A stretch of 64,000 nucleotides of DNA, from the NCBI GenBank assembly GCA_947177425.1, contig CAMWUN010000017.1:1-64000 (forward strand), read 5' to 3'. Position numbers and translations under genes: made by a program. This document shows positions 1 to 64,000 of this stretch, piece after piece (positions within the stretch are counted from its first letter, which is position 1; every line of letters begins with the position of its first letter). This stretch comes from an uncultured bacterium (lineage in GTDB: Bacteria; Bacillota; Clostridia; Lachnospirales; Lachnospiraceae). The notes below the pieces were generated by a model. It was not told the origin of the DNA. It made no database searches and saw nothing but the letters and a program-made list of their open reading frames with translations.

Positions 1-55
1 CGCTCCGCGAGTCAGCTTATCAACAAACGCTGCCGCGCTCCGCGAGTCAGCTTAT
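1..55. repeat. Two tandem copies of a REP-like intergenic repeat
   Basis: The 20-bp sequence CGCTCCGCGAGTCAGCTTAT occurs at 1-20 and again, identically, at 36-55. Each copy can form a small stem (GCTG with CAGC, CTC with GAG). Related copies sit in other intergenic gaps near 54185, 55850 and, inverted, 60646. The first copy touches the window edge, so the array may extend further left. Function is unknown. Confidence 0.7.
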
Positions 56-64
56 TGTTAAAAT

Positions 65-93
65 AAGGCTGGGATGTGACCACCCCAACCTTT
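65..93 (-). terminator. Probable rpmE terminator
   Basis: A GC-rich inverted repeat (AGGCTGGG against CCCCAACCT, with G-U pairing) lies just past the rpmE stop. On the minus strand it is followed by a T-rich stretch, as in an intrinsic terminator. Confidence 0.55.
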
Positions 94-103
94 TTGCACA
101 AAA

Positions 104-310
104 CTATTTGCTTTCCACACCATATTTTTTGTTGAACTTATCAATACGTCCGTCAGCTCTTGCAGTCTTCTGCTGTCCTGTGTAGAATGAATGGCACTTG
201 GAACAAACTTCAACGTGAATGTCTTTCTTAGTTGAGCCTGTCACAAATGTGTTGCCGCAGTTACAAGTTACAGTTGCCTGATAGTATTCAGGATGGATTC
301 CTTCTTTCAT
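104..310 (-). CDS. rpmE: 50S ribosomal protein L31
   Basis: This 68-residue protein is a structural component of the large ribosomal subunit. It begins [10 protein letters not shown] and carries a CNC pair near residue 17 and a CSKC pair near residue 37. Those four cysteines mark the zinc-binding form of L31, as opposed to the zinc-free YtiA type made under zinc limitation. Length and the YGVESK-type tail are normal for the family. The ATG start follows a GAGAGGTGAG ribosome binding site, and a good promoter lies about 110 bp upstream. It sits directly downstream of rho, a common order in Clostridia. The identification is secure. Confidence 0.96.
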
Positions 311-418
311 GTTCTCACCTCTCTATAAAAACTTTGTATATTGTTCTCATTTACTACTCAAAATCATCTGTATCAGTTATATATACTATATGCATATATA
401 ACCCGAAACAGCTTTTTA

Positions 419-447
419 AGTATAGCACAGCTTATCCAAAGATGCAA
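419..447 (-). promoter_or_regulatory. rpmE promoter
   Basis: On the minus strand TTGCAT (plus 442-447) and TATACT (plus 419-424) are separated by exactly 17 bp, a sigma-A-type pair. It lies between rho and rpmE, so rpmE can be transcribed independently of rho. Confidence 0.6.
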
Positions 448-454
448 GTATTTT

Positions 455-1936
455 TTAGAACCATTTTATTTTTTTGACCATATGAACAAATTCCTGATTA
501 CTCCTTGTCTTGGCAAACATATCAAGAATCTTATCCACCGCTTCTTCTGCCTTAAGACCGTTCAGGGCTTTACGCATAATATTGATGGCCTCAAGTTCAT
601 CCGGTGCAAGAAGCAGGTCTTCCCGCCTGGTTCCTGACTTTGGAATGTCAATTGCAGGAAATACCCTCTTTTCCGAAAGCTTGCGGTCAAGCACAAGTTC
701 CATGTTGCCGGTACCCTTAAATTCCTCGTAAACAACATCGTCCATCTTGCTTCCCGTATCCACCAGCGCGGTTGCCAGAATCGTCAGGGATCCGCCCTCC
801 CGCATGTTTCTGGCTGCACCAAAAAATCTCTTTGGCATATGTAATGCCGCCGGATCAAGACCACCGGAAAGCGTACGTCCGCTTGGGGGCACTGTCTGGT
901 TATAAGCCCTGGTAAGCCGTGTGATACTGTCAATCAGGATCATTACATCCTTTTTATGCTCTACCAGTCTCTTCCCCCTCTCTATTACCATTTCCGAAAC
1001 ACGTTTATGATGCTCCGGCAGTTCGTCAAAAGTGGAATAGATGACCTCCACATTGGGGCCTTCAATGGCTTCCTTAATATCTGTCACTTCCTCCGGCCGC
1101 TCGTCAATCAGAAGGATAATCAGATGCACATTGGGTGCATTACGCTTTACGGATTTCGCCACATCTTTCAGCAGGGTCGTCTTTCCTGCCTTGGGAGGGG
1201 ACACAATCATACCGCGCTGTCCCTTACCCACAGGGCTTATCAAATCCATAATCCGCATGGCAACACTGGCTCCCGGCATCTCTAAATGGAGTCTCTCATT
1301 GGGGAAAATAGGCGTCATGTCTTCAAAATTACATCTCTTTGCCGCCTCCTCCGGGGTATAGCCATTGATAGTCTTTACATAAAGAAGAGCCGCAAACTTT
1401 TCTCCCTGGGTTCTGACCCGGGTATTTCCTTCTAAAATATCGCCTGTCTTTAAGCCGAACCGTCTGATCTGGCTGGGCGCAACATAGACATCGTGGTCGC
1501 CGGGAAGATAGTTCTCGCACCGGATGAACCCATACCCGTCAGGCATAACTTCCAAAATACCGCTGGCTGCAATCCCGCTGTCCAGTTCTGCCGGAAACTT
1601 GTCCTCATCACCCTTTGGCTCTTCTGTCCTGCCTTCCTGATGATCCGCCTTATATGCATTCTTCTCCTGACGCTCTGCCCTGTAATCCGTTCTCTCCGCC
1701 CTGCTTTCCCGATCAGTTCTGCTCTCCCGGCTCTCACGTCTGCTTTCTGTCCTGTCAGCGGACTTGGCTGGGGCATTTCTTTGGGGCGTTTCATTCTTAG
1801 CCTTATCTTTCTCGTCTTCTGCAAGCATAAGCTCAATCAGCTCAGCTTTCTTCATCGTTGATGTGCCTTTCAGCCCCCTGGCTTTTGCAATTGCCTTCAA
1901 ATCTGCAAGCGCCAAAGACTCATACTTTTCTCTCAT
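455..1936 (-). CDS. rho: Transcription termination factor Rho
   Basis: Rho is the hexameric RNA-dependent ATPase and helicase that terminates transcription. The N-terminal Rho-N (SAP-like) helices cover about residues 1-40. A charged, Arg/Glu-rich low-complexity insert follows at about 42-120. After it come the cold-shock RNA-binding domain and the RecA-like ATPase with Walker [11 protein letters not shown] and Walker [15 protein letters not shown]. The protein ends in the usual MVKKIKWF tail. The ATG at 1936 is preferred over one 12 bp upstream because GGAGG lies 5 bp before it, giving 493 residues against about 420 for compact Rho proteins. The extra length is the disordered insert. The upstream 380 bp hold no gene. 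Confidence 0.96.
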
Positions 1937-2105
1937 AAAATCCTCCATTCATTTATAGTCATAACAAAACATATAAAATCATCTAAATCATCGGGTTTTC
2001 TTTCGGGAATTTATTGCGATTTGTTATCTGAAATGTCTATATCTACAGATTATACAACATAATTCTGAAAAGAGAAAGGATTTTTTTAAGAAGGGAAGAA
2101 GTATG

Positions 2106-2306
2106 GTAACAGTTCAGCCTGCGGCCTCACTGTTACGGAATCTGCCCATTCCAAGTCGCCTGCGGCGAGGGGCAGATTCTCTCTTGGCTAAATTTGCATG
2201 ATTTCACGGACTTTGCAGTAAATGCAAAGTCCTGGGCTGAACTGTTACGAAATATGGGCTACTGTTATCACTGTTCACACAGGTCTGCGCATTTACTGCG
2301 CAGACC
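2106..2306. repeat. Nested inverted-repeat intergenic element
   Basis: The 380-bp gap between rho and the TauE-like gene holds a structured block. A perfect 14-bp inverted repeat (GTAACAGTTCAGCC, 2106-2119, against 2235-2248) encloses two smaller ones: GAATCTGCC/GGCAGATTC (2138-2146 and 2171-2179) and a 10-bp stem GGACTTTGCA (2208-2217) with its complement at 2223-2232 around loop GTAAA. Just outside, GGTCTGCGCA (2282-2291) pairs with 2297-2306 around loop TTTAC. None is followed by a clear T run, so these are not typical terminators. I see no open frame here. It could be a mobile small repeat or a structured RNA. Confidence 0.65.
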
Positions 2307-2316
2307 ATAATCTTCT

Positions 2317-3105
2317 TTACATATAACGGAAGATATTATAAATATTTATGCAGATAATCACCCCCATCAATCCCATAAAAAGCTTATCCACCGTCTTATT
2401 GTCGATTTTTTTGTTAATCCTGCTTCCCGCAAAACCGCCCAGAACGCCGCAGGATATCATTAAAATCAGTATCTCCAGTTCAAAATGCGGCGTATTGCCT
2501 TTCAGAACCGTGGAAAGGAGGCTGGAAATCTGCGAAAACATAATTACGTAAATGGAATACATGGCGGCCTGCTTCGTCTCCATGGAAAAGAAATAAAACA
2601 GCACCACCAGGTTAATAGGCCCTCCCCCAATTCCCAGAAAGGAGGAAAGTATCCCCAATACAATACCGATGCCGAAAATAACAGCCCTGCTTTCAATGTT
2701 CCTGGTATGGATTTTTTCTTTGAAAACAGTATAGATCAGTGTTCCGGCCGTCACTACCATCAGCACAAAAGCCTGAATCGCCCCTACCCGACTGCTGTCC
2801 TCCAGACGGCTGATTATTCCCTGATACATTTCTTTTCCTGCAAGACCGCCTACCACGCCACCAAGGGCCAGCACTGTGGCAAACATTTTATCAAATGTAA
2901 AGTTATGCTTTGCCTTCAGATTCTTGTACAGGGACACTATCGACATGGAAAGTACCGTACAGCCCGACAAAAATGAAACTGTTGTAACCGCCATGACTCC
3001 TGTTGCATCCAGCACCGGCTTGATGATTACGCCGCCTCCAATACCGCAGATTGCGCCAACCACCGAAGAAAAAAAGCAAACTGCCACAATAATCAGATAT
3101 TCCAT
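2317..3105 (-). CDS. TauE/SafE-family membrane permease
   Basis: This 262-residue integral membrane protein belongs to the TauE/SafE family (formerly DUF81), whose members are thought to export sulfite, sulfonates or other small organic anions. It has about eight hydrophobic segments in two halves, each carrying the family's glycine-rich motif: GAICGIGGGVIIKP near residue 20 and FLGIGGGPINLVVL in the second half. The ATG at 3105 follows AGGAGG by a good distance; a TTG 18 bp upstream is less likely. It lies 36 bp after the chemoreceptor-binding-protein fusion and is probably the last gene of the catabolic locus. Export of a pathway end product is an inference; no substrate can be read from the sequence. 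Confidence 0.85.
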   Translation of the reverse strand: MEYLIIVAVCFFSSVVGAICGIGGGVIIKPVLDATGVMAVTTVSFLSGCTVLSMSIVSLYKNLKAKHNFTFDKMFATVLALGGVVGGLAGKEMYQGIISRLEDSSRVGAIQAFVLMVVTAGTLIYTVFKEKIHTRNIESRAVIFGIGIVLGILSSFLGIGGGPINLVVLFYFFSMETKQAAMYSIYVIMFSQISSLLSTVLKGNTPHFELEILILMISCGVLGGFAGSRINKKIDNKTVDKLFMGLMGVIICINIYNIFRYM

Positions 3106-3141
3106 TATAAGTTCCTCCTGCAAGTAAAGTTTTTGTTCTTA

Positions 3142-5079
3142 TCATTGTAAAGCCTGCTTCATATTATCCAGCAGAACATAGCGGCTTACGGGCACAGGCC
3201 CGTTTACATCGCCGGACTGTATGAATTCCTTCTGCTGGATTTCATAGAATCTGGCAACATCACCTTTTTGCGCCCCCACACTGACAAACCCGGCGGTCAG
3301 CCACTGGGCGTCCCTGCGCTGCTCATAAGCGCTTTCCCTGTCAATTGCAGTGATTTCCGAAATCCAGTCTGCCACCTGTTTCACATTCTTTGCCATTGCC
3401 CTGTAATTCATCCCCTTATAAATAGCCCTTGTAAACCGCTGTACCCTGTCCGCGTATTCACTGGCATACCGGGGCAGCGTAATCCATGAGGAAATCGATG
3501 CCGTTTTGCTTGAATAAGTCATATTGTTGGCAATCATAATTGCATCATTTCCAAGCCTTTTCTGCACTTCCAGGGTATAGGGCGACCAGATAACGGCTGC
3601 GTCCAGACTGCCGTTTCCCATTCCTTCCACAATTTCTTCCGGCTTCATATTAATAATTTCCGCATCATCGTAAGAAATACCCTCTGTATCCAGCGCAATG
3701 CGCAGAATCGTCTCACTGGACGCATGCTCCACATTGCCAATTTTTTTGCCCCGCAGATCCGCGGCCGTCCTTACTTCGCGGTGTTTATTTCCTATGATGG
3801 CTTCCGCATTGGACAAATGAGACATCACCGCAATAACGGCCCTGCCGTTTATACAGAATTTATGAGCGCCGTTTCCAATATATCCCATGTCGATTTTCCC
3901 GGCTTCCATTGCCTTGATGATTTCCAGTCCGTTGGCATATTCATGAAGACTGACTCTTAAGTTTTCCTTCTCAAAATAGCCCAGCTTCATTGCCGGAACT
4001 ACTGCGCACAGACTGCCATAATTGGGCATATATGCCACATGAATGGTTTCCTGTTCCCTGGCTTTGGCCCCCTTTATGTTTTTGGCTGCCTCCTGGCACA
4101 CCTCTTTCATCTTCTCATAAATATCCGACACTGCAAATGTTTTTTCTTCTATATTTGCCGAATTGTTTACAATTTTTTTAAAGTGGGAGACAATATTTTC
4201 CGTTGCCGAATAATTACTGTCACTTAGCTTTTCCAGGGACTCCATATTTTCTATCAGCAGATTCTTCTCTTTATCCATTTCTTTTGAATTTGTCTCAATC
4301 TGACTGACTTTCCCGGCCGCATCCCCAATTAAACAGTTGGTCTGCCCTATCAGGGAATCCGTTTTCTCCAGACTGTCCGTCTGCTTTTTAAAGGCATCCT
4401 GTACAGTCTTGATATTGTCAACCGACTTATTCGATTTTTCTTCCAGTTCATTGATGATACTGCCTATGGTATCAGCGCTTTTCCTGCTCTGTTCGGCCAG
4501 CGCGCGTATTTCCCCGGCCACCACCGCAAATCCCCTGCCTGCATCCCCCGCCCTTGCAGCCTCTATGGAAGCATTCAGGCTGAGCAGGTTAGTCTTTTCG
4601 GCAATGCTGTTAATCATGTCAATAGCCTGTCGGATTTCCTTCGTCGCGCGGTTTGTTTCCATGGTATTTGACGCAATTTCATCAATGCAGTTTTCTGTGT
4701 CAGCATTTTTCTCTGTCAACTCTCGAAAAATCCTCACAACTTCTCCATTTTTTTCCTGCATATCTGCCGTGACATCATTTAAATCTTCCACATAACGGCT
4801 GGTCTTGTCGATAGCCTCTCCCATTTTTATGGTTATCTGGCTGATTTCTTTTGTGCGTGAGACCAGTTCACCGTTCCCTTCATTTATAATTTCTATAGAA
4901 TTGCCCACAGCATTGACCGACACATTGGTTCCGTCTACAATATAATTCATCTCAAGAATATTCTTATTCAGACCGTCCAGCCTTCCACTGAGCTGATTAC
5001 TTATCCCATCCAGCTTTCTCTGGTTATTTTTTAATTCTGGATTTTCTGCCTGTTGTTTTCTGCCTGCCAACAATCTCAT
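3142..5079 (-). CDS. Soluble chemoreceptor fused to an ABC substrate-binding domain
   Basis: This 645-residue protein joins two families. Residues about 20-335 are a methyl-accepting chemotaxis signalling coil. Its hairpin tip is recognisable ([19 protein letters not shown], from about 163, then [19 protein letters not shown]). Residues about 347-645 are an SsuA/THI5-type (NMT1) substrate-binding domain. There is no transmembrane segment or signal peptide, and an in-frame TGA 21 bp upstream of the ATG rules out a longer membrane-anchored form. The C-terminal domain is clearly homologous to the binding lipoprotein encoded at 9503-10603; by hand, about 41 of the first 69 aligned residues are identical (both start VAYMPNY and share GAH then CING). 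It is inferred to sense, inside the cell, the ligand brought in by the neighbouring importer and to signal through CheW/CheA. No che genes are in the window. Confidence 0.9.
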
Positions 5080-5284
5080 GCCGTTCCCCCGTCCATCTCA
5101 TGTCCTTTTCTTTCGCAAACTCTTTTATAATAATAACACACCCAGCTTTTATTTCCTATGCTCTGATTGCAATATTTTTAAAATACCCCATATCAGAAAT
5201 ACCTGCCCACACAGATACAGGCCGCAGGAAATAGATTCAGAAACAACGGACAGCACGTTCCGCGAACTGTCCTTATGTTAAAGA

Positions 5285-5310
5285 AAAACAGGCAGGCAAA
5301 ATGCCTGCCA
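5285..5310 (-). terminator. Terminator after nagA
   Basis: GGCAGGCA (5291-5298) pairs perfectly with TGCCTGCC (5302-5309) around an AAA loop. On the minus strand it is followed by CTGTTTTTCTTT. It separates nagA from the chemoreceptor gene. A second imperfect hairpin (GGACAG with CTGTCC) lies at 5248-5272 and resembles a degenerate copy of the intergenic repeat at 1-55. Confidence 0.75.
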
Positions 5311-5343
5311 TGCTTTAGCTTCTTTGCTTACACAATCAGGAAA

Positions 5344-6489
5344 TCATGTAAAACTCCATCTTTCCCCTCTGATTATCACATCAGAAATGTCGTTATTTTC
5401 GTCCAGCAGAACCAGATCTGCATCCTTGCCGTCTGCAATAGAACCTTTTTTATCAAATACGCCAATCAGCTTTGCCGGATTTTCCGTCAACACAGGGATA
5501 ATTTTCTCTAATGGAAGTCCTGTGTAAGATAGCAGATTCTTCAATGCAACATTCTGTGTCAATGTGCTTCCTGCCCTGACGCCATTGGAAGCCAGTTTTG
5601 CGTCTCCATCCTCAACTACTACCTGATTCACTCCTAAGTGATAGTTTCCGTCCGGCAGACCGGCCGCCATGATAGAGTCGGTAATTGCAACAACCCTCTC
5701 CAACCCCTTCGTCTTAATAATCAGGCGGACTGTACCGGGGTGTAAATGCCTTCCGTCACAAATGATTTCACAGTAGGCATCCGATTCCAGACCTGCTCCC
5801 CAGATTGCCGGTTCATGCTGATGCAGCAGACGCATGGCATTGCCTGTATGAGTAACTGCCTCCACCCCCTGTTCAATTGCTTTCATGGACGTAATATAGT
5901 CAGCCCCCGAATGTCCCATGGCAACAGCAATTCCCATTTTTTTCAGTGCTGGAATCATATCCAGTACCCCTTCCACTTCAGGAGACACTGTTATATAACG
6001 TATTCCACCCTGGGCAAGGGACTGATATTTCTGTGCCAGCTCTGGATTTCCCTTTTGCAGAAGATGCTCCGGCATTGCACCCTTATATTCCGTCGTAAGG
6101 AAAGGCCCCTCCAGATGGATTCCCAGAAGTTCCGCTCCCTTGCGCCCGCTGTCTCTGTATTCCTTATACTGCTCAATGCACCAGTTTGTCTGTTCCTGGG
6201 TATCCGTCAGCACAGAAGCCAGCCACGCAGTGGTGCCATTCCCCGCAAAAAAACTGCCTATCTTCTCCAAATCATCTGCCGACGCCCCGTTAACATCAAT
6301 CCCTACCGCTCCATGTGTATGAATATCAATAAATCCCGGCACAATCTTTTTTCCTGCAGCATCTATCACCTCTTCCGTCTCCGGGATTTTTTCATCCTCC
6401 CGGCAAAGGCGGATACATCCGTCCTGAATCCACAGTGTGCCCTTCTTAAACTGATGTTCAATATAAATTTCCCCATTTATGATATACAT
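5344..6489 (-). CDS. nagA: N-acetylglucosamine-6-phosphate deacetylase
   Basis: The 381-residue amidohydrolase removes acetate from N-acetylglucosamine 6-phosphate to give glucosamine 6-phosphate in the cytoplasm. It shows the family landmarks in order: the metal-binding DIHTHG motif near residue 56, HLEGPF near 126, GHSGADY, THTGNAMRLLHQHEPAIWG, ICDGRHLHP, and the catalytic-Asp region ITDSIMAAGLPDGNY. Canonical NagA reads THLFNAM where this one has THTGNAM, so it is somewhat divergent. ATG follows GGAGGATAAG. The NagB-like gene lies upstream and a strong terminator follows, so DUF4838-nagB-nagA likely form one transcript. The substrate could be a related N-acetylated sugar phosphate. Confidence 0.9.
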   Translation of the reverse strand: MYIINGEIYIEHQFKKGTLWIQDGCIRLCREDEKIPETEEVIDAAGKKIVPGFIDIHTHGAVGIDVNGASADDLEKIGSFFAGNGTTAWLASVLTDTQEQTNWCIEQYKEYRDSGRKGAELLGIHLEGPFLTTEYKGAMPEHLLQKGNPELAQKYQSLAQGGIRYITVSPEVEGVLDMIPALKKMGIAVAMGHSGADYITSMKAIEQGVEAVTHTGNAMRLLHQHEPAIWGAGLESDAYCEIICDGRHLHPGTVRLIIKTKGLERVVAITDSIMAAGLPDGNYHLGVNQVVVEDGDAKLASNGVRAGSTLTQNVALKNLLSYTGLPLEKIIPVLTENPAKLIGVFDKKGSIADGKDADLVLLDENNDISDVIIRGERWSFT

Positions 6490-6615
6490 ATCTTCACTTA
6501 TCCTCCATATCTGAAAGCATTTCCTGTTTTACTTACATAAGGATGGCTGGCGAAGCCTGACATCCGTTGTTTCCGCAGGCAATGAGTCAAGGTCAGGCTT
6601 CTCTGCCCATGGTTG

Positions 6616-7443
6616 TCAGAGTTCCTCCGGCAGTTTCGCCACAAACTCTGTTATCCGAAGCAGCGCGTCCGGATGCTGCTGCATGAGGGTTGCCGGAAAA
6701 TGGCCCGACACCTCGCCATATGCCGCATGACGTACCACACTGCGGTGCCAGTCTCTAAAACACCCCAGCCGGACCTTTCTTGCATTATAAATTTCGTTCA
6801 TTCCGATGGTAATGCAGTATTTTGGCATATCATCTATGGCGCCGTTCAAATCCCCGATTGCATTTGCCGTTCTTGTCTCTTTGCTGATTTCCAATACCCT
6901 GGTATGCAGATTACGGAATTCCTCTGCGCTCAGGCTGTCATCTGCCTCATTGAAAGCCAGATGTCCGTTAATTCCAATCCCTCCAAAACAAATATCCACA
7001 CCGCCCAGCTTTTCAATCAGTTCGCCCATATATCCGGGATTATGGGGATCTGGGAATACTCTCTGTTCTGGCGGCATTACCAGTTCCGGGCGGATTTTTG
7101 TATAAACAGTTCTGTCCATAAATCCCCGGAAGCTTAATGGTTCCTCCTTGGATATCCACTCTTTTTCATCTGTCAGATACTCGTCCATGTTCAGAAACCA
7201 TACATCTTTAAGGCTGATATCTTCTTTGTTCACAATCTCTACAAAATAAGGATACTGCCCCACCGGGCCTACGGGACAAATAAAAACAGTCTTTTCCCCA
7301 AGGGCATTCTTTCTCTTTATTTCCTCTGCCATTTCCTTTGCAATTTCACGAAATACGGCTTCATTGTCTGCCAGCACTTCAACAGGCAGTTTCGGTTCTG
7401 CCAAAAACTGCTCTTTATTATAGTAATAATATTCGTGTTTCAT
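6616..7443 (-). CDS. Divergent glucosamine-6-phosphate deaminase-like protein
   Basis: This 275-residue protein has the NagB/RpiA/6-phosphogluconolactonase fold. NagB converts glucosamine 6-phosphate to fructose 6-phosphate and ammonia. The catalytic regions are visible: LNMDEY near residue 85 and GGIGINGHLAFNEADDS near 153. However, the loop that holds the substrate phosphate in NagB (PTGSTP type) reads CPVGPVGQYP here at about 56-65, without the Ser/Thr, and the C-terminal third does not match NagB well. It may therefore act on a different amino sugar, or without the phosphate. The ATG at 7443 has AAAGGA 7 bp upstream; one 6 bp earlier is too close to it. It lies 13 bp after the DUF4838 gene. 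Confidence 0.8.
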   Translation of the reverse strand: MKHEYYYYNKEQFLAEPKLPVEVLADNEAVFREIAKEMAEEIKRKNALGEKTVFICPVGPVGQYPYFVEIVNKEDISLKDVWFLNMDEYLTDEKEWISKEEPLSFRGFMDRTVYTKIRPELVMPPEQRVFPDPHNPGYMGELIEKLGGVDICFGGIGINGHLAFNEADDSLSAEEFRNLHTRVLEISKETRTANAIGDLNGAIDDMPKYCITIGMNEIYNARKVRLGCFRDWHRSVVRHAAYGEVSGHFPATLMQQHPDALLRITEFVAKLPEEL

Positions 7444-7456
7444 ATCCATTTCCTTT

Positions 7457-9328
7457 CTATTTCTGCGGTTTATAAAGTCCTGTATACTTCCGGGTCACTT
7501 CCAAAATTCGGTAAACATCAAAAAAAGGCTGGTATTTCTGCTCATTCAGGCAGATATATTCCCTCATTGCTTCCCATTTCTGCCCTGCCTGTTCCTCTTC
7601 TCCTTCCGCAAGCAGACGGAGTGCATCCGCAAACAGCAGTATGTAATTCCTATGATATGAAAGCAATTCCCAGAAAAATGTATCCCACATGCCGTCCTTC
7701 CCACAATGCCCGTCAATTTCCTTTTCAAATTCCTGACAGCATTGTATCACCTGTTCCATGCGGCCGGCTATCTCCTGACTGCCTCGCTCTCCCTTGCCAT
7801 TCACATAATCACAGCAGTTTAAATCAGACAGCTTCGTCAGATAAGCCAGCGCTTTCTCCCAATCTTCCCCATAACATGCGGAAAAATATTCCTCTATAAC
7901 TTCCTTCTCTCCCACGTCTTTTTGGAAAAGTGTGTAAGCCATCATATAATTGGGTAAAGCATTTGGAAAAGCGGCCCTTAATTCCTGACAGCTAATATAT
8001 CCGTCCAGCTTCATCCGGTCAAGTTTCTGTATATCCGAGCAGATTACCTTTGCAATATGGACATAGCCAAAATCCCCATAATGGGCGCGGCCCAGAGGAT
8101 AATCATATACAAAGCTCCCTCCCTCAAATATTTTCTGCCACTGCCTTAAAAAGGCCATGTTTTCTGCCAGATTTGTTGGAAGCGTAACATGATTCCGCAC
8201 ATATACAGGTATGGCGGTTTCCCCTCCGTCTAGTTCATAGCTTTTTTCAAAGGTCCGGCTGATGGGGGCAAACATAAGAACAAAACGTTCCTGATGGTTC
8301 AGCCTTTGCACCACAGGCGGCCACAGCAGCTCCTGATAAAGCAGAAATACGATGCGTGTGTCCAGATTTTCTTCTATCATCCTTGCGTCGATTTCATTCA
8401 AAAGTTCCACATACTGGTCTGAAAGAGTTGTCTGCACACATTCGGGGCATTCACAGATGTTGTTATACTCATCCGCAAGCCACACATGCAGGTAATTCAT
8501 AGACGGATTCTTCTTCGCATAATCGACCACCAGTTCTACAAAGGCATCTATGGCATCCTCATTATGATAGCAAAGATTGGTATTTGCAGGGACACCGCCA
8601 AAAAGCTCTCGCTTTCCATTAATCATTGCCATTCTGTGTGTGAACTGTTCATCATCATTCTCCGTTTCCCTGTTCCAGGACACAGTATGATAGCCAAGTA
8701 CCTCACCCGTCCAGCCATGCCCGGCTTTATGGAGCATCATTCCTCTTCTTTTTATCTCCGTCTCAAGACGCTCCATATCCCTGACAGCATCCATGGGCGT
8801 ATAATCCTGTGCCGGAACATAAGGATTTTCCAAGTGTCTGTACCAGCGCTCCATAAATGCATAAGGCGACTTGAATTGTAAAAAGAAACTGTTAAATCCC
8901 ACTTTGGGAAGCCATTCAATGTAACCTAAAATATTCTCAAAGGAGTCTGCTCCTTCAATACATACGCCCCTGTGAAAAAAAGATGCCTGCTTTTCATAGG
9001 ACACTTCCAGATTTTCTTTTTCAATACAGGGAACAATCTCATATTCTTTTTGGGGCATAAGGAAACGACAGCCAAGATAATGCAGGTAATCGTAAACCGC
9101 TAAAAGAACGCTTCTGTCATTACTTCCTGTAATGCATCCCCCACATGCTCCAATACGAATTCTGAAACTGTCGTTACAGTCCGCCTGAAAACTGCTCTCG
9201 TCACTTACCAGTTGAATCTCCCATTCCGTCTCAGGCAGTTCTTTTATCATTCTTTTCAAATAAACAGACAACTCTTCCGCCGCCAGGACAATCGTCTCCG
9301 AGGCGCCACTTTCATAAGATACCTTCAT
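7457..9328 (-). CDS. DUF4838 family protein, predicted cytosolic glycosidase
   Basis: The 623-residue protein resembles DUF4838 family members, which share an N-terminal alpha/beta domain of the type found before GH20/GH67 catalytic barrels and a barrel with a cysteine cluster. Visible landmarks are the N-terminal domain (about 1-110), RGVCIEG at 120, a barrel-like region from about 130, and the signature HVWLADEYNNICECPEC at 281-297, where D286 and E287 are candidate catalytic acids and the cysteines could bind metal. There is no signal peptide, so it should act on an imported compound. The gene opens the nagB-nagA cluster, which suggests the product is an N-acetylated or amino sugar. Enzyme activity is inferred, not shown. 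The ribosome binding site (AGGT) is weak. Confidence 0.75.
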   Translation of the reverse strand: MKVSYESGASETIVLAAEELSVYLKRMIKELPETEWEIQLVSDESSFQADCNDSFRIRIGACGGCITGSNDRSVLLAVYDYLHYLGCRFLMPQKEYEIVPCIEKENLEVSYEKQASFFHRGVCIEGADSFENILGYIEWLPKVGFNSFFLQFKSPYAFMERWYRHLENPYVPAQDYTPMDAVRDMERLETEIKRRGMMLHKAGHGWTGEVLGYHTVSWNRETENDDEQFTHRMAMINGKRELFGGVPANTNLCYHNEDAIDAFVELVVDYAKKNPSMNYLHVWLADEYNNICECPECVQTTLSDQYVELLNEIDARMIEENLDTRIVFLLYQELLWPPVVQRLNHQERFVLMFAPISRTFEKSYELDGGETAIPVYVRNHVTLPTNLAENMAFLRQWQKIFEGGSFVYDYPLGRAHYGDFGYVHIAKVICSDIQKLDRMKLDGYISCQELRAAFPNALPNYMMAYTLFQKDVGEKEVIEEYFSACYGEDWEKALAYLTKLSDLNCCDYVNGKGERGSQEIAGRMEQVIQCCQEFEKEIDGHCGKDGMWDTFFWELLSYHRNYILLFADALRLLAEGEEEQAGQKWEAMREYICLNEQKYQPFFDVYRILEVTRKYTGLYKPQK

Positions 9329-9398
9329 AAAATTACCTATGTCCTTTTCACAAACTGCGGCGCTTAAACCGCAGGCAAAAATCTGTGTTGAAAAATTT

Positions 9399-9452
9399 AT
9401 ACTTTGAAATGTCTCCTTCCTGCAATTATTCCGGAAAAATCATACTTTGAAA
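9399..9452 (-). promoter_or_regulatory. Paired direct repeat upstream of the DUF4838 gene
   Basis: TTTCAAAGTAT (minus strand) occurs twice, at 9399-9409 and 9442-9452. The copies are 43 bp apart, about four helical turns, with similar A/T-rich flanks. They sit in the 174-bp gap upstream of DUF4838-nagB-nagA and may be binding sites for a regulator. No factor can be named. Confidence 0.4.
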
Positions 9453-9492
9453 GAAACCCCTGTGAAGCAGCCTTTAAGCCGCTCCACAGGGG
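9453..9492 (-). terminator. Terminator after the binding-protein gene
   Basis: CCCCTGTG (9457-9464) pairs with CACAGGGG (9485-9492), with further pairing inside. On the minus strand it is followed by TTTCTTT. It should limit read-through from the importer genes into DUF4838-nagB-nagA. Confidence 0.7.
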
Positions 9493-9502
9493 TCACTCCT
9501 CA

Positions 9503-10603
9503 TTAGTCGGCTAATGCCTCTCTCATCACATCAATCAAAACGTAATTCTCTAAAGGTACTTCGCTTTCTACATCGCCGCTGTCAATGAACATCTGCTGCT
9601 GTTTTGTGTAATAATCCTGCATTGTGTTGTCTTCAATACCAGTCTTTACATCATCTGCGCTAAACCATGTTGCGTCGCCGGTTTCAACCAGACATGATTC
9701 CTTATCTTTTGCACACTGCTTTGCATAAAGACCCACTGCATAATCCCAGTTCTCTTCCTGTGATGCAAACTGCATTCCTTTGTAAAGAGCGCGGCTGAAC
9801 CGTACTAAAACGTCATGGTTTGCTTCTGCATAACTGGGCAGGCAGATCCAGCTTGATAAGTTTACTGCATTTGTTGAGAATTCAAGTTCTACTGCATCCT
9901 CATTATTATTCAGAATCTGTACACTGTATGGATTCCATGCTGTACATGCGTCTACGGAACCGGAATTCATTGCTGCAACCATGTTTGTAGCATCCATTTC
10001 GTATGCTTCAATATCGTCCATTGTCAGGCCTGCTGCTGCCAGTGCGCCGTTCAATGCTGTCTCAGAAGATGATCCTCCATTGTAAGCAACTTTCTTCCCT
10101 GCCAAATCGTCCAGTGTCTCTAATCCATGAGAGGTCAGCAGGATAATCCTGTCTGTGCTATGTACGGAACTGGGGGCAAAAATAGTTGCCTGACCATTGA
10201 TACACAATCTGTGGGCGCCATGTCCGATATAAGCAAGATCAATGCTTCCGCCTTCCATAGCTGCTATCTCGGAAGGGCCGTCTGCAAACTCCCAGAGAGT
10301 GATTTCCAGACCTTCTTCCTCAAAATAACCTTTGTCCATTGCTGTAAGCACAGACCAGAGAGACGCATAGTTGGGCATATAAGCAACATTCAGTTTTACC
10401 GTTTCCACGGGCGCTGCTTCCTCAGCCGGCGCTTCTTCTTCCACAGGCGCCGCTTCTTCAGCCGGTGCTGCTTCCTCTGTGCTGCTCTCCTTTGTTTCTG
10501 TTGCCGCGCTGCTGTTTGCAGCAGTGTCATCTTTTGAGCTGCCGCATGCTGCAAGTGAAATTGTCATAGCCGCGGTCAGCAGTAACGCAAAAAACTTTTT
10601 CAT
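9503..10603 (-). CDS. ABC transporter substrate-binding lipoprotein, TauA/SsuA type
   Basis: This 366-residue lipoprotein should capture the ligand outside the membrane for the permease and ATPase encoded just upstream. A signal peptide ends in the lipobox LAAC at about 17-20. A linker of repeated Glu/Ala/Pro (about 40-70) joins the anchor to the periplasmic-binding type 2 domain (about 71-366). The family (NMT1/THI5, SsuA, TauA) binds sulfonates, nitrate, thiamine precursors and other small compounds, so the substrate is open. The same domain is repeated in the chemoreceptor at 3142-5079. A strong AAGGAGG precedes the ATG, a 9-bp-stem hairpin lies upstream, and a terminator follows. Confidence 0.92.
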   Translation of the reverse strand: MKKFFALLLTAAMTISLAACGSSKDDTAANSSAATETKESSTEEAAPAEEAAPVEEEAPAEEAAPVETVKLNVAYMPNYASLWSVLTAMDKGYFEEEGLEITLWEFADGPSEIAAMEGGSIDLAYIGHGAHRLCINGQATIFAPSSVHSTDRIILLTSHGLETLDDLAGKKVAYNGGSSSETALNGALAAAGLTMDDIEAYEMDATNMVAAMNSGSVDACTAWNPYSVQILNNNEDAVELEFSTNAVNLSSWICLPSYAEANHDVLVRFSRALYKGMQFASQEENWDYAVGLYAKQCAKDKESCLVETGDATWFSADDVKTGIEDNTMQDYYTKQQQMFIDSGDVESEVPLENYVLIDVMREALAD

Positions 10604-10626
10604 TTAGGTTTCCTCCTTAAATTTAT

Positions 10627-10647
10627 TTTAACTGCCATGCAGTTAAA
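10627..10647 (-). repeat. Intercistronic hairpin between ATPase and binding-protein genes
   Basis: TTTAACTGC (10627-10635) pairs with GCAGTTAAA (10639-10647) around loop CAT. It has no T run, so it is more likely an mRNA processing or stability element that lets the binding protein be made in excess. Confidence 0.55.
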
Positions 10648-10674
10648 TTCGTTCTGCTTAAGTTGCAAAATATT

Positions 10675-11466
10675 TTATTTCTTCACCTCAAGGAATTCCT
10701 GATATACCTCATTCCATATCTCGGCCTTTAATTCCAGGAACCGTGCGTCCGACTTGGTTTCCTGTGTTCTGGGATAAGGGATGTCTATATTTACAATCCG
10801 CTTAATCCGCCCGGGACGCGCACTCATAATAATGACACGCTGTGCAAGAATAATTGCCTCATCCACATCATGGGTGATGAAAAAGCAGGTTTTCTTTTCC
10901 TGTTCCCAGGTATTCAGCAGTTCTGTCTGAAGCTGTACACGGGTCTGCGCATCCAAAGCCCCAAAAGGCTCATCCAACAGCAGCACTTCCGGGTTGGCCG
11001 CATAAGCGCGGGCAATCGCCACACGCTGTTTCATTCCTCCTGACAGTTCTTTGGGATATGCGTTCTCAAAGCCTTTTAAGCCTACTGCCTCGATATATTT
11101 GCGGGCAATCTTTTCAGCCTCTTCCTTTGGAGTCTTTTTCATTTCAAGACCGAACATAACGTTCTTAATTACCGTCCTCCAGGGAAACAGCGCATACTGC
11201 TGGAATACAACGCCCCGCTCCACACCTGTGCCTTCAATCTGCTTTCCATCCAGATATGCCGCCCCGCTGGTAGGCTCCAAAAGTCCTGCAATAATATTGA
11301 GCAGTGTAGACTTTCCGCATCCGGACGGGCCGACCACGCAGATAAATTCATTTTCCATGATATCCAGATTAACACCGTTGAGGGCTACAGTTTTTCCGTT
11401 GCGTCCTTGGTATTCTTTGTAGACATTGTCAATTTTCAGTTTTACTAACTTATCTTCTCCTGCCAT
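10675..11466 (-). CDS. ABC transporter ATP-binding protein, TauB/SsuB type
   Basis: This 263-residue protein powers the importer. It shows Walker A GPSGCGKSTLL near residue 42, the Q-loop VVFQQYALFPW, the signature LSGGMKQRVAIARA, Walker B VLLLDEPFGALDA and the switch histidine in FITHDVDEA. The Q-loop and the LDAQTR region are typical of the nitrate/sulfonate/taurine family of ATPases. Its start overlaps the end of the permease gene by 22 bp, so the two are translationally coupled. The binding protein follows downstream. Confidence 0.93.
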   Translation of the reverse strand: MAGEDKLVKLKIDNVYKEYQGRNGKTVALNGVNLDIMENEFICVVGPSGCGKSTLLNIIAGLLEPTSGAAYLDGKQIEGTGVERGVVFQQYALFPWRTVIKNVMFGLEMKKTPKEEAEKIARKYIEAVGLKGFENAYPKELSGGMKQRVAIARAYAANPEVLLLDEPFGALDAQTRVQLQTELLNTWEQEKKTCFFITHDVDEAIILAQRVIIMSARPGRIKRIVNIDIPYPRTQETKSDARFLELKAEIWNEVYQEFLEVKK

Positions 11467-12233
11467 CCCGTTAATTTCCTTTCAATAATATCAATAACCT
11501 TTACCAGAATTAAACCTATGATACCAAGCAAAATGATGTACATCAGCATCGGCGCGGACTCAAAGGAGTTGGACAGGGAACGGATTCTCATACCAATACC
11601 TGCCTGTGCGCCGGTAGACTCTGCTGCAAGGAGCGTTGTAAGCGCTGCGCTGAGTCCCAGTCTGATCGCTGTAATAATGAAAGGTACTGTAGCCGGACAG
11701 ATAATTTTCATGAAAATGTCAAAATCATTAGCTCCCAGCACTCTTGCCGCTTTAATCAGAGTAACGTCAATATTTTTAATTCCCTGATAAATCGTAATAC
11801 TCATTGTCATGAAGGTGCAGATCCAAATCAGGATAATTGCAGGCTTCTGGCCGACTCCGAAGGTAATTACCAGCAAAGGCGCATATGCCAGTGCAGGAAT
11901 ATTACGGATAAAGTTAATCCAGGGTTCGATAATCTTCTGTACCGGTGTATACCATGCCATCAGGAATGCAATCGGCAGTGCCGTGATAAAGCCAAGCCCA
12001 AACCCCGCCGCAACACAGAGCATACTGCTCTGGATATCTTTCCAGAATACGCCTCTTTCATTCATCGTCCCCACGGCCGGCAGCACCTTATGGACAAATG
12101 GGAAACTTCTTCCTGTAGCCTTTCCCAGGGAAAGCAGATACCACACAATCAGGGCTGCGCATAAGGAAATCAACAGCCAGACTTTGTCATTAATCGCCGC
12201 TTTTTTCTTCTTTTTTGTTGTTTCGTCGCTCAT
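11445..12233 (-). CDS. ABC transporter permease, TauC/SsuC type
   Basis: This 262-residue inner-membrane protein has a short lysine-rich cytoplasmic start (TTKKKKKAAIN), then about six hydrophobic segments. Its cytoplasmic coupling motif is of the binding-protein-dependent permease class (KAARVLGANDFDIFMKIICPAT). It forms the channel of the importer with the ATPase at 10675-11466 and the binding lipoprotein at 9503-10603. ATG follows AAGGAAGG. It is 66 bp downstream of the LarA-like gene in the same orientation, which ties uptake to that enzyme. The substrate is unknown. Confidence 0.92.
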   Translation of the reverse strand: MSDETTKKKKKAAINDKVWLLISLCAALIVWYLLSLGKATGRSFPFVHKVLPAVGTMNERGVFWKDIQSSMLCVAAGFGLGFITALPIAFLMAWYTPVQKIIEPWINFIRNIPALAYAPLLVITFGVGQKPAIILIWICTFMTMSITIYQGIKNIDVTLIKAARVLGANDFDIFMKIICPATVPFIITAIRLGLSAALTTLLAAESTGAQAGIGMRIRSLSNSFESAPMLMYIILLGIIGLILVKVIDIIERKLTGWQEKIS

Positions 12234-12299
12234 TTTACACCTTCCTTTTTATTGTTCTGCTTACCGGCCCTTCCCGGCCGTGCAGATTTTCTTTTTCAG

Positions 12300-13793
12300 T
12301 CAGCCGCCGCATGGATGACCTGCCCCGTCCCTTGTATGGCTGTTCTGTGCCGGATCCTTCATGCACAGATGAACCGCCGCCGTTGTAAAAGTCTTAGGTA
12401 AAGCCAGAATATTAGGGTTAGGCCCTACATATTTCTTCATGGCATCCTGAAGTGCCTCTTCTACCGTTGCCCGGGTCTTTAATCCCATACCCCTTGCAAT
12501 TCCAGGCTCTCTTGCGCCCACAATATAAATTGCGCTGGTATGCTCTTCTGCAAGATGCCCGCAGCTCATCATGGAAAATCCATGGAACGGATGGAATGCA
12601 TTTGCAAACCGGTATTTCCGTATATATTCTTCTTTTGTGGCAAAATATTCCCCATAACGGTTCATATCCGGCAGGATATTCATGGAATCATGCTGGAACA
12701 TCTCATACAGTTCCCGTAAATAAGGCCATCTTTCTTCATGGAACCATCCGTCACATATACTTGACACAATAAAGACACAATGATCGCTCAGCACTCTCTT
12801 ATGACGGATTACCTGTGCGGAAAGAGCCTGCATCATCTGTATCGGGTTTGTACCCATGCCATCACCGTAATGGAAATTTGTAGGCATTCCAAATACCACC
12901 ACATCATATTTTTTCTCCGCCCAGTGGACATAAGTGCGTTTGTCCGCCGTCTTCCAGCTAACCGGCTGCATTTCCAGCGCATACCCGGAATTGATTTCAA
13001 TCTGACGGGATTTTGTATCAAGCACTGCGTCGCAGCAGAAAAATTTCTTTCCCATCTTTTCTTCCATGAACATTCCCTGACGGTCAAACTTTTCACGCAT
13101 TACGCTGCTGGTAGATACGGGTACAAAATCAGGACGGTGCATGACATCCGGTACATGGTGGGCCGAAATGCTTTTCCAGTGGCTGATTCCCGTAGCGCAA
13201 TGCTTATAACCGCCCGAATAGCCGCCGTAAGGATTGCCCTGTGTATGTCCTACCAGAATCGCCACATCCGCATCATAAACATATTTATTCATGATGACAT
13301 GATCCCCGGCTTCCGTATAACCCAAATCTACCAAATGCTCATAATCCTCGCTGTCATGGCTTGTAATCCGGCCAATAGGATAAAATTCATTAAACAGTTC
13401 TTCTCCCAGTATCGTGCGCATTTCCTTTACAGTTGCACGGGGATGAAGCCCGTTTGAAAACAGCAGGAGCACATCCTTCCGCTCCACTCCCACGCTGTAT
13501 AATTCATCCAGACAGGCACGGATTGCAACCTTCCTGTGTGAAGTCGGCTGGTTGCCGCCCTTGACAATATCGGGAATTACGATTACTACCTTATCCCCTG
13601 CTTTTGCAAGTTCTGTCAGCGCAGGCATGCCAATCGGATTACGGATGCTTTGCAATGTAGCTTCATACAGACTGTCCCAGTTCTGGGGAAGACATTCCGG
13701 ATCCGGAACAGTCTCTCCGGGAATAAAGACGTCTGTTGTGTCTGGCAGTTCTGCACCTAACAGTCCATGCCCATATTCAAATTCCAGTTTCAT
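12300..13793 (-). CDS. LarA-like 2-hydroxyacid racemase/epimerase (DUF2088)
   Basis: The 497-residue protein resembles nickel-dependent lactate racemase LarA, whose relatives racemise or epimerise lactate, malate, phenyllactate or gluconate using a nickel-pincer nucleotide. Visible landmarks are NGLHPRAT with H117, and GGYSGGYKHCATGISH, in which K197 matches the cofactor-binding lysine. The DxTRP region of L. plantarum LarA is replaced by IPDIVKGGNQP, so substrate specificity probably differs. It is longer than typical LarA (about 425). The cofactor-making genes larB, larC and larE are not in the window. Strong AAGGAGG before the ATG. It lies between the TIM-like gene and the permease. Confidence 0.8.
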   Translation of the reverse strand: MKLEFEYGHGLLGAELPDTTDVFIPGETVPDPECLPQNWDSLYEATLQSIRNPIGMPALTELAKAGDKVVIVIPDIVKGGNQPTSHRKVAIRACLDELYSVGVERKDVLLLFSNGLHPRATVKEMRTILGEELFNEFYPIGRITSHDSEDYEHLVDLGYTEAGDHVIMNKYVYDADVAILVGHTQGNPYGGYSGGYKHCATGISHWKSISAHHVPDVMHRPDFVPVSTSSVMREKFDRQGMFMEEKMGKKFFCCDAVLDTKSRQIEINSGYALEMQPVSWKTADKRTYVHWAEKKYDVVVFGMPTNFHYGDGMGTNPIQMMQALSAQVIRHKRVLSDHCVFIVSSICDGWFHEERWPYLRELYEMFQHDSMNILPDMNRYGEYFATKEEYIRKYRFANAFHPFHGFSMMSCGHLAEEHTSAIYIVGAREPGIARGMGLKTRATVEEALQDAMKKYVGPNPNILALPKTFTTAAVHLCMKDPAQNSHTRDGAGHPCGG

Positions 13794-13805
13794 ACTATTT
13801 CCTCC

Positions 13806-14642
13806 TTATTCCCCTAAATACAAGCGGATAATTTCCAGATATTCCTCCGGATAAAATCCAATTTCTCCCTGAAAACGCGTCAGTGCAATCAATCCGCCGT
13901 CAATTTCTCCGATGGAAGCAAGCATCTGCGCATTATCCGCCTTCAGACCGCCTCCATACACAATATCCATGCCTTCTGTCTTTTCCTTTACAAAACGGGC
14001 TATTTTAGTAATATAATCTTTGTCTGCAGGCGTTTTGCCCGGCCCGATACTCCATACAGGCTCATATGCAATAACCACCCTGCTTTTATCCACATCTGCA
14101 AGCCCTGTTTCCAACTGTTCTCCCAAAACTTCCTGCCACTGGGGCTGCTCCTGGGCAGTTTCCCCAATACAGTAAACCACTTTCAGTCCTGCATCAATGG
14201 CGCATTTAATTTCTTTATTCAGGAGACGGTTCACCGCGGAGGCATCCGTAACGCCTGCTTCCGCCAGAATCCCCTTTTTGTCATTCCGCTCTTCACAATG
14301 GCCAATCAGAGTTGCCTCACAGCCCAGCGCCTTTACGATGGATGCCGGCCTGTTCGTGGTAAATGCCCCAAAGTTTCCTCCCACTGCGGTATTCTCACGG
14401 AAAACCCCCTGGCTTCCCAACTGCACCGGGCTGTCCGGCGTCCTGGCCGCTGCTGCTCCCAGCAGATGCGCTTCCGGCAAAAACTGCACGAATTCCACAT
14501 TGGCGGAATCGTATTTCTGCAGCCCTCCCTGGGTCTGTGATACGATAAACGCACCCCAGTCCTGTACTTGTGCCAGACGGTTCACTCCTCCAAATTCTAC
14601 AGGCACATCAAACCGTTTCAGATTCAGATAGATATGCTTCAT
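13806..14642 (-). CDS. Divergent triosephosphate isomerase-like protein
   Basis: This 278-residue barrel protein keeps the three TIM catalytic residues: K9 in LNLKRF (NWK in standard TIM), H115 in LIGHCEERND, and E194 in AYEPVWSIGPGKTPAD. The phosphate-binding turn YGGGLK is also present. The active-site neighbourhood differs from housekeeping TpiA (GHCEERN against GHSERR). Its position beside a small transaldolase and a LarA-like gene suggests a dedicated isomerase for a pathway-specific aldose or ketose phosphate, like the TIM-type tetrulose-phosphate isomerases of erythritol catabolism. That role is an inference. ATG follows AAAGGAGAGAAGG. Confidence 0.85.
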   Translation of the reverse strand: MKHIYLNLKRFDVPVEFGGVNRLAQVQDWGAFIVSQTQGGLQKYDSANVEFVQFLPEAHLLGAAAARTPDSPVQLGSQGVFRENTAVGGNFGAFTTNRPASIVKALGCEATLIGHCEERNDKKGILAEAGVTDASAVNRLLNKEIKCAIDAGLKVVYCIGETAQEQPQWQEVLGEQLETGLADVDKSRVVIAYEPVWSIGPGKTPADKDYITKIARFVKEKTEGMDIVYGGGLKADNAQMLASIGEIDGGLIALTRFQGEIGFYPEEYLEIIRLYLGE

Positions 14643-14689
14643 TCCTTCTCTCCTTTATGCTCCGACATTCTGCCAAAGCCTTTCCTGCA

Positions 14690-15376
14690 CTATTCTGCCG
14701 CCGTATTGTCCCATGCGTTTATAAAAGTCCCGATTCCCTGTGTGGTATAGGCATGCTTCATGGCATCCTTATATATGTCAAGCCCTGTTGTCACAATATC
14801 CGCTCCTGCAACTGCACAGTCCACAATCTGTTTCGGGGTACGTACTGCCGCACATATAATCTCTGTTTTTCCATAGAAACCATAGTTTTTATAAATCTGG
14901 ACAATATTTTTTATGTATTCCCTGCAGTCCTCGCCATTTGCCTCCTTCCAGCCAATAAAGGGCGATACAAATTTTGATCCGTTCTTTGCAGGAAGAATTG
15001 CCTGTGCCGGGGAAAAAATCAGCGTTACATTCGTCCTGATTCCCATTTTTTCCAATTTCCTTGCTGCGGTCACGCCTGCCTCTGTTGCAGGAATCTTAAT
15101 AATAAAGTTCGGGCTGATTGCCGAAATCTTTTTGGCTTCCGCAATCATTTCATCCGCATCGTCAATATGCGGGTTGATTTCTACAGAAACAGGAAACTTC
15201 TCATATCCCGAAATTCCTTCCTCTTCAATCCAGTTTGCAATATCCGTAATCGCTGTCAAAAATGGCTTGCCGCTTAACATAATATGCCTGGGATTGGTCG
15301 TAACGCCATCAATTCCAAAGGTTTCATAAGCATACTTGATTTCATCCATTTTTGCACTGTCTAAAAAATATTTCAT
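14690..15376 (-). CDS. Small transaldolase / fructose-6-phosphate aldolase-like protein
   Basis: This 228-residue protein belongs to the TalC/MipB/FSA family of decameric class I aldolases. Schiff-base Lys94 is in FIIKIPAT, with D6 in FLDSA, N28 in GVTTNPR and the late VTTGLDIY strand. The family cleaves or transfers a dihydroxyacetone unit between sugar phosphates; one subgroup (SftT) acts on 6-deoxy-6-sulfofructose. Which reaction occurs here cannot be told from motifs alone. It is the first gene of the minus-strand locus, read from the region shared with the divergent lacI-type gene. ATG follows GGGAGGGTGAG. Confidence 0.88.
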   Translation of the reverse strand: MKYFLDSAKMDEIKYAYETFGIDGVTTNPRHIMLSGKPFLTAITDIANWIEEEGISGYEKFPVSVEINPHIDDADEMIAEAKKISAISPNFIIKIPATEAGVTAARKLEKMGIRTNVTLIFSPAQAILPAKNGSKFVSPFIGWKEANGEDCREYIKNIVQIYKNYGFYGKTEIICAAVRTPKQIVDCAVAGADIVTTGLDIYKDAMKHAYTTQGIGTFINAWDNTAAE

Positions 15377-15626
15377 TTCTTCTCACCCTCCCAACAGTAT
15401 TTGTTGATTTTTTCCTTCTTTTCACTCCTGACGTCCTGATTGATTATAGATTAACACAATAATATCCCATCTGCAAGATATTTTTTTATGCAATTTTTAC
15501 AAACTACAAATTCTATATCTCTTTACAGCAAAATTATATTGTATATTTTTTTATCCGGTTCCGGCTGGTGTAACGCATCAATCATCGTATTAATAGTAGC
15601 ACACCAAAAATTTCTTTCCTATGCGT

Positions 15627-15660
15627 TTGCGCGCAATATTTACCCAAACGTTTGCGTAAA
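15627..15660. promoter_or_regulatory. Probable LacI-family operators in the divergent promoter region
   Basis: The 341-bp gap between the transaldolase gene and the lacI-type gene holds no gene but two palindromes. One is TTGCGCGCAA at 15627-15636. The other is a 22-bp near-perfect palindrome at 15639-15660 centred on AAACGTTT, with TTTAC and GTAAA ends and a single mismatched pair. A CG-centred palindrome is the normal shape of a LacI-family site. It overlaps the predicted lacI-type promoter, so the regulator probably controls itself and the catabolic genes. Confidence 0.7.
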
Positions 15661-15680
15661 CTTTTTCCCCATGTTAATAT
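15653..15680 (+). promoter_or_regulatory. Putative promoter of the LacI-type regulator gene
   Basis: TTGCGT (15653-15658) and TAATAT (15675-15680) are 16 bp apart. The -35 box overlaps the 22-bp palindrome, which fits autorepression. Confidence 0.4.
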
Positions 15681-15717
15681 AAAACGTATAAAATAGTAGA
15701 GGGAAGGGAGGATATCT

Positions 15718-16746
15718 ATGACAATAAAAGAAATTGCCGCTCTGGCCGGTGTATCGGCTTCCACCGTTTCCCGTGTAATTAATCACCCAGGTTCCAAAGC
15801 TGCCAGCAAAGAAGTGGAAAACAGAATATGGCAGCTTATACGTGAAAACAGTTATGTTCCCAACTCTTTAGCAAGAAATCTGAAGATGCATGGTTCTGAT
15901 GCCGGCGGCGCTGCCACTCCCCCTGCTATTGGATGTATTTTTGCCCGCACCCATACCTCTGACCTTTTTTTTTCAAAAATAACAAGAGGAATTGAAAAGG
16001 AAGCCCTGCGCAGCGGGTATACCGTTAAATATATTTATTCCTACCAGGATATACAGAATCCAGATATACAAAAGACTATCCGGCAGACAAAAGTGGACGG
16101 AACAGCAATTCTGGGCCGCCCCAATTCCGTGACACGTAATTTCTTAAAGGAAAACTGCAGCAGGATTGTATATACGGGCCTTAATACAATCGAATCGGAA
16201 TTTGACCAGATTACATGCAACGCTTATCTGGCTTCCAAAACCGCCGTAAGCTATCTGGCCGAACTGGGACATGTACATATTGCTTATCTTGGGGAGCGCA
16301 AAAACGAAATCCGCTACCGGGGTTACTGGGACGCTATTTCCCAGCTCTCCCTGCCAATTAACAGAGAACTGATTATCGACACACCCCTTTCCACTGAAGG
16401 AGGCTACCTGGCCACCAGAAAGCTTTTATCCTTAAAAAGCCCGGTCACGGCTCTGTTCTGTGCCAACGACCTGACTGCCATAGGGGCAATTAAAGCCGCC
16501 ATGGAAGCTGGTCAGAGGGTTCCTGAAAAACTGTCTGTCATAGGCATTGACGACATTGAGACCAGCCAGTATACTACTCCTATGCTTACCACCATACACA
16601 TTCCCACGGAAGAACTGGGAATCATGACTGCTAAAATACTGATTGACCGGATAGAAAACGGAAAGCGATTACCCATGAAGGTGGAACTTCCCTTCCGGCT
16701 GATTAAACGCGAAAGCTGTGCTCCTCCTCCAAGGACGCAAATTTAA
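15718..16746 (+). CDS. LacI-family transcriptional regulator
   Basis: This 342-residue DNA-binding protein is the likely regulator of the minus-strand catabolic locus. The N-terminal helix-turn-helix reads TIKEIAALAGVSASTVSRV and is followed by the hinge helix region (NSLARNLKMHG). The rest is a periplasmic-binding type 1 sensor domain with the usual late motif VIGIDDIE and a C-terminal RESCAPPP tail. Its sensor fold indicates a sugar or sugar-phosphate effector. It is transcribed divergently from the transaldolase gene with palindromes between them. ATG follows GGGAGG. The aldose epimerase gene begins 29 bp downstream. Confidence 0.93.
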   Translation: MTIKEIAALAGVSASTVSRVINHPGSKAASKEVENRIWQLIRENSYVPNSLARNLKMHGSDAGGAATPPAIGCIFARTHTSDLFFSKITRGIEKEALRSGYTVKYIYSYQDIQNPDIQKTIRQTKVDGTAILGRPNSVTRNFLKENCSRIVYTGLNTIESEFDQITCNAYLASKTAVSYLAELGHVHIAYLGERKNEIRYRGYWDAISQLSLPINRELIIDTPLSTEGGYLATRKLLSLKSPVTALFCANDLTAIGAIKAAMEAGQRVPEKLSVIGIDDIETSQYTTPMLTTIHIPTEELGIMTAKILIDRIENGKRLPMKVELPFRLIKRESCAPPPRTQI

Positions 16747-16775
16747 TTATAAAGAAAAGAAAGGATGATTATTTT

Positions 16776-17660
16776 ATGATGCTTACTTTGAAAAACCAGG
16801 GCTACACTGTTTCCTTAGAAACAGCAGGCGGCGAACTGAAATCCTACAAAAACGAGACCGGCAGGGAATATATCTGGAATGCCGATCCGGATTTCTGGCC
16901 CCGCTCTTCGCCCCTCCTGTTCCCCTCCATCGGCAATGTCAGAAACGGCAGAACCATGATAGACGGGAAAGAGTATGAAATGCCCAAACACGGCTTTGTA
17001 CGGGACATGGAAATGAAATACGAGTTGGACGGGGACAACAGAGTTTCTTTTTTCTGTGAATCTGATGAGGAAACTTTAAAATCCTACCCTTTCCGTTTCC
17101 GCTTAAGTCTGTCCTATGAACTGGATGGGCCGGTACTCCATATGACGTATGTGGTCACGAACACAGACCAGAAGGATATGTACTACCACCTCGGCGCCCA
17201 TCCCGGATTTATGTGCCCTTTGGAAGAGGGAGAGAAATTTTCAGATTATATCTTAAAGTTTCCTTATGCAGAAGTCTGCGACAGCCCTGTATATGACCTT
17301 GAAAACCTGCAGTTCGATCCGGTAAATACCAAGCGGTATCTGGATAACAGCGATACCATAAAGCTGGATTATTCCCTGTTTGACACGGATGCTCTGGTAT
17401 TTCCTTACCTGAAATCAAAGAGTGTCCAGCTTATCAACCCGGCTACCGGCAAAGGTGTTGAAATGGATTACACGGATTTTTCCACCATCGCCTTCTGGAC
17501 GCCCGCTAAAGTACAGGCTCCTTTCCTGTGTCTGGAACCCTGGAACGGCGCGGCGATTTTTGCTGACGAGGATAACGAATTTATCCATAAACGGGATATC
17601 CAGGCTATTTCGCCCGGTGAAAGCAGAACTTATAAACTGACAATCCGTCTTCTGGTATAG
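16776..17660 (+). CDS. Aldose 1-epimerase family protein (LacX/GalM-like)
   Basis: This 294-residue beta-sandwich protein belongs to the GalM family. Members interconvert alpha and beta anomers of free sugars or hexose 6-phosphates. The family histidines are visible in PKHGFVRD near residue 70 and LGAHPGFMCPL near 143, with the late glutamate in LCLEPWNG. It fits the LacX-like branch by its short length and WNADPDFWPRSSPLLFP start. It follows the LacI-type gene by 29 bp and shares its transcript, so it probably serves the same pathway. A perfect hairpin terminator follows. Confidence 0.88.
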   Translation: MMLTLKNQGYTVSLETAGGELKSYKNETGREYIWNADPDFWPRSSPLLFPSIGNVRNGRTMIDGKEYEMPKHGFVRDMEMKYELDGDNRVSFFCESDEETLKSYPFRFRLSLSYELDGPVLHMTYVVTNTDQKDMYYHLGAHPGFMCPLEEGEKFSDYILKFPYAEVCDSPVYDLENLQFDPVNTKRYLDNSDTIKLDYSLFDTDALVFPYLKSKSVQLINPATGKGVEMDYTDFSTIAFWTPAKVQAPFLCLEPWNGAAIFADEDNEFIHKRDIQAISPGESRTYKLTIRLLV

Positions 17661-17667
17661 GGACAGC

Positions 17668-17703
17668 AAAGGACGCATGGTTTACTATTCCATGCGTCCT
17701 TTT
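17668..17703. terminator. Bidirectional terminator between convergent genes
   Basis: A perfect 13-bp stem (AAAGGACGCATGG at 17668-17680, complement 17690-17702) encloses a 9-nt loop and is followed by T residues. It ends the plus-strand epimerase transcript and the minus-strand purine transcript. Confidence 0.85.
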
Positions 17704-17718
17704 AACAATTATTTAAAA

Positions 17719-19125
17719 TCACTCCCTGCCGTCCCAGCAGTACGTACAAAGTTTGTCTTTCTCAATTCCCACTGAATCCATCATATCATCCAGTCTGTGA
17801 TATCTTAATGATGTGAAGTTGAGCTGTATGCCAATACGCTTTACCATCTCCTGATATTCCGGCGTTTCCGGGTTGGAGTAGGCGCTTAAGTTCACGTTCT
17901 TGCCATCCCCTTCCATCTCTTTGATGATTCTTCTTGTTATCAGATCCATCTCAGAAGTGGAACGGGAAAAGTTCAGATATTTGCATCCGTACAGGAGCGG
18001 CGGGCAGGCAGGTCTTATATGAACCTCCCTGGCGCCGCTCTGGTACAGGAACTCCGTGGTTTCCCTTAGCTGGGTGCCGCGTACTATGGAATCGTCAATT
18101 AAAAGAAGGCTCTTATCCTGTATCAGATCATGAACCGGTATCAGCTTCATCTTGGCAATCAGATTCCTCTTGCTCTGGATAGTGGGCATAAAGGAACGGG
18201 GCCAGGTAGGGGTATATTTGATAAAGGGCCTTGAAAAAGGGATGCCGGACTCATTAGAGTATCCGATGGCGTGGGCTATGCCGGAATCCGGTACGCCTGC
18301 CACATTATCCGGCGCCGCGTCATCCCGCTTGGCCAGAAGGGCGCCGCAGTTATAACGCATCTTTTCCACACTGACTCCCTCATAGGAAGACGAAGGATAT
18401 CCGTAATATACCCACAAAAAGGTACATATCTTCATCTCATTGCCGGGTTTTACAAGAGTCTGCACCCCTTCCGGCGTCACAACCGCAACTTCCCCGGGGC
18501 CTAGTTCCCTGTACTCGGCATATCCGAGATTTAAATAGGCAAAACTCTCAAAAGAGATACAGTACCCTTCCTCCTTCTTTCCAATAGCCACAGGAGTCCT
18601 CCCCAACTTATCCCTTGCCACGTAAATACCCTTAGGCATAAGGATAGCCATAGTCATGGAGCCGTCAATCAGTTCCTGGGCATAGGTAATCCCCTCTATC
18701 AGATTGTCTTTCTGGTTGATGATGGCCGCCACAAGTTCCGTGGGGTTGATATCGCCGCCGCTCATTTCCAGAAAGTGGGAATGTCCCATGGTAAATATTT
18801 TATCAACAATCTCATCCAGATTATTGATTCTTCCCACCGTCATAATGGCAAAGGTGCCATGGTGGGAACGCACCAGAAGCGGCTGGGGCTCATAATCGGA
18901 AATGCATCCGATTCCAAGATTCCCCTCCATTTTATTAATATCCTTGTCGAATTTGGTGCGGAAAGGGGCGTTTTCAATATTATGAATGGCACGGTCAAAA
19001 CCTTTTTCACTGCCATATACCGCCATTCCCGCCCGCCTTGTGCCCAGATGGGAGTGATAGTCCGTGCCGAAAAACAAGTCAAATACACAGTCCTTCTTTA
19101 ATGCTGCTCCAAAAAATCCACCCAC
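17719..19125 (-). CDS. PurF-like protein lacking the glutaminase active site
   Basis: This 468-residue paralogue of glutamine PRPP amidotransferase is encoded in the purine cluster. The phosphoribosyltransferase half keeps the PRPP loop LLLIDDSIVRGTQ. The four cysteines matching the [4Fe-4S] ligands of Bacillus-type PurF are also present (CTFLWVYYG, CPPLLYGCKYL, and CTYC near the end). The N-terminal Ntn glutaminase half is degenerate: it starts MGGFFG where PurF has CGVFG, and the residues matching PurF GHVRYSTAG, AHNGNL and TIDSE are changed to GIGCISDYE, MTVGRI and INPTE. The start is GTG, with GGAG 7 bp upstream, and no upstream Cys codon can be included. It is either an ammonia-dependent transferase, a regulator, or an enzyme on another substrate. 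Confidence 0.88.
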   Translation of the reverse strand: MGGFFGAALKKDCVFDLFFGTDYHSHLGTRRAGMAVYGSEKGFDRAIHNIENAPFRTKFDKDINKMEGNLGIGCISDYEPQPLLVRSHHGTFAIMTVGRINNLDEIVDKIFTMGHSHFLEMSGGDINPTELVAAIINQKDNLIEGITYAQELIDGSMTMAILMPKGIYVARDKLGRTPVAIGKKEEGYCISFESFAYLNLGYAEYRELGPGEVAVVTPEGVQTLVKPGNEMKICTFLWVYYGYPSSSYEGVSVEKMRYNCGALLAKRDDAAPDNVAGVPDSGIAHAIGYSNESGIPFSRPFIKYTPTWPRSFMPTIQSKRNLIAKMKLIPVHDLIQDKSLLLIDDSIVRGTQLRETTEFLYQSGAREVHIRPACPPLLYGCKYLNFSRSTSEMDLITRRIIKEMEGDGKNVNLSAYSNPETPEYQEMVKRIGIQLNFTSLRYHRLDDMMDSVGIEKDKLCTYCWDGRE

Positions 19126-19136
19126 GTCTTCTCTCC

Positions 19137-20588
19137 TTAAACATTAATCTCCGCTTTCATTCCCAACAGTTCTTTATTCTCCTCCAGCACAGGCGTTACC
19201 ACCTTTTCCAGGAAATTCTCCACCTGCTCTTTCGACCGTCCCACATATCTGGAAGGCTCCATAGTCTTTTGCAGTTCCTCCAAAGACATAGGGAAAGCTG
19301 CATCCGCTGCAATCAGTTCCAGAAGATTATTTTCTTTCCCTTCCACCTTCACATTCTTTCCGGCTTCCATGGAAAGTTCCCTGATTCTCTCGTGAAGTTC
19401 CTGCCTGTTCCCCCCTGCCTTTACGGCATCCATCATAATATTCTCTGTAGCCATGAAGGGGAGTTCGCTCATCATATGCTTCTCGATCACTTTAGGATAA
19501 ACCACCAGTCCATCCACCACATTTAAGCATAAATCCAGGATTCCATCAACGGCAAGAAATCCTTCCGGTATGGAAAGGCGCTTATTGGCGGAATCATCCA
19601 ATGTCCTTTCAAACCATTGTGTGGCGGAAGTAATGGCAGGATTTAAGGCATCAATCATTACATATCTGGAAAGAGAGGCAATCCGCTCGCTTCTCATGGG
19701 GTTTCTCTTATAAGCCATGGCCGAGGAACCAATCTGGCTCTTTTCAAAAGGCTCCTCCACTTCCTTCAAATGCTGCAAAAGCCGGATATCATTGGACATC
19801 TTGTGGGCGCTTGCGGCAATGCCGGAAAGCACATTGGCAACTCTGGTATCCACCTTCCGGGAGTAGGTCTGCCCGGATACGGGATAGCACTCCCGAAAGC
19901 CCATCTTTTGTGCAATCATAGGGTCGATTTTGTCAATGGTTTCCTGATCCCCGTTAAACAGTTCCAGAAAGGAAGCCTGGGTTCCGGTGGTGCCTTTGGA
20001 GCCTAAAAGTTTCATCCCTGAAAGCACATGATCCAGATCCTCCAAATCCAGAAGAAATTCCTGCATCCACAAAGTTGCCCTCTTTCCCACCGTGGTAGGC
20101 TGGGCCGGCTGGAAATGAGTAAATGCAAGGGTAGGCTGGGCCTTATATTTATCCGCAAAATTTTTAAGTTCCAGCAGAACATTGATAAGCTTGCGCCTTA
20201 CCAGCCCAAGGGCTTTGGTCATGACGATAATGTCCGTATTGTCGCCCACATAACAGCTTGTGGCTCCCAGATGGATAATGCCCGCCGCCTTAGGGCACTG
20301 CTGGCCGTAAGCATATACATGGCTCATTACATCGTGGCGGACTTCTTTTTCCCTTGCCTTTGCCACATCATAATTGATATCCTCCGCATGGGCTTTCAGT
20401 TCGTCAATCTGCTCCTGGGTAATCACCGGTTTCCCGTCCTGTGAAAGCCCCAGTTCCATTTCTGTCTCAGCCAGCGCAATCCAGAGTTTCCTCCACGTCC
20501 TGAACTTCATATCCTGGGAAAAAATATATTGCATTTCCTTACTGGCGTAACGCTCAGACAATGGGCTTACATACCTGTCCGTACTCAT
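19137..20588 (-). CDS. purB: Adenylosuccinate lyase
   Basis: This 483-residue enzyme of the fumarase/aspartase superfamily splits SAICAR and adenylosuccinate in purine synthesis. The superfamily signature SSAMAYKRNPMRSE is at about residue 296, and HLGATSCYVGDNTD and FTHFQPAQPTTVGKR hold the conserved histidine and threonine positions. At 483 residues it is the longer, eukaryote-like form that is common in Lachnospiraceae. It lies 15 bp after purF, and 11 bp before the PurF-like paralogue. Confidence 0.95.
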   Translation of the reverse strand: MSTDRYVSPLSERYASKEMQYIFSQDMKFRTWRKLWIALAETEMELGLSQDGKPVITQEQIDELKAHAEDINYDVAKAREKEVRHDVMSHVYAYGQQCPKAAGIIHLGATSCYVGDNTDIIVMTKALGLVRRKLINVLLELKNFADKYKAQPTLAFTHFQPAQPTTVGKRATLWMQEFLLDLEDLDHVLSGMKLLGSKGTTGTQASFLELFNGDQETIDKIDPMIAQKMGFRECYPVSGQTYSRKVDTRVANVLSGIAASAHKMSNDIRLLQHLKEVEEPFEKSQIGSSAMAYKRNPMRSERIASLSRYVMIDALNPAITSATQWFERTLDDSANKRLSIPEGFLAVDGILDLCLNVVDGLVVYPKVIEKHMMSELPFMATENIMMDAVKAGGNRQELHERIRELSMEAGKNVKVEGKENNLLELIAADAAFPMSLEELQKTMEPSRYVGRSKEQVENFLEKVVTPVLEENKELLGMKAEINV

Positions 20589-20603
20589 TCCTCTGCTCCT
20601 TTC

Positions 20604-22055
20604 TCACTCATCAAACTCACCTCTGATATCTTCGCCGGGCGGTTCAAGGGGATACTTCCCTGTAAAACACCCTTTGCATATCCCGCGGTTTCCCACAATA
20701 TCATGAAGCCTCTCCTGCCTTAAGTATCCAAGGGAATCCGCTCCGATTATTTTACAGATTTCTTCCACCGGACGGCGATAAGCAATCAACTGCTCCCTTG
20801 CAGGCACATCCGTCCCAAAATAGCAGGGCCATAAAAAGGGCGGCGAACTGACCCTCATATGTACCTCCTTCGCCCCGGCTTCCCGAAGCATATGTACAAT
20901 ACTGTCGGAAGTGGTTCCACGGACGATGGAATCGTCAATCATGATGATCCTTTTGCCCTCCACCGCTTCCCGGAGCACATTAAGCTTTACCTTCACACTG
21001 CTTTCCCTGCTCTTTTGTCTGGGCTTTATGAAGGTACGCCCTACATAGCCGTTCTTTACAAAAGCCTGCCCGTAAGGAATTCCCGACTTAAGGGAATAAC
21101 CAAGGGCCGCACAGTTTCCCGATTCCGGCACACCCACCACCAGATCCGCATCCACCGGCGAATCCACGGCCAGATATTTTCCTGCAAGGATACGGGAATT
21201 ATATACGCTCATCCCGTCAATATAGCTGTCAGGCCGGGCAAAATAAATATATTCAAATACGCATCTGGCATGCTGGTTTTCCGGGATGCACATACTCTTA
21301 TCCGACTGGATGCCTTTTTCCGGGGAAATGGTGACAATCTCTCCCGGCTCCACATCCCGTACGAATTCCGCTCCCACTGTGTCAAGGGCACAGGTTTCCG
21401 AAGCCAGAATGTAGGAATTGTCACGTTTTCCTATACAGAGAGGGCGGAAACCAAAAGGATCCCGGGCGCCAATCAGCTTCCGGGGAGACATGACAATCAG
21501 GGAATAGGCCCCTTTAATCTTTTTCATGGCCCTTCCCACAGCTTCCTCTACTGAACTGGAATTCAGCCGCTCCCTTGCAATGTGGTAAGCGATCACTTCC
21601 GAATCTATGGTGGTCTGGAAGATAGCCCCGGTGTATTCCAGTTCCCGGCGCAGTTCCGGCGTGTTGATCAGGTTGCCATTATGAGCAAGCCCCAGGGTCC
21701 CTTTCACATAATTCAGCACCAGCGGCTGGGCATTTTCTCTGGTGGAACTTCCGGCCGTAGAGTAACGCACATGCCCCACCCCGATATCTCCCTTTAACTT
21801 CTCTAAGGTCTTTGGGGTAAAGGCTTCATTCAAAAGTCCCATGTTCTTGAAACTCAAAACTTTTCCCTTTGGCCCTGCAGTATCGCTGACCGCAATGCCG
21901 CAGCTTTCCTGTCCTCTGTGCTGGAGGGCAAACAGACCGTAATATATGGTGGATGCCACATCTCCGCCGTCAAAGTCATACATGCCGAAGACGCCGCACT
22001 CTTCTCCCGGCTTATCTGTCCTCCAAAGGCTTTCTGCCATTTCTTCCTTTTCCAT
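20604..22055 (-). CDS. purF: Amidophosphoribosyltransferase
   Basis: PurF makes 5-phosphoribosylamine from PRPP and glutamine, the first committed step of purine synthesis. A short propeptide (MEKEEMAESLWRTDKPGEE) precedes the catalytic Cys of CGVFGMYDF, so self-cleavage is expected. GHVRYSTAG, AHNGNLINT and the PRPP loop IIMIDDSIVRGTT are intact. Cysteines in CVFEYIYFA, WPCYFG and ICKGCFTG match the Fe-S ligands of the Bacillus type. An internal ATG at 22040 has a slightly better ribosome binding site, but the mature enzyme would be the same. It is 483 residues and lies between purC and purB. Confidence 0.96.
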   Translation of the reverse strand: MEKEEMAESLWRTDKPGEECGVFGMYDFDGGDVASTIYYGLFALQHRGQESCGIAVSDTAGPKGKVLSFKNMGLLNEAFTPKTLEKLKGDIGVGHVRYSTAGSSTRENAQPLVLNYVKGTLGLAHNGNLINTPELRRELEYTGAIFQTTIDSEVIAYHIARERLNSSSVEEAVGRAMKKIKGAYSLIVMSPRKLIGARDPFGFRPLCIGKRDNSYILASETCALDTVGAEFVRDVEPGEIVTISPEKGIQSDKSMCIPENQHARCVFEYIYFARPDSYIDGMSVYNSRILAGKYLAVDSPVDADLVVGVPESGNCAALGYSLKSGIPYGQAFVKNGYVGRTFIKPRQKSRESSVKVKLNVLREAVEGKRIIMIDDSIVRGTTSDSIVHMLREAGAKEVHMRVSSPPFLWPCYFGTDVPAREQLIAYRRPVEEICKIIGADSLGYLRQERLHDIVGNRGICKGCFTGKYPLEPPGEDIRGEFDE

Positions 22056-22101
22056 AATACTATTCCTCTAATGCCGTTTTCAGGCAGTCCGTCTGTGGCC
22101 T

Positions 22102-22806
22102 TTACAGCCCCAGTCTTTTGAATACTTCGTTGTAAGCTTCTTCCACATTTCCCAGATCCCTGCGGAAACGGTCTTTGTCCAGCTTTTCATTGGTATTCAC
22201 ATCCCACAGGCGGCAGGTATCGGGCGACGTTTCATCTGCCAGAATGATTTCTCCGTGGAAACGTCCAAATTCAATTTTAAAATCAATTAATTTGATATCC
22301 GCCTGCAGGAAATAAGCTTTCAGCACATCGTTCACCTTAAAAGCATATTCCTTGATCTTCTCGATTTCCTCCCATGTAGCAAGTTCCAGGGCAACTGCAA
22401 AGTAGCTGTTGATAAGGGGATCGCCCAGTTCATCGTTTTTGTAGCTGAATTCAATGGTAGGCTCTTTAAAGGGTGTCCCTTCCGGTACCCCAAGACGCTT
22501 GGAAAAGCTTCCCGCAGCCACATTGCGGATGATAACTTCAAGAGGTACGATTTCTACTTTCTTAACAGCAGTTTCCCGGTCGGAAAGTTCTTCTATAAAA
22601 TGGGTAGGCACACCTTCCTTTTCCAGAAGTTTAAACACGTGATTGGTCATGCGGTTATTGATAACGCCCTTCCCCACGATGGTACCCTTCTTCTCCCCGT
22701 TAAAAGCTGTGGCATCGTCCTTGTAATCCACAATAACCACATCCGGGTCTTCTGTTGCAAATACCTTCTTTGCCTTTCCTTCATAAAGCTGTTCTAATTT
22801 TTCCAT
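22102..22806 (-). CDS. purC: Phosphoribosylaminoimidazole-succinocarboxamide synthase
   Basis: PurC joins CAIR and aspartate to give SAICAR, using ATP. The 234-residue protein begins with the family's [14 protein letters not shown] and contains [23 protein letters not shown] and [14 protein letters not shown]. The ATG at 22806 is chosen because GGAGG lies 5 bp upstream; one 12 bp further out is less likely. It heads the purC-purF-purB-purF-like series, which should share a transcript. No purine riboswitch was recognised in the 75 bp upstream. Confidence 0.96.
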
Positions 22807-22881
22807 GGTTTCCTCCATTTCCGCGCCGCTCTGCTGCGGGCTGCCGCTTCTTAAACTTAATGATATTGGTTTCTACCTTAT

Positions 22882-23646
22882 CTATGATTGGAATTTTCCA
22901 ATAAAACCTCTGACTCTCTCCTGGTCTGACGCAAAAATCTCTTCCGGCGTACCTTGTGCCTGGATCACTCCCTGCTCCATAAAAATAATCCTGTCAGAAA
23001 GTTCCCTGGCAAACTGCATTTCATGGGTCACGATAATCATGGTCATATGCTCCTTTGCAAGCTGACGGATTACCTTGAGCACTTCCCCCGTAAGTTCCGG
23101 GTCAAGGGCAGAGGTCGGTTCATCAAAAAACAGGATTTTCGGCTGAAGGGCTAAAGCCCTTGCAATGGAAACCCTCTGCTGCTGCCCGCCGGAAAGCTGG
23201 CAGGGGTAAGCATCCGCCTTGTCCGAAAGGCCAAGCTGGGCAAGAAGCTTCTTTGCCCGCTCTTTTGCTTCCTTCTTAGGCACCTTGTCCACACTGATTG
23301 GCGCATCTATGATATTTTTCATGACACTGTAATGGGGAAACAAATTAAAATTCTGAAATACAAGACCAAAATGCTTATGGATTTCCTTCAGCCTTCCTTT
23401 GCCCGCATAGACGCATTTCCCGTTTTCTTCCCATGCCGCCTTTTCCCCCAGATAGATAAGTTCTCCGCCGTCCATCTTTTCAAGAAGGGTTGCGCACCGG
23501 AGCAGGGTGGATTTTCCCGAGCCGGAAGGCCCTATGATAGAAACCACTTCCCCTTCCTTTACGGAAAGGGAAATGTCTTTGATTACGCCAAGCCCGTCAA
23601 AGCTTTTGCGCATATGATTGATTGTAAGTAAAATTTTTTTTTCCAT
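22882..23646 (-). CDS. Polar amino-acid ABC transporter ATP-binding protein
   Basis: This 254-residue GlnQ/HisP-type ATPase drives an amino-acid importer. It has Walker A GPSGSGKSTLLR near residue 38, the Q-loop FGLVFQNFNLFPH, signature LSGGQQQRVSIARA, Walker B ILFFDEPTSALDPE and switch region VTHEMQFARE. The ATG follows GGAGGCG. The permease gene ends 10 bp upstream, and the binding-protein gene comes before that, so the three form one operon. The amino acid transported is not evident. Confidence 0.93.
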   Translation of the reverse strand: MEKKILLTINHMRKSFDGLGVIKDISLSVKEGEVVSIIGPSGSGKSTLLRCATLLEKMDGGELIYLGEKAAWEENGKCVYAGKGRLKEIHKHFGLVFQNFNLFPHYSVMKNIIDAPISVDKVPKKEAKERAKKLLAQLGLSDKADAYPCQLSGGQQQRVSIARALALQPKILFFDEPTSALDPELTGEVLKVIRQLAKEHMTMIIVTHEMQFARELSDRIIFMEQGVIQAQGTPEEIFASDQERVRGFIGKFQS

Positions 23647-23656
23647 TGGACGCCTC

Positions 23657-24304
23657 CTACCTGTAATAGTTCAAAGCCTTTTCAATCCGTTCCATTACAA
23701 ATGCCACCACAAGGTTAAAGATATAATAGAAAAGACCGGCCGCCATAAGAGGCACCATACTTGTATCCTTGGCCGCAATCTGCTTTGCCATGGTGAACAT
23801 CTCCGCCTGGGCCAGTACAAAGGCCAGGGAGGTGTCCTTTACAAGGGTGATTGTTTCATTGGTAACAGACGGCAGAATCCTTTTGATTACCTGGGGCAGA
23901 ATAATCTTGAAAAAGGTCTGGACTTTATTGTATCCAAGAACCTCCGCCGCCTCGTACTGCCCTATGGCAATGGATTCAATGCCGCCTCTGTAGATTTCTG
24001 CAAAATAAGCCGCATAATTGATTGCAAAGGCCAGAATGATTGCCGGGAACCGGTATCCCCGCAGATTCAGCCCGAACAGATAATAAGGCGCAAAGTAAAC
24101 CACCAGAAGCTGCAGCATCAGAGGTGTCCCTCGCATAATAGAAATATAAAATTTGGAAATCCCCCTTACCAGCCCGTTTCCAGACATCCTTCCCAGGGAT
24201 ACCAGAAGTCCCAGCGGCAGGGAAAAAAGCAGCGTCAGAAAGAATATTTCCGCCGTGGATATCATGCCTTTTCCAAGCTGCATCAACATGGTTGCTGTAC
24301 TCAT
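23657..24304 (-). CDS. Polar amino-acid ABC transporter permease
   Basis: This 215-residue membrane protein of the HisMQ/GlnP family has about five hydrophobic segments. Its family motifs are SIMRGTPLMLQLLVVYF, YAAYFAEIYRGGIESI and the coupling helix EAAEVLGYNKVQTFFKIILPQ. It forms a homodimeric channel with the ATPase at 22882-23646. AAGGAGAAC precedes the ATG. No second permease gene is present, consistent with a homodimer. Confidence 0.93.
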   Translation of the reverse strand: MSTATMLMQLGKGMISTAEIFFLTLLFSLPLGLLVSLGRMSGNGLVRGISKFYISIMRGTPLMLQLLVVYFAPYYLFGLNLRGYRFPAIILAFAINYAAYFAEIYRGGIESIAIGQYEAAEVLGYNKVQTFFKIILPQVIKRILPSVTNETITLVKDTSLAFVLAQAEMFTMAKQIAAKDTSMVPLMAAGLFYYIFNLVVAFVMERIEKALNYYR

Positions 24305-24347
24305 TTGTTCTCCTTACCTTACACTTATGCGACTCCCAAAAGGGATA

Positions 24348-25217
24348 TTATTTTCCAAGGCACACACTGCCTTCCAGTCCGTATTTTTCAGCAATCTCCA
24401 TAAATTTGCCGTCCTCAGCCATCTCAAGTAAGGTGGACTCCACCTGGTCTTTTAATTCGCTGTTTCCAAGAAAGAATCCGATACCGTACTGCTCTGTTGC
24501 CAGCTTTTCATCCAGAATCACATAACCGTCGCCTCTGGATGCAATCTGGTAATCGGCAACGCCTATATCAATTGCAATTGCATCAATTGCTCCCGCTTCC
24601 AAATCCATAAAACCTGTATTATAATCTGCATACTGCTTTAATTCACTGAAAGACGACGCCAGTTCCTGGGCATCTCCCTCTAAAGCTGCCAGCGCGGAAG
24701 AATCCTTCTGGACTCCCACGATCTTGCCTGCCAAATCGTCGAAAGAAGCTATGCCTGCATCAGACTTCACTACAAATACCTGGCTGTTGTCAATGTAAGG
24801 CACAGACCATGTATAAGCGTCTTCCCGACCGTTCATGGTAAATCCGTTCCAGATACAGTCAATGGAACCGGAAGAAAGTTCCATGTCTTTGGAGTCCCAG
24901 TCAACAGGCTGTTTAACCAGTTCCCACCCTCTGCGGGCGCATACCTCCGCCGCAAGGTCAAGGTCAAACCCTGTATATTCACCGTTCTCATCCATATATC
25001 CATAAGGGGGGAATTCTGCGTCAAATCCAACCGTAAGAGTGGTTCTCTCATCTGCCGGAGCCTCCTCCTGTGACCCGTTTTCCGTTTCAGTCTGCCCTGC
25101 GCTCTCCTCTTCCTGCACAGCCGCAGCCGCTTCATTGGTATCTTTGGCTGCCCCGCAGCCTGAAAGAATCCCGGCGGTCATCGCCGTCATTGCCAGTAAT
25201 GCCATAAATCTTTTCAT
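24348..25217 (-). CDS. Amino-acid ABC transporter substrate-binding lipoprotein
   Basis: This 289-residue lipoprotein has a signal peptide ending in the lipobox LSGC, a short Glu/Ala/Gln-rich linker, and a periplasmic-binding type 2 domain. Domain landmarks are VGFDAEFPPYGYMDENGEYTG (read in two parts: VGFDAEFPPYG and GFDLDLA) and IDCIWNGF. GFDLDLA is the family's ligand-contact region for polar amino acids. The ATG at 25217 follows GGAGGAGAAA; an upstream start at 25259 would add 14 residues before the signal peptide and is unlikely. A 170-nt leader precedes it. Confidence 0.92.
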   Translation of the reverse strand: MKRFMALLAMTAMTAGILSGCGAAKDTNEAAAAVQEEESAGQTETENGSQEEAPADERTTLTVGFDAEFPPYGYMDENGEYTGFDLDLAAEVCARRGWELVKQPVDWDSKDMELSSGSIDCIWNGFTMNGREDAYTWSVPYIDNSQVFVVKSDAGIASFDDLAGKIVGVQKDSSALAALEGDAQELASSFSELKQYADYNTGFMDLEAGAIDAIAIDIGVADYQIASRGDGYVILDEKLATEQYGIGFFLGNSELKDQVESTLLEMAEDGKFMEIAEKYGLEGSVCLGK

Positions 25218-25347
25218 AATTTCTCCTCCATTCTTCTGCCGGAACATGGTGTATATCAACCGCTGCCACCCTTCGCAGGAAACTTATTAAATCTTTCTGC
25301 GTCTAAAAGATGCGGACCGCGGCATGATGCTGGTACCTGTCCGGCAC

Positions 25348-25419
25348 TTCGCTTTGTTAGCATGGTAAAGTGTCCTTCCATACGAGTATCATGCTACCAT
25401 GCCCATAAATAGAAGTCAA
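25348..25419 (-). promoter_or_regulatory. Promoter and possible operator of the amino-acid importer
   Basis: On the minus strand TTGACT (plus 25414-25419) and TAGCAT (plus 25391-25396) are 17 bp apart. An inverted repeat GCATGGTA/TACCATGC spans the -10 region and the early leader (about 25350-25401), a good site for a repressor. No known riboswitch was recognised in the 170-nt leader. Confidence 0.55.
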
Positions 25420-26600
25420 GAGAAATCCTTTTCGTATTCGCCCACAATATTCATAATTTCACCGGCATATTTGGGATAACTTTCCACTAAATCCTTAATC
25501 TCCGCCTGGGCTTTTCCGGCAATCACTTCTTTATTATAATCCATGCGCCGTCTTAAGGACTGTCTTCTGATAATCAGATTGTGACGGATTTCCACCATCT
25601 CTTTCCGGTCCAGAAGGGCCTGTGTCTGTTGAAGCCAGATCATGGGATCTTTTATCTGATATCTGCGCAGCACGTGGAGAAGTTCCTGCTGGTATTCGTC
25701 AAGCTGTAACTCCGCCTGCAGGTATTTATGCCGCTCCTCCTTCTCCTGCTGATACAGTTCCCAGCTTTTTCCAAGTTCCCCTGCACTTTTTACTTTATAT
25801 TTCATATAAAGATAATCAAGCAGGTGGGTGTTGTTCACATACCGGATTTTGACCATATTCTGTAATCTTATAATGCGGCTGATACTGCTCTCCACACGGG
25901 CAAGCTCCTTTACAGAATCATTGTGTTTGATGAAAATAAGGGTAATGGCAACAGCGCCCACTGCTGCCACCGCCAGATATCCCAGCTTCGTATTGATATG
26001 GAAACCATATTGCAGGACAAACAAAACCACGATCCCTAGAATAACCGCAACGGTGCACACAATGGTCATGGACCTGGTATCGGCAATAATCCTTCTGAGT
26101 TCGCTTCTCCTGAAATGATAGGCCTGTCTCTCCCCGTCCAGCTTGCGCAGGTCGCGCTTGACAAAATCCTGGTATTCCTCAGCCTTTTTCAGCTTCCCGT
26201 ATCCCTCCTGGATCTCCTCCTCCATGCGCTCAATCCTATGGTACTCCATGTCGCTTAAGCGGTTCTTTCTCTTCTTATAACCGGACTGCTTCTGTTCCAG
26301 GGCTTCGATTTTTTCGGCGCACTCCGCCAGCGCCGCTTTTTCTTCCTCAGGCAGCGCTTCTATCTCCTCCATATCCTTCAGATAGGCTGTCACCATATTG
26401 TACTCGTACTGAAGAGTTTCCAGTTCCTTGGAAGCCTCCGCAATCTGCTCAAGACATCCCTTTACATATTCCTGTCTCTGCTCCTTATTGCTGATTTTAA
26501 GGTCATCCCTGTCATAGACAACTTCATTCCAGTCCTCAATCTCATATTCAGGTTCTTCTATTTTCCTTTTCCAGCTAAACAGTTTCTTAAATAAACCCAT
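25416..26600 (-). CDS. Coiled-coil membrane protein of unknown function
   Basis: I do not recognise a named family. The 394-residue protein is highly charged and has long heptad-like helices at about 55-165 (Glu/Lys/Leu rich). Two close membrane segments follow at about 175-225 (IVCTVAVILGIVVLFVLQ and LAVAAVGAVAITLIFI), and a second helical region covers about 230-390. The two hydrophobic segments suggest a membrane hairpin with both coiled-coil arms in the cytoplasm. It is the last gene of the operon with the TPR-like protein, the Hsp70-like protein and the 1191-residue protein, with 27 bp to its upstream neighbour. A link to a membrane-tethered chaperone or scaffold system is an inference. 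Confidence 0.75.
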   Translation of the reverse strand: MGLFKKLFSWKRKIEEPEYEIEDWNEVVYDRDDLKISNKEQRQEYVKGCLEQIAEASKELETLQYEYNMVTAYLKDMEEIEALPEEEKAALAECAEKIEALEQKQSGYKKRKNRLSDMEYHRIERMEEEIQEGYGKLKKAEEYQDFVKRDLRKLDGERQAYHFRRSELRRIIADTRSMTIVCTVAVILGIVVLFVLQYGFHINTKLGYLAVAAVGAVAITLIFIKHNDSVKELARVESSISRIIRLQNMVKIRYVNNTHLLDYLYMKYKVKSAGELGKSWELYQQEKEERHKYLQAELQLDEYQQELLHVLRRYQIKDPMIWLQQTQALLDRKEMVEIRHNLIIRRQSLRRRMDYNKEVIAGKAQAEIKDLVESYPKYAGEIMNIVGEYEKDFS

Positions 26601-26627
26601 CCTGCTCCTTTTCCTTTTTCCATTCTG

Positions 26628-27461
26628 CTAACGCGCTACCAGTTCCCGGTATTCCTCCTTCTTTTTGGAGATAATCCTGTCGATTTCTTCAAAGTAAGAA
26701 AGTTCGTTTCCTTCATCCTTATAAATCTTAAGGGCCGTAAGCATCCTGCTGGCCTGTGACGCCTCAAATTTCCCCTTTGCCTCTTCAAAAAGCTTTTCCA
26801 GCTCCAGGGATAATTCATGATACTCCCCATGCCCTGCGATAAAGGCCACATAATCGCCCTCCGCCAGAGCCAGTCTCTGTGCTGCCAGATATTGTAATCC
26901 TGAAACTTTACTGCCCGTCATCTCAAAGGCCCGCATAAAATATTTTGCCGCCATGCCAAACTGGAACAGTTCTGCGTACGCTGCCCCCATATTATGGAAA
27001 ATAGACGGTTTCAAGGCGCTTTCTGTTTCCGGGAGCTGTCTGCACAACTGGTCATACTCATCCAAAGCCATCTGGCACCTGTGGTTTTTCAAAAGAAAAT
27101 CAGCCTGCTTTTTCAGCCGTTCATAGTCTGTCAGCCCTGCATTGCTCTGGACCACATCCTCTATCTTTTTCTTTTCTTCCGGCGTACAGTAGTTGACATA
27201 GTCTAAAATTGTACCCACAAATATCCCCGGCTGAATTCCCCGGTTGAAAAGGTTCAGAAGCTGGTGTCCCAGTTCCGAAAGCCCACACTCTGTATCCAGC
27301 CACTGTGCCAGCTTCTTATCCATAATATCCCGGGTAATCATAAAGGGGTTGCTTGCAAAAAGCCAGCACAGTTCTTCCACACAATATACATTCACGCACA
27401 GGCTTTCAAAATGATAGGGATTCTTTGCATACTTCCCCATACATAATAACATCCTGCCCAT
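26628..27461 (-). CDS. Helical repeat (TPR-like) protein of unknown function
   Basis: This 277-residue protein has no recognised name. The N-terminal 100 residues (beginning about MGRMLLCMGKYAKNPYHF) form an unknown domain. Residues about 120-240 show two or three helix-turn-helix repeats of TPR type (MALDEYDQLCRQLPE, IFHNMGAAYAELFQFGMAAKY). The ATG at 27461 is preferred because GGAG lies 8 bp upstream, while the GTG at 27470 overlaps that site. It sits between the Hsp70-like gene (27 bp) and the coiled-coil membrane protein gene, in one operon. TPR proteins often act as chaperone cofactors, which fits the neighbour but is not proven. Confidence 0.75.
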   Translation of the reverse strand: MGRMLLCMGKYAKNPYHFESLCVNVYCVEELCWLFASNPFMITRDIMDKKLAQWLDTECGLSELGHQLLNLFNRGIQPGIFVGTILDYVNYCTPEEKKKIEDVVQSNAGLTDYERLKKQADFLLKNHRCQMALDEYDQLCRQLPETESALKPSIFHNMGAAYAELFQFGMAAKYFMRAFEMTGSKVSGLQYLAAQRLALAEGDYVAFIAGHGEYHELSLELEKLFEEAKGKFEASQASRMLTALKIYKDEGNELSYFEEIDRIISKKKEEYRELVAR

Positions 27462-27488
27462 ACAATGCACTCCTTTCCCATTTCCTGT

Positions 27489-28799
27489 TCAGACCATAAC
27501 CGTCTGGGTCCATGCCTTTCCGCTGGACCTGAACATTTCCCCGAATCCCATATCTTCTATTGTAACGGCAGCCTGGTTCACAGCCGTCATTTCCATATGG
27601 ATATTCAGCCTGGTGGTGCGCGGCGGACGCTGGGGAAGCCCTTCCAGAGACAGGGATCTGTACGTCACCTTTCCCCCTGTCAGAGGTGTAATAACAAACT
27701 CCACCGTGTTTCCACTCTCTAAAATAATATCAAAGTCCGATGACGCCTCGTACCAGTTGACGCCCGCATCCAGAATGGCATAATAGGAATCTTCTCCCCG
27801 GCGCAAAGCCCTGATGCCTATATTGGATTTCAGCTTATCGTCTCCTAAATAGACATGCTCTTTCCATTCTCCGCTGGGGCGCAGCCTCTCCATCATGCCA
27901 TAGCAGGCGCCTTTGCTGTAAAGATTATTCCCCTGGAAAACCCGCCGGTTCCTGCATAGAAGCCTTAGGGATTCTTTTGCCCAGTTTTCCTTGAATCCGT
28001 CCCCCAGAAGAAAAATGGTGGAAACGGCTCTGTCCTTTAATTCTCTGCCTGCTATGTCCAGAAACAGCATGTCCAGTTCTTCCATCTGCTTTCTGCGCGT
28101 CTCCGGCTCTTCTTTCCAGACCCTTCTGTCCATTTCAGGATAATGCCGCTGCTCTATCACCACTACCTTGGGGGAAGTTCTGGCATTACATTCCAGGCAC
28201 AGGGTCTTTAACGTGGTATGGTATTCAAATATCATCACACCGCTTTTCCTAAGTTCCCGGCTCTGGTGCAGGGTATATGCATAAAAGCTTTCCAGATGGT
28301 TCTGGAAACAGATATATTCTGCTTTCAGGGAAAGCCCCGCCGCCACCTTTCCCAGCACATCCACAATCCGCGGAGTCAGCTCTTCCACGGTAAACATAAA
28401 AGCTTCTATCTGGCTTAACTGGATACGGATGTTTAAAAGGGACAGGCTTCTTTTGACGAAAAGGGTAAGAAGGGCTGCCGGGTCAAAGGCTTCCCCCTCC
28501 ACCAGCACATCCTCCCCCCGCTCTGCCAGCGTAAGTAAGTCTTCCACCAGTATGCCGTTTTCTTCCTTTGCAAATTTAATGGCTTCCTTTCCGTAATACC
28601 ACTGCCCCACGCCGCTCCTTTTACACAGAACCACGGGAATGTTGTATTGTTCCGTGCCTGCCACTGCTGAGACGGTTTCCGGTTCTGTCTCCTCCATCCC
28701 GCAATAACTGATCTGGGCAAAAGTCCGTCCAAGATCATATCCCACAGCCACTTTCCTGCTGTTCTTTTTTCCAGTAATATCCTTCTGGCCCTGAAACAT
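27489..28799 (-). CDS. Hsp70/actin-fold protein, DUF5716-like
   Basis: This 436-residue protein looks like a divergent member of the actin/Hsp70 ATPase superfamily. The phosphate-1 loop reads VAVGYDLGRTFAQISY at about 17-32. A second nucleotide-binding region resembles the late Hsp70 adenosine motif (IFLLGDGF, then YSKGACYGM). A beta-rich tail of about 130 residues follows, where Hsp70 has its peptide-binding beta domain. I believe it matches the family catalogued as DUF5716, from memory. The ATG at 28799 has GGGGAG 7 bp upstream and is preferred over the TTG at 28814. The 1191-residue protein gene ends just before it. No DnaJ or GrpE gene is nearby. ATPase activity is inferred. Confidence 0.75.
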   Translation of the reverse strand: MFQGQKDITGKKNSRKVAVGYDLGRTFAQISYCGMEETEPETVSAVAGTEQYNIPVVLCKRSGVGQWYYGKEAIKFAKEENGILVEDLLTLAERGEDVLVEGEAFDPAALLTLFVKRSLSLLNIRIQLSQIEAFMFTVEELTPRIVDVLGKVAAGLSLKAEYICFQNHLESFYAYTLHQSRELRKSGVMIFEYHTTLKTLCLECNARTSPKVVVIEQRHYPEMDRRVWKEEPETRRKQMEELDMLFLDIAGRELKDRAVSTIFLLGDGFKENWAKESLRLLCRNRRVFQGNNLYSKGACYGMMERLRPSGEWKEHVYLGDDKLKSNIGIRALRRGEDSYYAILDAGVNWYEASSDFDIILESGNTVEFVITPLTGGKVTYRSLSLEGLPQRPPRTTRLNIHMEMTAVNQAAVTIEDMGFGEMFRSSGKAWTQTVMV

Positions 28800-28816
28800 T
28801 TTCTTACTCCCCAAAT

Positions 28817-31800
28817 CTAAATCATATGAAATAATTCATTTACAAGATAATCCTTTTCGAAGTACTCGTAAAGCTGGCTTTCCATGGTCTCGTAATCCTG
28901 TAAGTTCCTTCCCACGGCAATGTCATTGAGCATATCGTACCGGCTTTCCTTCTGCTCCCTTCCGGTATCGTTGCGGCTTAAAGTGCCGCTTGCCATCAGG
29001 TGCTCCTTCCCTTCCTGGTTTTCTGTAATATAATACTGCAAATGCTCCCCAAAGAAAAGGATAAACTGCTTAACGCACACGCCTCCGAACATATCCTGCA
29101 TTTCTTCCTTTATATATTCCTCTTCAATGGTGTCTTCCTTTTCAATCAGATAGTGGATAACGGCCGCCTCGCCTTCCCTGACGCGGTATTCCACCATAGT
29201 CTTATCCAGAAACTGGCGCATGAATACAATATTGTCCGCATACTCTTTAAAGTAAGGAAAGTACTTGTTCTGGGCAAGTATCTCCCGCAAAAATACCAGC
29301 AGGCACCGGGAAATACGCTCGTCCACCAGCTTTTTATTTTCTGCATAGTATCTGGTATAGGCCAGCCTGCACACAAGCGGAAAGTCCTCTTCCTGACGTT
29401 CAATAACCCTCTGCATATCCTCCAGGACAAATTCGTCTATGGGCTTATCCAGCACAAAGTAATCGTAAGAACACTGGGCAAGGACAGCCAGTTCCACCTC
29501 TGTCCCCGCGCCCCCCGACACATAGCCCTTAAAAATCTGTGCCCGCTCCGCCACATGGGCTCCGGTATAAAGGGACTGGACTAAAATTTTCTCGCTTAAA
29601 TGATAAGCGTCTACACCGAAAGAATCGGCGGCTTTCCAGATATCCCGCATTTCTATGCATGTTCCCATGAAAAACCTGCATAAGTATTCCAGAAGGTTCT
29701 CGTCATATTTTCCCGCCTTAAATGCCCGGAATGCCAGAAGGGTCATTGCCTCGTCTTCCACCATGCCTTCGATGGCAAGGAGCCTGCTGCAGAGCCTTAC
29801 GATAATCTTTGCGTCAATACCCTCCACGCCCCGAAGCTTCATCCATTCATAAGCCTTCTCATACATGCCGCGAAGCACCAGAAAACGGAGAACTTTGGCA
29901 AAACAGCGGTTTTCTATCTGTTCCGGGGACAGCGCTTCCAGATAATCATCCAGTTCCCGCATCCTGTCGTTATCAAAAAAGAAATCTATCAGCCGCATCC
30001 TGATTTCCCGTCTGACCTCATCTATTATCTCTTCCGAATCGGCAAGCCGTTTCATATATTCAACATTTTCTGCTGTGATTCCCGACAGATAACCGCCCCG
30101 CTCGCACAGCCACATGTCAAAATGTACACATCCTGTAACATACGGCCCGATAACGGAAGCCAACTGCTCCGGCGCCATCAGTCTCTCCAGCACATATTCC
30201 TCCTCCCGGCAGAACCGGTTTCCTTTTTTGTCCTCTAAAAGCAGCCGGCACTCACCGCTGTAGATGGGAATATAGGCTTCTTTACCTGTAAACGGGCAGA
30301 CCGTCTCTTTCTTTTCCTTTTCGTAGATCAATACCGCTTTTCTGATATCCTTTCGTTCCACTGCCAGCCGGTGCATAAACAAAGCGCCGGAAAGTCCCTG
30401 GGCAGTTTCCTCCGTAATCATAAAGGGGGTAAGCAGATTTTTGTACAAATAGGCAAGGTACTGGTTGTTCCTGCCTTTCAAAGCCTGAAACACCACAAAG
30501 CGTTCAATCTGTTCCCGGTAGTTCTCATAAAGTTCGGGATACTGCCCTTTCACCTTATGGACATAGGAATAAAGAAAGGCGTTGTGCAGGCTGTCAAGGC
30601 TGCTGTCAAAGGCAAAGTACATGAGCACCATTCTGGGGATTTCCCTGCCCTCGGCCAGGCTGTCCTCCCCAAGGGGAAAGGACATCATGTAATGCTCGTA
30701 AAGCCGGGTGATCCGCAGTTCCTTTTCAATTCCCTTTTCATACCAGGGAAAGCTGAACGGCGCCGTTATGCTGCCTTTAATCAGCAGGGTGCAGATAGCC
30801 TGCAGAATCTCATCCGTAGGCATTACTCTGTAGCAGGCCTTTAAAATATAAAACAGCCTGCTGGAATAGTTTTTCTGTTTCTGGGCCAGATAAACGCACT
30901 GGTGGATAATGTCCACAGTCAGCAGTTCTTTCTTGGCCGCATAGGACAAAACCTGCATCTCAAAACTTCCCAGCCGCATCAGAAGGGTTGGGTTAGCCAT
31001 TAAAAGATTCCACCCTTCAATATAAAGGACTGGACTGGTACACCCCTGCCTGAACTGCTCTTCCAGCACAATCCATCTCTTGGAAGGACTTCTTGTATAG
31101 TCTTCCGAAAGGTACAGCAGCAGCCAGGCAATCCGCCAGTTATCGGAGTTCTGGGTAAAAATCCTTTCCACCTGCCCGGCCGTCTCGTCAATATATACAT
31201 CCTTACGGTTCATCAGTGTGGTCAGATAAAGATAATAGCAATAAAGGGTAGGATCAAAATGTTCTTCCAGCGCTTTGTCCGCCTGGCTTAAAATCCACTC
31301 CGCCTCATTATAACGCTCACTGGTAATCAGAAACTGAGTCTTAAACAGCTTCACCGCCAAATCCCTGTCGTCCATATGAATCAGTTCCTCAATCAGCTCC
31401 CCTGTCTCCTTCATCCAGGAAGCGGCGCTGATTTTCTTCGTACGGAAAGCTTCATAATACTGCATCAGCTCCATAATCTTATGCTTTTTCTGTCTGCGTA
31501 CCCCCGGCACCCGGGCGGTCACTGTCTTATTTACCACAGTAATCCGGGCGGTCAGGGAAACATACGGGTTGGACAGACGGATTTCCCCATAATTTCTGCC
31601 TGCATGAAGCTTCCCGGCCGACACATAAAAGGGCAGCCTGCAGCAGTTGCCCAGAAAATCCTCGTCCCGTATAGTCTCCTTCTCAAGGGCTATAAAGTCC
31701 CCGTCTTTTTCTATAAAAAGTTCTGAATACCCCCATCCGTTACGGTTGATGACCAGCTTTCCCTCTGTCATATCCCTGGGGTTATCTATGCGTATTTCTG

Positions 31801-32392
31801 TCTCTTCAAGAAGGAATTCCACCTTTTGCTTTTTTTTGATTTCCAGCAGAAATTCTTCCACATTCTGCTCTCTGACGGCCCCCTGCAAAAGTCCCCGGTA
31901 AACGGCATAATACTGTCTGTCCGCACCATGAAAGACGCGTGCAAAGTCCCGGGAGTAGAACAGATTCACCGCTTCCCCCCAGTTGGTTCTGGCCAGATTT
32001 GCAAAGTGGAACAGATTTCGGATATCCCCAAGGTCCGATTCCAGGGTTCCCTGGGTAATTGTCACGTGATAGGGCACAAAGTATTCACCCTGATTGGATA
32101 TAATCCTGAATTCACCCTTTAAGCTGTCCCCTTCCTCCATGCCGGAGGCGTCGAAGTGATAGGGAATCTCCTCCTTTTGTCCTGAAAAACGGCTCACAAG
32201 GCACTTCATCCTAAGCCGCGTGGATGATACACTTCCCTCCGACATCGCATTTTCAGGGCCGGTAATGGTAAAACTTCCCTCATAACTTTCGCCTTCTCTT
32301 AAACGAAGCTCTATGGCAGGCTCAGAAAAATCCAGACTATGGACATCCTTATTAAAATTTCCTTCCAAAATTTTCTTTACTATCCCCTGCAC
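28817..32392 (-). CDS. Large DUF5717-like protein
   Basis: This 1191-residue protein has no known function. From memory it corresponds to the Clostridia family named DUF5717. The first 300 residues are beta-rich with two or three immunoglobulin-like stretches (ELRLREGESYEGSFTITG, GEFRIISNQGEYFVPYHV, YVSLTARITVV). The remaining 850 are alpha-helical with solenoid-like repeats and conserved aromatic residues, as in a scaffold. There is no signal peptide or membrane segment. The GTG start has GGAGG 9 bp upstream. It is the first gene of a four-gene operon with the Hsp70-like, TPR-like and coiled-coil membrane proteins. A scaffold or client-handling role is an inference. Confidence 0.78.
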   Translation of the reverse strand: MQGIVKKILEGNFNKDVHSLDFSEPAIELRLREGESYEGSFTITGPENAMSEGSVSSTRLRMKCLVSRFSGQKEEIPYHFDASGMEEGDSLKGEFRIISNQGEYFVPYHVTITQGTLESDLGDIRNLFHFANLARTNWGEAVNLFYSRDFARVFHGADRQYYAVYRGLLQGAVREQNVEEFLLEIKKKQKVEFLLEETEIRIDNPRDMTEGKLVINRNGWGYSELFIEKDGDFIALEKETIRDEDFLGNCCRLPFYVSAGKLHAGRNYGEIRLSNPYVSLTARITVVNKTVTARVPGVRRQKKHKIMELMQYYEAFRTKKISAASWMKETGELIEELIHMDDRDLAVKLFKTQFLITSERYNEAEWILSQADKALEEHFDPTLYCYYLYLTTLMNRKDVYIDETAGQVERIFTQNSDNWRIAWLLLYLSEDYTRSPSKRWIVLEEQFRQGCTSPVLYIEGWNLLMANPTLLMRLGSFEMQVLSYAAKKELLTVDIIHQCVYLAQKQKNYSSRLFYILKACYRVMPTDEILQAICTLLIKGSITAPFSFPWYEKGIEKELRITRLYEHYMMSFPLGEDSLAEGREIPRMVLMYFAFDSSLDSLHNAFLYSYVHKVKGQYPELYENYREQIERFVVFQALKGRNNQYLAYLYKNLLTPFMITEETAQGLSGALFMHRLAVERKDIRKAVLIYEKEKKETVCPFTGKEAYIPIYSGECRLLLEDKKGNRFCREEEYVLERLMAPEQLASVIGPYVTGCVHFDMWLCERGGYLSGITAENVEYMKRLADSEEIIDEVRREIRMRLIDFFFDNDRMRELDDYLEALSPEQIENRCFAKVLRFLVLRGMYEKAYEWMKLRGVEGIDAKIIVRLCSRLLAIEGMVEDEAMTLLAFRAFKAGKYDENLLEYLCRFFMGTCIEMRDIWKAADSFGVDAYHLSEKILVQSLYTGAHVAERAQIFKGYVSGGAGTEVELAVLAQCSYDYFVLDKPIDEFVLEDMQRVIERQEEDFPLVCRLAYTRYYAENKKLVDERISRCLLVFLREILAQNKYFPYFKEYADNIVFMRQFLDKTMVEYRVREGEAAVIHYLIEKEDTIEEEYIKEEMQDMFGGVCVKQFILFFGEHLQYYITENQEGKEHLMASGTLSRNDTGREQKESRYDMLNDIAVGRNLQDYETMESQLYEYFEKDYLVNELFHMI

Positions 32393-32452
32393 TGCGCGGT
32401 TCCTCCAGTTACCTGTTTTTCTTTAGTGTGGATATATCCGTAATTATTATTT

Positions 32453-32482
32453 ATTATATTTTATAATTATGGGAAACGGCAA
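32453..32482 (-). promoter_or_regulatory. Promoter of the Hsp70-like operon
   Basis: On the minus strand TTGCCG (plus 32477-32482) and TATAAT (plus 32453-32458) are 18 bp apart, about 65 bp upstream of the GTG start. The -10 box matches the consensus. Confidence 0.5.
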
Positions 32483-32540
32483 GTCTATTTCCTGCCTGCT
32501 ATAGTATACCATTATTGCGGGGGCTTCCGCAACAAAGTGC

Positions 32541-32610
32541 TGAAAAAATATCGGCCGGCATACGCAGAGTATGGCGGGGCAGGTGTTTTCCGGCTCCGCT
32601 GTACTCTGCC
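32541..32610 (-). terminator. Terminator after the split SpoIID-like gene
   Basis: GCAGAGTA (32564-32571) pairs with TACTCTGC (32602-32609), with extra GC pairing inside. On the minus strand a T run (plus 32542-32549) follows. It ends the transcript of the 3' half. Confidence 0.6.
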
Positions 32611-32626
32611 ATATTGTGCTGTTTCA

Positions 32627-33199
32627 TCATCCAGGTTCAGCAATGCGGCTGACCCCTACATATATGTTGGAAATGCTGTACCATGTGGGATAGTCAACAA
32701 TACCGGACTGGGGCAGGTTGAATATTTTCTGGAATGTTTTTACAGCCTGTGCGGTGGCGGGGCCGTAAATACCGTCAACAGCAATTGTTGGAATCGCCGG
32801 GTAATTTTGGGCAATGCGGTTAAGCTGCTGCTGCATCTGACGCACTTTATCCCCAGTAGAGCCGATGGACAGGTTGTAACCCGGCCATGAGGAAGGAACG
32901 CCTGCAATGCTCTCCGCTGTGTTGATGTACATGTCGCTTCCATAATAATAGTGGATAATATCAACGGCAGAGTATCCTTCTTCCCCTAAATACTTCGACC
33001 CCCACTGGCTTAAGCCATTGCAGGTGACTCTCCTGCCATCGCAATAAGATGTAAAAATAGGCTGGCGGACACCAGGACGTGACAAATAGTTGGCAAACAC
33101 GCTGTCAACTACCCGGTCAATGTTTTCGTAAAAATTCCTGCCCCTTATCCATTTCTGGTCGTAGGCTGTAGAAGATGTAATGGTAAAATTGTAGCCTTT
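32627..33199 (-). CDS. 3' part of interrupted SpoIID-like/peptidoglycan-binding gene
   Basis: This is the C-terminal 190 residues of a protein whose 5' part lies at 37060-37758. The first 110 residues match the second half of a SpoIID-type fold (DQKWIRGRNFYEN, FTSYCDGRR, NGLSQWGSKYLGEEGYS, IIHYYYG). The last 75 are a PG_binding_1 domain (LSIGSTGDKVRQMQQQLNRI, VDGIYGPATAQAVKTFQ). It has no start of its own: an open frame extends upstream into the recombinase gene, but that part is not protein-like. Joining at the 10-bp repeat gives TEWYRN followed by KGYNFT in the same frame. SpoIID-type proteins hydrolyse or remodel peptidoglycan during sporulation. Confidence 0.85.
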   Translation of the reverse strand, partial: KGYNFTITSSTAYDQKWIRGRNFYENIDRVVDSVFANYLSRPGVRQPIFTSYCDGRRVTCNGLSQWGSKYLGEEGYSAVDIIHYYYGSDMYINTAESIAGVPSSWPGYNLSIGSTGDKVRQMQQQLNRIAQNYPAIPTIAVDGIYGPATAQAVKTFQKIFNLPQSGIVDYPTWYSISNIYVGVSRIAEPG

Positions 33200-34889
33200 A
33201 TTCCGGTACGGGGAAACCAGTAGTTTCAGGCAAAATTTTATCTTTTGCAGACAAAGCCCTATCTGGGGGCGGCCCAAAGTTTTCTCTCCCTATCCTGTAT
33301 TTTATATGGATATCTGCATCTTTTACCTGAATTTGCCCAATCATGGAAAATAGCAGCATTTTCTTTGTCTTTATGTCTGCGCCCTTAAATATCTCCTTCC
33401 AGTCCGGGAACATGGCAGTCAATCTTTCTCTGCATCCGCCCATATCGACTAATTTAGTCAATTCATCCTTTAACTGCTGCGCATTTTCCTCCAGTTCCAT
33501 GCGCAATCGTTCCTTATCCTTTATCAGGGAGGAAAGCTTCTCTGGGTTGAAATAATAGTCTCCCCTGATGGCCTCCGGTATCTTTTCCTCCAGTGTCTGA
33601 ATATCATACTCCAAGGCTTTCTGTCTTTTCTGTACACCTTCCAGCTCCTTCTTTATTCTCTGTCTGCGCTGGTTTTGTTTCTTTTGTAATTCTGCTGCCA
33701 TGTCTATGGGTTTTAAACTCTCCAGACAGGCTTCCACTGCTTCAAATACAAGCCCTTCCAGATAACTTTGCGAATAGCAGGAACGTTCCGGACATTTGGA
33801 CGGGCACAGGTACCGGCCTGTAAATGCAGTCTTTCTTTCCCCTGATTTTGTTGTCCAGTGACTGCAGTAGCTTCCGTTTTTTAATCTTCCTCCACAGTAT
33901 CCGCAGACTGCCAGTCCGGTCAGCGCAAGCTGCCCTTTCGTGCTGAAGGGCGTATGGTTCTGCGCTTCGTATTCTTCCGACAATTTGTTGTGGGACGCAT
34001 TGATTTTTGCCTTTCGTGCTTCCCGGATTTCCTGTGCCCTCTCCCATACCTGCTGTGACACCACTATCAGTTCCGGTATCTGCTCGTCAGAGTATATCCA
34101 GTCGCGTCTGTCTAATCTGACATACGTGTCATGATGCACCCGCCGGTCAATTGCCAGGTATCCCATGTAGACCGGATTGGTCAATATGCTGCGTATGGTT
34201 CCGGCTTTCCACTTCTGTGTTGTCACCGCCGGAACCCCCTGGCTGTTTAATTCCTCCGCGATTTTGTAATACCCCATTCCCTGATAAATGGATAAATCGT
34301 ATATTTTCCTGACTATCCGCGCTTTTTCCTCCACAATCTCAAGCTTTTTCAACAGCCTTCCATGACTGCTGACCATGCCGGAAGGCACCAGCCGATAGCC
34401 GTATGGGGCCCTGCCTCCGGTAAATTTTCCCGACCTGACCAGTTCCTTCTGCGTATCCCGCACACGCATACTGGTCTTTTTGCTTTCCCCCTCGTTCTGC
34501 CAGAACCGGATATAGTTGAGCAGTTTGTCAATATGATCCTGGGTCTTTAACTGGCCGTCCTTAATCGTCCACACCTCAATGCCAAGCCGGTTCAGCGCCG
34601 CCACATAAAAGCTGTATTCCTCCTGCCTGCCTATCCTGTCCGACATATAAGCAAGAAGCACATCAAACTGCCCCTCCCTGGCGTCGGAGAGAATCTCCTG
34701 CAGAACTTCCCTCTCTTCCACACTGTTTTTGTATGCTGACACCGCCTTTTCCATATACTCCTTGTCAAACACCCAGTCGGGACGCCCGGCTATGTACTGT
34801 TTTGCCTGCGCCCGCTGCATTGGAATGTCATCGTCATGTAACTGTTGCTTCGAGGATACCCGGAGCAGAGTCCTTACCTTTTTATCCAA
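33198..34889 (-). CDS. Large serine recombinase
   Basis: This 563-residue site-specific recombinase most likely moves or excises the element that encloses it. The resolvase domain carries the catalytic serine in LLRVSSKQQ (S12) and the arginine motif DRIGR near residue 84. A recombinase domain follows (GGRAPYGYRLV, WKAGTIRSILTNPVYMGY). A zinc ribbon (CGYCGG at 329-334, then cysteines at 362-371) and a coiled coil (about 400-480) complete the integrase-like architecture. The TTG start follows AGGAGGG and overlaps the small upstream gene by 8 bp. Its stop codon TAA lies across the element border: the last codons GTA CCG GAA are the 10-bp core. It looks intact. Confidence 0.93.
   Translation of the reverse strand: MDKKVRTLLRVSSKQQLHDDDIPMQRAQAKQYIAGRPDWVFDKEYMEKAVSAYKNSVEEREVLQEILSDAREGQFDVLLAYMSDRIGRQEEYSFYVAALNRLGIEVWTIKDGQLKTQDHIDKLLNYIRFWQNEGESKKTSMRVRDTQKELVRSGKFTGGRAPYGYRLVPSGMVSSHGRLLKKLEIVEEKARIVRKIYDLSIYQGMGYYKIAEELNSQGVPAVTTQKWKAGTIRSILTNPVYMGYLAIDRRVHHDTYVRLDRRDWIYSDEQIPELIVVSQQVWERAQEIREARKAKINASHNKLSEEYEAQNHTPFSTKGQLALTGLAVCGYCGGRLKNGSYCSHWTTKSGERKTAFTGRYLCPSKCPERSCYSQSYLEGLVFEAVEACLESLKPIDMAAELQKKQNQRRQRIKKELEGVQKRQKALEYDIQTLEEKIPEAIRGDYYFNPEKLSSLIKDKERLRMELEENAQQLKDELTKLVDMGGCRERLTAMFPDWKEIFKGADIKTKKMLLFSMIGQIQVKDADIHIKYRIGRENFGPPPDRALSAKDKILPETTGFPVPE
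33200..33209. repeat. Attachment-site core, copy 1
   Basis: ATTCCGGTAC occurs here and at 37066-37075 as an exact direct repeat. Here it joins the recombinase stop region to the 3' half of the interrupted gene. The inner side has an arm TAGTTTCAGG at 33221-33230 that matches, inverted, the arm inside the other end. Confidence 0.85.
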
Positions 34890-35112
34890 CGCTGCATCCC
34901 TCCTTATCCTTCATGGACAAAAATGAGGAGGGCGTTTCCTCTGCCCGCCCGGCTCCGGCTTCCATCTTTTCCAGACAGATTGCTTTCAATCTGCCTGTGA
35001 ACTCTTCTTCCGCCCTCCGGCAGGGCTGTTCCGGGAATTCCAGCGTGACTGTTACTGTCGTACCTTTATACGCCAAAATTAAGTCCTTCCTGGTTCCTGT
35101 GTTGAAAATCAT
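34882..35112 (-). CDS. Small protein encoded next to the recombinase
   Basis: A 76-residue protein of unknown family (begins MIFNTGTRKDLILAYKG). It has a short beta-rich start followed by a charged helical stretch (RRAEEEFTGRLKAICLEKME). Its stop overlaps the recombinase start by 8 bp, and its ATG follows GAAGGA. The tight coupling suggests a role in recombination, possibly a recombination directionality factor that permits excision. That is an inference; no helix-turn-helix is obvious. Confidence 0.6.
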   Translation of the reverse strand: MIFNTGTRKDLILAYKGTTVTVTLEFPEQPCRRAEEEFTGRLKAICLEKMEAGAGRAEETPSSFLSMKDKEGCSVG

Positions 35113-35200
35113 GTAGATACATCCTTCTGCAAAATCCTCTTTACATGATTATGTGAATGTTTTCCCTTGTATTCAAAGGCAATTTTGGGACAACATGGAT

Positions 35201-35251
35201 AAAAATGCGCTCAGACAAAGGCTCATTGCCTTCATCTGAACGCATCTTTTT
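35201..35251. terminator. Hairpin between the element's two gene groups
   Basis: ATGCGCTCAGA on the left pairs imperfectly with TCTGAACGCAT on the right, with AAGGC/GCCTT inside and A/T runs at both ends. It can terminate in either direction, so the DUF5722 gene and the recombinase pair may be transcribed separately. Confidence 0.6.
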
Positions 35252-35303
35252 CATTTCCATCCAGTCAGCCTGCCTGCCAAAGATAGCAGTAATGGCACCT
35301 GGT

Positions 35304-36956
35304 TTATTGTACAACGCCTGTACCTTCTCTTGTCCAGACAATGTTCTGCCCTATCATCTGGTCAATATCCATGCCGATGATTTCAGAAGCCCTTGCCTTG
35401 GCCGCCGCCTCGTTGGCAGTCCCCAGATTTTTATAAATCTCAAAAGCAGGCTTTCTGTTTCCATTCAAATCAATCAGCCCAAGATCCAGACGGCTTTCCA
35501 TTTCGTGGGCGTCATCGGTCTGCCTGAACAGCATAAACGCGTCCACTTCCGGGATGGAGGCCGCTTTCAGATAGCCATAGGCAATGGATGCCTCCTGCAT
35601 ATCCGTCCCAAAATCAGAAGTATAGCCAATTTCCGCAAGAGAAATGCTCCGCACCTGCCCGGAGGGATTTAAAAACTGGGACTGGTGCATATAGTTAATT
35701 AATATGTCAATATTCTGCATGGTAATATAGGGTGTGGAAAGATTGTCCTTCACCCATACCGCCGGGCCGTTCCACGCATAAGGGTCATACAAGGGCGAAT
35801 TATAAGGATGATAGGAAAGCCCCCAGTCTATATTCCCCTCCCGGTTGATATAATAATTAAACTGATCCAGATACTCCCTCGCCAGAAAACTTCCCGGATT
35901 GGATTTCCGGTTCCATTCCTGGTCTATGGAATTATAAATGCGCGCATTGCCATTCATGCTCTTTATTTCATTGTATAAAATACGGAATGCTTTCACATAG
36001 GTATTCACATTCAAGTCAAGGGACGTGGAACTGGTATACCACCAGGATGTGCGGGCGTTGACCTCGTTGCCCACAATCCAGTTATCCACCTGCCCACAGC
36101 CGGATTTCCCCGAATAACGCTGTCCCAAAAAGGCGCCTATGGCTTTCAGGTGGCTGGTGCCTGCATCGTCCGTCACATTAAGGGCATATCCCGGACACAC
36201 CCCTCCCCTTGCCAGAGGATGGGTCAGATCCTGCCCATATGCACCTGTCCCGCCGTTCAGGATAACCAGTGTGACCTGCATCCCGTAGCCATTCAGGGCT
36301 TTAACCAGTGAGTCATAATTGCCGAGAATCCCTGAGTCAAAATAGTAAGTCTGTCCATTGTAACTGAAAGGAACTGCGCCGGGAACTCCTTCCCCGGAAC
36401 AGATATCATCAATGTGTATATTGTAAATAACCTGTTTTATGCCAAGTTCCTGAAGTTCATTGTAGGAAATCCTGCTGATATCCGGCAGAATGCCTTTAAT
36501 TCCCGTATCCATTCTCTGGGATGTATATGGGGCAATGGCTTCCGGATTGGTGATATAATGCTCGTCACTGACCTGATACATCTGGCCGCCCCGTTTCATG
36601 GCAATCAGGAACTTCCGGCTTAAATTGGACTCCGGCGTATTATGGTTCAGGGGAAAGCTTACAGAAACCGACTGCCCTGCCTCCACGGATGCAACCACCT
36701 TTCCCGCCGTGCCGTCCAGATACACTTCATCTGCATACACATAAAATTTGCCGTCATCGCTGGAAGGCACACTGTCTGTACGAATCTGACACAGCACCTC
36801 ATCCCCTGTAATCACACAGGAACTTATGGCAACAGGCCGCCCCGCTGCCTCTGCACACATCAGGTTTCTTCCCAGATTTCCTGTTCCTCCCAAAGCAACC
36901 GCCACAGCCGCCGCTGTCAGCGCAAATAATCTCACTATTTTCCTGATTCCGCTCAT
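35304..36956 (-). CDS. Secreted DUF5722-type glycosidase-like protein
   Basis: The 550-residue protein is cargo of the intervening element. A signal peptide covers about residues 1-38 (RLFALTAAAVAVALGG, then AEA). A beta-rich domain spans about 40-135, and a TIM-barrel-like catalytic domain follows. By position, candidate catalytic acids are E298 in WIVGNEVN and E442 in SLAEIGYTSDFG, the arrangement seen in clan GH-A. It most closely resembles the family I recall as DUF5722. The substrate is unknown. ATG follows GGAGGCTGG. It is transcribed in the direction of the recombinase gene, after which a hairpin follows. Confidence 0.8.
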   Translation of the reverse strand: MSGIRKIVRLFALTAAAVAVALGGTGNLGRNLMCAEAAGRPVAISSCVITGDEVLCQIRTDSVPSSDDGKFYVYADEVYLDGTAGKVVASVEAGQSVSVSFPLNHNTPESNLSRKFLIAMKRGGQMYQVSDEHYITNPEAIAPYTSQRMDTGIKGILPDISRISYNELQELGIKQVIYNIHIDDICSGEGVPGAVPFSYNGQTYYFDSGILGNYDSLVKALNGYGMQVTLVILNGGTGAYGQDLTHPLARGGVCPGYALNVTDDAGTSHLKAIGAFLGQRYSGKSGCGQVDNWIVGNEVNARTSWWYTSSTSLDLNVNTYVKAFRILYNEIKSMNGNARIYNSIDQEWNRKSNPGSFLAREYLDQFNYYINREGNIDWGLSYHPYNSPLYDPYAWNGPAVWVKDNLSTPYITMQNIDILINYMHQSQFLNPSGQVRSISLAEIGYTSDFGTDMQEASIAYGYLKAASIPEVDAFMLFRQTDDAHEMESRLDLGLIDLNGNRKPAFEIYKNLGTANEAAAKARASEIIGMDIDQMIGQNIVWTREGTGVVQ

Positions 36957-37059
36957 ATTCCAGCCTCCATCTGTATTTTATAATTTCTCTTCCATATCCC
37001 ATAAATTTCCTGCACAAACCAATTATACCTGTAAACATTTCAAAATACAATCCTGAAAA

Positions 37060-37758
37060 CTATTGATTCCGGTACCACTCTGTATATACCCTGTTAAGAG
37101 TAAAGGACATGATAACAAGGGTATTGGCATAAATGGCGCTTTCGGGCCAGGTCGCATAGATTTCTGAGGATACTACGTTTTTTATATAGTCCCGGTACCG
37201 CACGTAATAATTGGCTGCAGATGAATCATTGGGATCGCCGTCATGTACAACCACATATTCCGGTATCACCACCCGGCTTAAGACAATCTCTCCGCTCTCA
37301 TCCATGGGTTTAATCTCATCCTCAGGTATCTTGGGCGGATACTCCCCGAACAGTGTATGATCCGGTATGACAATCACTTCCTCCTGCCGGGTGGCCTCTT
37401 CCAAAGGTGTAAGACGGATTGGCTGTACTGCTGTCACATCCGCCAGGATTTCTGTTCCCGATACCAGCAAAGGCTCATATCCGGGCGCTTCCACCTGTAT
37501 GTTATATTCTGAATAGGGCTGTTGTTCCACTGGCTCCAGACTGTATTCAACAGGGGGTGCAGGCAGGTCGATCTCCTGCGTCTGACCGGATGAGTCAGTG
37601 CTCAGTTTTTCCACTGTAACATCCGGCACGCCGGTGTAGGAAATCGTCACCGTGGCATCCGGTATGGGAATAAGTCCCAGTGTGGAAGTCACATTAATTT
37701 GTAATTTACCGGAATGTCCCGTATCTGCCTGGGCACTGTGAAAAATATTTTTGGGCAT
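37060..37758 (-). CDS. 5' part of interrupted SpoIID-like gene
   Basis: The uninterrupted part of the gene encodes 231 residues up to WYRN; the annotated frame runs two codons past the element border to a TAG. There is no signal peptide. Residues about 20-120 form a carboxypeptidase-regulatory-like beta domain (KLQINVTSTLGLIPIPDATV). From about 170 the first half of a SpoIID-type domain begins (IKNVVSSEIYATWPESAIYAN, TLNRVYTEWYRN). The second half and a peptidoglycan-binding domain lie at 32627-33199. As it stands the product would lack the peptidoglycan-binding part and half the enzyme domain. ATG follows AGAGGTA. The glycosyltransferase gene ends 54 bp upstream and is probably co-transcribed. 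Confidence 0.85.
   Translation of the reverse strand: MPKNIFHSAQADTGHSGKLQINVTSTLGLIPIPDATVTISYTGVPDVTVEKLSTDSSGQTQEIDLPAPPVEYSLEPVEQQPYSEYNIQVEAPGYEPLLVSGTEILADVTAVQPIRLTPLEEATRQEEVIVIPDHTLFGEYPPKIPEDEIKPMDESGEIVLSRVVIPEYVVVHDGDPNDSSAANYYVRYRDYIKNVVSSEIYATWPESAIYANTLVIMSFTLNRVYTEWYRNQ
37066..37075. repeat. Attachment-site core, copy 2
   Basis: ATTCCGGTAC, identical to 33200-33209. It joins the 5' half of the interrupted gene to the element, and CCTGAAAACTA at 37052-37062 is the inner arm. Confidence 0.85.
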
Positions 37759-37812
37759 AAAATACCTCTGTAAATATATTTATCATATAGTATGCCAAAG
37801 TGCCGGAACCGT

Positions 37813-38940
37813 TCATTTACACCTTCCGCCGGACACATATTCCGCAACAAATTTGGCCTTTTCCCCATCATAGTTTTTCAAATCCACAAAACCGCAGTCA
37901 TGCACGCACCAGGGCTCTTTCATATTGGGAATTATCACCTTGTATCCACGCCTGATGAATTCCATACTCTGGGAACAGTCATAGAAGTCCCACTTCGTAA
38001 ACAGATCTTCCCTCCATGGCACATCATACTGGGTAATCATAATAAAGCCGTCTATGGCTTCCGCTTCCATGTAGGGCAGCTTCGGACTAATGGGATTGGA
38101 AAGCAGTTCTGTCTCATAAACATGCTGTTCATACAGCATACCGTACCTGTCCACATCCCACATCACGCCTGTTGCAGGCATCCTGCCCACTCCCACATTT
38201 CCAATCATGCCAATCTGGGGGTTATTTTTAAAAATATCCACACAGTCTTTGATGAAATCCGGGTTGACAATAAATGTGTCATGGTGCAGATATACTTTGT
38301 ATTTCGCCTGTGAATACTTCATGGCCTCATTATATCCCGCAGTCAGGGACTTTGCTTCCTCCACCGTCAGAATATCTGTCTGTATCCCTTCCGGCACATT
38401 TAAGTGATTAATATAGTGGATACACTCCTGTGCATAAACAGGGTTGTTCGTGCAGATGATAAAGCACATTTCCTCTGCACTCTCCGCCCCGGCGCAGGTT
38501 CCTACGCTTTCCGGTACCGTCGGCAGAGCCCTCTCTGCCTTCTCCGGCAGGCCGCCCTCTATGGCTTTTAACACCTTTTCTTTATGTACCACACAGTAAT
38601 CAATATCCCGCAGCAGTTCGTAGGGAGACACCTGTGCCTCTATCAGAAACCGCTGGAATTCTTCCAGACCGTCCGCCACATCAAAATCAATTCTTCTTAA
38701 ATAGAACTTCAGCACTGTATAGCGCTCCATCAGCTCTTCCACGCTGGAAATTTTTGAAAAAATCACGGGCTGTCCCGCTGCTTTCTCCTGTTTATATACC
38801 GCACACAAATAATAGGTAACGGCGAGATCATTGTCGCTTTTCGTCTTTTTTCTGTAGGAAAAAAGAAGCGGCTCGATTTCATCGTATTTCTGGTTCCCGA
38901 TCAACTCATTTACCTGTTTTTTCAATTCTTGTGTATCCAT
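37813..38940 (-). CDS. Glycosyltransferase-like protein with helical N-terminal domain
   Basis: The 375-residue protein has two parts. Residues 1-150 are helical and charged, TPR-like but not recognisable as a known domain. Residues about 160-375 resemble the Glyco_tranf_2_5 group of GT-A glycosyltransferases: a start strand (CFIICTNNP), the metal-binding-like LHHDTF, and MIGNVGVG and DGFIMITQYDVPWRE. No signal or membrane segment is present, so it is cytosolic. The ATG at 38940 follows GGGAGGGAG; the longer frame upstream overlaps the htpG terminator and is rejected. It lies 54 bp before the SpoIID-like gene. The acceptor is unknown. Confidence 0.8.
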   Translation of the reverse strand: MDTQELKKQVNELIGNQKYDEIEPLLFSYRKKTKSDNDLAVTYYLCAVYKQEKAAGQPVIFSKISSVEELMERYTVLKFYLRRIDFDVADGLEEFQRFLIEAQVSPYELLRDIDYCVVHKEKVLKAIEGGLPEKAERALPTVPESVGTCAGAESAEEMCFIICTNNPVYAQECIHYINHLNVPEGIQTDILTVEEAKSLTAGYNEAMKYSQAKYKVYLHHDTFIVNPDFIKDCVDIFKNNPQIGMIGNVGVGRMPATGVMWDVDRYGMLYEQHVYETELLSNPISPKLPYMEAEAIDGFIMITQYDVPWREDLFTKWDFYDCSQSMEFIRRGYKVIIPNMKEPWCVHDCGFVDLKNYDGEKAKFVAEYVSGGRCK

Positions 38941-39016
38941 ATAATCTCCCTCCCCGTCTCCTGTTAAATATATCAGACAAAATTTGTATATGCAAGCACA
39001 TCTGCGTCCCATTGCC

Positions 39017-39076
39017 AAAAAAGCCGGCGCAGACCGGAAGGTGTCTGAAACAAACCTCTCCCGGACTGCACCGGCT
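39017..39076 (-). terminator. htpG terminator
   Basis: AGCCGGCGCAG (39022-39032) pairs with CTGCACCGGCT (39066-39076), with one C-A mismatch. On the minus strand it ends in GGCTTTTTTGG. It lies just past the htpG stop. Confidence 0.8.
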
Positions 39077-39121
39077 CTTATATGAATTTTTTCTTACATC
39101 CTCTGACGGATTTGCACTCTG

Positions 39122-41332
39122 CTATTTTGTAAGCAGCATCATGATATCATTACTTCTTGCCACAAATCTGCTCATTGCTTCCGGCTCAAGCGGCGCATGC
39201 TGGATCAGCGCAAGGTCATAAAGCTGTTCGCATATCATGTTCACATTGCTTCCTTCCGTGTGTTCCATAATATACTGCACCAGCGGATGGTTGGCATTCA
39301 GAATAAGAGTCTCCCCTTCTTTGCCCATACCGCCCATATCCATGCCGGGCATTGCGTACATCTTCATCATATCCTGCATTCTCCTGCTCTCCTCGGAAAG
39401 GGTAATCATGGAGGATATTTTCTTATTTTTCAGCTTCTCAACCTTTATGGTAATCTTATCCTTTTTAAGAACCTTCTTCATTACCTTTCCGATAGACTCA
39501 GCCGCTTCCTCTAACTCCTTCTCTGTCTTTTTGCTGGTCTTGGCTTTGAAGGTGTCTGTCAGGTCGGCGTCAATTCTCTGGAACTTGATACCCTCATTTT
39601 TGGACTCAAGCTGGGAAATGAAAGGCTGGTCAATATTGTGTGTCAGAATCACCGCGTCCATTTTAGCAGCCTTAAACATGCTGATATACTGTCCCTGCTG
39701 TTTCTCGTCGGTCACATAGTAAATAACCTTTTCCTTCTTTTCTTCTTCGTCCTCTTCCTCGTCGTCCTCTGCATTTATCACATTTCCGTCAGCGTCAACC
39801 ACTTCTGCTTCCGCTTTTTCAACGGTATCCTCTGTGCCGTCCTCCGGTGCATCCTGGGACTCTTCCCCGGCGTCAGCAGCTTCCGCATCCTGGCTTTCCG
39901 CCGTTCCGTCTTCCGCCCCGGATTCTTCTGTCTGGCTTTCTGCTGCTTCAGTCTGGCCGTTTCCGTCCTCCGCTTTGGCTTCTTCTGCCTCATCCGGGTC
40001 ACTCTTATTGACCTCAAGACATTCAGGAAGGGTAAGATATTTGCCGTCCAGATTCTTAAACAGAATGTAGTCTGTCATTTTCTCACAGAACTTGTCATCC
40101 TTAAGGCATCCAAATTTAATGAAAGGACTGATATCATCCCAGTATTTCTCATATTCTTCTTTCTCTGTCTTGCACATGCCGGAAAGCTTATCCGCTACCT
40201 TCTTGGAGATGTAATCGGAAATCTTCTTTACAAATCCGTCATTCTGCAGTGCGCTTCTGGATACGTTAAGAGGCAAATCAGGACAGTCGATAACGCCTTT
40301 TAGGAGCATCAGGAATTCGGGAATGACTTCCTTGATATTGTCAGCAATAAACACCTGGTTATTATACAGCTTGATAACCCCTTCAATGGACTCATATTCC
40401 ATGTTGATTTTAGGGAAATACAGGATACCTTTTAAGTTGAAAGGATAATCCATATTCAGGTGAATCCAGAACAAAGGCTCCTTATAATCCTGGAATACCT
40501 TCCGGTAAAATTCAAGATATTCTTCCTTTGTGCAGTCATTGGGATGCTTCATCCACAAGGGCGTTGTCTCATTCAGAAGTTCGGGACGCCTGATAATCTT
40601 ATATCTTAGTTTGTCCTCCTCCTTCTCCGGCTTGATTTCCTCCACCACCGTGTCGGTATCCAGCTTTTCGTCCGCATCAATGGTCTGGGTTTCCTTGGTA
40701 TTTTCTTTGGAAAGATAAATCTCCGTAGGCATAAAGGAACAATATTTCTTAATAACTTCCCTTGCCTTATACTCGTTGCAGAATTCCAGCACATCTTCAT
40801 TTACAAAAAGGGTAATGGTGGTTCCCACCTGCTCCCTGTCCCCTTCTTTCATGTCAAATTCCGTGCCGCCGTCACATTCCCAGTGCACCGGCTTTGCGCC
40901 TTCCTGCCAGGAAAGGGAATCAATATGCACTTCGTCAGCCACCATGAAAGCGGAATAAAACCCAAGTCCGAAATGACCGATAATCTGGTCTTCATTGGTC
41001 TTATCCTTATATTTTGCAATAAAATCCGTGGCACCGGAAAAGGCAATCTGATTGATATACTCCTCCACCTCGTCTGCCGTCATTCCGATACCGTTATCAA
41101 TAAATTTGAGCGTCTTTTCTTCCGGATTGACAAGAATTTCTATTTTGCCCTTATAATCCTGCGGTAAAGAATACTCTCCCATCATATCCAGCTTTTTCAG
41201 CTTGGTAATGGCATCACATCCATTGGATATTAATTCCCTGAAAAAGATGTCATGGTCTGAATACAGCCACTTCTTAATAATAGGGAATATGTTCTCACTA
41301 TTAATTGATAAATTTCCGTGTTTCTCTGCCAC
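39122..41332 (-). CDS. htpG: Chaperone HtpG (Hsp90) with acidic insertion
   Basis: HtpG is the bacterial Hsp90, a dimeric ATP-dependent chaperone. The GHKL ATPase domain shows FFRELISNGCDA, DNGIGM and GHFGLGFYSAFMV. The middle domain follows from about 240 (LWMKHPND, GILYFPKI, LNVSRSALQ). An insert of about 90 residues, nearly all Glu, Asp, Ala and Gln, occupies about 444-533, just before a middle-domain strand (VIYYVTDEKQQ). This makes the protein 736 residues against about 620-650 usually. The dimerisation domain is complete. The start is GTG after AAAGGAG. A CIRCE operator lies 164 bp upstream. Confidence 0.96.
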   Translation of the reverse strand: MAEKHGNLSINSENIFPIIKKWLYSDHDIFFRELISNGCDAITKLKKLDMMGEYSLPQDYKGKIEILVNPEEKTLKFIDNGIGMTADEVEEYINQIAFSGATDFIAKYKDKTNEDQIIGHFGLGFYSAFMVADEVHIDSLSWQEGAKPVHWECDGGTEFDMKEGDREQVGTTITLFVNEDVLEFCNEYKAREVIKKYCSFMPTEIYLSKENTKETQTIDADEKLDTDTVVEEIKPEKEEDKLRYKIIRRPELLNETTPLWMKHPNDCTKEEYLEFYRKVFQDYKEPLFWIHLNMDYPFNLKGILYFPKINMEYESIEGVIKLYNNQVFIADNIKEVIPEFLMLLKGVIDCPDLPLNVSRSALQNDGFVKKISDYISKKVADKLSGMCKTEKEEYEKYWDDISPFIKFGCLKDDKFCEKMTDYILFKNLDGKYLTLPECLEVNKSDPDEAEEAKAEDGNGQTEAAESQTEESGAEDGTAESQDAEAADAGEESQDAPEDGTEDTVEKAEAEVVDADGNVINAEDDEEEDEEEKKEKVIYYVTDEKQQGQYISMFKAAKMDAVILTHNIDQPFISQLESKNEGIKFQRIDADLTDTFKAKTSKKTEKELEEAAESIGKVMKKVLKKDKITIKVEKLKNKKISSMITLSEESRRMQDMMKMYAMPGMDMGGMGKEGETLILNANHPLVQYIMEHTEGSNVNMICEQLYDLALIQHAPLEPEAMSRFVARSNDIMMLLTK

Positions 41333-41459
41333 GATTGATCACTCCTTTTTCTTTCTCTTCCTATAATTATATTATAACCCGATGGGTGTATCTTAAAAAC
41401 GCACTGGTCACTTCGTTCTCAGTACCAACTTTTAAGACACATTTCTTAAACTAAAATAA

Positions 41460-41488
41460 AGTGTAATTCCCTTTCCCACAAAAGTCAA
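41460..41488 (-). promoter_or_regulatory. htpG promoter
   Basis: On the minus strand TTGACT (plus 41483-41488) and TACACT (plus 41460-41465) are 17 bp apart. The CIRCE operator sits 7 bp upstream of the -35 box. Confidence 0.7.
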
Positions 41489-41495
41489 GGCAAAA

Positions 41496-41522
41496 TTAGC
41501 ACTCATTTAAAATGAGTGCTAA
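41496..41522. promoter_or_regulatory. CIRCE operator (HrcA binding site)
   Basis: A perfect TTAGCACTC (41496-41504), 9-bp spacer and GAGTGCTAA (41514-41522) match the CIRCE consensus. HrcA represses heat-shock genes through this sequence. It is next to the htpG promoter, so htpG is probably in the HrcA regulon. Confidence 0.95.
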
Positions 41523-41598
41523 TAATTGGCCGGAATTGCTGTATTTTCCTGGGTTTTCTGCATTTCTAAAATTTTTATTAACTGAAATCTGATTCCTC

Positions 41599-42657
41599 TC
41601 ATTCACCAAAATACTGGTTATAAATGTCAAAGAAATCCCTGGTGGTCACTTCCTCACTGTCCACAAAGGAAACGGTATTCCACAGTTCTTCGTTCAGTGT
41701 TCTGGTAAGGGTACCCACAAAAGCGTCGTACTCCTGCCCAAATACTTCTTTTCTTCTTTTCTCCACAATTTTCACTTTGTTGGCGTCTGTTTCCTGTCTG
41801 TTGAACGTGCTGATACACTTGATAATGTGATAGCCGTACCCGGTTTCCACGACATCGCTGATTTGTCCGGTTTCCAGATTGAAAGCGGCATCCTCAAATT
41901 CCTTTTCCGCCTCTCCTTTGCCAAAAGAATACTCTCCCTTATCTCCTTCGGTATACTGGAGCACCAGTTCCTCAAAATCGCTGTCCTCTTCTCTGGCAAG
42001 CTGTAAGATTTCCCCGGCCCGCCTGCGGGCATTTTCCTTCTCCTCCTGTGTATATTCGGTTTTCTTGCCGCTCCCGTCTACGCTGCAGGTCTTAATGAGA
42101 ATATGCTGCACGGTAATGGTTCTGGCCTCATCGTCACTGATTTCCGGATTGATATCTTTAATGATATATTCATAGACCTTATTGGCAAGGGCAAATTCCT
42201 CATAAAGACCAACTATCGTTTCCTTTGTCACCTGCATGGCCTCCTGTTCCGCCCCGTTCAGGGAACCGAAATAGGCATCCGCCGCCTCCTGCACCGTTTC
42301 CATTTCCGTATCGTCCAGGGAAACCCCATACTGTCCGGCCAAAAGATTCATGGTCTTAATCTGGGCAAGCTGCGCAAGCACCGTGTCCTTCACGCTTTCC
42401 TCAAGTGTCACCCCGTCCAGACTGGTTTTCCAGATTTCTTTTCCGTAGACGCTCTCATACTGATCCTGGGTGTTGGTCAGATACACCATCACTTCCGGCA
42501 ACGTACAGGACATGGTTTCAATACGGAATATTTCGTCCCTCTTAAAACCGGTAGTCAGCACCAGCTTTGTATCTGCGCCCTCCTTATTACAGCCGGAAAC
42601 CGGAAACAGCAGAGCCATACACGCAAACAGCAAAAGCAGCTTCTTTTTCTTTCTCAT
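41599..42657 (-). CDS. Parvulin-type peptidyl-prolyl isomerase lipoprotein (PrsA-like)
   Basis: This 352-residue lipoprotein likely assists folding of exported proteins outside the membrane. A signal peptide ends in the lipobox VSGC. A SurA/PrsA-type helical region spans about 40-180. The parvulin domain is at about 180-290 (VQHILIKTCSV, then GEYSFGKGEAEKEFEDAAFNL, split, and GYGYHIIKC). Its ATG overlaps the stop of the FAD dehydrogenase gene (ATGA), so the two are coupled. PrsA homologues support secretion of many enzymes; here the client is unknown. Confidence 0.9.
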   Translation of the reverse strand: MRKKKKLLLLFACMALLFPVSGCNKEGADTKLVLTTGFKRDEIFRIETMSCTLPEVMVYLTNTQDQYESVYGKEIWKTSLDGVTLEESVKDTVLAQLAQIKTMNLLAGQYGVSLDDTEMETVQEAADAYFGSLNGAEQEAMQVTKETIVGLYEEFALANKVYEYIIKDINPEISDDEARTITVQHILIKTCSVDGSGKKTEYTQEEKENARRRAGEILQLAREEDSDFEELVLQYTEGDKGEYSFGKGEAEKEFEDAAFNLETGQISDVVETGYGYHIIKCISTFNRQETDANKVKIVEKRRKEVFGQEYDAFVGTLTRTLNEELWNTVSFVDSEEVTTRDFFDIYNQYFGE

Positions 42658-44057
42658 CCTTCCAGCGTCCTCAAAATACTTCTGGCAACGCTGATTCCGT
42701 TTGCTGAAGCCTGCTGGAGCCCTCTGGTGACGCCTGCGCCATCTCCGATTGCCCGGAGTCCTTTGATACTTGTCTCGAAATCCTTATTTACAATGACCCT
42801 GTTAGAATAAAATTTCACTTCCACCCCGTAGAGCAGAGTCTCGTCGGCGGCAATGCCCGGCGTAATCTTGTCCAGTGCAATCAGCATTTCCTCAATATCC
42901 ACCATAATTCTGTGAGGGAACACCAGGGATAAATCGCCGGGTACCGCATCTTTTAAGGTTGGAATCAGGTTGTTACGGCAAAGGCGCTCTTCCGTTGTCC
43001 TTCTGCCCCGTTTGAAATCCCCGAAGGTCTGCACCAGTATCTTCCCGCCGCAGAGCATATTGGAAAGCTGTGCAATATGCTTTCCGTATTCAATGGGGGT
43101 TTTAAATGGCTTGGTAAAGTTTTTACTCACAAGGATTGCAAAGTTGGTATTGTCTGTCTTGAAGTCCCTGGACTTATAGGCATGACCGTTTACCACAGCC
43201 AGCCCGCCCTCATAGTATTCCGTAGCCACCTCCCCGGAAGGATTGGTACAGAATGTCCTTACCTTGTCGTCAAAAGTAGGCGTATGATAAATCAGTTTGG
43301 CCTCGTAAAGGTTTTCGTTCAAAAACTGCATCACTTCGTCCCGGACTTCCACACGGACGCCGATATCTACGGTTCCCGGTGTGGTTTCAATCCCAATTTC
43401 CTCACATTTATCCCTGAACCAGTCGGCCCCCTCGCGTCCCACTGCTGATACCACTTCCTTTGCAAAGAAACTCTCTCCCTCATGGGTTTTTATTCCCACG
43501 GCCTGACCGTCCTCCACCAGGATTTCCTCTACCATGGTGTTGAATTTAAGGGTCACGCCCTCTTCTTCCAGATGATGCTGAAGCTTCTCGTAAATCTTGT
43601 AGCCTTCCTCCGTGCCAAGGTGTCTGATAGGACATTCTACCAGCTTTAAGTTGGCATTAATGGCTTTCTTGCGGATTTCCCGGATTTCAGCAGGCTTATC
43701 CAGTCCATAGACACTGGTGTCCGCGCCAAATTTCAGATAAATGCTGTCGGATTCCTTTATCAGCTTTTCCGTTTCCTCATACCCTAAAATAGCAGGCAGA
43801 TTTCCTCCCACATCCGGAGAGAGGGAAAGCTTTCCGTCAGAAAAAGCGCCTGCCCCCGCAAATCCCGTGGTAATCGAGCAGGGCCTGCATCCCACACACT
43901 GCTTCGTGGTACGCTTGGGACACTGCCGCTTTTCAATGGAACGGCCTTTCTCCACAATCAGCACCTTCAGATCCTTCTTTTTATCCAGTAATTCATAGGC
44001 ACAGAAAATACCGCCCGGCCCTGCGCCGATAATGATCACATCAAATTGATTTTCCAT
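42654..44057 (-). CDS. FAD-dependent dehydrogenase (COG2509 type)
   Basis: This 467-residue flavoprotein has an N-terminal dinucleotide-binding motif (FDVIIIGAGPGGIFCAYEL) and a C-terminal FAD segment (AIGDGAGVTRGLQQASANG). A cluster CPKRTTKQCVGCRPC sits at about 46-60 and may bind a metal. The family is found next to many housekeeping genes but has no firm substrate. The ATG at 44057 follows AGGAGG; the upstream extension to 44159 is not protein-like. The downstream isomerase lipoprotein overlaps its stop by 4 bp. It lies about 70 bp after sbcC. Confidence 0.88.
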   Translation of the reverse strand: MENQFDVIIIGAGPGGIFCAYELLDKKKDLKVLIVEKGRSIEKRQCPKRTTKQCVGCRPCSITTGFAGAGAFSDGKLSLSPDVGGNLPAILGYEETEKLIKESDSIYLKFGADTSVYGLDKPAEIREIRKKAINANLKLVECPIRHLGTEEGYKIYEKLQHHLEEEGVTLKFNTMVEEILVEDGQAVGIKTHEGESFFAKEVVSAVGREGADWFRDKCEEIGIETTPGTVDIGVRVEVRDEVMQFLNENLYEAKLIYHTPTFDDKVRTFCTNPSGEVATEYYEGGLAVVNGHAYKSRDFKTDNTNFAILVSKNFTKPFKTPIEYGKHIAQLSNMLCGGKILVQTFGDFKRGRRTTEERLCRNNLIPTLKDAVPGDLSLVFPHRIMVDIEEMLIALDKITPGIAADETLLYGVEVKFYSNRVIVNKDFETSIKGLRAIGDGAGVTRGLQQASANGISVARSILRTLEG

Positions 44058-44124
44058 ATTTAAACCTCCTGTTTTTAATTTAATCCATAATAGTTCACAT
44101 ACCAGTTCCATTAAGTTACCACAT

Positions 44125-46779
44125 TTAGGATAACATAATACATGCACTGCTTCCAGCATTTGTTTTCTGAATTTGTATCTGGTTTCCTATCTTTTCCGCC
44201 AGTTCCGGCACATGGGAAATGATCCCGATCAATCTCTCCCTCTCTACCAGACTTTGTAATGTAAGGCATGCCTGTTCCAGGGATTCCGCGTCCAGGCTCC
44301 CGAATCCTTCATCAATAAAAAGGGCTTCCACCTTAAGGCCGCCGCTTGCGGCCTGCACCACATCGCTCATGCCAAGGGCAAGGGACAGGGATGCTTTGAA
44401 AGACTCTCCCCCCGAAAGGGTTTTTACAGAGCGGAATTTTCCTGTATAATAGTCCATAACCTCTATCTCCAGGTTATCCTTGCTCCTTCCGTCACCAATC
44501 TGCGCTGCCCGCCGCAGTTGATATCTTCCACTGCTCATCTCCCGGAGCCTGATATTAGCGGCCCCCAGGATATCTTCAAAGTAAGAAGCAAGAACATACT
44601 GTTCAAAAACCAGCCTTTTCTTATTATTCCCGTTTGCCGCATCATCCAAATCCTTAAAAAGGCTGTAGCGTTCCATCATTTTCTCCAATTTTACCTGCTT
44701 ATCTTTCAGAGACAAAAGCCCGTTTTCCAGGCTTTTCATGTAACTTCCCAATTCCGCCAGTTCATCGAAAAGAAGCTTCTTTTCCTGCTGTGCCTGTTCC
44801 AGCTTTTGGGAAAGCAATGGGGCATCCCCTGGCTGTGAGCGCTTTGTCTCCTCCTGTAAATGAAGAACCATTTCATTGCAGGAACGGCACTCCTGATGAT
44901 ACTCCTGTATTTCCCTGCGGAGTTTTCCCATTTCTTTCTCATCTTTTAAAACTGCCCGATATTCCTCCACGGAAACGAAACCGTCCGCAGACAATTTTTC
45001 GTCAAATTCCATCCGGCACTCTGTTTCTTCCTTCTCTGCAAGAAGTAATTCCTCCTTCCTTCCGGCCAGCCCCTTTTCCTTTTCCTCCAGCACTGCCAGC
45101 CGGTGTTCATACTTCTTTATCTGCCGGGCAAATTCCTTCTCATCATGGGCAGCCAGATATGCTGTCACGGTTTTCTTCCGTCTTTTGAGACTTTCTTTTA
45201 AGCGCTCCTCCTCCCTGGCAGTCTCCGCTGTCTGTTCCTTCAGTTCCTGCACCCAAACGGCGCAGGCCGCGGTCTTTCCATGAAGGGCAATACGCTCTTT
45301 CTGTTTCCTTTCAAAAGCTTCCTTATATTCCTCCACCTGTTCCCTGGAGGGAAGCGTCCCGCCCCCTGCCGCAGGGGCAGGATGATGGAGTGCGCCGCAC
45401 ACAGGACAGGGAATCCCATCTTCCAGTGTGTCCGCCAGAATCCCCGCTATTCCGTGGCGGTAAGCCTTATCCGCCTGCTCATAAGAATACTTTGCCCCCT
45501 CCTCTTCCCCTTCCGCTGCCAGATAGGCATCCTGCAAAACCTTTAATTCCTTTTCCCGGATTTTACACTTTTCCCTGTCCTTTTTCAGCCGGGCCTGTAC
45601 CTCGGACTGCTTCTTCTTTTCCTCAAAGCTGGCGGAAATTTCTTCCCGCTCCTCATAAAATGCCCTCTCCTCTTCCTTCTGCTTCCCCAGCATGAGAATC
45701 TCCTCCTGCATGGCTTTTATTTCCTCTGCCATCTGCCGGGCATTTTTTTGTGCGGCAAGAAACTTTAATTCCGCAATTTTTAGCAGGGCCGCCTTTTCCT
45801 GGCGGTATAAGAGGGCTTCCTTTTCCCGGATTTCCTTTTCTTTCTGACAAAGAGCCGTCCGGCGTTCCAGTTCCTTTTCCAGCTTGTCAAAAAGGCTTTG
45901 CACCCGTTCCGCCTCCGCCAGCTTTCCAGCCAGCTTCTGCACCTCTTTCTCTTTTCCTGTATGCGCCTTTTGGGCTGAACGCCATTTTCCCTTTATTTCC
46001 TCAGCCGCTTTCTCCAAATAGGATACAATCCCTTCATAGTTGGAAGTTTTCTCACTCTCCAAAAGAACGCCCGACCGGATAAGCATGTCCATGTCCTCGT
46101 CCATTTTATGTCGGCATTCCATAATTTCTTTATATAGACTGCCGGATTTCCCTTTCAGTAAAGCCGCTGTCCTTTCATAAATATCAGTATTAAATATTTC
46201 CCGGAATATTTTCGTTTTTTCGGAAGGCGGGGCCGTTAAAAGTCTGGCAAACTCTCCCTGGGCAATCATGGAAAGCTGCTTGAACTGCCTGTAATCCAGC
46301 CGCAGAAGTTCCTGTACCTTCCTGTTAACCTCACTGGCCCCCTCGGCGGCTTTCCCGTCAGGCCCGGTAAATACAGCCTTCTCCTTTTCCCTGGTAAACC
46401 CTTCTGGTATGCTCTTTGTATTTCCCTTCTTGTCCTTATCCTCCAAAGACCTGCTGACGGAAGCTTTCCGCTTTCTGGGGCGCAGATACTCCGGGTTCCG
46501 GTAAATCCTGTATTCTTCCCCATTATGTATCATGGAAAGTTCCACGAAAGTAGGCGTGTCTGCACTGGCAAAATCGCTCCGCACAGTATTCTTCTCCCGC
46601 ATTTCGCCGCTCATATTTCCATACAGGGCATAGGTCAGGGCATCAAAAATCGTGGTCTTTCCCGCTCCGGTAGGCCCGGTAATAAGAAAAAGCCCTCTCT
46701 CGCTAAATCCTGTAAAATCAATTTCCTGTTTTTCCTTGTAAGGCCCCCAGCCGCAGAGGGTCAGCTTCACAGGTTTCAT
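44125..46779 (-). CDS. sbcC: Exonuclease SbcC (Rad50-like)
   Basis: SbcC and SbcD form an ATP-dependent nuclease that opens hairpins and double-strand ends. The N-terminal half-ATPase has Walker A ITGPTGAGKTTIFDAL near residue 33. Two long coiled-coil arms surround a zinc hook (IPCPVCGALHHP) near residue 460. The C-terminal half holds the signature LSGGESFKASLSLALGMS and Walker B LFIDEGFGSLDAES. The 884 residues are shorter than E. coli SbcC (1048), mainly in the coils. sbcD ends 6 bp upstream of its ATG, so the two are co-expressed. Confidence 0.95.
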   Translation of the reverse strand: MKPVKLTLCGWGPYKEKQEIDFTGFSERGLFLITGPTGAGKTTIFDALTYALYGNMSGEMREKNTVRSDFASADTPTFVELSMIHNGEEYRIYRNPEYLRPRKRKASVSRSLEDKDKKGNTKSIPEGFTREKEKAVFTGPDGKAAEGASEVNRKVQELLRLDYRQFKQLSMIAQGEFARLLTAPPSEKTKIFREIFNTDIYERTAALLKGKSGSLYKEIMECRHKMDEDMDMLIRSGVLLESEKTSNYEGIVSYLEKAAEEIKGKWRSAQKAHTGKEKEVQKLAGKLAEAERVQSLFDKLEKELERRTALCQKEKEIREKEALLYRQEKAALLKIAELKFLAAQKNARQMAEEIKAMQEEILMLGKQKEEERAFYEEREEISASFEEKKKQSEVQARLKKDREKCKIREKELKVLQDAYLAAEGEEEGAKYSYEQADKAYRHGIAGILADTLEDGIPCPVCGALHHPAPAAGGGTLPSREQVEEYKEAFERKQKERIALHGKTAACAVWVQELKEQTAETAREEERLKESLKRRKKTVTAYLAAHDEKEFARQIKKYEHRLAVLEEKEKGLAGRKEELLLAEKEETECRMEFDEKLSADGFVSVEEYRAVLKDEKEMGKLRREIQEYHQECRSCNEMVLHLQEETKRSQPGDAPLLSQKLEQAQQEKKLLFDELAELGSYMKSLENGLLSLKDKQVKLEKMMERYSLFKDLDDAANGNNKKRLVFEQYVLASYFEDILGAANIRLREMSSGRYQLRRAAQIGDGRSKDNLEIEVMDYYTGKFRSVKTLSGGESFKASLSLALGMSDVVQAASGGLKVEALFIDEGFGSLDAESLEQACLTLQSLVERERLIGIISHVPELAEKIGNQIQIQKTNAGSSACIMLS

Positions 46780-46785
46780 CTTCCA

Positions 46786-48018
46786 CTATCCTTCCAGTTC
46801 CTTCACAATATCCACAAGCGCCTTTTTCCCTTCCACAGACAGGTCGTTGTCCCTTACCTCCTGATAAAATGCTTCAAACAAAGCCAGCGTATCTTTCTTT
46901 TCCGCCAGAATCCTGCTCTGATTCCCACCGTCTTTATTCAGCCGGAAGGAGCTGTCAGGCTCTTCCCTGACAATCTGCATCACATTGGGATAGACACTGC
47001 GGATGGTTCCTATGGGATCAATCAGTTCTCCCCTGTCGGTCAGTATGGCCTGTATGTAGTCCTGTCCGCCCTGCCCCATAGCTCCATCCGCCCCATCCAA
47101 AATCTCTTTTAACGTCCCTTTCACTTTCCGCATTTCCCTAAGAGGCCTTATTTCCAGCTTTCTCACTTCCTTTAGCCCTTCCCGGCCCGTTTCTACCAGC
47201 AGAACCGCCTTGGTCTGGGCAGTCTCCCCAAAGGAATACTTAAGGGGCGCACCTGCATACCATACCGGCCGTCCCCCTATCTGCTGGGATTTGTGGATGT
47301 GTCCCAGAGCCACATAGTCAAACCCTTCAAAAAGCCCTGCATCCACATTGTCCAGACCTCCCACATGAATGGTAGACTCGCTGTCCGATAATTCCGGCTC
47401 CCTGCCTCCATCTGTCACAAAAAAATGGGTTACAAGGACGCGGTTCTTTTTCCCTGCTGTTTCCGCCCTGTCCTCCGGTTCTGCGCCGTCTCCTGCCCCG
47501 GCCTGCATTCCGCCGGGCATCTTTCCGTCTCCATACCCCCGGCAGGCTTCCTCCTGCCAGTAAGCGGAAAGCAATAATGACACCGCCTCCCCGCTATTTC
47601 TCACGCCCAGCCAGGCAGGCTTTACAAAAGGAAGCAGCACAAATTCCGTCTCGACCCCGTCTTCCTTAAAAACCGCCCTGTCCAGTTCCTTCTTCACCAC
47701 CGCGCCAATGTGCACGCCCTGTTTGCAGAGCAAGTCAGCGCCAAAACCGATTCTCTCCGGCGAATCGTGGTTGCCGCTTATCATGATGGTCTTCGTCCCC
47801 TGCCCTGCCAGCTTTGTCAGAAATGCGTCAAATAAGGCCACTGCCTCTCCGGGAGGGATGGCCCTGTCATAAATATCCCCGGCAATTACCACCGCATCCA
47901 CGCTGTTGGCTCTGGCCATGCCTGCAATCTGCTCCAACACAAATTTCTGGTCCTCCAGCATGGAAAAGTCATTGACAACCTTCCCTATATGCAAATCTGC
48001 AACATGCAAAAACCTCAT
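46786..48018 (-). CDS. sbcD: Exonuclease SbcD (Mre11-like)
   Basis: This 410-residue nuclease subunit pairs with SbcC. The metallophosphoesterase motifs are in order: DLHIGKVVN near residue 8, GDIYDRAIPP, SGNHDSPERIGF, and LGHIHKSQQ. A Gly/Glu/Ala-rich stretch (about 165-195) interrupts the fold, probably a surface loop. Its ATG overlaps the stop of the PHP gene by 4 bp (ATGA). The gene order PHP-sbcD-sbcC suggests one transcript. Confidence 0.94.
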   Translation of the reverse strand: MRFLHVADLHIGKVVNDFSMLEDQKFVLEQIAGMARANSVDAVVIAGDIYDRAIPPGEAVALFDAFLTKLAGQGTKTIMISGNHDSPERIGFGADLLCKQGVHIGAVVKKELDRAVFKEDGVETEFVLLPFVKPAWLGVRNSGEAVSLLLSAYWQEEACRGYGDGKMPGGMQAGAGDGAEPEDRAETAGKKNRVLVTHFFVTDGGREPELSDSESTIHVGGLDNVDAGLFEGFDYVALGHIHKSQQIGGRPVWYAGAPLKYSFGETAQTKAVLLVETGREGLKEVRKLEIRPLREMRKVKGTLKEILDGADGAMGQGGQDYIQAILTDRGELIDPIGTIRSVYPNVMQIVREEPDSSFRLNKDGGNQSRILAEKKDTLALFEAFYQEVRDNDLSVEGKKALVDIVKELEG

Positions 48019-48836
48019 ACCGGCTCTCCCATTTTATTAAACCATGCATCTCCATTGGTCAGAAGATAATCTTCCCCGTCCAGAACAGCCCGACAGAAAT
48101 CTTCTATAGAGCATAGCTTCCTCTTAAACGCCATACCGCCGCCGAAAAGCCTGACCGTATGCACATCCGACCCGGCTGTCATGGGAAGCTTATGCTCTCT
48201 GGCATAGGCAATGGCCTGCCTGTCAAACTCCGGGTCAGTATGCCCCATGCTTAAATGGGAAGAGTGGGTGGCGTTTATCCCTTCCACTCCGTCCACATCT
48301 TCCGGGAAAAGCCGTATTTCCGGTATGTACCCTGCTTTTCTAAAAGGATGGGCATGAATAACCATGCCTCCGGCTTCATGGATCATGCGATACTGTTCTT
48401 TTATGGACGCATCCTTAATCCGTGGATGGGACACCAGCCACTCTTTGTCCACGCCGTAAATCAGAAACTCCGTTCCATGATAACAGGATTCGTAGCCGAA
48501 AAATACATCAAGGCCAACCTCATCCCCCTGTCTCTTCGCCTCCTCATACCCGGTGCAAAAACGCCTGACCCACTCCTCCCATGGAAGGGATGCATCAATG
48601 CAGGTGTTGCCGTACCAGTTGTGATTCGTGATGATGACGCCTGTATATCCGGCATCCTTCGCCGCCTGGGCCATTTCTTTTCCTGTACTGTGTGCACATG
48701 CACTGCTTTCACTGGTGTGCATGTGGGTTTCATATAAATATGGATAATCTTCCCTGAACATCTCTTTGATACCTTCTTTTCCATAAATTTCGCAGAAGAA
48801 GCCTGTTGGTAAATGCTCCTTCATGAGTTGTGCCAT
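48015..48836 (-). CDS. PHP-domain phosphoesterase
   Basis: This 273-residue protein has the polymerase and histidinol phosphatase fold. Metal ligands can be seen in YETHMHTSE near residue 35, IITNHNW, FGYES, VIHAHPF and TAGSDVHT. Such proteins hydrolyse phosphoesters or phosphate bonds of small molecules or DNA; the substrate is unknown. The start is uncertain: the ATG at 48836 has only a weak ribosome binding site, and the first 30 residues are not part of the core domain. sbcD overlaps its end by 4 bp. Confidence 0.85.
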   Translation of the reverse strand: MAQLMKEHLPTGFFCEIYGKEGIKEMFREDYPYLYETHMHTSESSACAHSTGKEMAQAAKDAGYTGVIITNHNWYGNTCIDASLPWEEWVRRFCTGYEEAKRQGDEVGLDVFFGYESCYHGTEFLIYGVDKEWLVSHPRIKDASIKEQYRMIHEAGGMVIHAHPFRKAGYIPEIRLFPEDVDGVEGINATHSSHLSMGHTDPEFDRQAIAYAREHKLPMTAGSDVHTVRLFGGGMAFKRKLCSIEDFCRAVLDGEDYLLTNGDAWFNKMGEPV

Positions 48837-48929
48837 CTGTTCTCTTTACTACATATTAAATTATAACGTTTTTTCTAATTTATGCAAGTAATGCGCCAGT
48901 GCAAAAAAACCATTGCCGAAGGCATCTTC

Positions 48930-48957
48930 TTGCCAATACCGGAAATTTCTGTATAAT
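48930..48957 (+). promoter_or_regulatory. Promoter of the HAD hydrolase gene
   Basis: TTGCCA (48930-48935) and TATAAT (48952-48957) are 16 bp apart, about 70 bp upstream of the start. Confidence 0.6.
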
Positions 48958-49025
48958 AGAAACTGCAATATACAAAAACAGCTTTACCAGTACCGTAATT
49001 GAAATTTCTATGAAAGGATTTGCAA

Positions 49026-49676
49026 ATGATTCGCAGTATTGTTTTTGACATGGACGGGGTTCTGATTGACTCCGAAAATCTTCTTTTAAAAATCTGGAAG
49101 GAAGTAGCCCAAAAGAACGGCATTAGAGATATTGAAAATACATTAAAACTGTGTATCGGCATTACCACAGGCGAGACAGAGGCGGTTTTTGCCAGAACAT
49201 ACGGAAAGGATTTTCCCTATCAGAAATACAAGGTAATGGCCTCGGAAATGTATCATGCCCATATCAAAAAAGACGGGCTTCCTGTAAAGCCGGGGGTCTA
49301 TGAATTATTTAGTTTTTTGAAGGAAAACGGCTGGCAGATTGGCCTGGCTTCCTCCACAAGGGAAGAAGTTGTCCGCAGTGAAATGGAGAGCATCGGTCTG
49401 CTTGATTATTTTCAGGTGGTAGTATGCGGGGATATGGTTCCCCGCAGTAAACCAAAGCCGGACATCTATCTGAAAGCCTGTGAACTGCTGAAAGTCTCTC
49501 CCTCCCGCTGTTATGCCGTGGAAGATTCCCCCAACGGCATCCTCGCCGCTTCCGGCGCCGGGATGAAAGCAATCATGGTTCCCGACCTGATAGAGCCGGA
49601 TTTGGAACTGCAAAAACTCCTCTTTATGAAATGTCAAAGCCTGTCAGAGGTGCTGGATTTTTTAAGAAAAGCGTGA
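49026..49676 (+). CDS. HAD-superfamily phosphatase/phosphoglucomutase-like
   Basis: This 216-residue protein belongs to the beta-phosphoglucomutase-like HAD group. The nucleophile motif is FDMDGVLIDSE near residue 6, motif II is LASSTRE, and the late acidic motif is AVEDSPNGILAA. A helical cap sits at about 15-80. The family dephosphorylates sugar phosphates or acts as a mutase. The ATG at 49026 has AAAGGA 8 bp upstream. It is one of the few plus-strand genes. Its end overlaps the end of the MocA-type gene by 15 bp, which is convergent. Confidence 0.88.
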   Translation: MIRSIVFDMDGVLIDSENLLLKIWKEVAQKNGIRDIENTLKLCIGITTGETEAVFARTYGKDFPYQKYKVMASEMYHAHIKKDGLPVKPGVYELFSFLKENGWQIGLASSTREEVVRSEMESIGLLDYFQVVVCGDMVPRSKPKPDIYLKACELLKVSPSRCYAVEDSPNGILAASGAGMKAIMVPDLIEPDLELQKLLFMKCQSLSEVLDFLRKA

Positions 49677-50918
49677 GCGGTATTCTTCCAGATATACCGT
49701 TTTTCCCGTTACCCGGGATTCTTCCGCCGCAAGTGCCATCAAATGGCTGTTCACGGAAACCTCTGCACCGGAACGTGAATACGCTCCGTCTGTTTCCACT
49801 GTGCGGATAAATCCCTGCATGAATTTCTCATCGCTTCCGCTGTGACCGGAATTTCCTGTTTTAAGCAGGTATTCCGTTTTATTTCCTGTAAGGAAATCCC
49901 GCACCTCTATTTTATTTTTGACCATATCCCCGGTTATCTGCCCGCCGGTTCCCATAATGGTTATGGTGCGGCTTTCTTCATATGTAAAAGCACACATGGT
50001 AAAGCTGACTGTTATACCGTCCTCAAACAAAAGGTTGACCACCTGATGGTCCACAACATTATTGTCGCATCGGTATACGCACTTTCCATAAGGACCTTCC
50101 ATAAGGGCCTCCCGGACTGCCTCTTTTGTTCCAGAGAGAGCCACGATTTTCCGGAAATTGTCTGAATATCTCTCCTCATCCCTAAGGTAAATCTTGTTGG
50201 CGCTGTAGGGGCAGGAGGCTTCCGCTTTGCAGTCTTTCATGCAGTAGGTTCCGGCCCCCTCCGGCGCATTTTCCTCTCTAAAATGTTTCAGGGAGCCAAA
50301 GGAGGATACGGCCTGGCACTGCTTCCCTGTCAGCCAGGCCAGAATATCCATGTCATGACAGGATTTTTGTAATATCATTGGACTGCTCTCGTCCGAATTT
50401 CTCCAGTTTCCCCGCACAAAGCTGTGAGCCTGGTGCCAGTACCCTACACATTCCATATGCTGGATGGATACCAGATCCCCCACTGCCCCGCTGTCCAGTA
50501 TTTCCTTTATTTTTGTAAAAAAGGGAGAATAGCGCAGCACATGACAGATGGTTAATGTTTTATGGTACTTTCCGGCATATTCCCCCATCTCAATACATTC
50601 TTCCGGCTGGGGCGACATGGGTTTTTCACACATCACATGGTACCCCAGCTCAAGAGCCTTTTTCACCGGTTCCGTGTGGAAACGGTCCTGGGTACAGACC
50701 ATACAGCTATCTGCCAGCTTCCCTTTTTCAAACAATTCATTCCAGTGGGAAAATACTGCCTCTTCCGGCAGATTGTGCTCTTTTGCAAACAACCGCCTTC
50801 TCTCCCCGTCCGGCTCTGCAACTGCCACAATCTTTATCTCATTGGGATGAAACCTGGCATAGTCCGCATATACCTGCGCGCCTCTCTGTCCCGCCCCGAT
50901 TAATACCGCTGTAATCAT
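49662..50918 (-). CDS. Gfo/Idh/MocA-family oxidoreductase
   Basis: This 418-residue NAD(P)-dependent oxidoreductase has a Rossmann fold start (ITAVLIGAGQRGAQVYADY) and the catalytic motif EKPMSPQPEE near residue 94. A cysteine cluster (CMKDCKAEASCPY) near 240 is unusual in the core family but seen in some sugar-processing members. The C-terminal alpha/beta domain completes the fold. The ATG at 50918 follows AAAGGAAG; longer starts upstream are rejected. It lies 41 bp after the fucosidase gene in the same direction, so it probably oxidises a sugar released there. Confidence 0.88.
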   Translation of the reverse strand: MITAVLIGAGQRGAQVYADYARFHPNEIKIVAVAEPDGERRRLFAKEHNLPEEAVFSHWNELFEKGKLADSCMVCTQDRFHTEPVKKALELGYHVMCEKPMSPQPEECIEMGEYAGKYHKTLTICHVLRYSPFFTKIKEILDSGAVGDLVSIQHMECVGYWHQAHSFVRGNWRNSDESSPMILQKSCHDMDILAWLTGKQCQAVSSFGSLKHFREENAPEGAGTYCMKDCKAEASCPYSANKIYLRDEERYSDNFRKIVALSGTKEAVREALMEGPYGKCVYRCDNNVVDHQVVNLLFEDGITVSFTMCAFTYEESRTITIMGTGGQITGDMVKNKIEVRDFLTGNKTEYLLKTGNSGHSGSDEKFMQGFIRTVETDGAYSRSGAEVSVNSHLMALAAEESRVTGKTVYLEEYRSRFS

Positions 50919-50959
50919 ACTTCTTCCTTTCCGCCATGCCCCACGGATGGCACACAATT

Positions 50960-52273
50960 CTATAAATTTCCCCTCAATTCCAGCTTTAAAACTGTGTCTT
51001 TTTCATCCGGCAGGGGATAAGTAAACACAGGGTTCTCTCCAAAGGAGACAAATGCAGTACTGGTATAAGCGGCCGTATTCCATGCTTCACCACGTGCCAT
51101 TTCACTTTTGTCCGCCACATAAAAGGCCCGCTCCAGTTTATCCGGACCGATTCCGTAAAGAGGTAGGGCGCCCAGAGGGGCTTCATATACATGGGCATAT
51201 ATGGTGCTGCCCTTCTGGGTATATCTCCCCCACTCCGGTTTAGGCAGGCTGCAAATGCCGCATCCGTAAATGCTTTCCCCATTCTCTTTCATCCATTCTC
51301 CGATTTCTTCCAGTGCTTTAACACTTTGCAGGGGAACTCTGCCTCTGGCATCCGGCCCTACGTTCAGAATCATATTACCGCCCTTGCTGACACATTCCAC
51401 CAGTTTGCGGATAAGCAGTTGGGGGGATTTATAGGAATGGTCAAAGTTACAATAGCCCCAGTGATTGTTCATGGTGGCACATAACTCCCAGGGAATCGGT
51501 TCCCCTTTTTCATCCACTACCCCTTCCGGCGGTATGATCTGTTCGGGGCTTGCAAAATCCCCACTGTAAGGAAGAGGATTGCTGGTGGCAATGCTTCCAT
51601 GGTTTTCTCCGGAACCTTCCAGCCTGTTGTCAATAATAACGTCAGGCTGATAACTCCGCACCATTTTGATAAGTTCCGATGCCCGCCATTTTTCCCCGCA
51701 CATATCGTCATAGGAAAAGTCAAACCAGAGTATATCCAGTTTTCCGTAATTTGTCACCAGTTCCTTTACCTGCCCGTGCATGTAATCCAGATATCTGTCA
51801 AAATCTATTTTTTCTCCTTTATATTCCTCACAATTGCGCATGGGATGCTGGCGGTCCCCATATTTGGGAAAATCCGGGTGACGCCAGTCAATAATGGAAA
51901 AATAAAGCCCGGCTTTGATTCCCTCCTCCCTGCATGCATCCACAAATTCCCTTACAAAATCCCGTCCTGCCTTCGTGTTGGTGGATTTGTAATCTGTCAG
52001 AGCAGAGTCAAACAGACAGAAACCGTCATGATGCTTTGCCGTCAGCACTGCATATTTCATGCCTGCCCGCTTTGCCAGCCTGACCCACTCCGCCGGACTG
52101 CACTGGTCCGGGTCAAAAAGGTCAAAGTATTTTTCATACTCTGAAACTGTCATCTCCTTTTCGGACATGACCCATTCGCCGCAGGCAGGAATCGAATAAA
52201 GTCCCCAATGAATAAACATGCCGAACCGCGCCTCTCTAAACCACTTCGTCCGCTCTCTTATTTCCTGATTCAT
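50960..52273 (-). CDS. Alpha-L-fucosidase (GH29)
   Basis: This 437-residue retaining glycosidase releases L-fucose or a related sugar from oligosaccharides. It has the GH29 start (WFREARFGMFIHWGLYS), the KHHDGFCLFDS strand near residue 80, and the nucleophile D185 in LDILWFDFSYDD. NVGPDARG follows at about 305. No signal peptide is present, so it acts in the cytoplasm on sugars imported by the ABC transporter encoded just upstream. The acid/base residue is not conserved enough in the family to name. AGGAG lies 10 bp before the ATG. Confidence 0.92.
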   Translation of the reverse strand: MNQEIRERTKWFREARFGMFIHWGLYSIPACGEWVMSEKEMTVSEYEKYFDLFDPDQCSPAEWVRLAKRAGMKYAVLTAKHHDGFCLFDSALTDYKSTNTKAGRDFVREFVDACREEGIKAGLYFSIIDWRHPDFPKYGDRQHPMRNCEEYKGEKIDFDRYLDYMHGQVKELVTNYGKLDILWFDFSYDDMCGEKWRASELIKMVRSYQPDVIIDNRLEGSGENHGSIATSNPLPYSGDFASPEQIIPPEGVVDEKGEPIPWELCATMNNHWGYCNFDHSYKSPQLLIRKLVECVSKGGNMILNVGPDARGRVPLQSVKALEEIGEWMKENGESIYGCGICSLPKPEWGRYTQKGSTIYAHVYEAPLGALPLYGIGPDKLERAFYVADKSEMARGEAWNTAAYTSTAFVSFGENPVFTYPLPDEKDTVLKLELRGNL

Positions 52274-52367
52274 CTTTCAAATACTCCTATTCCAGTTCCG
52301 CATCTGCCCTTCCGATACCTTTGTAAATACTCTAGGCATCCTCCGGGCAAATGCTGTTTTTAATATT

Positions 52368-53219
52368 TTAACCTTTTACTGCTCCTCCTGACAAAGCTTC
52401 CACGAAGAACTTGCTAAATACGCAGTACAAAATAACGGGAGGAAGGATGATTACCACCATAGCCGAGAACAGGCCGTTATAATTTGTACGGAAAGCCGTT
52501 GTAAAGGTGGAAAGCAACGCGGGCACTGTCATCTTTTCTCTTGTAATAATTACAAGGGAAGCCCAGTAGTACTCGTTCCAGTTGTTTAAAAACGCCAGCA
52601 CAGCCGCCGTCATGATTCCCGGACGGGCAATGGGGAAAATAACCCTCTGCCAGGTCTGCACATAGCCGCAGCCGTCTATTCTGGCAGCTTCTTCCATCTC
52701 TTTTGGAATATTGGTATAATAATTTTTAATGACAAAAAAGCTGATGGCAATTCCGCTGCATGAATAAATCAAAATCAGCGCTGACCGGGTATCATATATC
52801 TGCATCCGGTTCACCAGATTGTACACTGGATAAGTCAGAGCCGTAGGCGGGATAAACATGGTAGAGTACAGCAGGATACTAAGCAGTCCTTTTCCTTTAA
52901 AATCCAGTCTTGCCACTACGTAGGCGGACATGGAAATCATCACAATACTAATCAGCACGGACACAAAGGAAATAAACATGCTGTTTCCGAAATACCGCAT
53001 CACATGCAGGTCACGGAAAGTAGAAATATATCCGTCCAGGCATATGGATTCAGGAAGCATAAAGCCCGGCCTTGCCAGCGGATCTTTCTTAAAGCTGGAA
53101 AGCAGCAGCCACACAAGGGGCGTCAAAGATACCAGCAGCGCCCAGATCAGGCACAGATACGTAAAAATTCTGGTGAAGCCTGAAAGTTGTTGTCTTTTTT
53201 CATTTCTTTTTTGTTTCAT
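52368..53219 (-). CDS. Sugar ABC transporter permease, MalG/UgpE type
   Basis: This 283-residue membrane protein has six hydrophobic segments and the coupling motif EEAARIDGCGYVQTWQRVIFPIARP near the C-terminal half (read in two parts). The motif fits the CUT1 family, importers of oligosaccharides. Its ATG overlaps the end of the other permease gene by 4 bp. With the 54279-55661 lipoprotein and the 53216-54124 permease it forms the importer. No ATPase gene is present in the window; such loci often share one MsmK-like ATPase from elsewhere. Confidence 0.92.
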   Translation of the reverse strand: MKQKRNEKRQQLSGFTRIFTYLCLIWALLVSLTPLVWLLLSSFKKDPLARPGFMLPESICLDGYISTFRDLHVMRYFGNSMFISFVSVLISIVMISMSAYVVARLDFKGKGLLSILLYSTMFIPPTALTYPVYNLVNRMQIYDTRSALILIYSCSGIAISFFVIKNYYTNIPKEMEEAARIDGCGYVQTWQRVIFPIARPGIMTAAVLAFLNNWNEYYWASLVIITREKMTVPALLSTFTTAFRTNYNGLFSAMVVIILPPVILYCVFSKFFVEALSGGAVKG

Positions 53220-54124
53220 CCATTCCGCCCTTTCCCTTTCTTTTTAAATGAAATGCTGTAAAGACCATTGACCAGCACGATAATCACCATGCCCGCCAGA
53301 ATCTGTATCACAGCTACTGTGTTGGCCCTTCCGAACTGTGTTCTGGGGCTGGTAATTGCCAGTTCCCTGATTACATAGCTGATACTGTAAGTTCCTGCTG
53401 CCCCTTTTGTAAGGAAATACACCTCATTATAAAGCAGGAATCCGCTGGTGGCCGCCAGCACAGAAACCGTCTTAAGGGTTCCCTTAATCATTGGCAGAGT
53501 AATATACCAGTCCTGTTTCAGCCCGTCCGCCCCGTCTAATACCGCCGCTTCCCTCACATCCTCCGGGACTGCCATAATATTGCCCAGAATCAGAAGGGTT
53601 GTGGTACCTGTGAAGAAAATATAAGCGCAGGTCATGGCCCAGAACGCCGGCCCTTTCAGCAGCAATATATTCTCTTTAAAATCTTTGTTGAATATCCTGA
53701 TAACAGGATTCACAATACCGTACAGCGGACTGTATAACTGCAGGAATACCATGCCCATAGCCGCAGTAGATATCATATTGGGAATAATATAAATATTACG
53801 GATCAGCTTTACCCCTCTGATCTTCCGGGAAAATGCCAGCGCAATCACAGCCGCTACCGGTATCTGTACTACTGCCCCCAGCAGAGCCCAGATGGAAGAG
53901 TTGCGAAGCGCCTCCCAGAAATAGGGATATGTCTTAAATATGTATTCATAGTTATTCCAAAGTTCTTTAAACCCCCAGAACTCCGGATTCTTAATATTCG
54001 TATAGTCCCACTTACAAAACGATGTAAATATGACTGTTACAATTGGATACAAATAAAAAATTACAAATGCCGCCACGGTAGGCGCCAGAAATGCCAGTAT
54101 GAATCCTGTCCTTTTCCACTTCAT
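53216..54124 (-). CDS. Sugar ABC transporter permease, MalF/UgpA type
   Basis: This 302-residue membrane protein is the partner of the 52368-53219 permease. It begins with a cytoplasmic stretch and a first segment (FILAFLAPTVAAFVIFYLYP), then five more. The coupling motif reads REAAVLDGADGLKQDWYITLPMI. The ATG at 54124 follows AGGAGG; longer starts upstream lie in the intergenic region and are not supported. Its stop overlaps the next ATG. Confidence 0.92.
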   Translation of the reverse strand: MKWKRTGFILAFLAPTVAAFVIFYLYPIVTVIFTSFCKWDYTNIKNPEFWGFKELWNNYEYIFKTYPYFWEALRNSSIWALLGAVVQIPVAAVIALAFSRKIRGVKLIRNIYIIPNMISTAAMGMVFLQLYSPLYGIVNPVIRIFNKDFKENILLLKGPAFWAMTCAYIFFTGTTTLLILGNIMAVPEDVREAAVLDGADGLKQDWYITLPMIKGTLKTVSVLAATSGFLLYNEVYFLTKGAAGTYSISYVIRELAITSPRTQFGRANTVAVIQILAGMVIIVLVNGLYSISFKKKGKGRNG

Positions 54125-54184
54125 TCTATACCTCCTGTACCTGCTCCTTTTGTTATGTAGGAAGTCCTTCAAACTTTCCCGGTC

Positions 54185-54222
54185 AAACGCTGTCACGCTT
54201 CGCGAGCCAGCTTATTGATAAA
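54185..54222. repeat. REP-like intergenic repeat copy
   Basis: AACGCTGTCACGCTTCGCGA and the following CCAGCTTATTG match the copies at 1-55 with few differences. It lies in the gap between the binding-protein gene and the permease genes. Confidence 0.65.
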
Positions 54223-54276
54223 AAAGGCAGCCACCCGGCAGTATACCACTGCCGGAAGCGGCCGCCCATTTCTGCC
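54220..54276 (-). terminator. Terminator after the sugar binding-protein gene
   Basis: CCGGCAGT (54235-54242) pairs with ACTGCCGG (54248-54255), with an outer stem GGCAG/CTGCC. On the minus strand TTTTTT follows. It probably reduces read-through from the binding protein to the permeases, giving more binding protein. Confidence 0.75.
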
Positions 54277-54278
54277 TG

Positions 54279-55661
54279 TTATGCAATCAGAGCTGTCAAT
54301 TCCTGCTTAAGCTGTTCAAAACGTGCATCAATATCTGCGCCTGAAACCGCACACTCCATGAAAGCATTAATAATAGCGTTTCCTACATCTCCGCCCCATG
54401 TATAGCTGAGGTTGATGACTACAGTATCTGCATTATTGACCTGGGAACATGCTTCCGCCAGTTTGACAAGCATTGCATCCTGGTTTTCCCCGCTTAATGC
54501 CAAAGCCTGCAAATCAACCATTGCGTTACAAGGCGCTGCCTGAACGCCAACGAAAATACGTTCCTGAACTTCCGGGCTTACCATATATGCAAGGAATTCC
54601 AGAGCCAGTTCTGTTTTAGCTTCGTCCATATTGCTGGAAATGCTGATACCGCCGCCTGCTGATGCAATAGCTGTATTTCCCGGGAAAAGCGCAGGCTGGA
54701 TGGATTCTGCAAGAGATGCATCGATGCCGCTTGCATTCCATACGCCGTTAAACAAAGCTGCCACCGTTCCCTTTTTGTTGAAATCGTCCATCAGATTACC
54801 GATATTGTCTGTGGTATGGTCTGATCCGTTCTTCTGATCCAGTGCTGCTGCAGCCTTAAATGCTTCTGCAAATTCTGCTGATTCAATGGCTTCCTGTGTA
54901 AGCGCTCCTTCTATAAGAGCCTTTCCTGTGTCAGAGGATGCCATCATGGCATTCATCATAAACAAGGAACCCTGTCCTGCGATATATCCATAGCTGCCAT
55001 CTCCTAAAGCATTTACTTTATCCATAGCTGACCCGAAATCATCCCAGCTCTTAATGTCTTCCGCCTTAACTCCAGCGCTTTCCAGAACTGCTCCGTTGTA
55101 CCACATACCGCGGCTTTCCAACTGGTCATGGACTGTATAAATGTGACCGTCCACCTGATTCTGGGTATAATTAAGCCCTACCGCATCCTGGAGCCCGTTC
55201 TCGTCAATAAAGGGCTTCAAATCCAGAACAAGCCCCTGGCTGATAGCTGCCTGCGGCACTGACTGATCCACATCCACTACATCCGGGAAATTTCCTCCGG
55301 CTACCTGTGCGCTTACAATCTCTCCTCTGTTTTCTACCGGTATAGGTTTAAAAACAACAGGGCCGTCTGCGTGGGCTGCTGCAAAGTCATCATAAATATC
55401 GCGCATTACTTTTGCTGCCGGCCATTCGCTTTCATCATGGTAATAACCATGATAGAATTCCAAAGTCTGTACATCTCCTGTGCTCTCTGCACTTTCCGTA
55501 CTTTCTGCCTTTTCTTCACTCTGCCCCGTTTCCGTTGCAGCGGTCTGTTCCTGCTCCGCCGGCTTTTCCTCCTTCGCCGTATCGCCGCTGCTGCCGCATC
55601 CAGCCAGCACACTTGCTGTCATAACTGCCGCCAGCAGAACACTCACTACTCGTTTTTTCAT
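54279..55661 (-). CDS. Sugar ABC transporter substrate-binding lipoprotein
   Basis: This 460-residue lipoprotein has a signal peptide ending in LAGC, a Glu/Gln/Thr-rich linker (about 25-60), and an extracellular solute-binding domain of family 1 (FPDVVDVDQSVP, WYNGAVLESAGV, LFNGVWNASGI, FLAYMVSPEVQ). It should deliver a glycoside to the two downstream permeases. AGGAGGG lies before the ATG at 55661; an upstream start at 55724 would put 21 residues before the signal peptide. A terminator follows. The ligand is likely a small fucosyl oligosaccharide by context only. Confidence 0.93.
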   Translation of the reverse strand: MKKRVVSVLLAAVMTASVLAGCGSSGDTAKEEKPAEQEQTAATETGQSEEKAESTESAESTGDVQTLEFYHGYYHDESEWPAAKVMRDIYDDFAAAHADGPVVFKPIPVENRGEIVSAQVAGGNFPDVVDVDQSVPQAAISQGLVLDLKPFIDENGLQDAVGLNYTQNQVDGHIYTVHDQLESRGMWYNGAVLESAGVKAEDIKSWDDFGSAMDKVNALGDGSYGYIAGQGSLFMMNAMMASSDTGKALIEGALTQEAIESAEFAEAFKAAAALDQKNGSDHTTDNIGNLMDDFNKKGTVAALFNGVWNASGIDASLAESIQPALFPGNTAIASAGGGISISSNMDEAKTELALEFLAYMVSPEVQERIFVGVQAAPCNAMVDLQALALSGENQDAMLVKLAEACSQVNNADTVVINLSYTWGGDVGNAIINAFMECAVSGADIDARFEQLKQELTALIA

Positions 55662-55849
55662 TAATACCCTCCTTCTGGCAGCCATACTTCTGCCGCCTTG
55701 TACATTTTTCTTGTCTATGTACACATTTTAGAATAAACAGAAAGCATATTGAATGAAACCTGTTGACCCAAAACCGGATTATATTTACATATTATACAAA
55801 AAATAAGGATTATATTTGGATTTTGCAGTCAAAACATACATAGTTGCCA

Positions 55850-55911
55850 AAGCTGTCACGCTTCACAAGCCAGTTTACGAATTACAGACGGCCGGGATCA
55901 TCCCCCGGCCG
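55850..55911. repeat. REP-like repeat copy and adjoining hairpin
   Basis: AGCTGTCACGCTTCACAAG and nearby bases (55850-55881) resemble the repeat at 54185. A GC-rich stem follows (CGGCCGGG at 55889-55896 with CCCGGCCG at 55904-55911), just past the stop of the second binding protein. It lacks a T run, so its role in termination is unclear. Confidence 0.55.
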
Positions 55912-55919
55912 CCTGGCTG

Positions 55920-57182
55920 TCACTTCAGCATGTATATAAATGTCTGCCCGTTCATTTTCCCTCCCAGTACATCAAGAATATTGTTGATAAAAACATCTTT
56001 GCTGCTGTTTTCCCACAGATTTTCCGGCACCTCTATTTTCCGGTCCGCCGAAAGTACCGTTTCTGCCGCCTGATAAAAACGGGGCATTTCATCCTGACAT
56101 TCTATAAGGGATATGTTGGGATTTGCCGGCATCTGTCCGGTTTCTTTTAAAATCCTCTCCTGTACCTGGCTGCTCATCATATACTTTAAGAACCGGATGG
56201 AAGCCTCCTCTCTTGCCTCCTCCCTGCTGTTCCCGATTATATATCCCAGACAGGCAGATTCGCAGGACATGGAAGTCCCCCTGCCTGCCGGAAGCAGGGC
56301 ATAACTTACATGTATATCGTCTTCTATTGCAGAAGCCGCCCAGATTCCGTTGATATACATTGCCAGTTTCCCCTCGTTAAACATGCTGATTTCGTCCCGG
56401 TAGCTGTACGCCTGGGCTTTCACAGCAGAATAAGCATAAATATTCTGCAGCTTTTTCAGCGTTTCCTGCATCTGCCGCTCCTCAATCAGTATTTGATTTT
56501 GCTCTATGGCTTCCTTACAGCTTCCTTCCTCTGTGGCCATAATATAATCTACAAAATACAAATATCCTTCCGCCGGTATCTGTAAAGATTCCACCCCATT
56601 TTTTTCTCTTTCCGCCCATGACTCTATTTTCCGGCATGCCGCTTCAAATTCTCCGAACGTCCGGGGAATTTCCGTAACTTCTGCCTGTTGGAAGATATCT
56701 TCGTTATACCAGTATCCGCCGCTTAGCAAAAGCACATCCGACATAGTATAAAGATGTCCCGAATCGGTTGTCCAGTAATCCAGATTGACAGGGGATATGC
56801 TGTTTCTAAACTCCTCATCCTTCTGGATATAGGGCATCAGATCCAGCGCCAGACCATTTTCCACCATAAAACGGTAAATGGAGTCCCGGCCTTCTCCCCC
56901 AAGAAAAATCACATCAGGAATTTCTCCCACGGTAATCATATCCTCCACTTTGCGGATCATTTCACTGCTGGTAGGCATGGAAATCAGGCGGAGTTTGACA
57001 TCCGGGTTCTTTTCTTCAAAAGCGCTGTAAATATTCCTCATGGCCACATGGTCGTCTTCCGTGCTCCCCCAGCCGTGAATGACCGTGATTTCCACCTGGG
57101 CAGGCTGTTTGCGGCCGCAGCCCGCAAACAAAATCCCAGCCGCCAGCAAAAACCCAGCCGCACATTTTTTAATCCTGCCCAT
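55920..57182 (-). CDS. Second sugar-binding lipoprotein, co-encoded with the two-component system
   Basis: This 420-residue lipoprotein has a signal peptide ending in FAGC and a family-1 solute-binding domain (EKNPDVKLRLISMPTSSEMI, YWYNEDIFQQAEV, MYINGIWAAS, LKYMMSSQVQERIL). Its start overlaps the end of the response regulator gene by 14 bp, so it is made with the sensor pair, not with the permeases. A related binding protein with its own genes lies at 54279-55661. It may present a sugar to the sensor kinase instead of feeding the importer; that is an inference. ATG follows AAGGAAGG. Confidence 0.88.
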   Translation of the reverse strand: MGRIKKCAAGFLLAAGILFAGCGRKQPAQVEITVIHGWGSTEDDHVAMRNIYSAFEEKNPDVKLRLISMPTSSEMIRKVEDMITVGEIPDVIFLGGEGRDSIYRFMVENGLALDLMPYIQKDEEFRNSISPVNLDYWTTDSGHLYTMSDVLLLSGGYWYNEDIFQQAEVTEIPRTFGEFEAACRKIESWAEREKNGVESLQIPAEGYLYFVDYIMATEEGSCKEAIEQNQILIEERQMQETLKKLQNIYAYSAVKAQAYSYRDEISMFNEGKLAMYINGIWAASAIEDDIHVSYALLPAGRGTSMSCESACLGYIIGNSREEAREEASIRFLKYMMSSQVQERILKETGQMPANPNISLIECQDEMPRFYQAAETVLSADRKIEVPENLWENSSKDVFINNILDVLGGKMNGQTFIYMLK

Positions 57183-57945
57183 AACTGTCCTTCCTTGCGT
57201 TTTTATATTCCTTGGGAGACATGCCAGAATATTTTTTGAAAACTCTGGAAAAATATCCGGTGTCATCAAACCCCACGGCCTCGGAAACCTCATATATTTT
57301 CCAGTCCGTGCTTTCTATGTATTCCTTTGCCTTCTCGATCCGCATTCTTAAAATATCGTCAAACAGGTTGACGCCCCTGCGGCTTTTATACAGCCTGCTT
57401 AAATAGCTTCTGTTGGCGTGAAGCTTTTCCGCCATATCGTCCAGGGTAATCCTGCTTTGATAGTTTTCCTCAATAAACCGGACTATCTGGTTGTAAAGAC
57501 TGTCCGTATCTTTTTCCACGCTGTCTTTCGCAACAGCGTCCTTCTCCGGAGGCAGGAATTCCCTTCTGTTCTTTTCCAGATTCCTGATTGCCTTTTCCAC
57601 TGCCCTTGGCAGTTCTTCCAGTACGGAAATCTTCAGCACATACTCACAGACACTGTAATGGATTGCCGTCCTTGCATATCCAAAATCAGAATAAGCGCTT
57701 AAAATAATCACCTGTGCCTCCGGACACGTCTCGTAGACATATTTACATATCTCCAGCCCGTCCATCAAAGGCATTTTCACATCCGTTATGACAATATCAG
57801 GATGCTCCGTTTCCATCTGTTCCACCAGTTCTTTTCCATTACTGCCCACAAACCTAAGTTCGCATCCCATGCCTTTCCAGTGAATCAGTTTTTCCAGGGC
57901 ATCCCTCATATATGCCTCGTCATCCGCCGCCATCACTTTCCACAT
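57169..57945 (-). CDS. Response regulator with AraC-type DNA-binding domain (YesN-like)
   Basis: This 258-residue regulator has a receiver domain (about 1-120) with phosphoacceptor D55 in IVITDVKMP and lysine in YVLKI. The C-terminal AraC pair of helix-turn-helices spans about 155-258 (ITLDDMAEKLHANRSYLSRLYK, then EVSEAVGFDDTGYFSRVFKK). It should activate the neighbouring sugar genes when phosphorylated by the kinase at 57920-59707. The ATG at 57945 follows GGAG by 8 bp and overlaps the end of the kinase gene by 26 bp. It is 14 bp into the start of the second binding protein. Confidence 0.93.
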   Translation of the reverse strand: MWKVMAADDEAYMRDALEKLIHWKGMGCELRFVGSNGKELVEQMETEHPDIVITDVKMPLMDGLEICKYVYETCPEAQVIILSAYSDFGYARTAIHYSVCEYVLKISVLEELPRAVEKAIRNLEKNRREFLPPEKDAVAKDSVEKDTDSLYNQIVRFIEENYQSRITLDDMAEKLHANRSYLSRLYKSRRGVNLFDDILRMRIEKAKEYIESTDWKIYEVSEAVGFDDTGYFSRVFKKYSGMSPKEYKNARKDSYGQD

Positions 57946-59707
57946 CTTCCCCACTCCTCTCTATGGGCAGTACAATCTCTACCCTTGTACCCTCGCCCAT
58001 TCTTCCTGTCAATTCCATTCTGCATGCATTTCCATACAAAATGTGCAGAAGTCTTCTGGTATTTTCCAATCCGGTATGGGTATGTCCTGTTTCCCCCGGC
58101 TTTTCCTCCCACTGCTTTTCCGCCGTCAGTTCCCCCGGCTCAAATCCCACGCCGTTATCCTCCACAATAATATGCAGTTCCTCTTCCTGCTCATAAATGT
58201 CCACCAGGATATTCCCGTTCTCTTCTTTCGGTTCCAGTCCGTGGGACACGGCATTTTCCACCAGCGGCTCTATCAGAAGCCGTGGAATCAAATCCCTCTT
58301 TACCTCTTCGTTTCCATAACGTATCTCATAGGAAATTTTTTCGGAAAATCTGCTGTTTTGTAAAAACAGATAAAACTTTACCAGTTCTATCTCATCCTCA
58401 AGGGGAATCTTAATCTCTTTGCGCCGGAAAATCTTCCCCTGCATCAGCTTGGAAAAAGCTGACAGACACTGGTACAGTTCTTCGTTTCCCGCCATTTTTG
58501 CTTTCACGCTCAGCATCGCCAGAATATTAAACTGAAAATGGGGGTTGATCTGGGACTGGAGGAATTTCACCTGCGACCGGGCCGCTAAGAGTTCCTTTTC
58601 ATACACCTGGGTGACAAGGTATTTAATCCTCTCCGCCATTTCATTGAACACTACGCTGATGTCATGGAATTCCTGAATGGAAAAATCGTTCATCCGGGCG
58701 TCAAAGTTCTCCTGTCCAAAAGCATGAATCCCCTCCGCCATCTCTTTCAACGGCCTTGTAAAGCGGTACCCTATGCCGAATGCCGCTGCTGACGCCAGTG
58801 CAAGAACCAGAAGAAAGGCCCCCAGAAAAACTAAAAGCGTCGGTGTTAAGATAGTATAGATATTGCTAAATCCCACTGCCACTGCCGCTTTTATGCCAAA
58901 ACCGCATTTTTCGGAACTGCACAGCATCTTTTCCCCGTCCAGGGTGGCGGCGCCGAGATATCCTGCCCCCACATATTCCAATTCTTCCAGTTCTTCCCGT
59001 ACCCCTCCCCACAGCAGCGCTTCCCCACTGCCTGTTATAATCCAGCCATTACCATGGTAGCTTTCCGTTTCCCGAAACAGCAGTGCCGCCGCCTCCGGGT
59101 GGATAACTACAATGCAGACTCCCATCCGCTTCATATCGTCGTCATATACCTGAAAGCAGATGTCAATCTCCCCCTCCTGTGCCAGAGAGTGATATTGTCT
59201 GCCACTTTCTACGAAGGCCTGATAGAGCCCCATATATTTCCTGTCCTCCTGCTCCGCTGCCAGCACGGTTATGGGATAGTAATGCTCCCGGATATACTGG
59301 TCTTTATTATTAAACAGGTAGACACTTACCACAAAAGGTTCCCTCTGCTCCACCATATTTCTTTCTGAAAACAAGTCTATGCTGTGGGAAAGCTGCGTCT
59401 CCGTTTCCTCACTGTTGTAATGGTTTTTCTGGAAAAAATCCCGCAATGCCATATTGTGGCGCACTGCAACAGCCCCGTCCTCAATATACTGAATCTTATC
59501 CTGGAATTGCTGGCTGGTATTCCTTAAAATATATTCCATGTCTTCCTTTGCTTTCTGGGAAAAGAAAAAGAAGAAAATCAAAATCAGGGATATTCCCATT
59601 ACCAAAATGGCGCATACGGAAGTGAGCACCGTCAGAAGTGTTATCTCCGTGCTGAGCGTCCGCTTTTTTGTTTCTTTCCGCCTGTCCAGTCTGTCTGCGC
59701 CTTCCAT
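57920..59707 (-). CDS. Sensor histidine kinase (YesM-like)
   Basis: This 595-residue kinase has two membrane segments (about 24-50 and 286-314) around an extracellular sensor domain of about 235 residues, a HAMP linker (about 314-366), and a His_kinase/HATPase pair. The phosphoacceptor region reads SQINPHFQFN with H390; most YesM proteins have HFLFN. The N-box is PLVENAVSHGL and a G-box is EDNGVGFEPG. The extracellular domain is the likely ligand-sensing part and is not of an obvious known type. Its partner is the response regulator that overlaps it. ATG follows GAGGGTG. Confidence 0.93.
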   Translation of the reverse strand: MEGADRLDRRKETKKRTLSTEITLLTVLTSVCAILVMGISLILIFFFFFSQKAKEDMEYILRNTSQQFQDKIQYIEDGAVAVRHNMALRDFFQKNHYNSEETETQLSHSIDLFSERNMVEQREPFVVSVYLFNNKDQYIREHYYPITVLAAEQEDRKYMGLYQAFVESGRQYHSLAQEGEIDICFQVYDDDMKRMGVCIVVIHPEAAALLFRETESYHGNGWIITGSGEALLWGGVREELEELEYVGAGYLGAATLDGEKMLCSSEKCGFGIKAAVAVGFSNIYTILTPTLLVFLGAFLLVLALASAAAFGIGYRFTRPLKEMAEGIHAFGQENFDARMNDFSIQEFHDISVVFNEMAERIKYLVTQVYEKELLAARSQVKFLQSQINPHFQFNILAMLSVKAKMAGNEELYQCLSAFSKLMQGKIFRRKEIKIPLEDEIELVKFYLFLQNSRFSEKISYEIRYGNEEVKRDLIPRLLIEPLVENAVSHGLEPKEENGNILVDIYEQEEELHIIVEDNGVGFEPGELTAEKQWEEKPGETGHTHTGLENTRRLLHILYGNACRMELTGRMGEGTRVEIVLPIERSGEDVESDGGG

Positions 59708-59735
59708 CTTTCACCCTCTTTTATCCTGCTTCTTT

Positions 59736-60539
59736 CTATGTGCCTGCATAGATGCCGACTCCGTTCCCCAGCTTATTTCCTGCAAGCAGATATTGCTTCG
59801 CCGCCCTTTGGAGGGAAGTATTTTCCGGATATTCTGACGCATCTTCAAATAGCCCGCCAAAGATTCTCCATTCTCCTTCCCGCTCACGAAAGTCAATATC
59901 TGATATCTGAAACAGATTCTGGAACCGGATAATATTGCTCTGGGGAGGCAGTATTTCTTTCAGCCCCGGGTACAGCAGCCAGGAATGGCAGATGTAAGGA
60001 TGCTGCTTTCCCCAAAAAAGAAACGCCTGTCCAAAGGAAGCCTGTACCGCCGGAATATCCAGCCTTTCCCCCTGGGGAATATGTACATGAATGGCCGTTT
60101 CCCCGTATCCTGCCCGCTTTACGCCTTTCAGTTCCCATTGGGAATCCATCTTCTCAAATTCTAAACGCCCAAGACGGAAAATGGTGCATTCAATATGCCT
60201 GAAAAACCAGTCGTACTGATTGATCCCATATTCCCCATACTCTTTCCGGCAGTTTTCACACCAGAGCGTCAAATCATAAAATGTATCCCAGAATACAGTA
60301 TCGCCGATATTTAATTCCCTGTAACGCCCATAGGTTTCGCAGGCCATACGACTGTAATAATACAGAAACAGGATTCTGAAATCCCGCTTACATAATACTT
60401 TTTCGTAAAACAGGGGCCTGTCATTATAAAACAATGTCCTTATATCCTGATATTCCTCTTCACTTATAGAAAGCCGTAACGCCTGGGCGGCAGCCTCCGG
60501 TATCATGCGGATCCCCTCAAAAAATTCTTTTAACTGCAT
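59736..60539 (-). CDS. Acyltransferase-domain protein (GNAT_C type)
   Basis: This 267-residue protein resembles a two-part group with an N-terminal helical domain (about 1-120) and a C-terminal GNAT-like domain. The C-terminal hallmark is a stretch with HVHIPQGERLDI, CHSWLLYPGLKEILPP and NIIRFQNLF. The group often sits next to glycosidase genes in Lachnospiraceae but has no known substrate. It is the first gene of the kinase-regulator operon, with 28 bp to the kinase gene. ATG at 60539. I do not see a signal peptide or membrane segment. Confidence 0.78.
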   Translation of the reverse strand: MQLKEFFEGIRMIPEAAAQALRLSISEEEYQDIRTLFYNDRPLFYEKVLCKRDFRILFLYYYSRMACETYGRYRELNIGDTVFWDTFYDLTLWCENCRKEYGEYGINQYDWFFRHIECTIFRLGRLEFEKMDSQWELKGVKRAGYGETAIHVHIPQGERLDIPAVQASFGQAFLFWGKQHPYICHSWLLYPGLKEILPPQSNIIRFQNLFQISDIDFREREGEWRIFGGLFEDASEYPENTSLQRAAKQYLLAGNKLGNGVGIYAGT

Positions 60540-60645
60540 TTGTACCTTCCTGATTTTTTATGATATATTTTATCTATGATATATATTATCTATGATATAT
60601 TTAATAATATAAATTCCCGGCCCGATTATGGCAAGTCTTTTTATT

Positions 60646-60668
60646 ACAATAAGCTGGTCCGCAAACGC
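60646..60668. repeat. REP-like repeat copy, inverted
   Basis: ACAATAAGCTGGTCCGC and the following bases resemble the reverse complement of the repeat at 1-55. It flanks the terminator at 60671-60695. Confidence 0.45.
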
Positions 60669-60670
60669 AA

Positions 60671-60695
60671 AAAGCCGGCCGCAGATACGGCCGGC
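60671..60695 (-). terminator. Terminator after the 193-residue protein gene
   Basis: GCCGGCCG (60674-60681) pairs with CGGCCGGC (60688-60695) around CAGATA. On the minus strand it is followed by CTTTTTGCG. Confidence 0.8.
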
Positions 60696-60716
60696 AAAGT
60701 CTGCAATATGTAATTT

Positions 60717-61298
60717 TCATTCCTTCTCCCATATAGCTGTCAGTTTATTATTTCTAAAGACAAACCCGTAATAAACGCCTGATATGGGCTTCCTGCTCCA
60801 GTACACAGGCTGTCCGCTGCTTTCTTTATACAGGTCTTCCCCTACTATATCCACAATGTCGCTGGCAGACATGCCTGTCACAAATTTCTGGTTCCGGCTG
60901 CTTCCGCTCTTAATGTATGCCTTGCACATTTTTCCGTTTCTGTCAAAAAACAGGCGGTATCTTCCTCTTTCAATATCCACATACTCTTCCACTGTATCCG
61001 GCGGGCCGCCCAAATCCCTGCCCCAGGAGTACTGTACACCGCTTTTTTGCAGGAGTTTGTCCACTTTTTGCGTCTTCATTCCAAACGCACACTGGTTGAC
61101 TACCTTCTGTCCATCCTCCGCCCCTCCGCTTATATAGTCCTGCCAGACAGCATCAACAATTGAGAAGGACGCGTCCGCCCTTCTTTCTCCCATTTCTATC
61201 AGATATACTCCGCCTGCCAGCAGCAGGATAACGACTACTGCAAATAAAATATTGTACCCCATATCGCCTTCAACAAATTTCAAAACTCTACCATTCAT
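60717..61298 (-). CDS. Membrane-anchored protein of unknown function
   Basis: I do not recognise the family. The 193-residue protein starts with a short cytoplasmic stretch, then one membrane segment at about 14-36 (YNILFAVVVILLLAGGVYLIE), and an extracytoplasmic domain of about 155 residues with two cysteines and beta-strand character (YRLFFDRNGKMCKAYIK, VYYGFVFRNNKLTAIW). The end resembles small membrane-bound domains that read a beta-hairpin repeat, but no named fold fits. It lies alone between a terminator and the AgrC-like gene, which ends about 130 bp upstream. It may be regulated by that system. The start is not firm: the ribosome binding site is weak. Confidence 0.65.
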   Translation of the reverse strand: MNGRVLKFVEGDMGYNILFAVVVILLLAGGVYLIEMGERRADASFSIVDAVWQDYISGGAEDGQKVVNQCAFGMKTQKVDKLLQKSGVQYSWGRDLGGPPDTVEEYVDIERGRYRLFFDRNGKMCKAYIKSGSSRNQKFVTGMSASDIVDIVGEDLYKESSGQPVYWSRKPISGVYYGFVFRNNKLTAIWEKE

Positions 61299-61426
61299 TT
61301 AATTATACTTCCCGTTACAAGATGCGCCGCCCCTTCATTCTTATGGCGCTCCTTATGGTAAATAGTATAATTGTTTTTTTGCCCCGGAATAAATTTTTGT
61401 CAAAATCACGCTGTTAAATGTCAAAA

Positions 61427-62713
61427 TTACTCCATACCAAGAATAATCATGATTGAAAACACCTGGTTTTCCGTTTCTATCAGCACTTCTCCGTTGTATT
61501 TTTCCGCTACTTTCTGGATGGATCCGACACCATAGCCATGTCCGGCACTGTCCCTTTTGGTTGACAGAAAGTTCCCCATTTTGTTTCTTTTCAATTCCTG
61601 TTCATAGGGATTTTTGATTACAATCACCAGGGAGCCCTTTTTGACTCCTATGGTTATCTGGACGGTCTTTTCGTGGTTTTTGCACTGAGCGGCTGCGGTG
61701 ACTGCGTTGTCCAGTGAATTACCCAGAACCACTCCCAAATCACACTGGTCTATGGGGAGTGTATCGGGAATGAATATTTTTAGCTGGAACACAATTCCCT
61801 GCTCCCTTGCCGCTGCATATTTAAAATTAATCAGGGCATCCACTGTACTGTTGCCGCTTTGGGAAATACTTTCGCTTACATCAATATGGCTGATAATCTT
61901 TTCCAGTCTTTCCAGCACGTTTTCCCGCTTTCCATGCTCCAGTTCATCCCTGAGCACAATCAGTTTATTAATGGCGTCATGTTTTTCCGCATGAAAAGCT
62001 TCTAAAATACGTTTTTGCTCCCGTGTATTGATTGCAATCATATTCATCTGCTGGACATAGGCTATCTTTTCTTTTTCCAGCGTATAATTTTCTGAAAGTC
62101 TGGTATAAATTGCCAAAAACACAATATTTACCAGCAGCAGAATACTGAATGTGACCATGGACGCAAAATTCTTCCTGCCGTTCTGTACCAGATTAAATTC
62201 ATGGATTGCAACATAAATGCTGCCTATCGGTACAAACAAAAAAGAAATATAATACAGCGTGGGGACATTGGCATAATCTTTTCTTTTCCAGAACTGGGCC
62301 AGAATCTCCACCAGAATAATCATAAGGATTTTTGAAACCACAGAACCAAGCATCTGCATCCCGTGGTATCCCTCCAGAGTCATCTTCAGCAGGAAAAATA
62401 CAATCATCTCCACAATCGCCCAGACTACCTGGAGCATGACAATGTAAAAGATCTTGATTTTACCCGCCCTCCGGTATCCGCTGGCAGAAATCGCCAGAAT
62501 CAGCAGGACATTCACTGCCAGGATCAATACCACCGGCTCGCTGCTCATTCTGTGTTCGGTAAAAAACTGAAAAACTGCCAATGCCGCCCACAACACTGCT
62601 GTCTGCGGCTTCTGCTTTTTCTTTTCAAAAAATATCCCCATAAACTTCTTTATAATCCAAAGAGTTCCCGCTGTCATGGTCATGCATAAAATAATCCTGC
62701 CCCAGTTAAACAT
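61427..62713 (-). CDS. AgrC-like sensor histidine kinase (GHKL)
   Basis: This 428-residue kinase has about six membrane segments in the first 200 residues, typical of peptide-sensing AgrC/ComD/BlpH kinases. The phosphoacceptor region is in a helix reading AEKHDAINKLIVLRDELEHGK near residue 240. The GHKL ATPase box is CDLGVVLGNSLDNAVTAA, with GHGYGVGSIQ later. It overlaps the end of the LytTR regulator gene by 8 bp. No agrB or agrD-type peptide gene is in the window, so the signal is unknown. ATG follows AGAGAGGG. Confidence 0.92.
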   Translation of the reverse strand: MFNWGRIILCMTMTAGTLWIIKKFMGIFFEKKKQKPQTAVLWAALAVFQFFTEHRMSSEPVVLILAVNVLLILAISASGYRRAGKIKIFYIVMLQVVWAIVEMIVFFLLKMTLEGYHGMQMLGSVVSKILMIILVEILAQFWKRKDYANVPTLYYISFLFVPIGSIYVAIHEFNLVQNGRKNFASMVTFSILLLVNIVFLAIYTRLSENYTLEKEKIAYVQQMNMIAINTREQKRILEAFHAEKHDAINKLIVLRDELEHGKRENVLERLEKIISHIDVSESISQSGNSTVDALINFKYAAAREQGIVFQLKIFIPDTLPIDQCDLGVVLGNSLDNAVTAAAQCKNHEKTVQITIGVKKGSLVIVIKNPYEQELKRNKMGNFLSTKRDSAGHGYGVGSIQKVAEKYNGEVLIETENQVFSIMIILGME

Positions 62714-63434
62714 TGATTTCCCTCTCTAACAGCCTTGCGTATTCCCTGCTGAAAATTTTCTGCCTGTCCTCACTGATTGTAAGCTTCATCCCGTTCACTA
62801 ATGTAACCTGGGACTTTGTCCGTGATTTTATCAGATGGTAATTTACAAGATAAGACTGATGGATTCTCAGAAAAGGAACCTTGCCTTCCGAAAGCTTTGC
62901 CTCCACCTCCGACAGTTTCCCGTTAAAAGTCTCCGTATTTCCATCACATAAATTCACCTTTATCTGCCGTCCTGCGCTCTCAAAAAACAAAATTTCACTG
63001 CATGGAATCTTATACTCCTCGCTTTTGTACCGAAAAGTAAAATAAAACTTTTTACTGCATATTTTCCTGTGGGCCTCCATAAATGTGTCATAAAAATAAC
63101 TGCTGTCAATGGGCTTTCTGATAAAGGCAAATACGTCAAGCCGGAATAAATCCATCAGATATTTGTCATAGCCCGATACAAATATAATCAGCATATTTTC
63201 ATCGCACTTTCTGATATTCCCGGCGGCTGTGATTCCGTTTTCATCCTTCATCTGAATGTCCAGATACAGCAAATCATACCTTGCACCCCCCTGTATGCTG
63301 CGCTCAAGGGTACTGCCGTCGTAGAACACCTCAACATCCACCGCAATCCCTTCCTGGCCGCACAATGCAAGAAGCATACTTTCTATCTGCCCGGTTATTA
63401 CTTTTTCATCATCGCAAACAGCTATTTTCAACAT
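62706..63434 (-). CDS. LytTR-family response regulator
   Basis: This 242-residue regulator has a receiver domain (start MLKIAVCDDEKVITGQ, phosphoacceptor region LLYLDIQMKDENGI) and a C-terminal LytTR DNA-binding domain (ILFFESAGRQIKVNL, FLRIHQSYLVNYHLI). It pairs with the AgrC-like kinase that begins 8 bp inside its end. The ATG at 63434 is preferred; a GTG at 63485 would add 17 residues before the receiver domain. Its targets are not visible, but it may act on the gap near 61300-61426. Confidence 0.92.
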   Translation of the reverse strand: MLKIAVCDDEKVITGQIESMLLALCGQEGIAVDVEVFYDGSTLERSIQGGARYDLLYLDIQMKDENGITAAGNIRKCDENMLIIFVSGYDKYLMDLFRLDVFAFIRKPIDSSYFYDTFMEAHRKICSKKFYFTFRYKSEEYKIPCSEILFFESAGRQIKVNLCDGNTETFNGKLSEVEAKLSEGKVPFLRIHQSYLVNYHLIKSRTKSQVTLVNGMKLTISEDRQKIFSREYARLLEREINV

Positions 63435-63559
63435 TCTGTTTTCTATCCTTTTTATAATTTTCAAATACGCTCTAAAGCGGGACACAGGTTCCGCATAGAT
63501 TTATATCCGGCCGGATATCCGGGACGCGGCGCTCTCCCACAGGCTGCCCTTTCCCGGCT

Positions 63560-64000
63560 TCATGACAGCCCCACCCAGAATCTCTTCATATACGCCTTAA
63601 GTTCAGGGGACCACACAGTTTTTTCATACACGCCTCCATTGGCACGTATGGTCTTCTCACTTGCAATGTTTTCTTCATCACAGGTAATCATCACCTTATC
63701 CAGACCATATTCCTTACAATGGATAAGATTCAGCCGCAGCATTTCCTTTCCATATCCCTTACGCCTTTCGCAGGGTCTGACACAATACCCGATATGCCCT
63801 CCCCACAAGTCTAAAACAGGATGGCTGATATGATGCCGGAATTCTGTAATGCCTACAATTTTATTGTCCTTTTCCCTGACCGCTATGTAAATGTCCGAAT
63901 CCACCAGCCCTTCGGGGCAGGTCTTTATATCCCTCATATCTTCCGTAAACTGTATCCATTCCCGGGCGCTCTGGCAGTCCCGGAGATTCCCGGATCCCCC
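63560..64000 (-). CDS. GNAT-family acetyltransferase, 5' end beyond the window
   Basis: The frame is open to the right edge of the window, so the gene starts outside it. The visible 146 codons include the acetyl-CoA-binding motif region (YCVRPCERRKGYGKEMLRL) and the late motif ENIASEKTIRANGGVY. The residues before the first ATG (GSGNLRDCQSAREWIQF) are protein-like and should be included; the ATG at 63937 is internal. The family transfers acetyl groups to amines of small molecules or proteins, and the substrate is unknown. Confidence 0.8.
   Translation of the reverse strand, partial: GGSGNLRDCQSAREWIQFTEDMRDIKTCPEGLVDSDIYIAVREKDNKIVGITEFRHHISHPVLDLWGGHIGYCVRPCERRKGYGKEMLRLNLIHCKEYGLDKVMITCDEENIASEKTIRANGGVYEKTVWSPELKAYMKRFWVGLS

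Follow-up and report, generated by a model that had tools for sequence, protein, structure and literature searches.

A recurring serine-recombinase element in the germination gene sleC, probably excised in the mother cell of the spore

Introduction

The window, i.e. the whole stretch of 64,000 nucleotides analysed here, contains a minus-strand gene which is divided by an intervening element of 3,866 bp. The question raised by this locus is whether the gene has been destroyed by a mobile element or is rebuilt by excision, and in which cell this would take place. Only a few genes are known to undergo programmed DNA removal during sporulation, and an earlier note on this DNA proposed an arrangement like that of the sigK skin element. 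In this study, we identify the interrupted gene from its sequence as sleC, encoding the spore cortex-lytic enzyme which opens the spore cortex at germination. A literature search found no published report of an interrupted sleC. We argue that the element is vertically inherited, non-phage DNA, whose likely excision in the mother cell would rebuild sleC before sigma-K reads it.

Results

Two joints of one gene

The 5' half of the gene reads TEWYRN followed by Q and a stop, this final residue and the stop codon being supplied by the element; the 3' half (33199 to 32627) starts again with KGYNFT (Table 1). Two copies of a 10-bp repeat (GTACCGGAAT on the minus strand, ATTCCGGTAC on the plus strand) lie 3,866 bp apart at the joints, and the recombinase stop codon begins with the final base of the right copy. 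With crossover at the GT core inside this repeat the halves rejoin in frame, giving 228 + 3 + 190 codons = 421. The earlier note had broken the gene at the same residues, with a 10-bp repeat at both joints, and its coordinates are exact; its 3856 bp plus one repeat copy equal our 3,866 bp, and its 421 codons after removal agree with our count. It had further called the repeat identical. This holds at both joints of the window, but the identity partly reflects similarity of the sites, only GT being common to 22 loci. A 13-base pattern built on the repeat (GTACCGGAATMAA) occurs just twice in the 4.19-Mb assembly, once at each joint, and its backwards control not at all; together with the crossover shared across loci this rules out a chance repeat. 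Neither an excised junction nor a circle was found by pattern search of the assembly, which holds the integrated form only, as expected of vegetative DNA; this is no evidence either way.

Table 1. Predicted features of the divided sleC locus in the window
Feature	Position	Strand	Evidence
3' half of sleC, 190 codons, rest of SpoIID-type domain and PG_binding_1	32627..33199	-	9h68_A residues 271-475, E 6e-66
Right joint repeat GTACCGGAAT, core GT at 33208-33209	33200..33209	-	Sequence, comparison of loci
Large serine recombinase, 563 aa, TTG start	33198..34889	-	Full length; Resolvase and Recombinase domains (Pfam)
Intervening element, 3,866 bp, GT core to GT core	33210..37075	.	Repeat and crossover mapping
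76-aa ORF, candidate recombination directionality factor, overlaps recombinase start	34882..35112	-	Aligned with 20 relatives
Sigma-E-like promoter GAATACA-N14-CATA; CATA begins 41 nt upstream of the 76-aa ORF	35150..35174	-	Motif
Cargo gene, 550-aa DUF5722 protein (PF18989)	35304..36956	-	Pfam
5' half of sleC, 232 aa, first part of SpoIID domain	37060..37758	-	9h68_A residues 61-286, E 1e-59
Left joint repeat GTACCGGAAT, core GT at 37074-37075	37066..37075	-	Sequence, comparison of loci
Sigma-K-like promoter of sleC, AC-N16-CATACTATA	37786..37812	-	Motif

The interrupted gene and its host

The gene is assigned to sleC because its two halves align with contiguous stretches of SleC in its solved pre-pro-form (9h68_A). 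A SpoIID-type domain and a C-terminal PG-binding domain are alignable over both halves: PG_binding_1 scores 59.4 bits in the 3' half, and for SpoIID the 5' half reaches 21 bits, below the 23-bit cut-off, as expected for half a domain. Of the wall-remodelling gene proposed before, with these two domains and distinct from sigK, the domains stand, and its identity is refined to that of a germination enzyme gene. It is the sole copy of sleC found in this assembly. PMC3789822 describes sleC as transcribed by sigma-K in C. difficile. A sigma-K-like motif lies within 100 bp of the start in 43/70 sleC loci, compared with 1/248 control ORFs; this motif and the matches to 9h68_A point to an interrupted spore gene of the mother cell.

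With respect to sporulation, the host encodes SpoIVA (647 bits), matched among 14 control genomes only by Bacillus subtilis. The evidence for a spore sigma factor is one search with the SigK model, with a best score of 277 bits, below the cut-off of 298.65, and sigma factors were also found in 11 of the 14 control genomes. Three SleB/CwlJ-type hydrolases are present, and therefore SleC may not be the sole cortex hydrolase. In the genus only receiver-less Spo0A-like proteins were found, which we count against the best explanation. A likewise split spo0A was considered, the best match being without a receiver, and was rejected: the genus shares the receiver-less form, and the receiver pieces look CheY-type.

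Recombinase and cargo

The inserted DNA was said to carry an intact large serine recombinase, and the 563-aa protein indeed contains both Pfam domains. An alignment of 34 rows, the window among them but not the broken L069 or five distant rows, shows R10, S12, DRIGR 84-88 and Cys 329/332/362/366 without variation; we take these residues to represent the catalytic serine, the DRxGR motif and the zinc-ribbon cysteines, as in large serine recombinases. The zinc-ribbon Pfam domain gave no match. Further contents are the 76-aa ORF, the DUF5722 gene and an unconserved 66-aa frame. The same DUF5722 cargo is found at locus L042 (95% identical, dN/dS 0.037). A prophage was rejected, no phage structural or replication genes being present among the element's genes. 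Pattern search of viral_contigs found no relative of the recombinase; the best match among phage records reaches 31% identity. A 4.5-kb phage-labelled record, its recombinase at 31%, has no sleC match.

A family of elements at one site

A sleC half adjoins the recombinase in 32/32 named recombinase relatives. In all 22 loci for which both joints were read, the window among them, the crossover lies on the same GT within the same Trp-Tyr codons, and L069 and four distant loci, outside the 22, have GT at both joints too. The comparison with relatives suggested in the earlier note revealed close relatives with uninterrupted sleC, in which the empty site is visible. The element ends form an inverted repeat with a mean score of 7.7 versus 4.6 for shuffles (top of 500 shuffle means, 5.3); a score of 5 or less in 7/22 end pairs counts against the best explanation, as does L069, a draft with Ns in which the related recombinase is broken. 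By these comparisons the window element is one of a family recurring at one exact site, no one-off. Internal stops are absent from 35/35 5' halves split at this site, and 31/32 3' halves (two places counted twice) are open over the expected length. Strains with such a split gene include Lachnospiraceae bacterium 1XD21-87 and, as regards the second sleC paralogue, 28-4. One apparent further case, G257 (L112), was discarded; here the site is joined, and a one-base frameshift follows a few codons on. Within the same family of bacteria sleC is also split by other serine recombinases at two further sites.

Promoter motifs and a candidate directionality factor

The 76-aa protein is predicted to form a beta hairpin and a helix (residues 7-53) with a disordered tail. 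Its AlphaFold2 model (mean pLDDT 73.6, pTM 0.35) is confident in the hairpin-helix core and found no counterpart in the PDB at an E-value of 0.001 or below; the sequence has no family match. We regard this conserved protein as a candidate recombination directionality factor. The sigma-E-like motif in front of its gene, with CATA at -37 to -42, occurs in 19/23 loci compared with 7/248 control ORFs. The strict pattern is absent in 10/40 loci, including all five distant recombinases of the same sleC site. Of seven recombinases at the residue-292 site, six have CATA in the 50 bp upstream, and no ATA-spaced match was found, which leaves their control suggestive at most.

These motifs bear on the possibility that excision is real and yet not linked to sporulation, switching in growing cells leading to a mixed population. 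A weak sigma-70 promoter (score 9/12) is another possible reading of the block that bears the sigma-E-like motif, and yin, an element of Clostridium botulinum, was excised at all culture time points according to PMC10747680. However, the bases kept across loci, (G)(A/C)ATA and CATA, fit sigma-E spacing and not sigma-70 hexamers, at a fixed distance from the start, and we consider such switching quite unlikely.

Inheritance and selection

The window and L042 share the same split and the same cargo. Between them, dS is 0.57-1.04 in flanking genes, 0.67 and 0.92 in element genes and 0.53 and 0.81 in the sleC halves; dN/dS is 0.03 in both halves, below the 0.04-0.09 of the flanks. The pairs L059/L070, L058/L061 and L049/L071 behave likewise, with sleC dN/dS of 0.01-0.08; in five pairs with uninterrupted sleC the 5' half has 0.014-0.053. 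Judged by these rates, the window element is vertically inherited, with both sleC halves under strong purifying selection. Since the split is kept with neighbour-like divergence and under such selection, a dead gene is not expected.

An ordinary mobile element which landed in sleC, moves on its own schedule and leaves the gene dead in its carriers is nevertheless suggested by some members of the family. In L044/L045, plainly mobile, the element genes have dS 0-0.04 versus 0.80-1.19 in flanking genes, and on this comparison some elements are still moving between species. Moreover, 7/22 measured elements are 7-15 kb in size, that in L113 is 18 kb, and a few genes tested in larger elements include mobile-type ones, a replication-associated protein (L119) and a small resolvase (L116). 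In contrast, the window/L042 pair and the three others have kept the split for as long as their neighbours have diverged. Together with the halves being free of stops, the low dN/dS in these four pairs leads us to reject a plain pseudogene and makes a dead gene in general very improbable. That the halves are separate cooperating polypeptides needing no excision would also suit purifying selection on both, but is hardly credible: the cut passes through the SpoIID-type domain, the 5' half stops inside a brief run of unlike element sequence, and an in-frame start with a Shine-Dalgarno-like sequence precedes just 4/27 3' halves (one being ATG), the only one in the window being a TTG inside the recombinase gene.

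Discussion

Our preferred explanation remains the rebuilding of sleC in the mother cell. The course of events given next is our inference as regards excision, its cell and timing, the part played by the 76-aa protein, and the sigma factors involved. In growing cells and in the chromosome entering the spore, the element would stay integrated and sleC off; its removal is probably restricted to the dying mother cell. There, the 76-aa ORF and the recombinase would be transcribed under sigma-E, and with the 76-aa protein acting as directionality factor the recombinase would join both sites at the GT core, freeing a 3.9-kb circle and restoring the 421-codon sleC. Sigma-K would next transcribe the rebuilt gene, and pro-SleC would be packed into the spore for germination. 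The proposed likeness to skin is borne out by the recurring exact site, vertical inheritance with strong purifying selection on both halves, and correctly placed promoter motifs of mother-cell type.

Like the sleC element, skin-Cd of Clostridioides difficile (CD1231, CD1234) has a large serine recombinase and interrupts a mother-cell gene. Expression of its directionality factor CD1234 (72 aa) is controlled by sigma-E together with SpoIIID (PMC5025042), and our 76-aa candidate is likened to it by size and the sigma-E-type promoter. The target differs (sigK versus sleC), the element described here is 3.9 kb with three genes, and the recombinase CD1231 is constitutively expressed (PMC5025042), whereas here the recombinase directly follows the candidate directionality factor. 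The gin element in gerE of Bacillus cereus ATCC10987, excised in sporulation, is likewise non-phage, with a serine recombinase and a directionality factor (GirC, GirX) and a short sequence shared at its joints (PMC5595907). It differs by its size of 28.6 kb, three recombinases and another target gene, and has been described in strains of B. cereus and B. toyonensis; the sleC family, in contrast, spans many species. The yin element likewise carries a serine recombinase and lies in a clostridial spore gene of the sigma-K type (yabG, C. botulinum V73; PMC10747680), but it is a prophage found in one strain. PMC10747680 and PMC5595907 name SP-beta in spsM and vfbin in spoVFB, where excision rebuilds a spore gene; these are phage or prophage-like and have other targets.

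On balance we lean slightly towards sleC being a family-wide hub of developmental DNA elimination, where at least three recombinase groups would have settled independently at three positions, protected by excision in the mother cell only. Some of the elements would still be mobile, and domestication would have reduced others to roughly 1.9 kb; the mother cell would lose their cargo at the time sleC is turned on. Across sleC elements the cargo comprises DUF5722, a PnrA/Bmp-type ABC transporter with thymidine kinase, and serine dehydratase. Here the target of programmed DNA removal would be a germination enzyme gene, in many gut species. Minimal elements allow recombinase, candidate directionality factor and promoter to be compared side by side in mobile and inherited versions, and the presence of both in one system directly poses the question how mobile elements become developmental switches. 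The sleC elements may also provide compact serine integrase systems together with their matched sites. It would be wrong to take a split sleC for a pseudogene, or the species carrying it for germination-defective.

Results

Identity of the interrupted gene and its host

Both halves of the split gene align with the same protein, the 'spore cortex-lytic enzyme pre-pro-form' PDB 9h68_A (5' half, residues 61-286; 3' half, residues 271-475), by which the interrupted gene is identified as sleC. The earlier note had read it as a SpoIID-type wall-remodelling gene; the cut does cross the SpoIID-type domain, with the peptidoglycan-binding domain coming after it, and the reading is refined to sleC. As that note had stated, the same repeat, GTACCGGAAT, is present at both joints and the inserted DNA carries a large serine recombinase. 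A 13-base pattern built on the repeat occurs in the 4.19-Mb assembly at the two joints only, and of the locus the integrated form was seen there but no excised one.

Features of the split gene, its element and the Spo0A-like loci
Feature	Position	Strand	Remark
sleC 5' half	37758 (start) to 37060 (break-off)	minus	
sleC 3' half	33199 to 32627	minus	
Joint repeat	37066-37075 and 33200-33209		copies 3,866 bp apart
DUF5722 gene	35304-36956	minus	between joints
66-aa frame	35141-35341		between joints
76-aa ORF	34882-35112	minus	between joints
Large serine recombinase, 563 aa	33198-34889	minus	between joints
Receiver-less Spo0A-like locus	G000:C38 (L145 4221-4739)		
Receiver-less Spo0A-like locus	G000:C1 (L146 1790-2182)		

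A search of the assembly found no sleC copy other than the split one, and three SleB/CwlJ-type hydrolases. SpoIVA is present with a score well above cut-off. The SigK model matched several sigma factors, the best at 277 bits and below the cut-off of 298.65; which of these are sigma-K, -E, -G and -F was assigned by reading. A Spo0A-model match at 1e-40 was obtained in 36 of 37 genus genomes and the Spo0A cut-off was exceeded in 11 of 37. The matches listed span the DNA-binding part alone (model ~127-261; the best in open frames of 153-239 aa), and no receiver-bearing Spo0A was found among them in the genus, though SpoIVA is present, which leaves gene content alone to suggest that the host sporulates.

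Crossover site and element architecture

At this site, SleC residue ~228-232, GT is the common core on both sides in 22 loci read at both joints, within TGG TAC (Trp-Tyr). Outside this set GT was also seen in L069 and four distant loci; L054, of which the left joint alone was read, lacks GT, reads GAGTTCTACC and is unexplained. Around the core, the two ends of the element make up an imperfect inverted repeat, with a mean score of 7.7 versus 4.6 for shuffles (top of 500 shuffle means, 5.3) and scores of 5 or less in 7 of the 22 end pairs. Element size ranges from 1.9 to 14.9 kb in the 22-locus set and reaches ~18 kb in the distant locus L113. The recombinase occurs in both directions relative to sleC, the inverted-orientation group requiring four changes on the tree, at least three of them via well-supported branches.

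The recombinase stop codon spans the right joint of the window (33198-33209; left joint 37063-37075), so that on an excised circle its C-terminus would continue into the element's left end. DUF5722 genes also adjoin sleC outside the element: in L021 one lies downstream of sleC, which is uninterrupted there, and in L046 one lies upstream of it. The DUF5722 cargo of the window may thus be a captured neighbour. The 66-aa frame had no relatives beyond the window's own genome in the locus comparison. Judged by gene sizes, the same cargo accompanies recombinases from different subfamilies in L059, L070 and L123 (identity to the recombinase of the window 62, 61 and 35%), so the two kinds of module may be swapped; in L059 the cargo encodes thymidine kinase, a PnrA-like binding protein, two permeases and an ABC ATPase. 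The 11.3-kb insert of L049/L118 contains a pair of recombinases, which share 65 and 38% identity with that of the window; the second adjoins the 3' half, and the insert is perhaps a nested or composite element.

A candidate directionality factor and its putative promoter

The 76-aa protein is alignable across 21 sequences. In the AlphaFold2 model (mean pLDDT 73.6, pTM 0.35) residues 7-53 form two strands and one helix, predicted with good confidence, and the tail is disordered. Foldseek found no PDB match to the fold at 0.001 or better, and the sequence gave nothing convincing in Pfam, NCBIfam or PDB sequences; its candidacy as a directionality factor rests on position, size, conservation and promoter.

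Upstream alignment revealed a conserved (G)(A/C)ATA ... CATA block ahead of this ORF within dissimilar surroundings. In the 150-420 bp upstream of the recombinase, 30 of 40 loci have the strict pattern and 33 have the loose one, for which shuffling gives an expectation of 6.1 loci. Of the 23 loci in which the ORF was located by tblastn, 19 have CATA positioned at -37 to -42 relative to the ORF start, the 19 including the three near-identical loci L043-L045; a sigma-E-like match anywhere within 100 bp was seen in 7 of 248 other ORFs. Of 70 sleC loci, split or uninterrupted, 43 have AC-N15-18-CATAnnnTA no more than 100 bp ahead of the gene, versus 1 of 248 other ORFs. According to PMC3789822, Clostridioides difficile promoters have ATA at -35 for sigma-E and AC for sigma-K with very similar -10 sequences, and sleC of that species is transcribed by sigma-K; PMC5025042 describes CD1234, the 72-aa directionality factor of skin, as controlled by sigma-E and SpoIIID. 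These parallels suggest an order in which sigma-E would switch on the 76-aa factor and the recombinase, the element would then be excised from sleC, and sigma-K would then transcribe the rebuilt gene. The block ahead of the 76-aa ORF also fits a weak sigma-70 promoter when scored for one, which we count against the sigma-E reading.

Selection and inheritance

Against the view that the split sleC is dead in carriers of the element stand the absence of internal stops from all 35 5' halves split at this site and, between the window and its nearest relative L042, a dN/dS of 0.03 for split sleC, lower than its neighbours' 0.04-0.09 (dN/dS and dS are Nei-Gojobori estimates, many larger distances being saturated). 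Five pairs of uninterrupted copies gave 0.014-0.053 for the 5' half (eight control pairs lack this split; the other three include G006 or G019). The expected 189-191 (or 392-393) codons were found in 31 of 32 3' halves, two places being counted twice and L054 being partial; the exception, L067, has 173. In 23 of 27 loci the 3' half lacks a start plus Shine-Dalgarno-like sequence. Such preservation of both halves would be possible only if an intact sleC is restored in some cell where it counts.

The window and L042 share the same split and the same cargo, and dS of the element and gene (DUF5722 0.67, recombinase 0.92, sleC halves 0.53 and 0.81) is on par with that of the flanking genes (0.57-1.04); by this measure the element has descended along with the chromosome. 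The pattern is repeated by L059/L070 (element dS 0.37-0.62; single comparable flanking gene, 0.94), by L058/L061 in the longer paralogue and by L049/L071 (5' half and DUF5722 alone, the recombinase being saturated). Near-identical elements in the diverged genomes of L044/L045 identify a recent transfer.

Distribution and other insertion sites

The sleC 5' half was matched in 36 of 37 genus genomes, of which, as read from the tabulated matches, 25 show an open frame at least 368 aa long, 9 end at residue 228-232 like the window and 2 end elsewhere. Relatives with an uninterrupted gene, which the earlier note had named for comparison, exist among these genomes. Two of the 25, G006 and G019, are nonetheless cut at ~residue 304 with unlike sequence beyond. 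Their cut falls directly past YLGDG, and no recombinase was found there in the stretches examined of the two loci (L018, L024). Each of the 32 recombinase relatives in the named collection is accompanied by a sleC half on at least one side, belonging to sleC itself in 25 cases and to the longer paralogue in 7; for L062 the distance to the half is 2 kb. One genome (L051, G050) seems to have splits in both sleC and the longer paralogue.

In the family, taken as Lachnospiraceae, a sleC-like match at 1e-40 is present in 254 of 397 genomes among the matches listed. Re-querying 44 genomes with weak best scores gave both halves in 27, in part on separate contigs. Including the window, sleC is split in at least 28 of the 254: this site accounts for 8, ~residue 292 for 18 and ~residue 165-190 for 2. 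Two genomes, G126 and G150, gave an ambiguous picture, and a single half was found in six.

The residue-292 recombinases are a separate group on the tree, and the expected Pfam domains were confirmed in that of L104. This distinct serine recombinase group occupies L104-L110, L117 and further family genomes (at least 18 of 254), in elements starting at ~2.4 kb; CATACANT stands directly upstream of 3 of 7 recombinases, and the element in L109 encodes both serine dehydratase chains, alpha and beta, together with a sodium/proton exchanger. The splits near residue 165-190 are in L111 (G337) and G244; the L111 insert holds two adjacent recombinases, with the expected Pfam domains confirmed. In L067/L121 the 3' half ends early at ~residue 335 with the remainder on another contig, either a second interruption or an assembly fault.

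Discussion

No report of an interrupted sleC was found among the best literature matches of a search that left subscription papers and preprints aside. Closest in kind is gin in gerE, which, as described in PMC5595907, is likewise non-phage, with a serine recombinase plus factor and a short common sequence; yin in yabG is, according to PMC10747680, a prophage of a single strain. The sleC element differs from the known systems in that its target is a germination enzyme gene, in being a minimal unit that recurs across a family, and in that mobile and inherited forms exist side by side.
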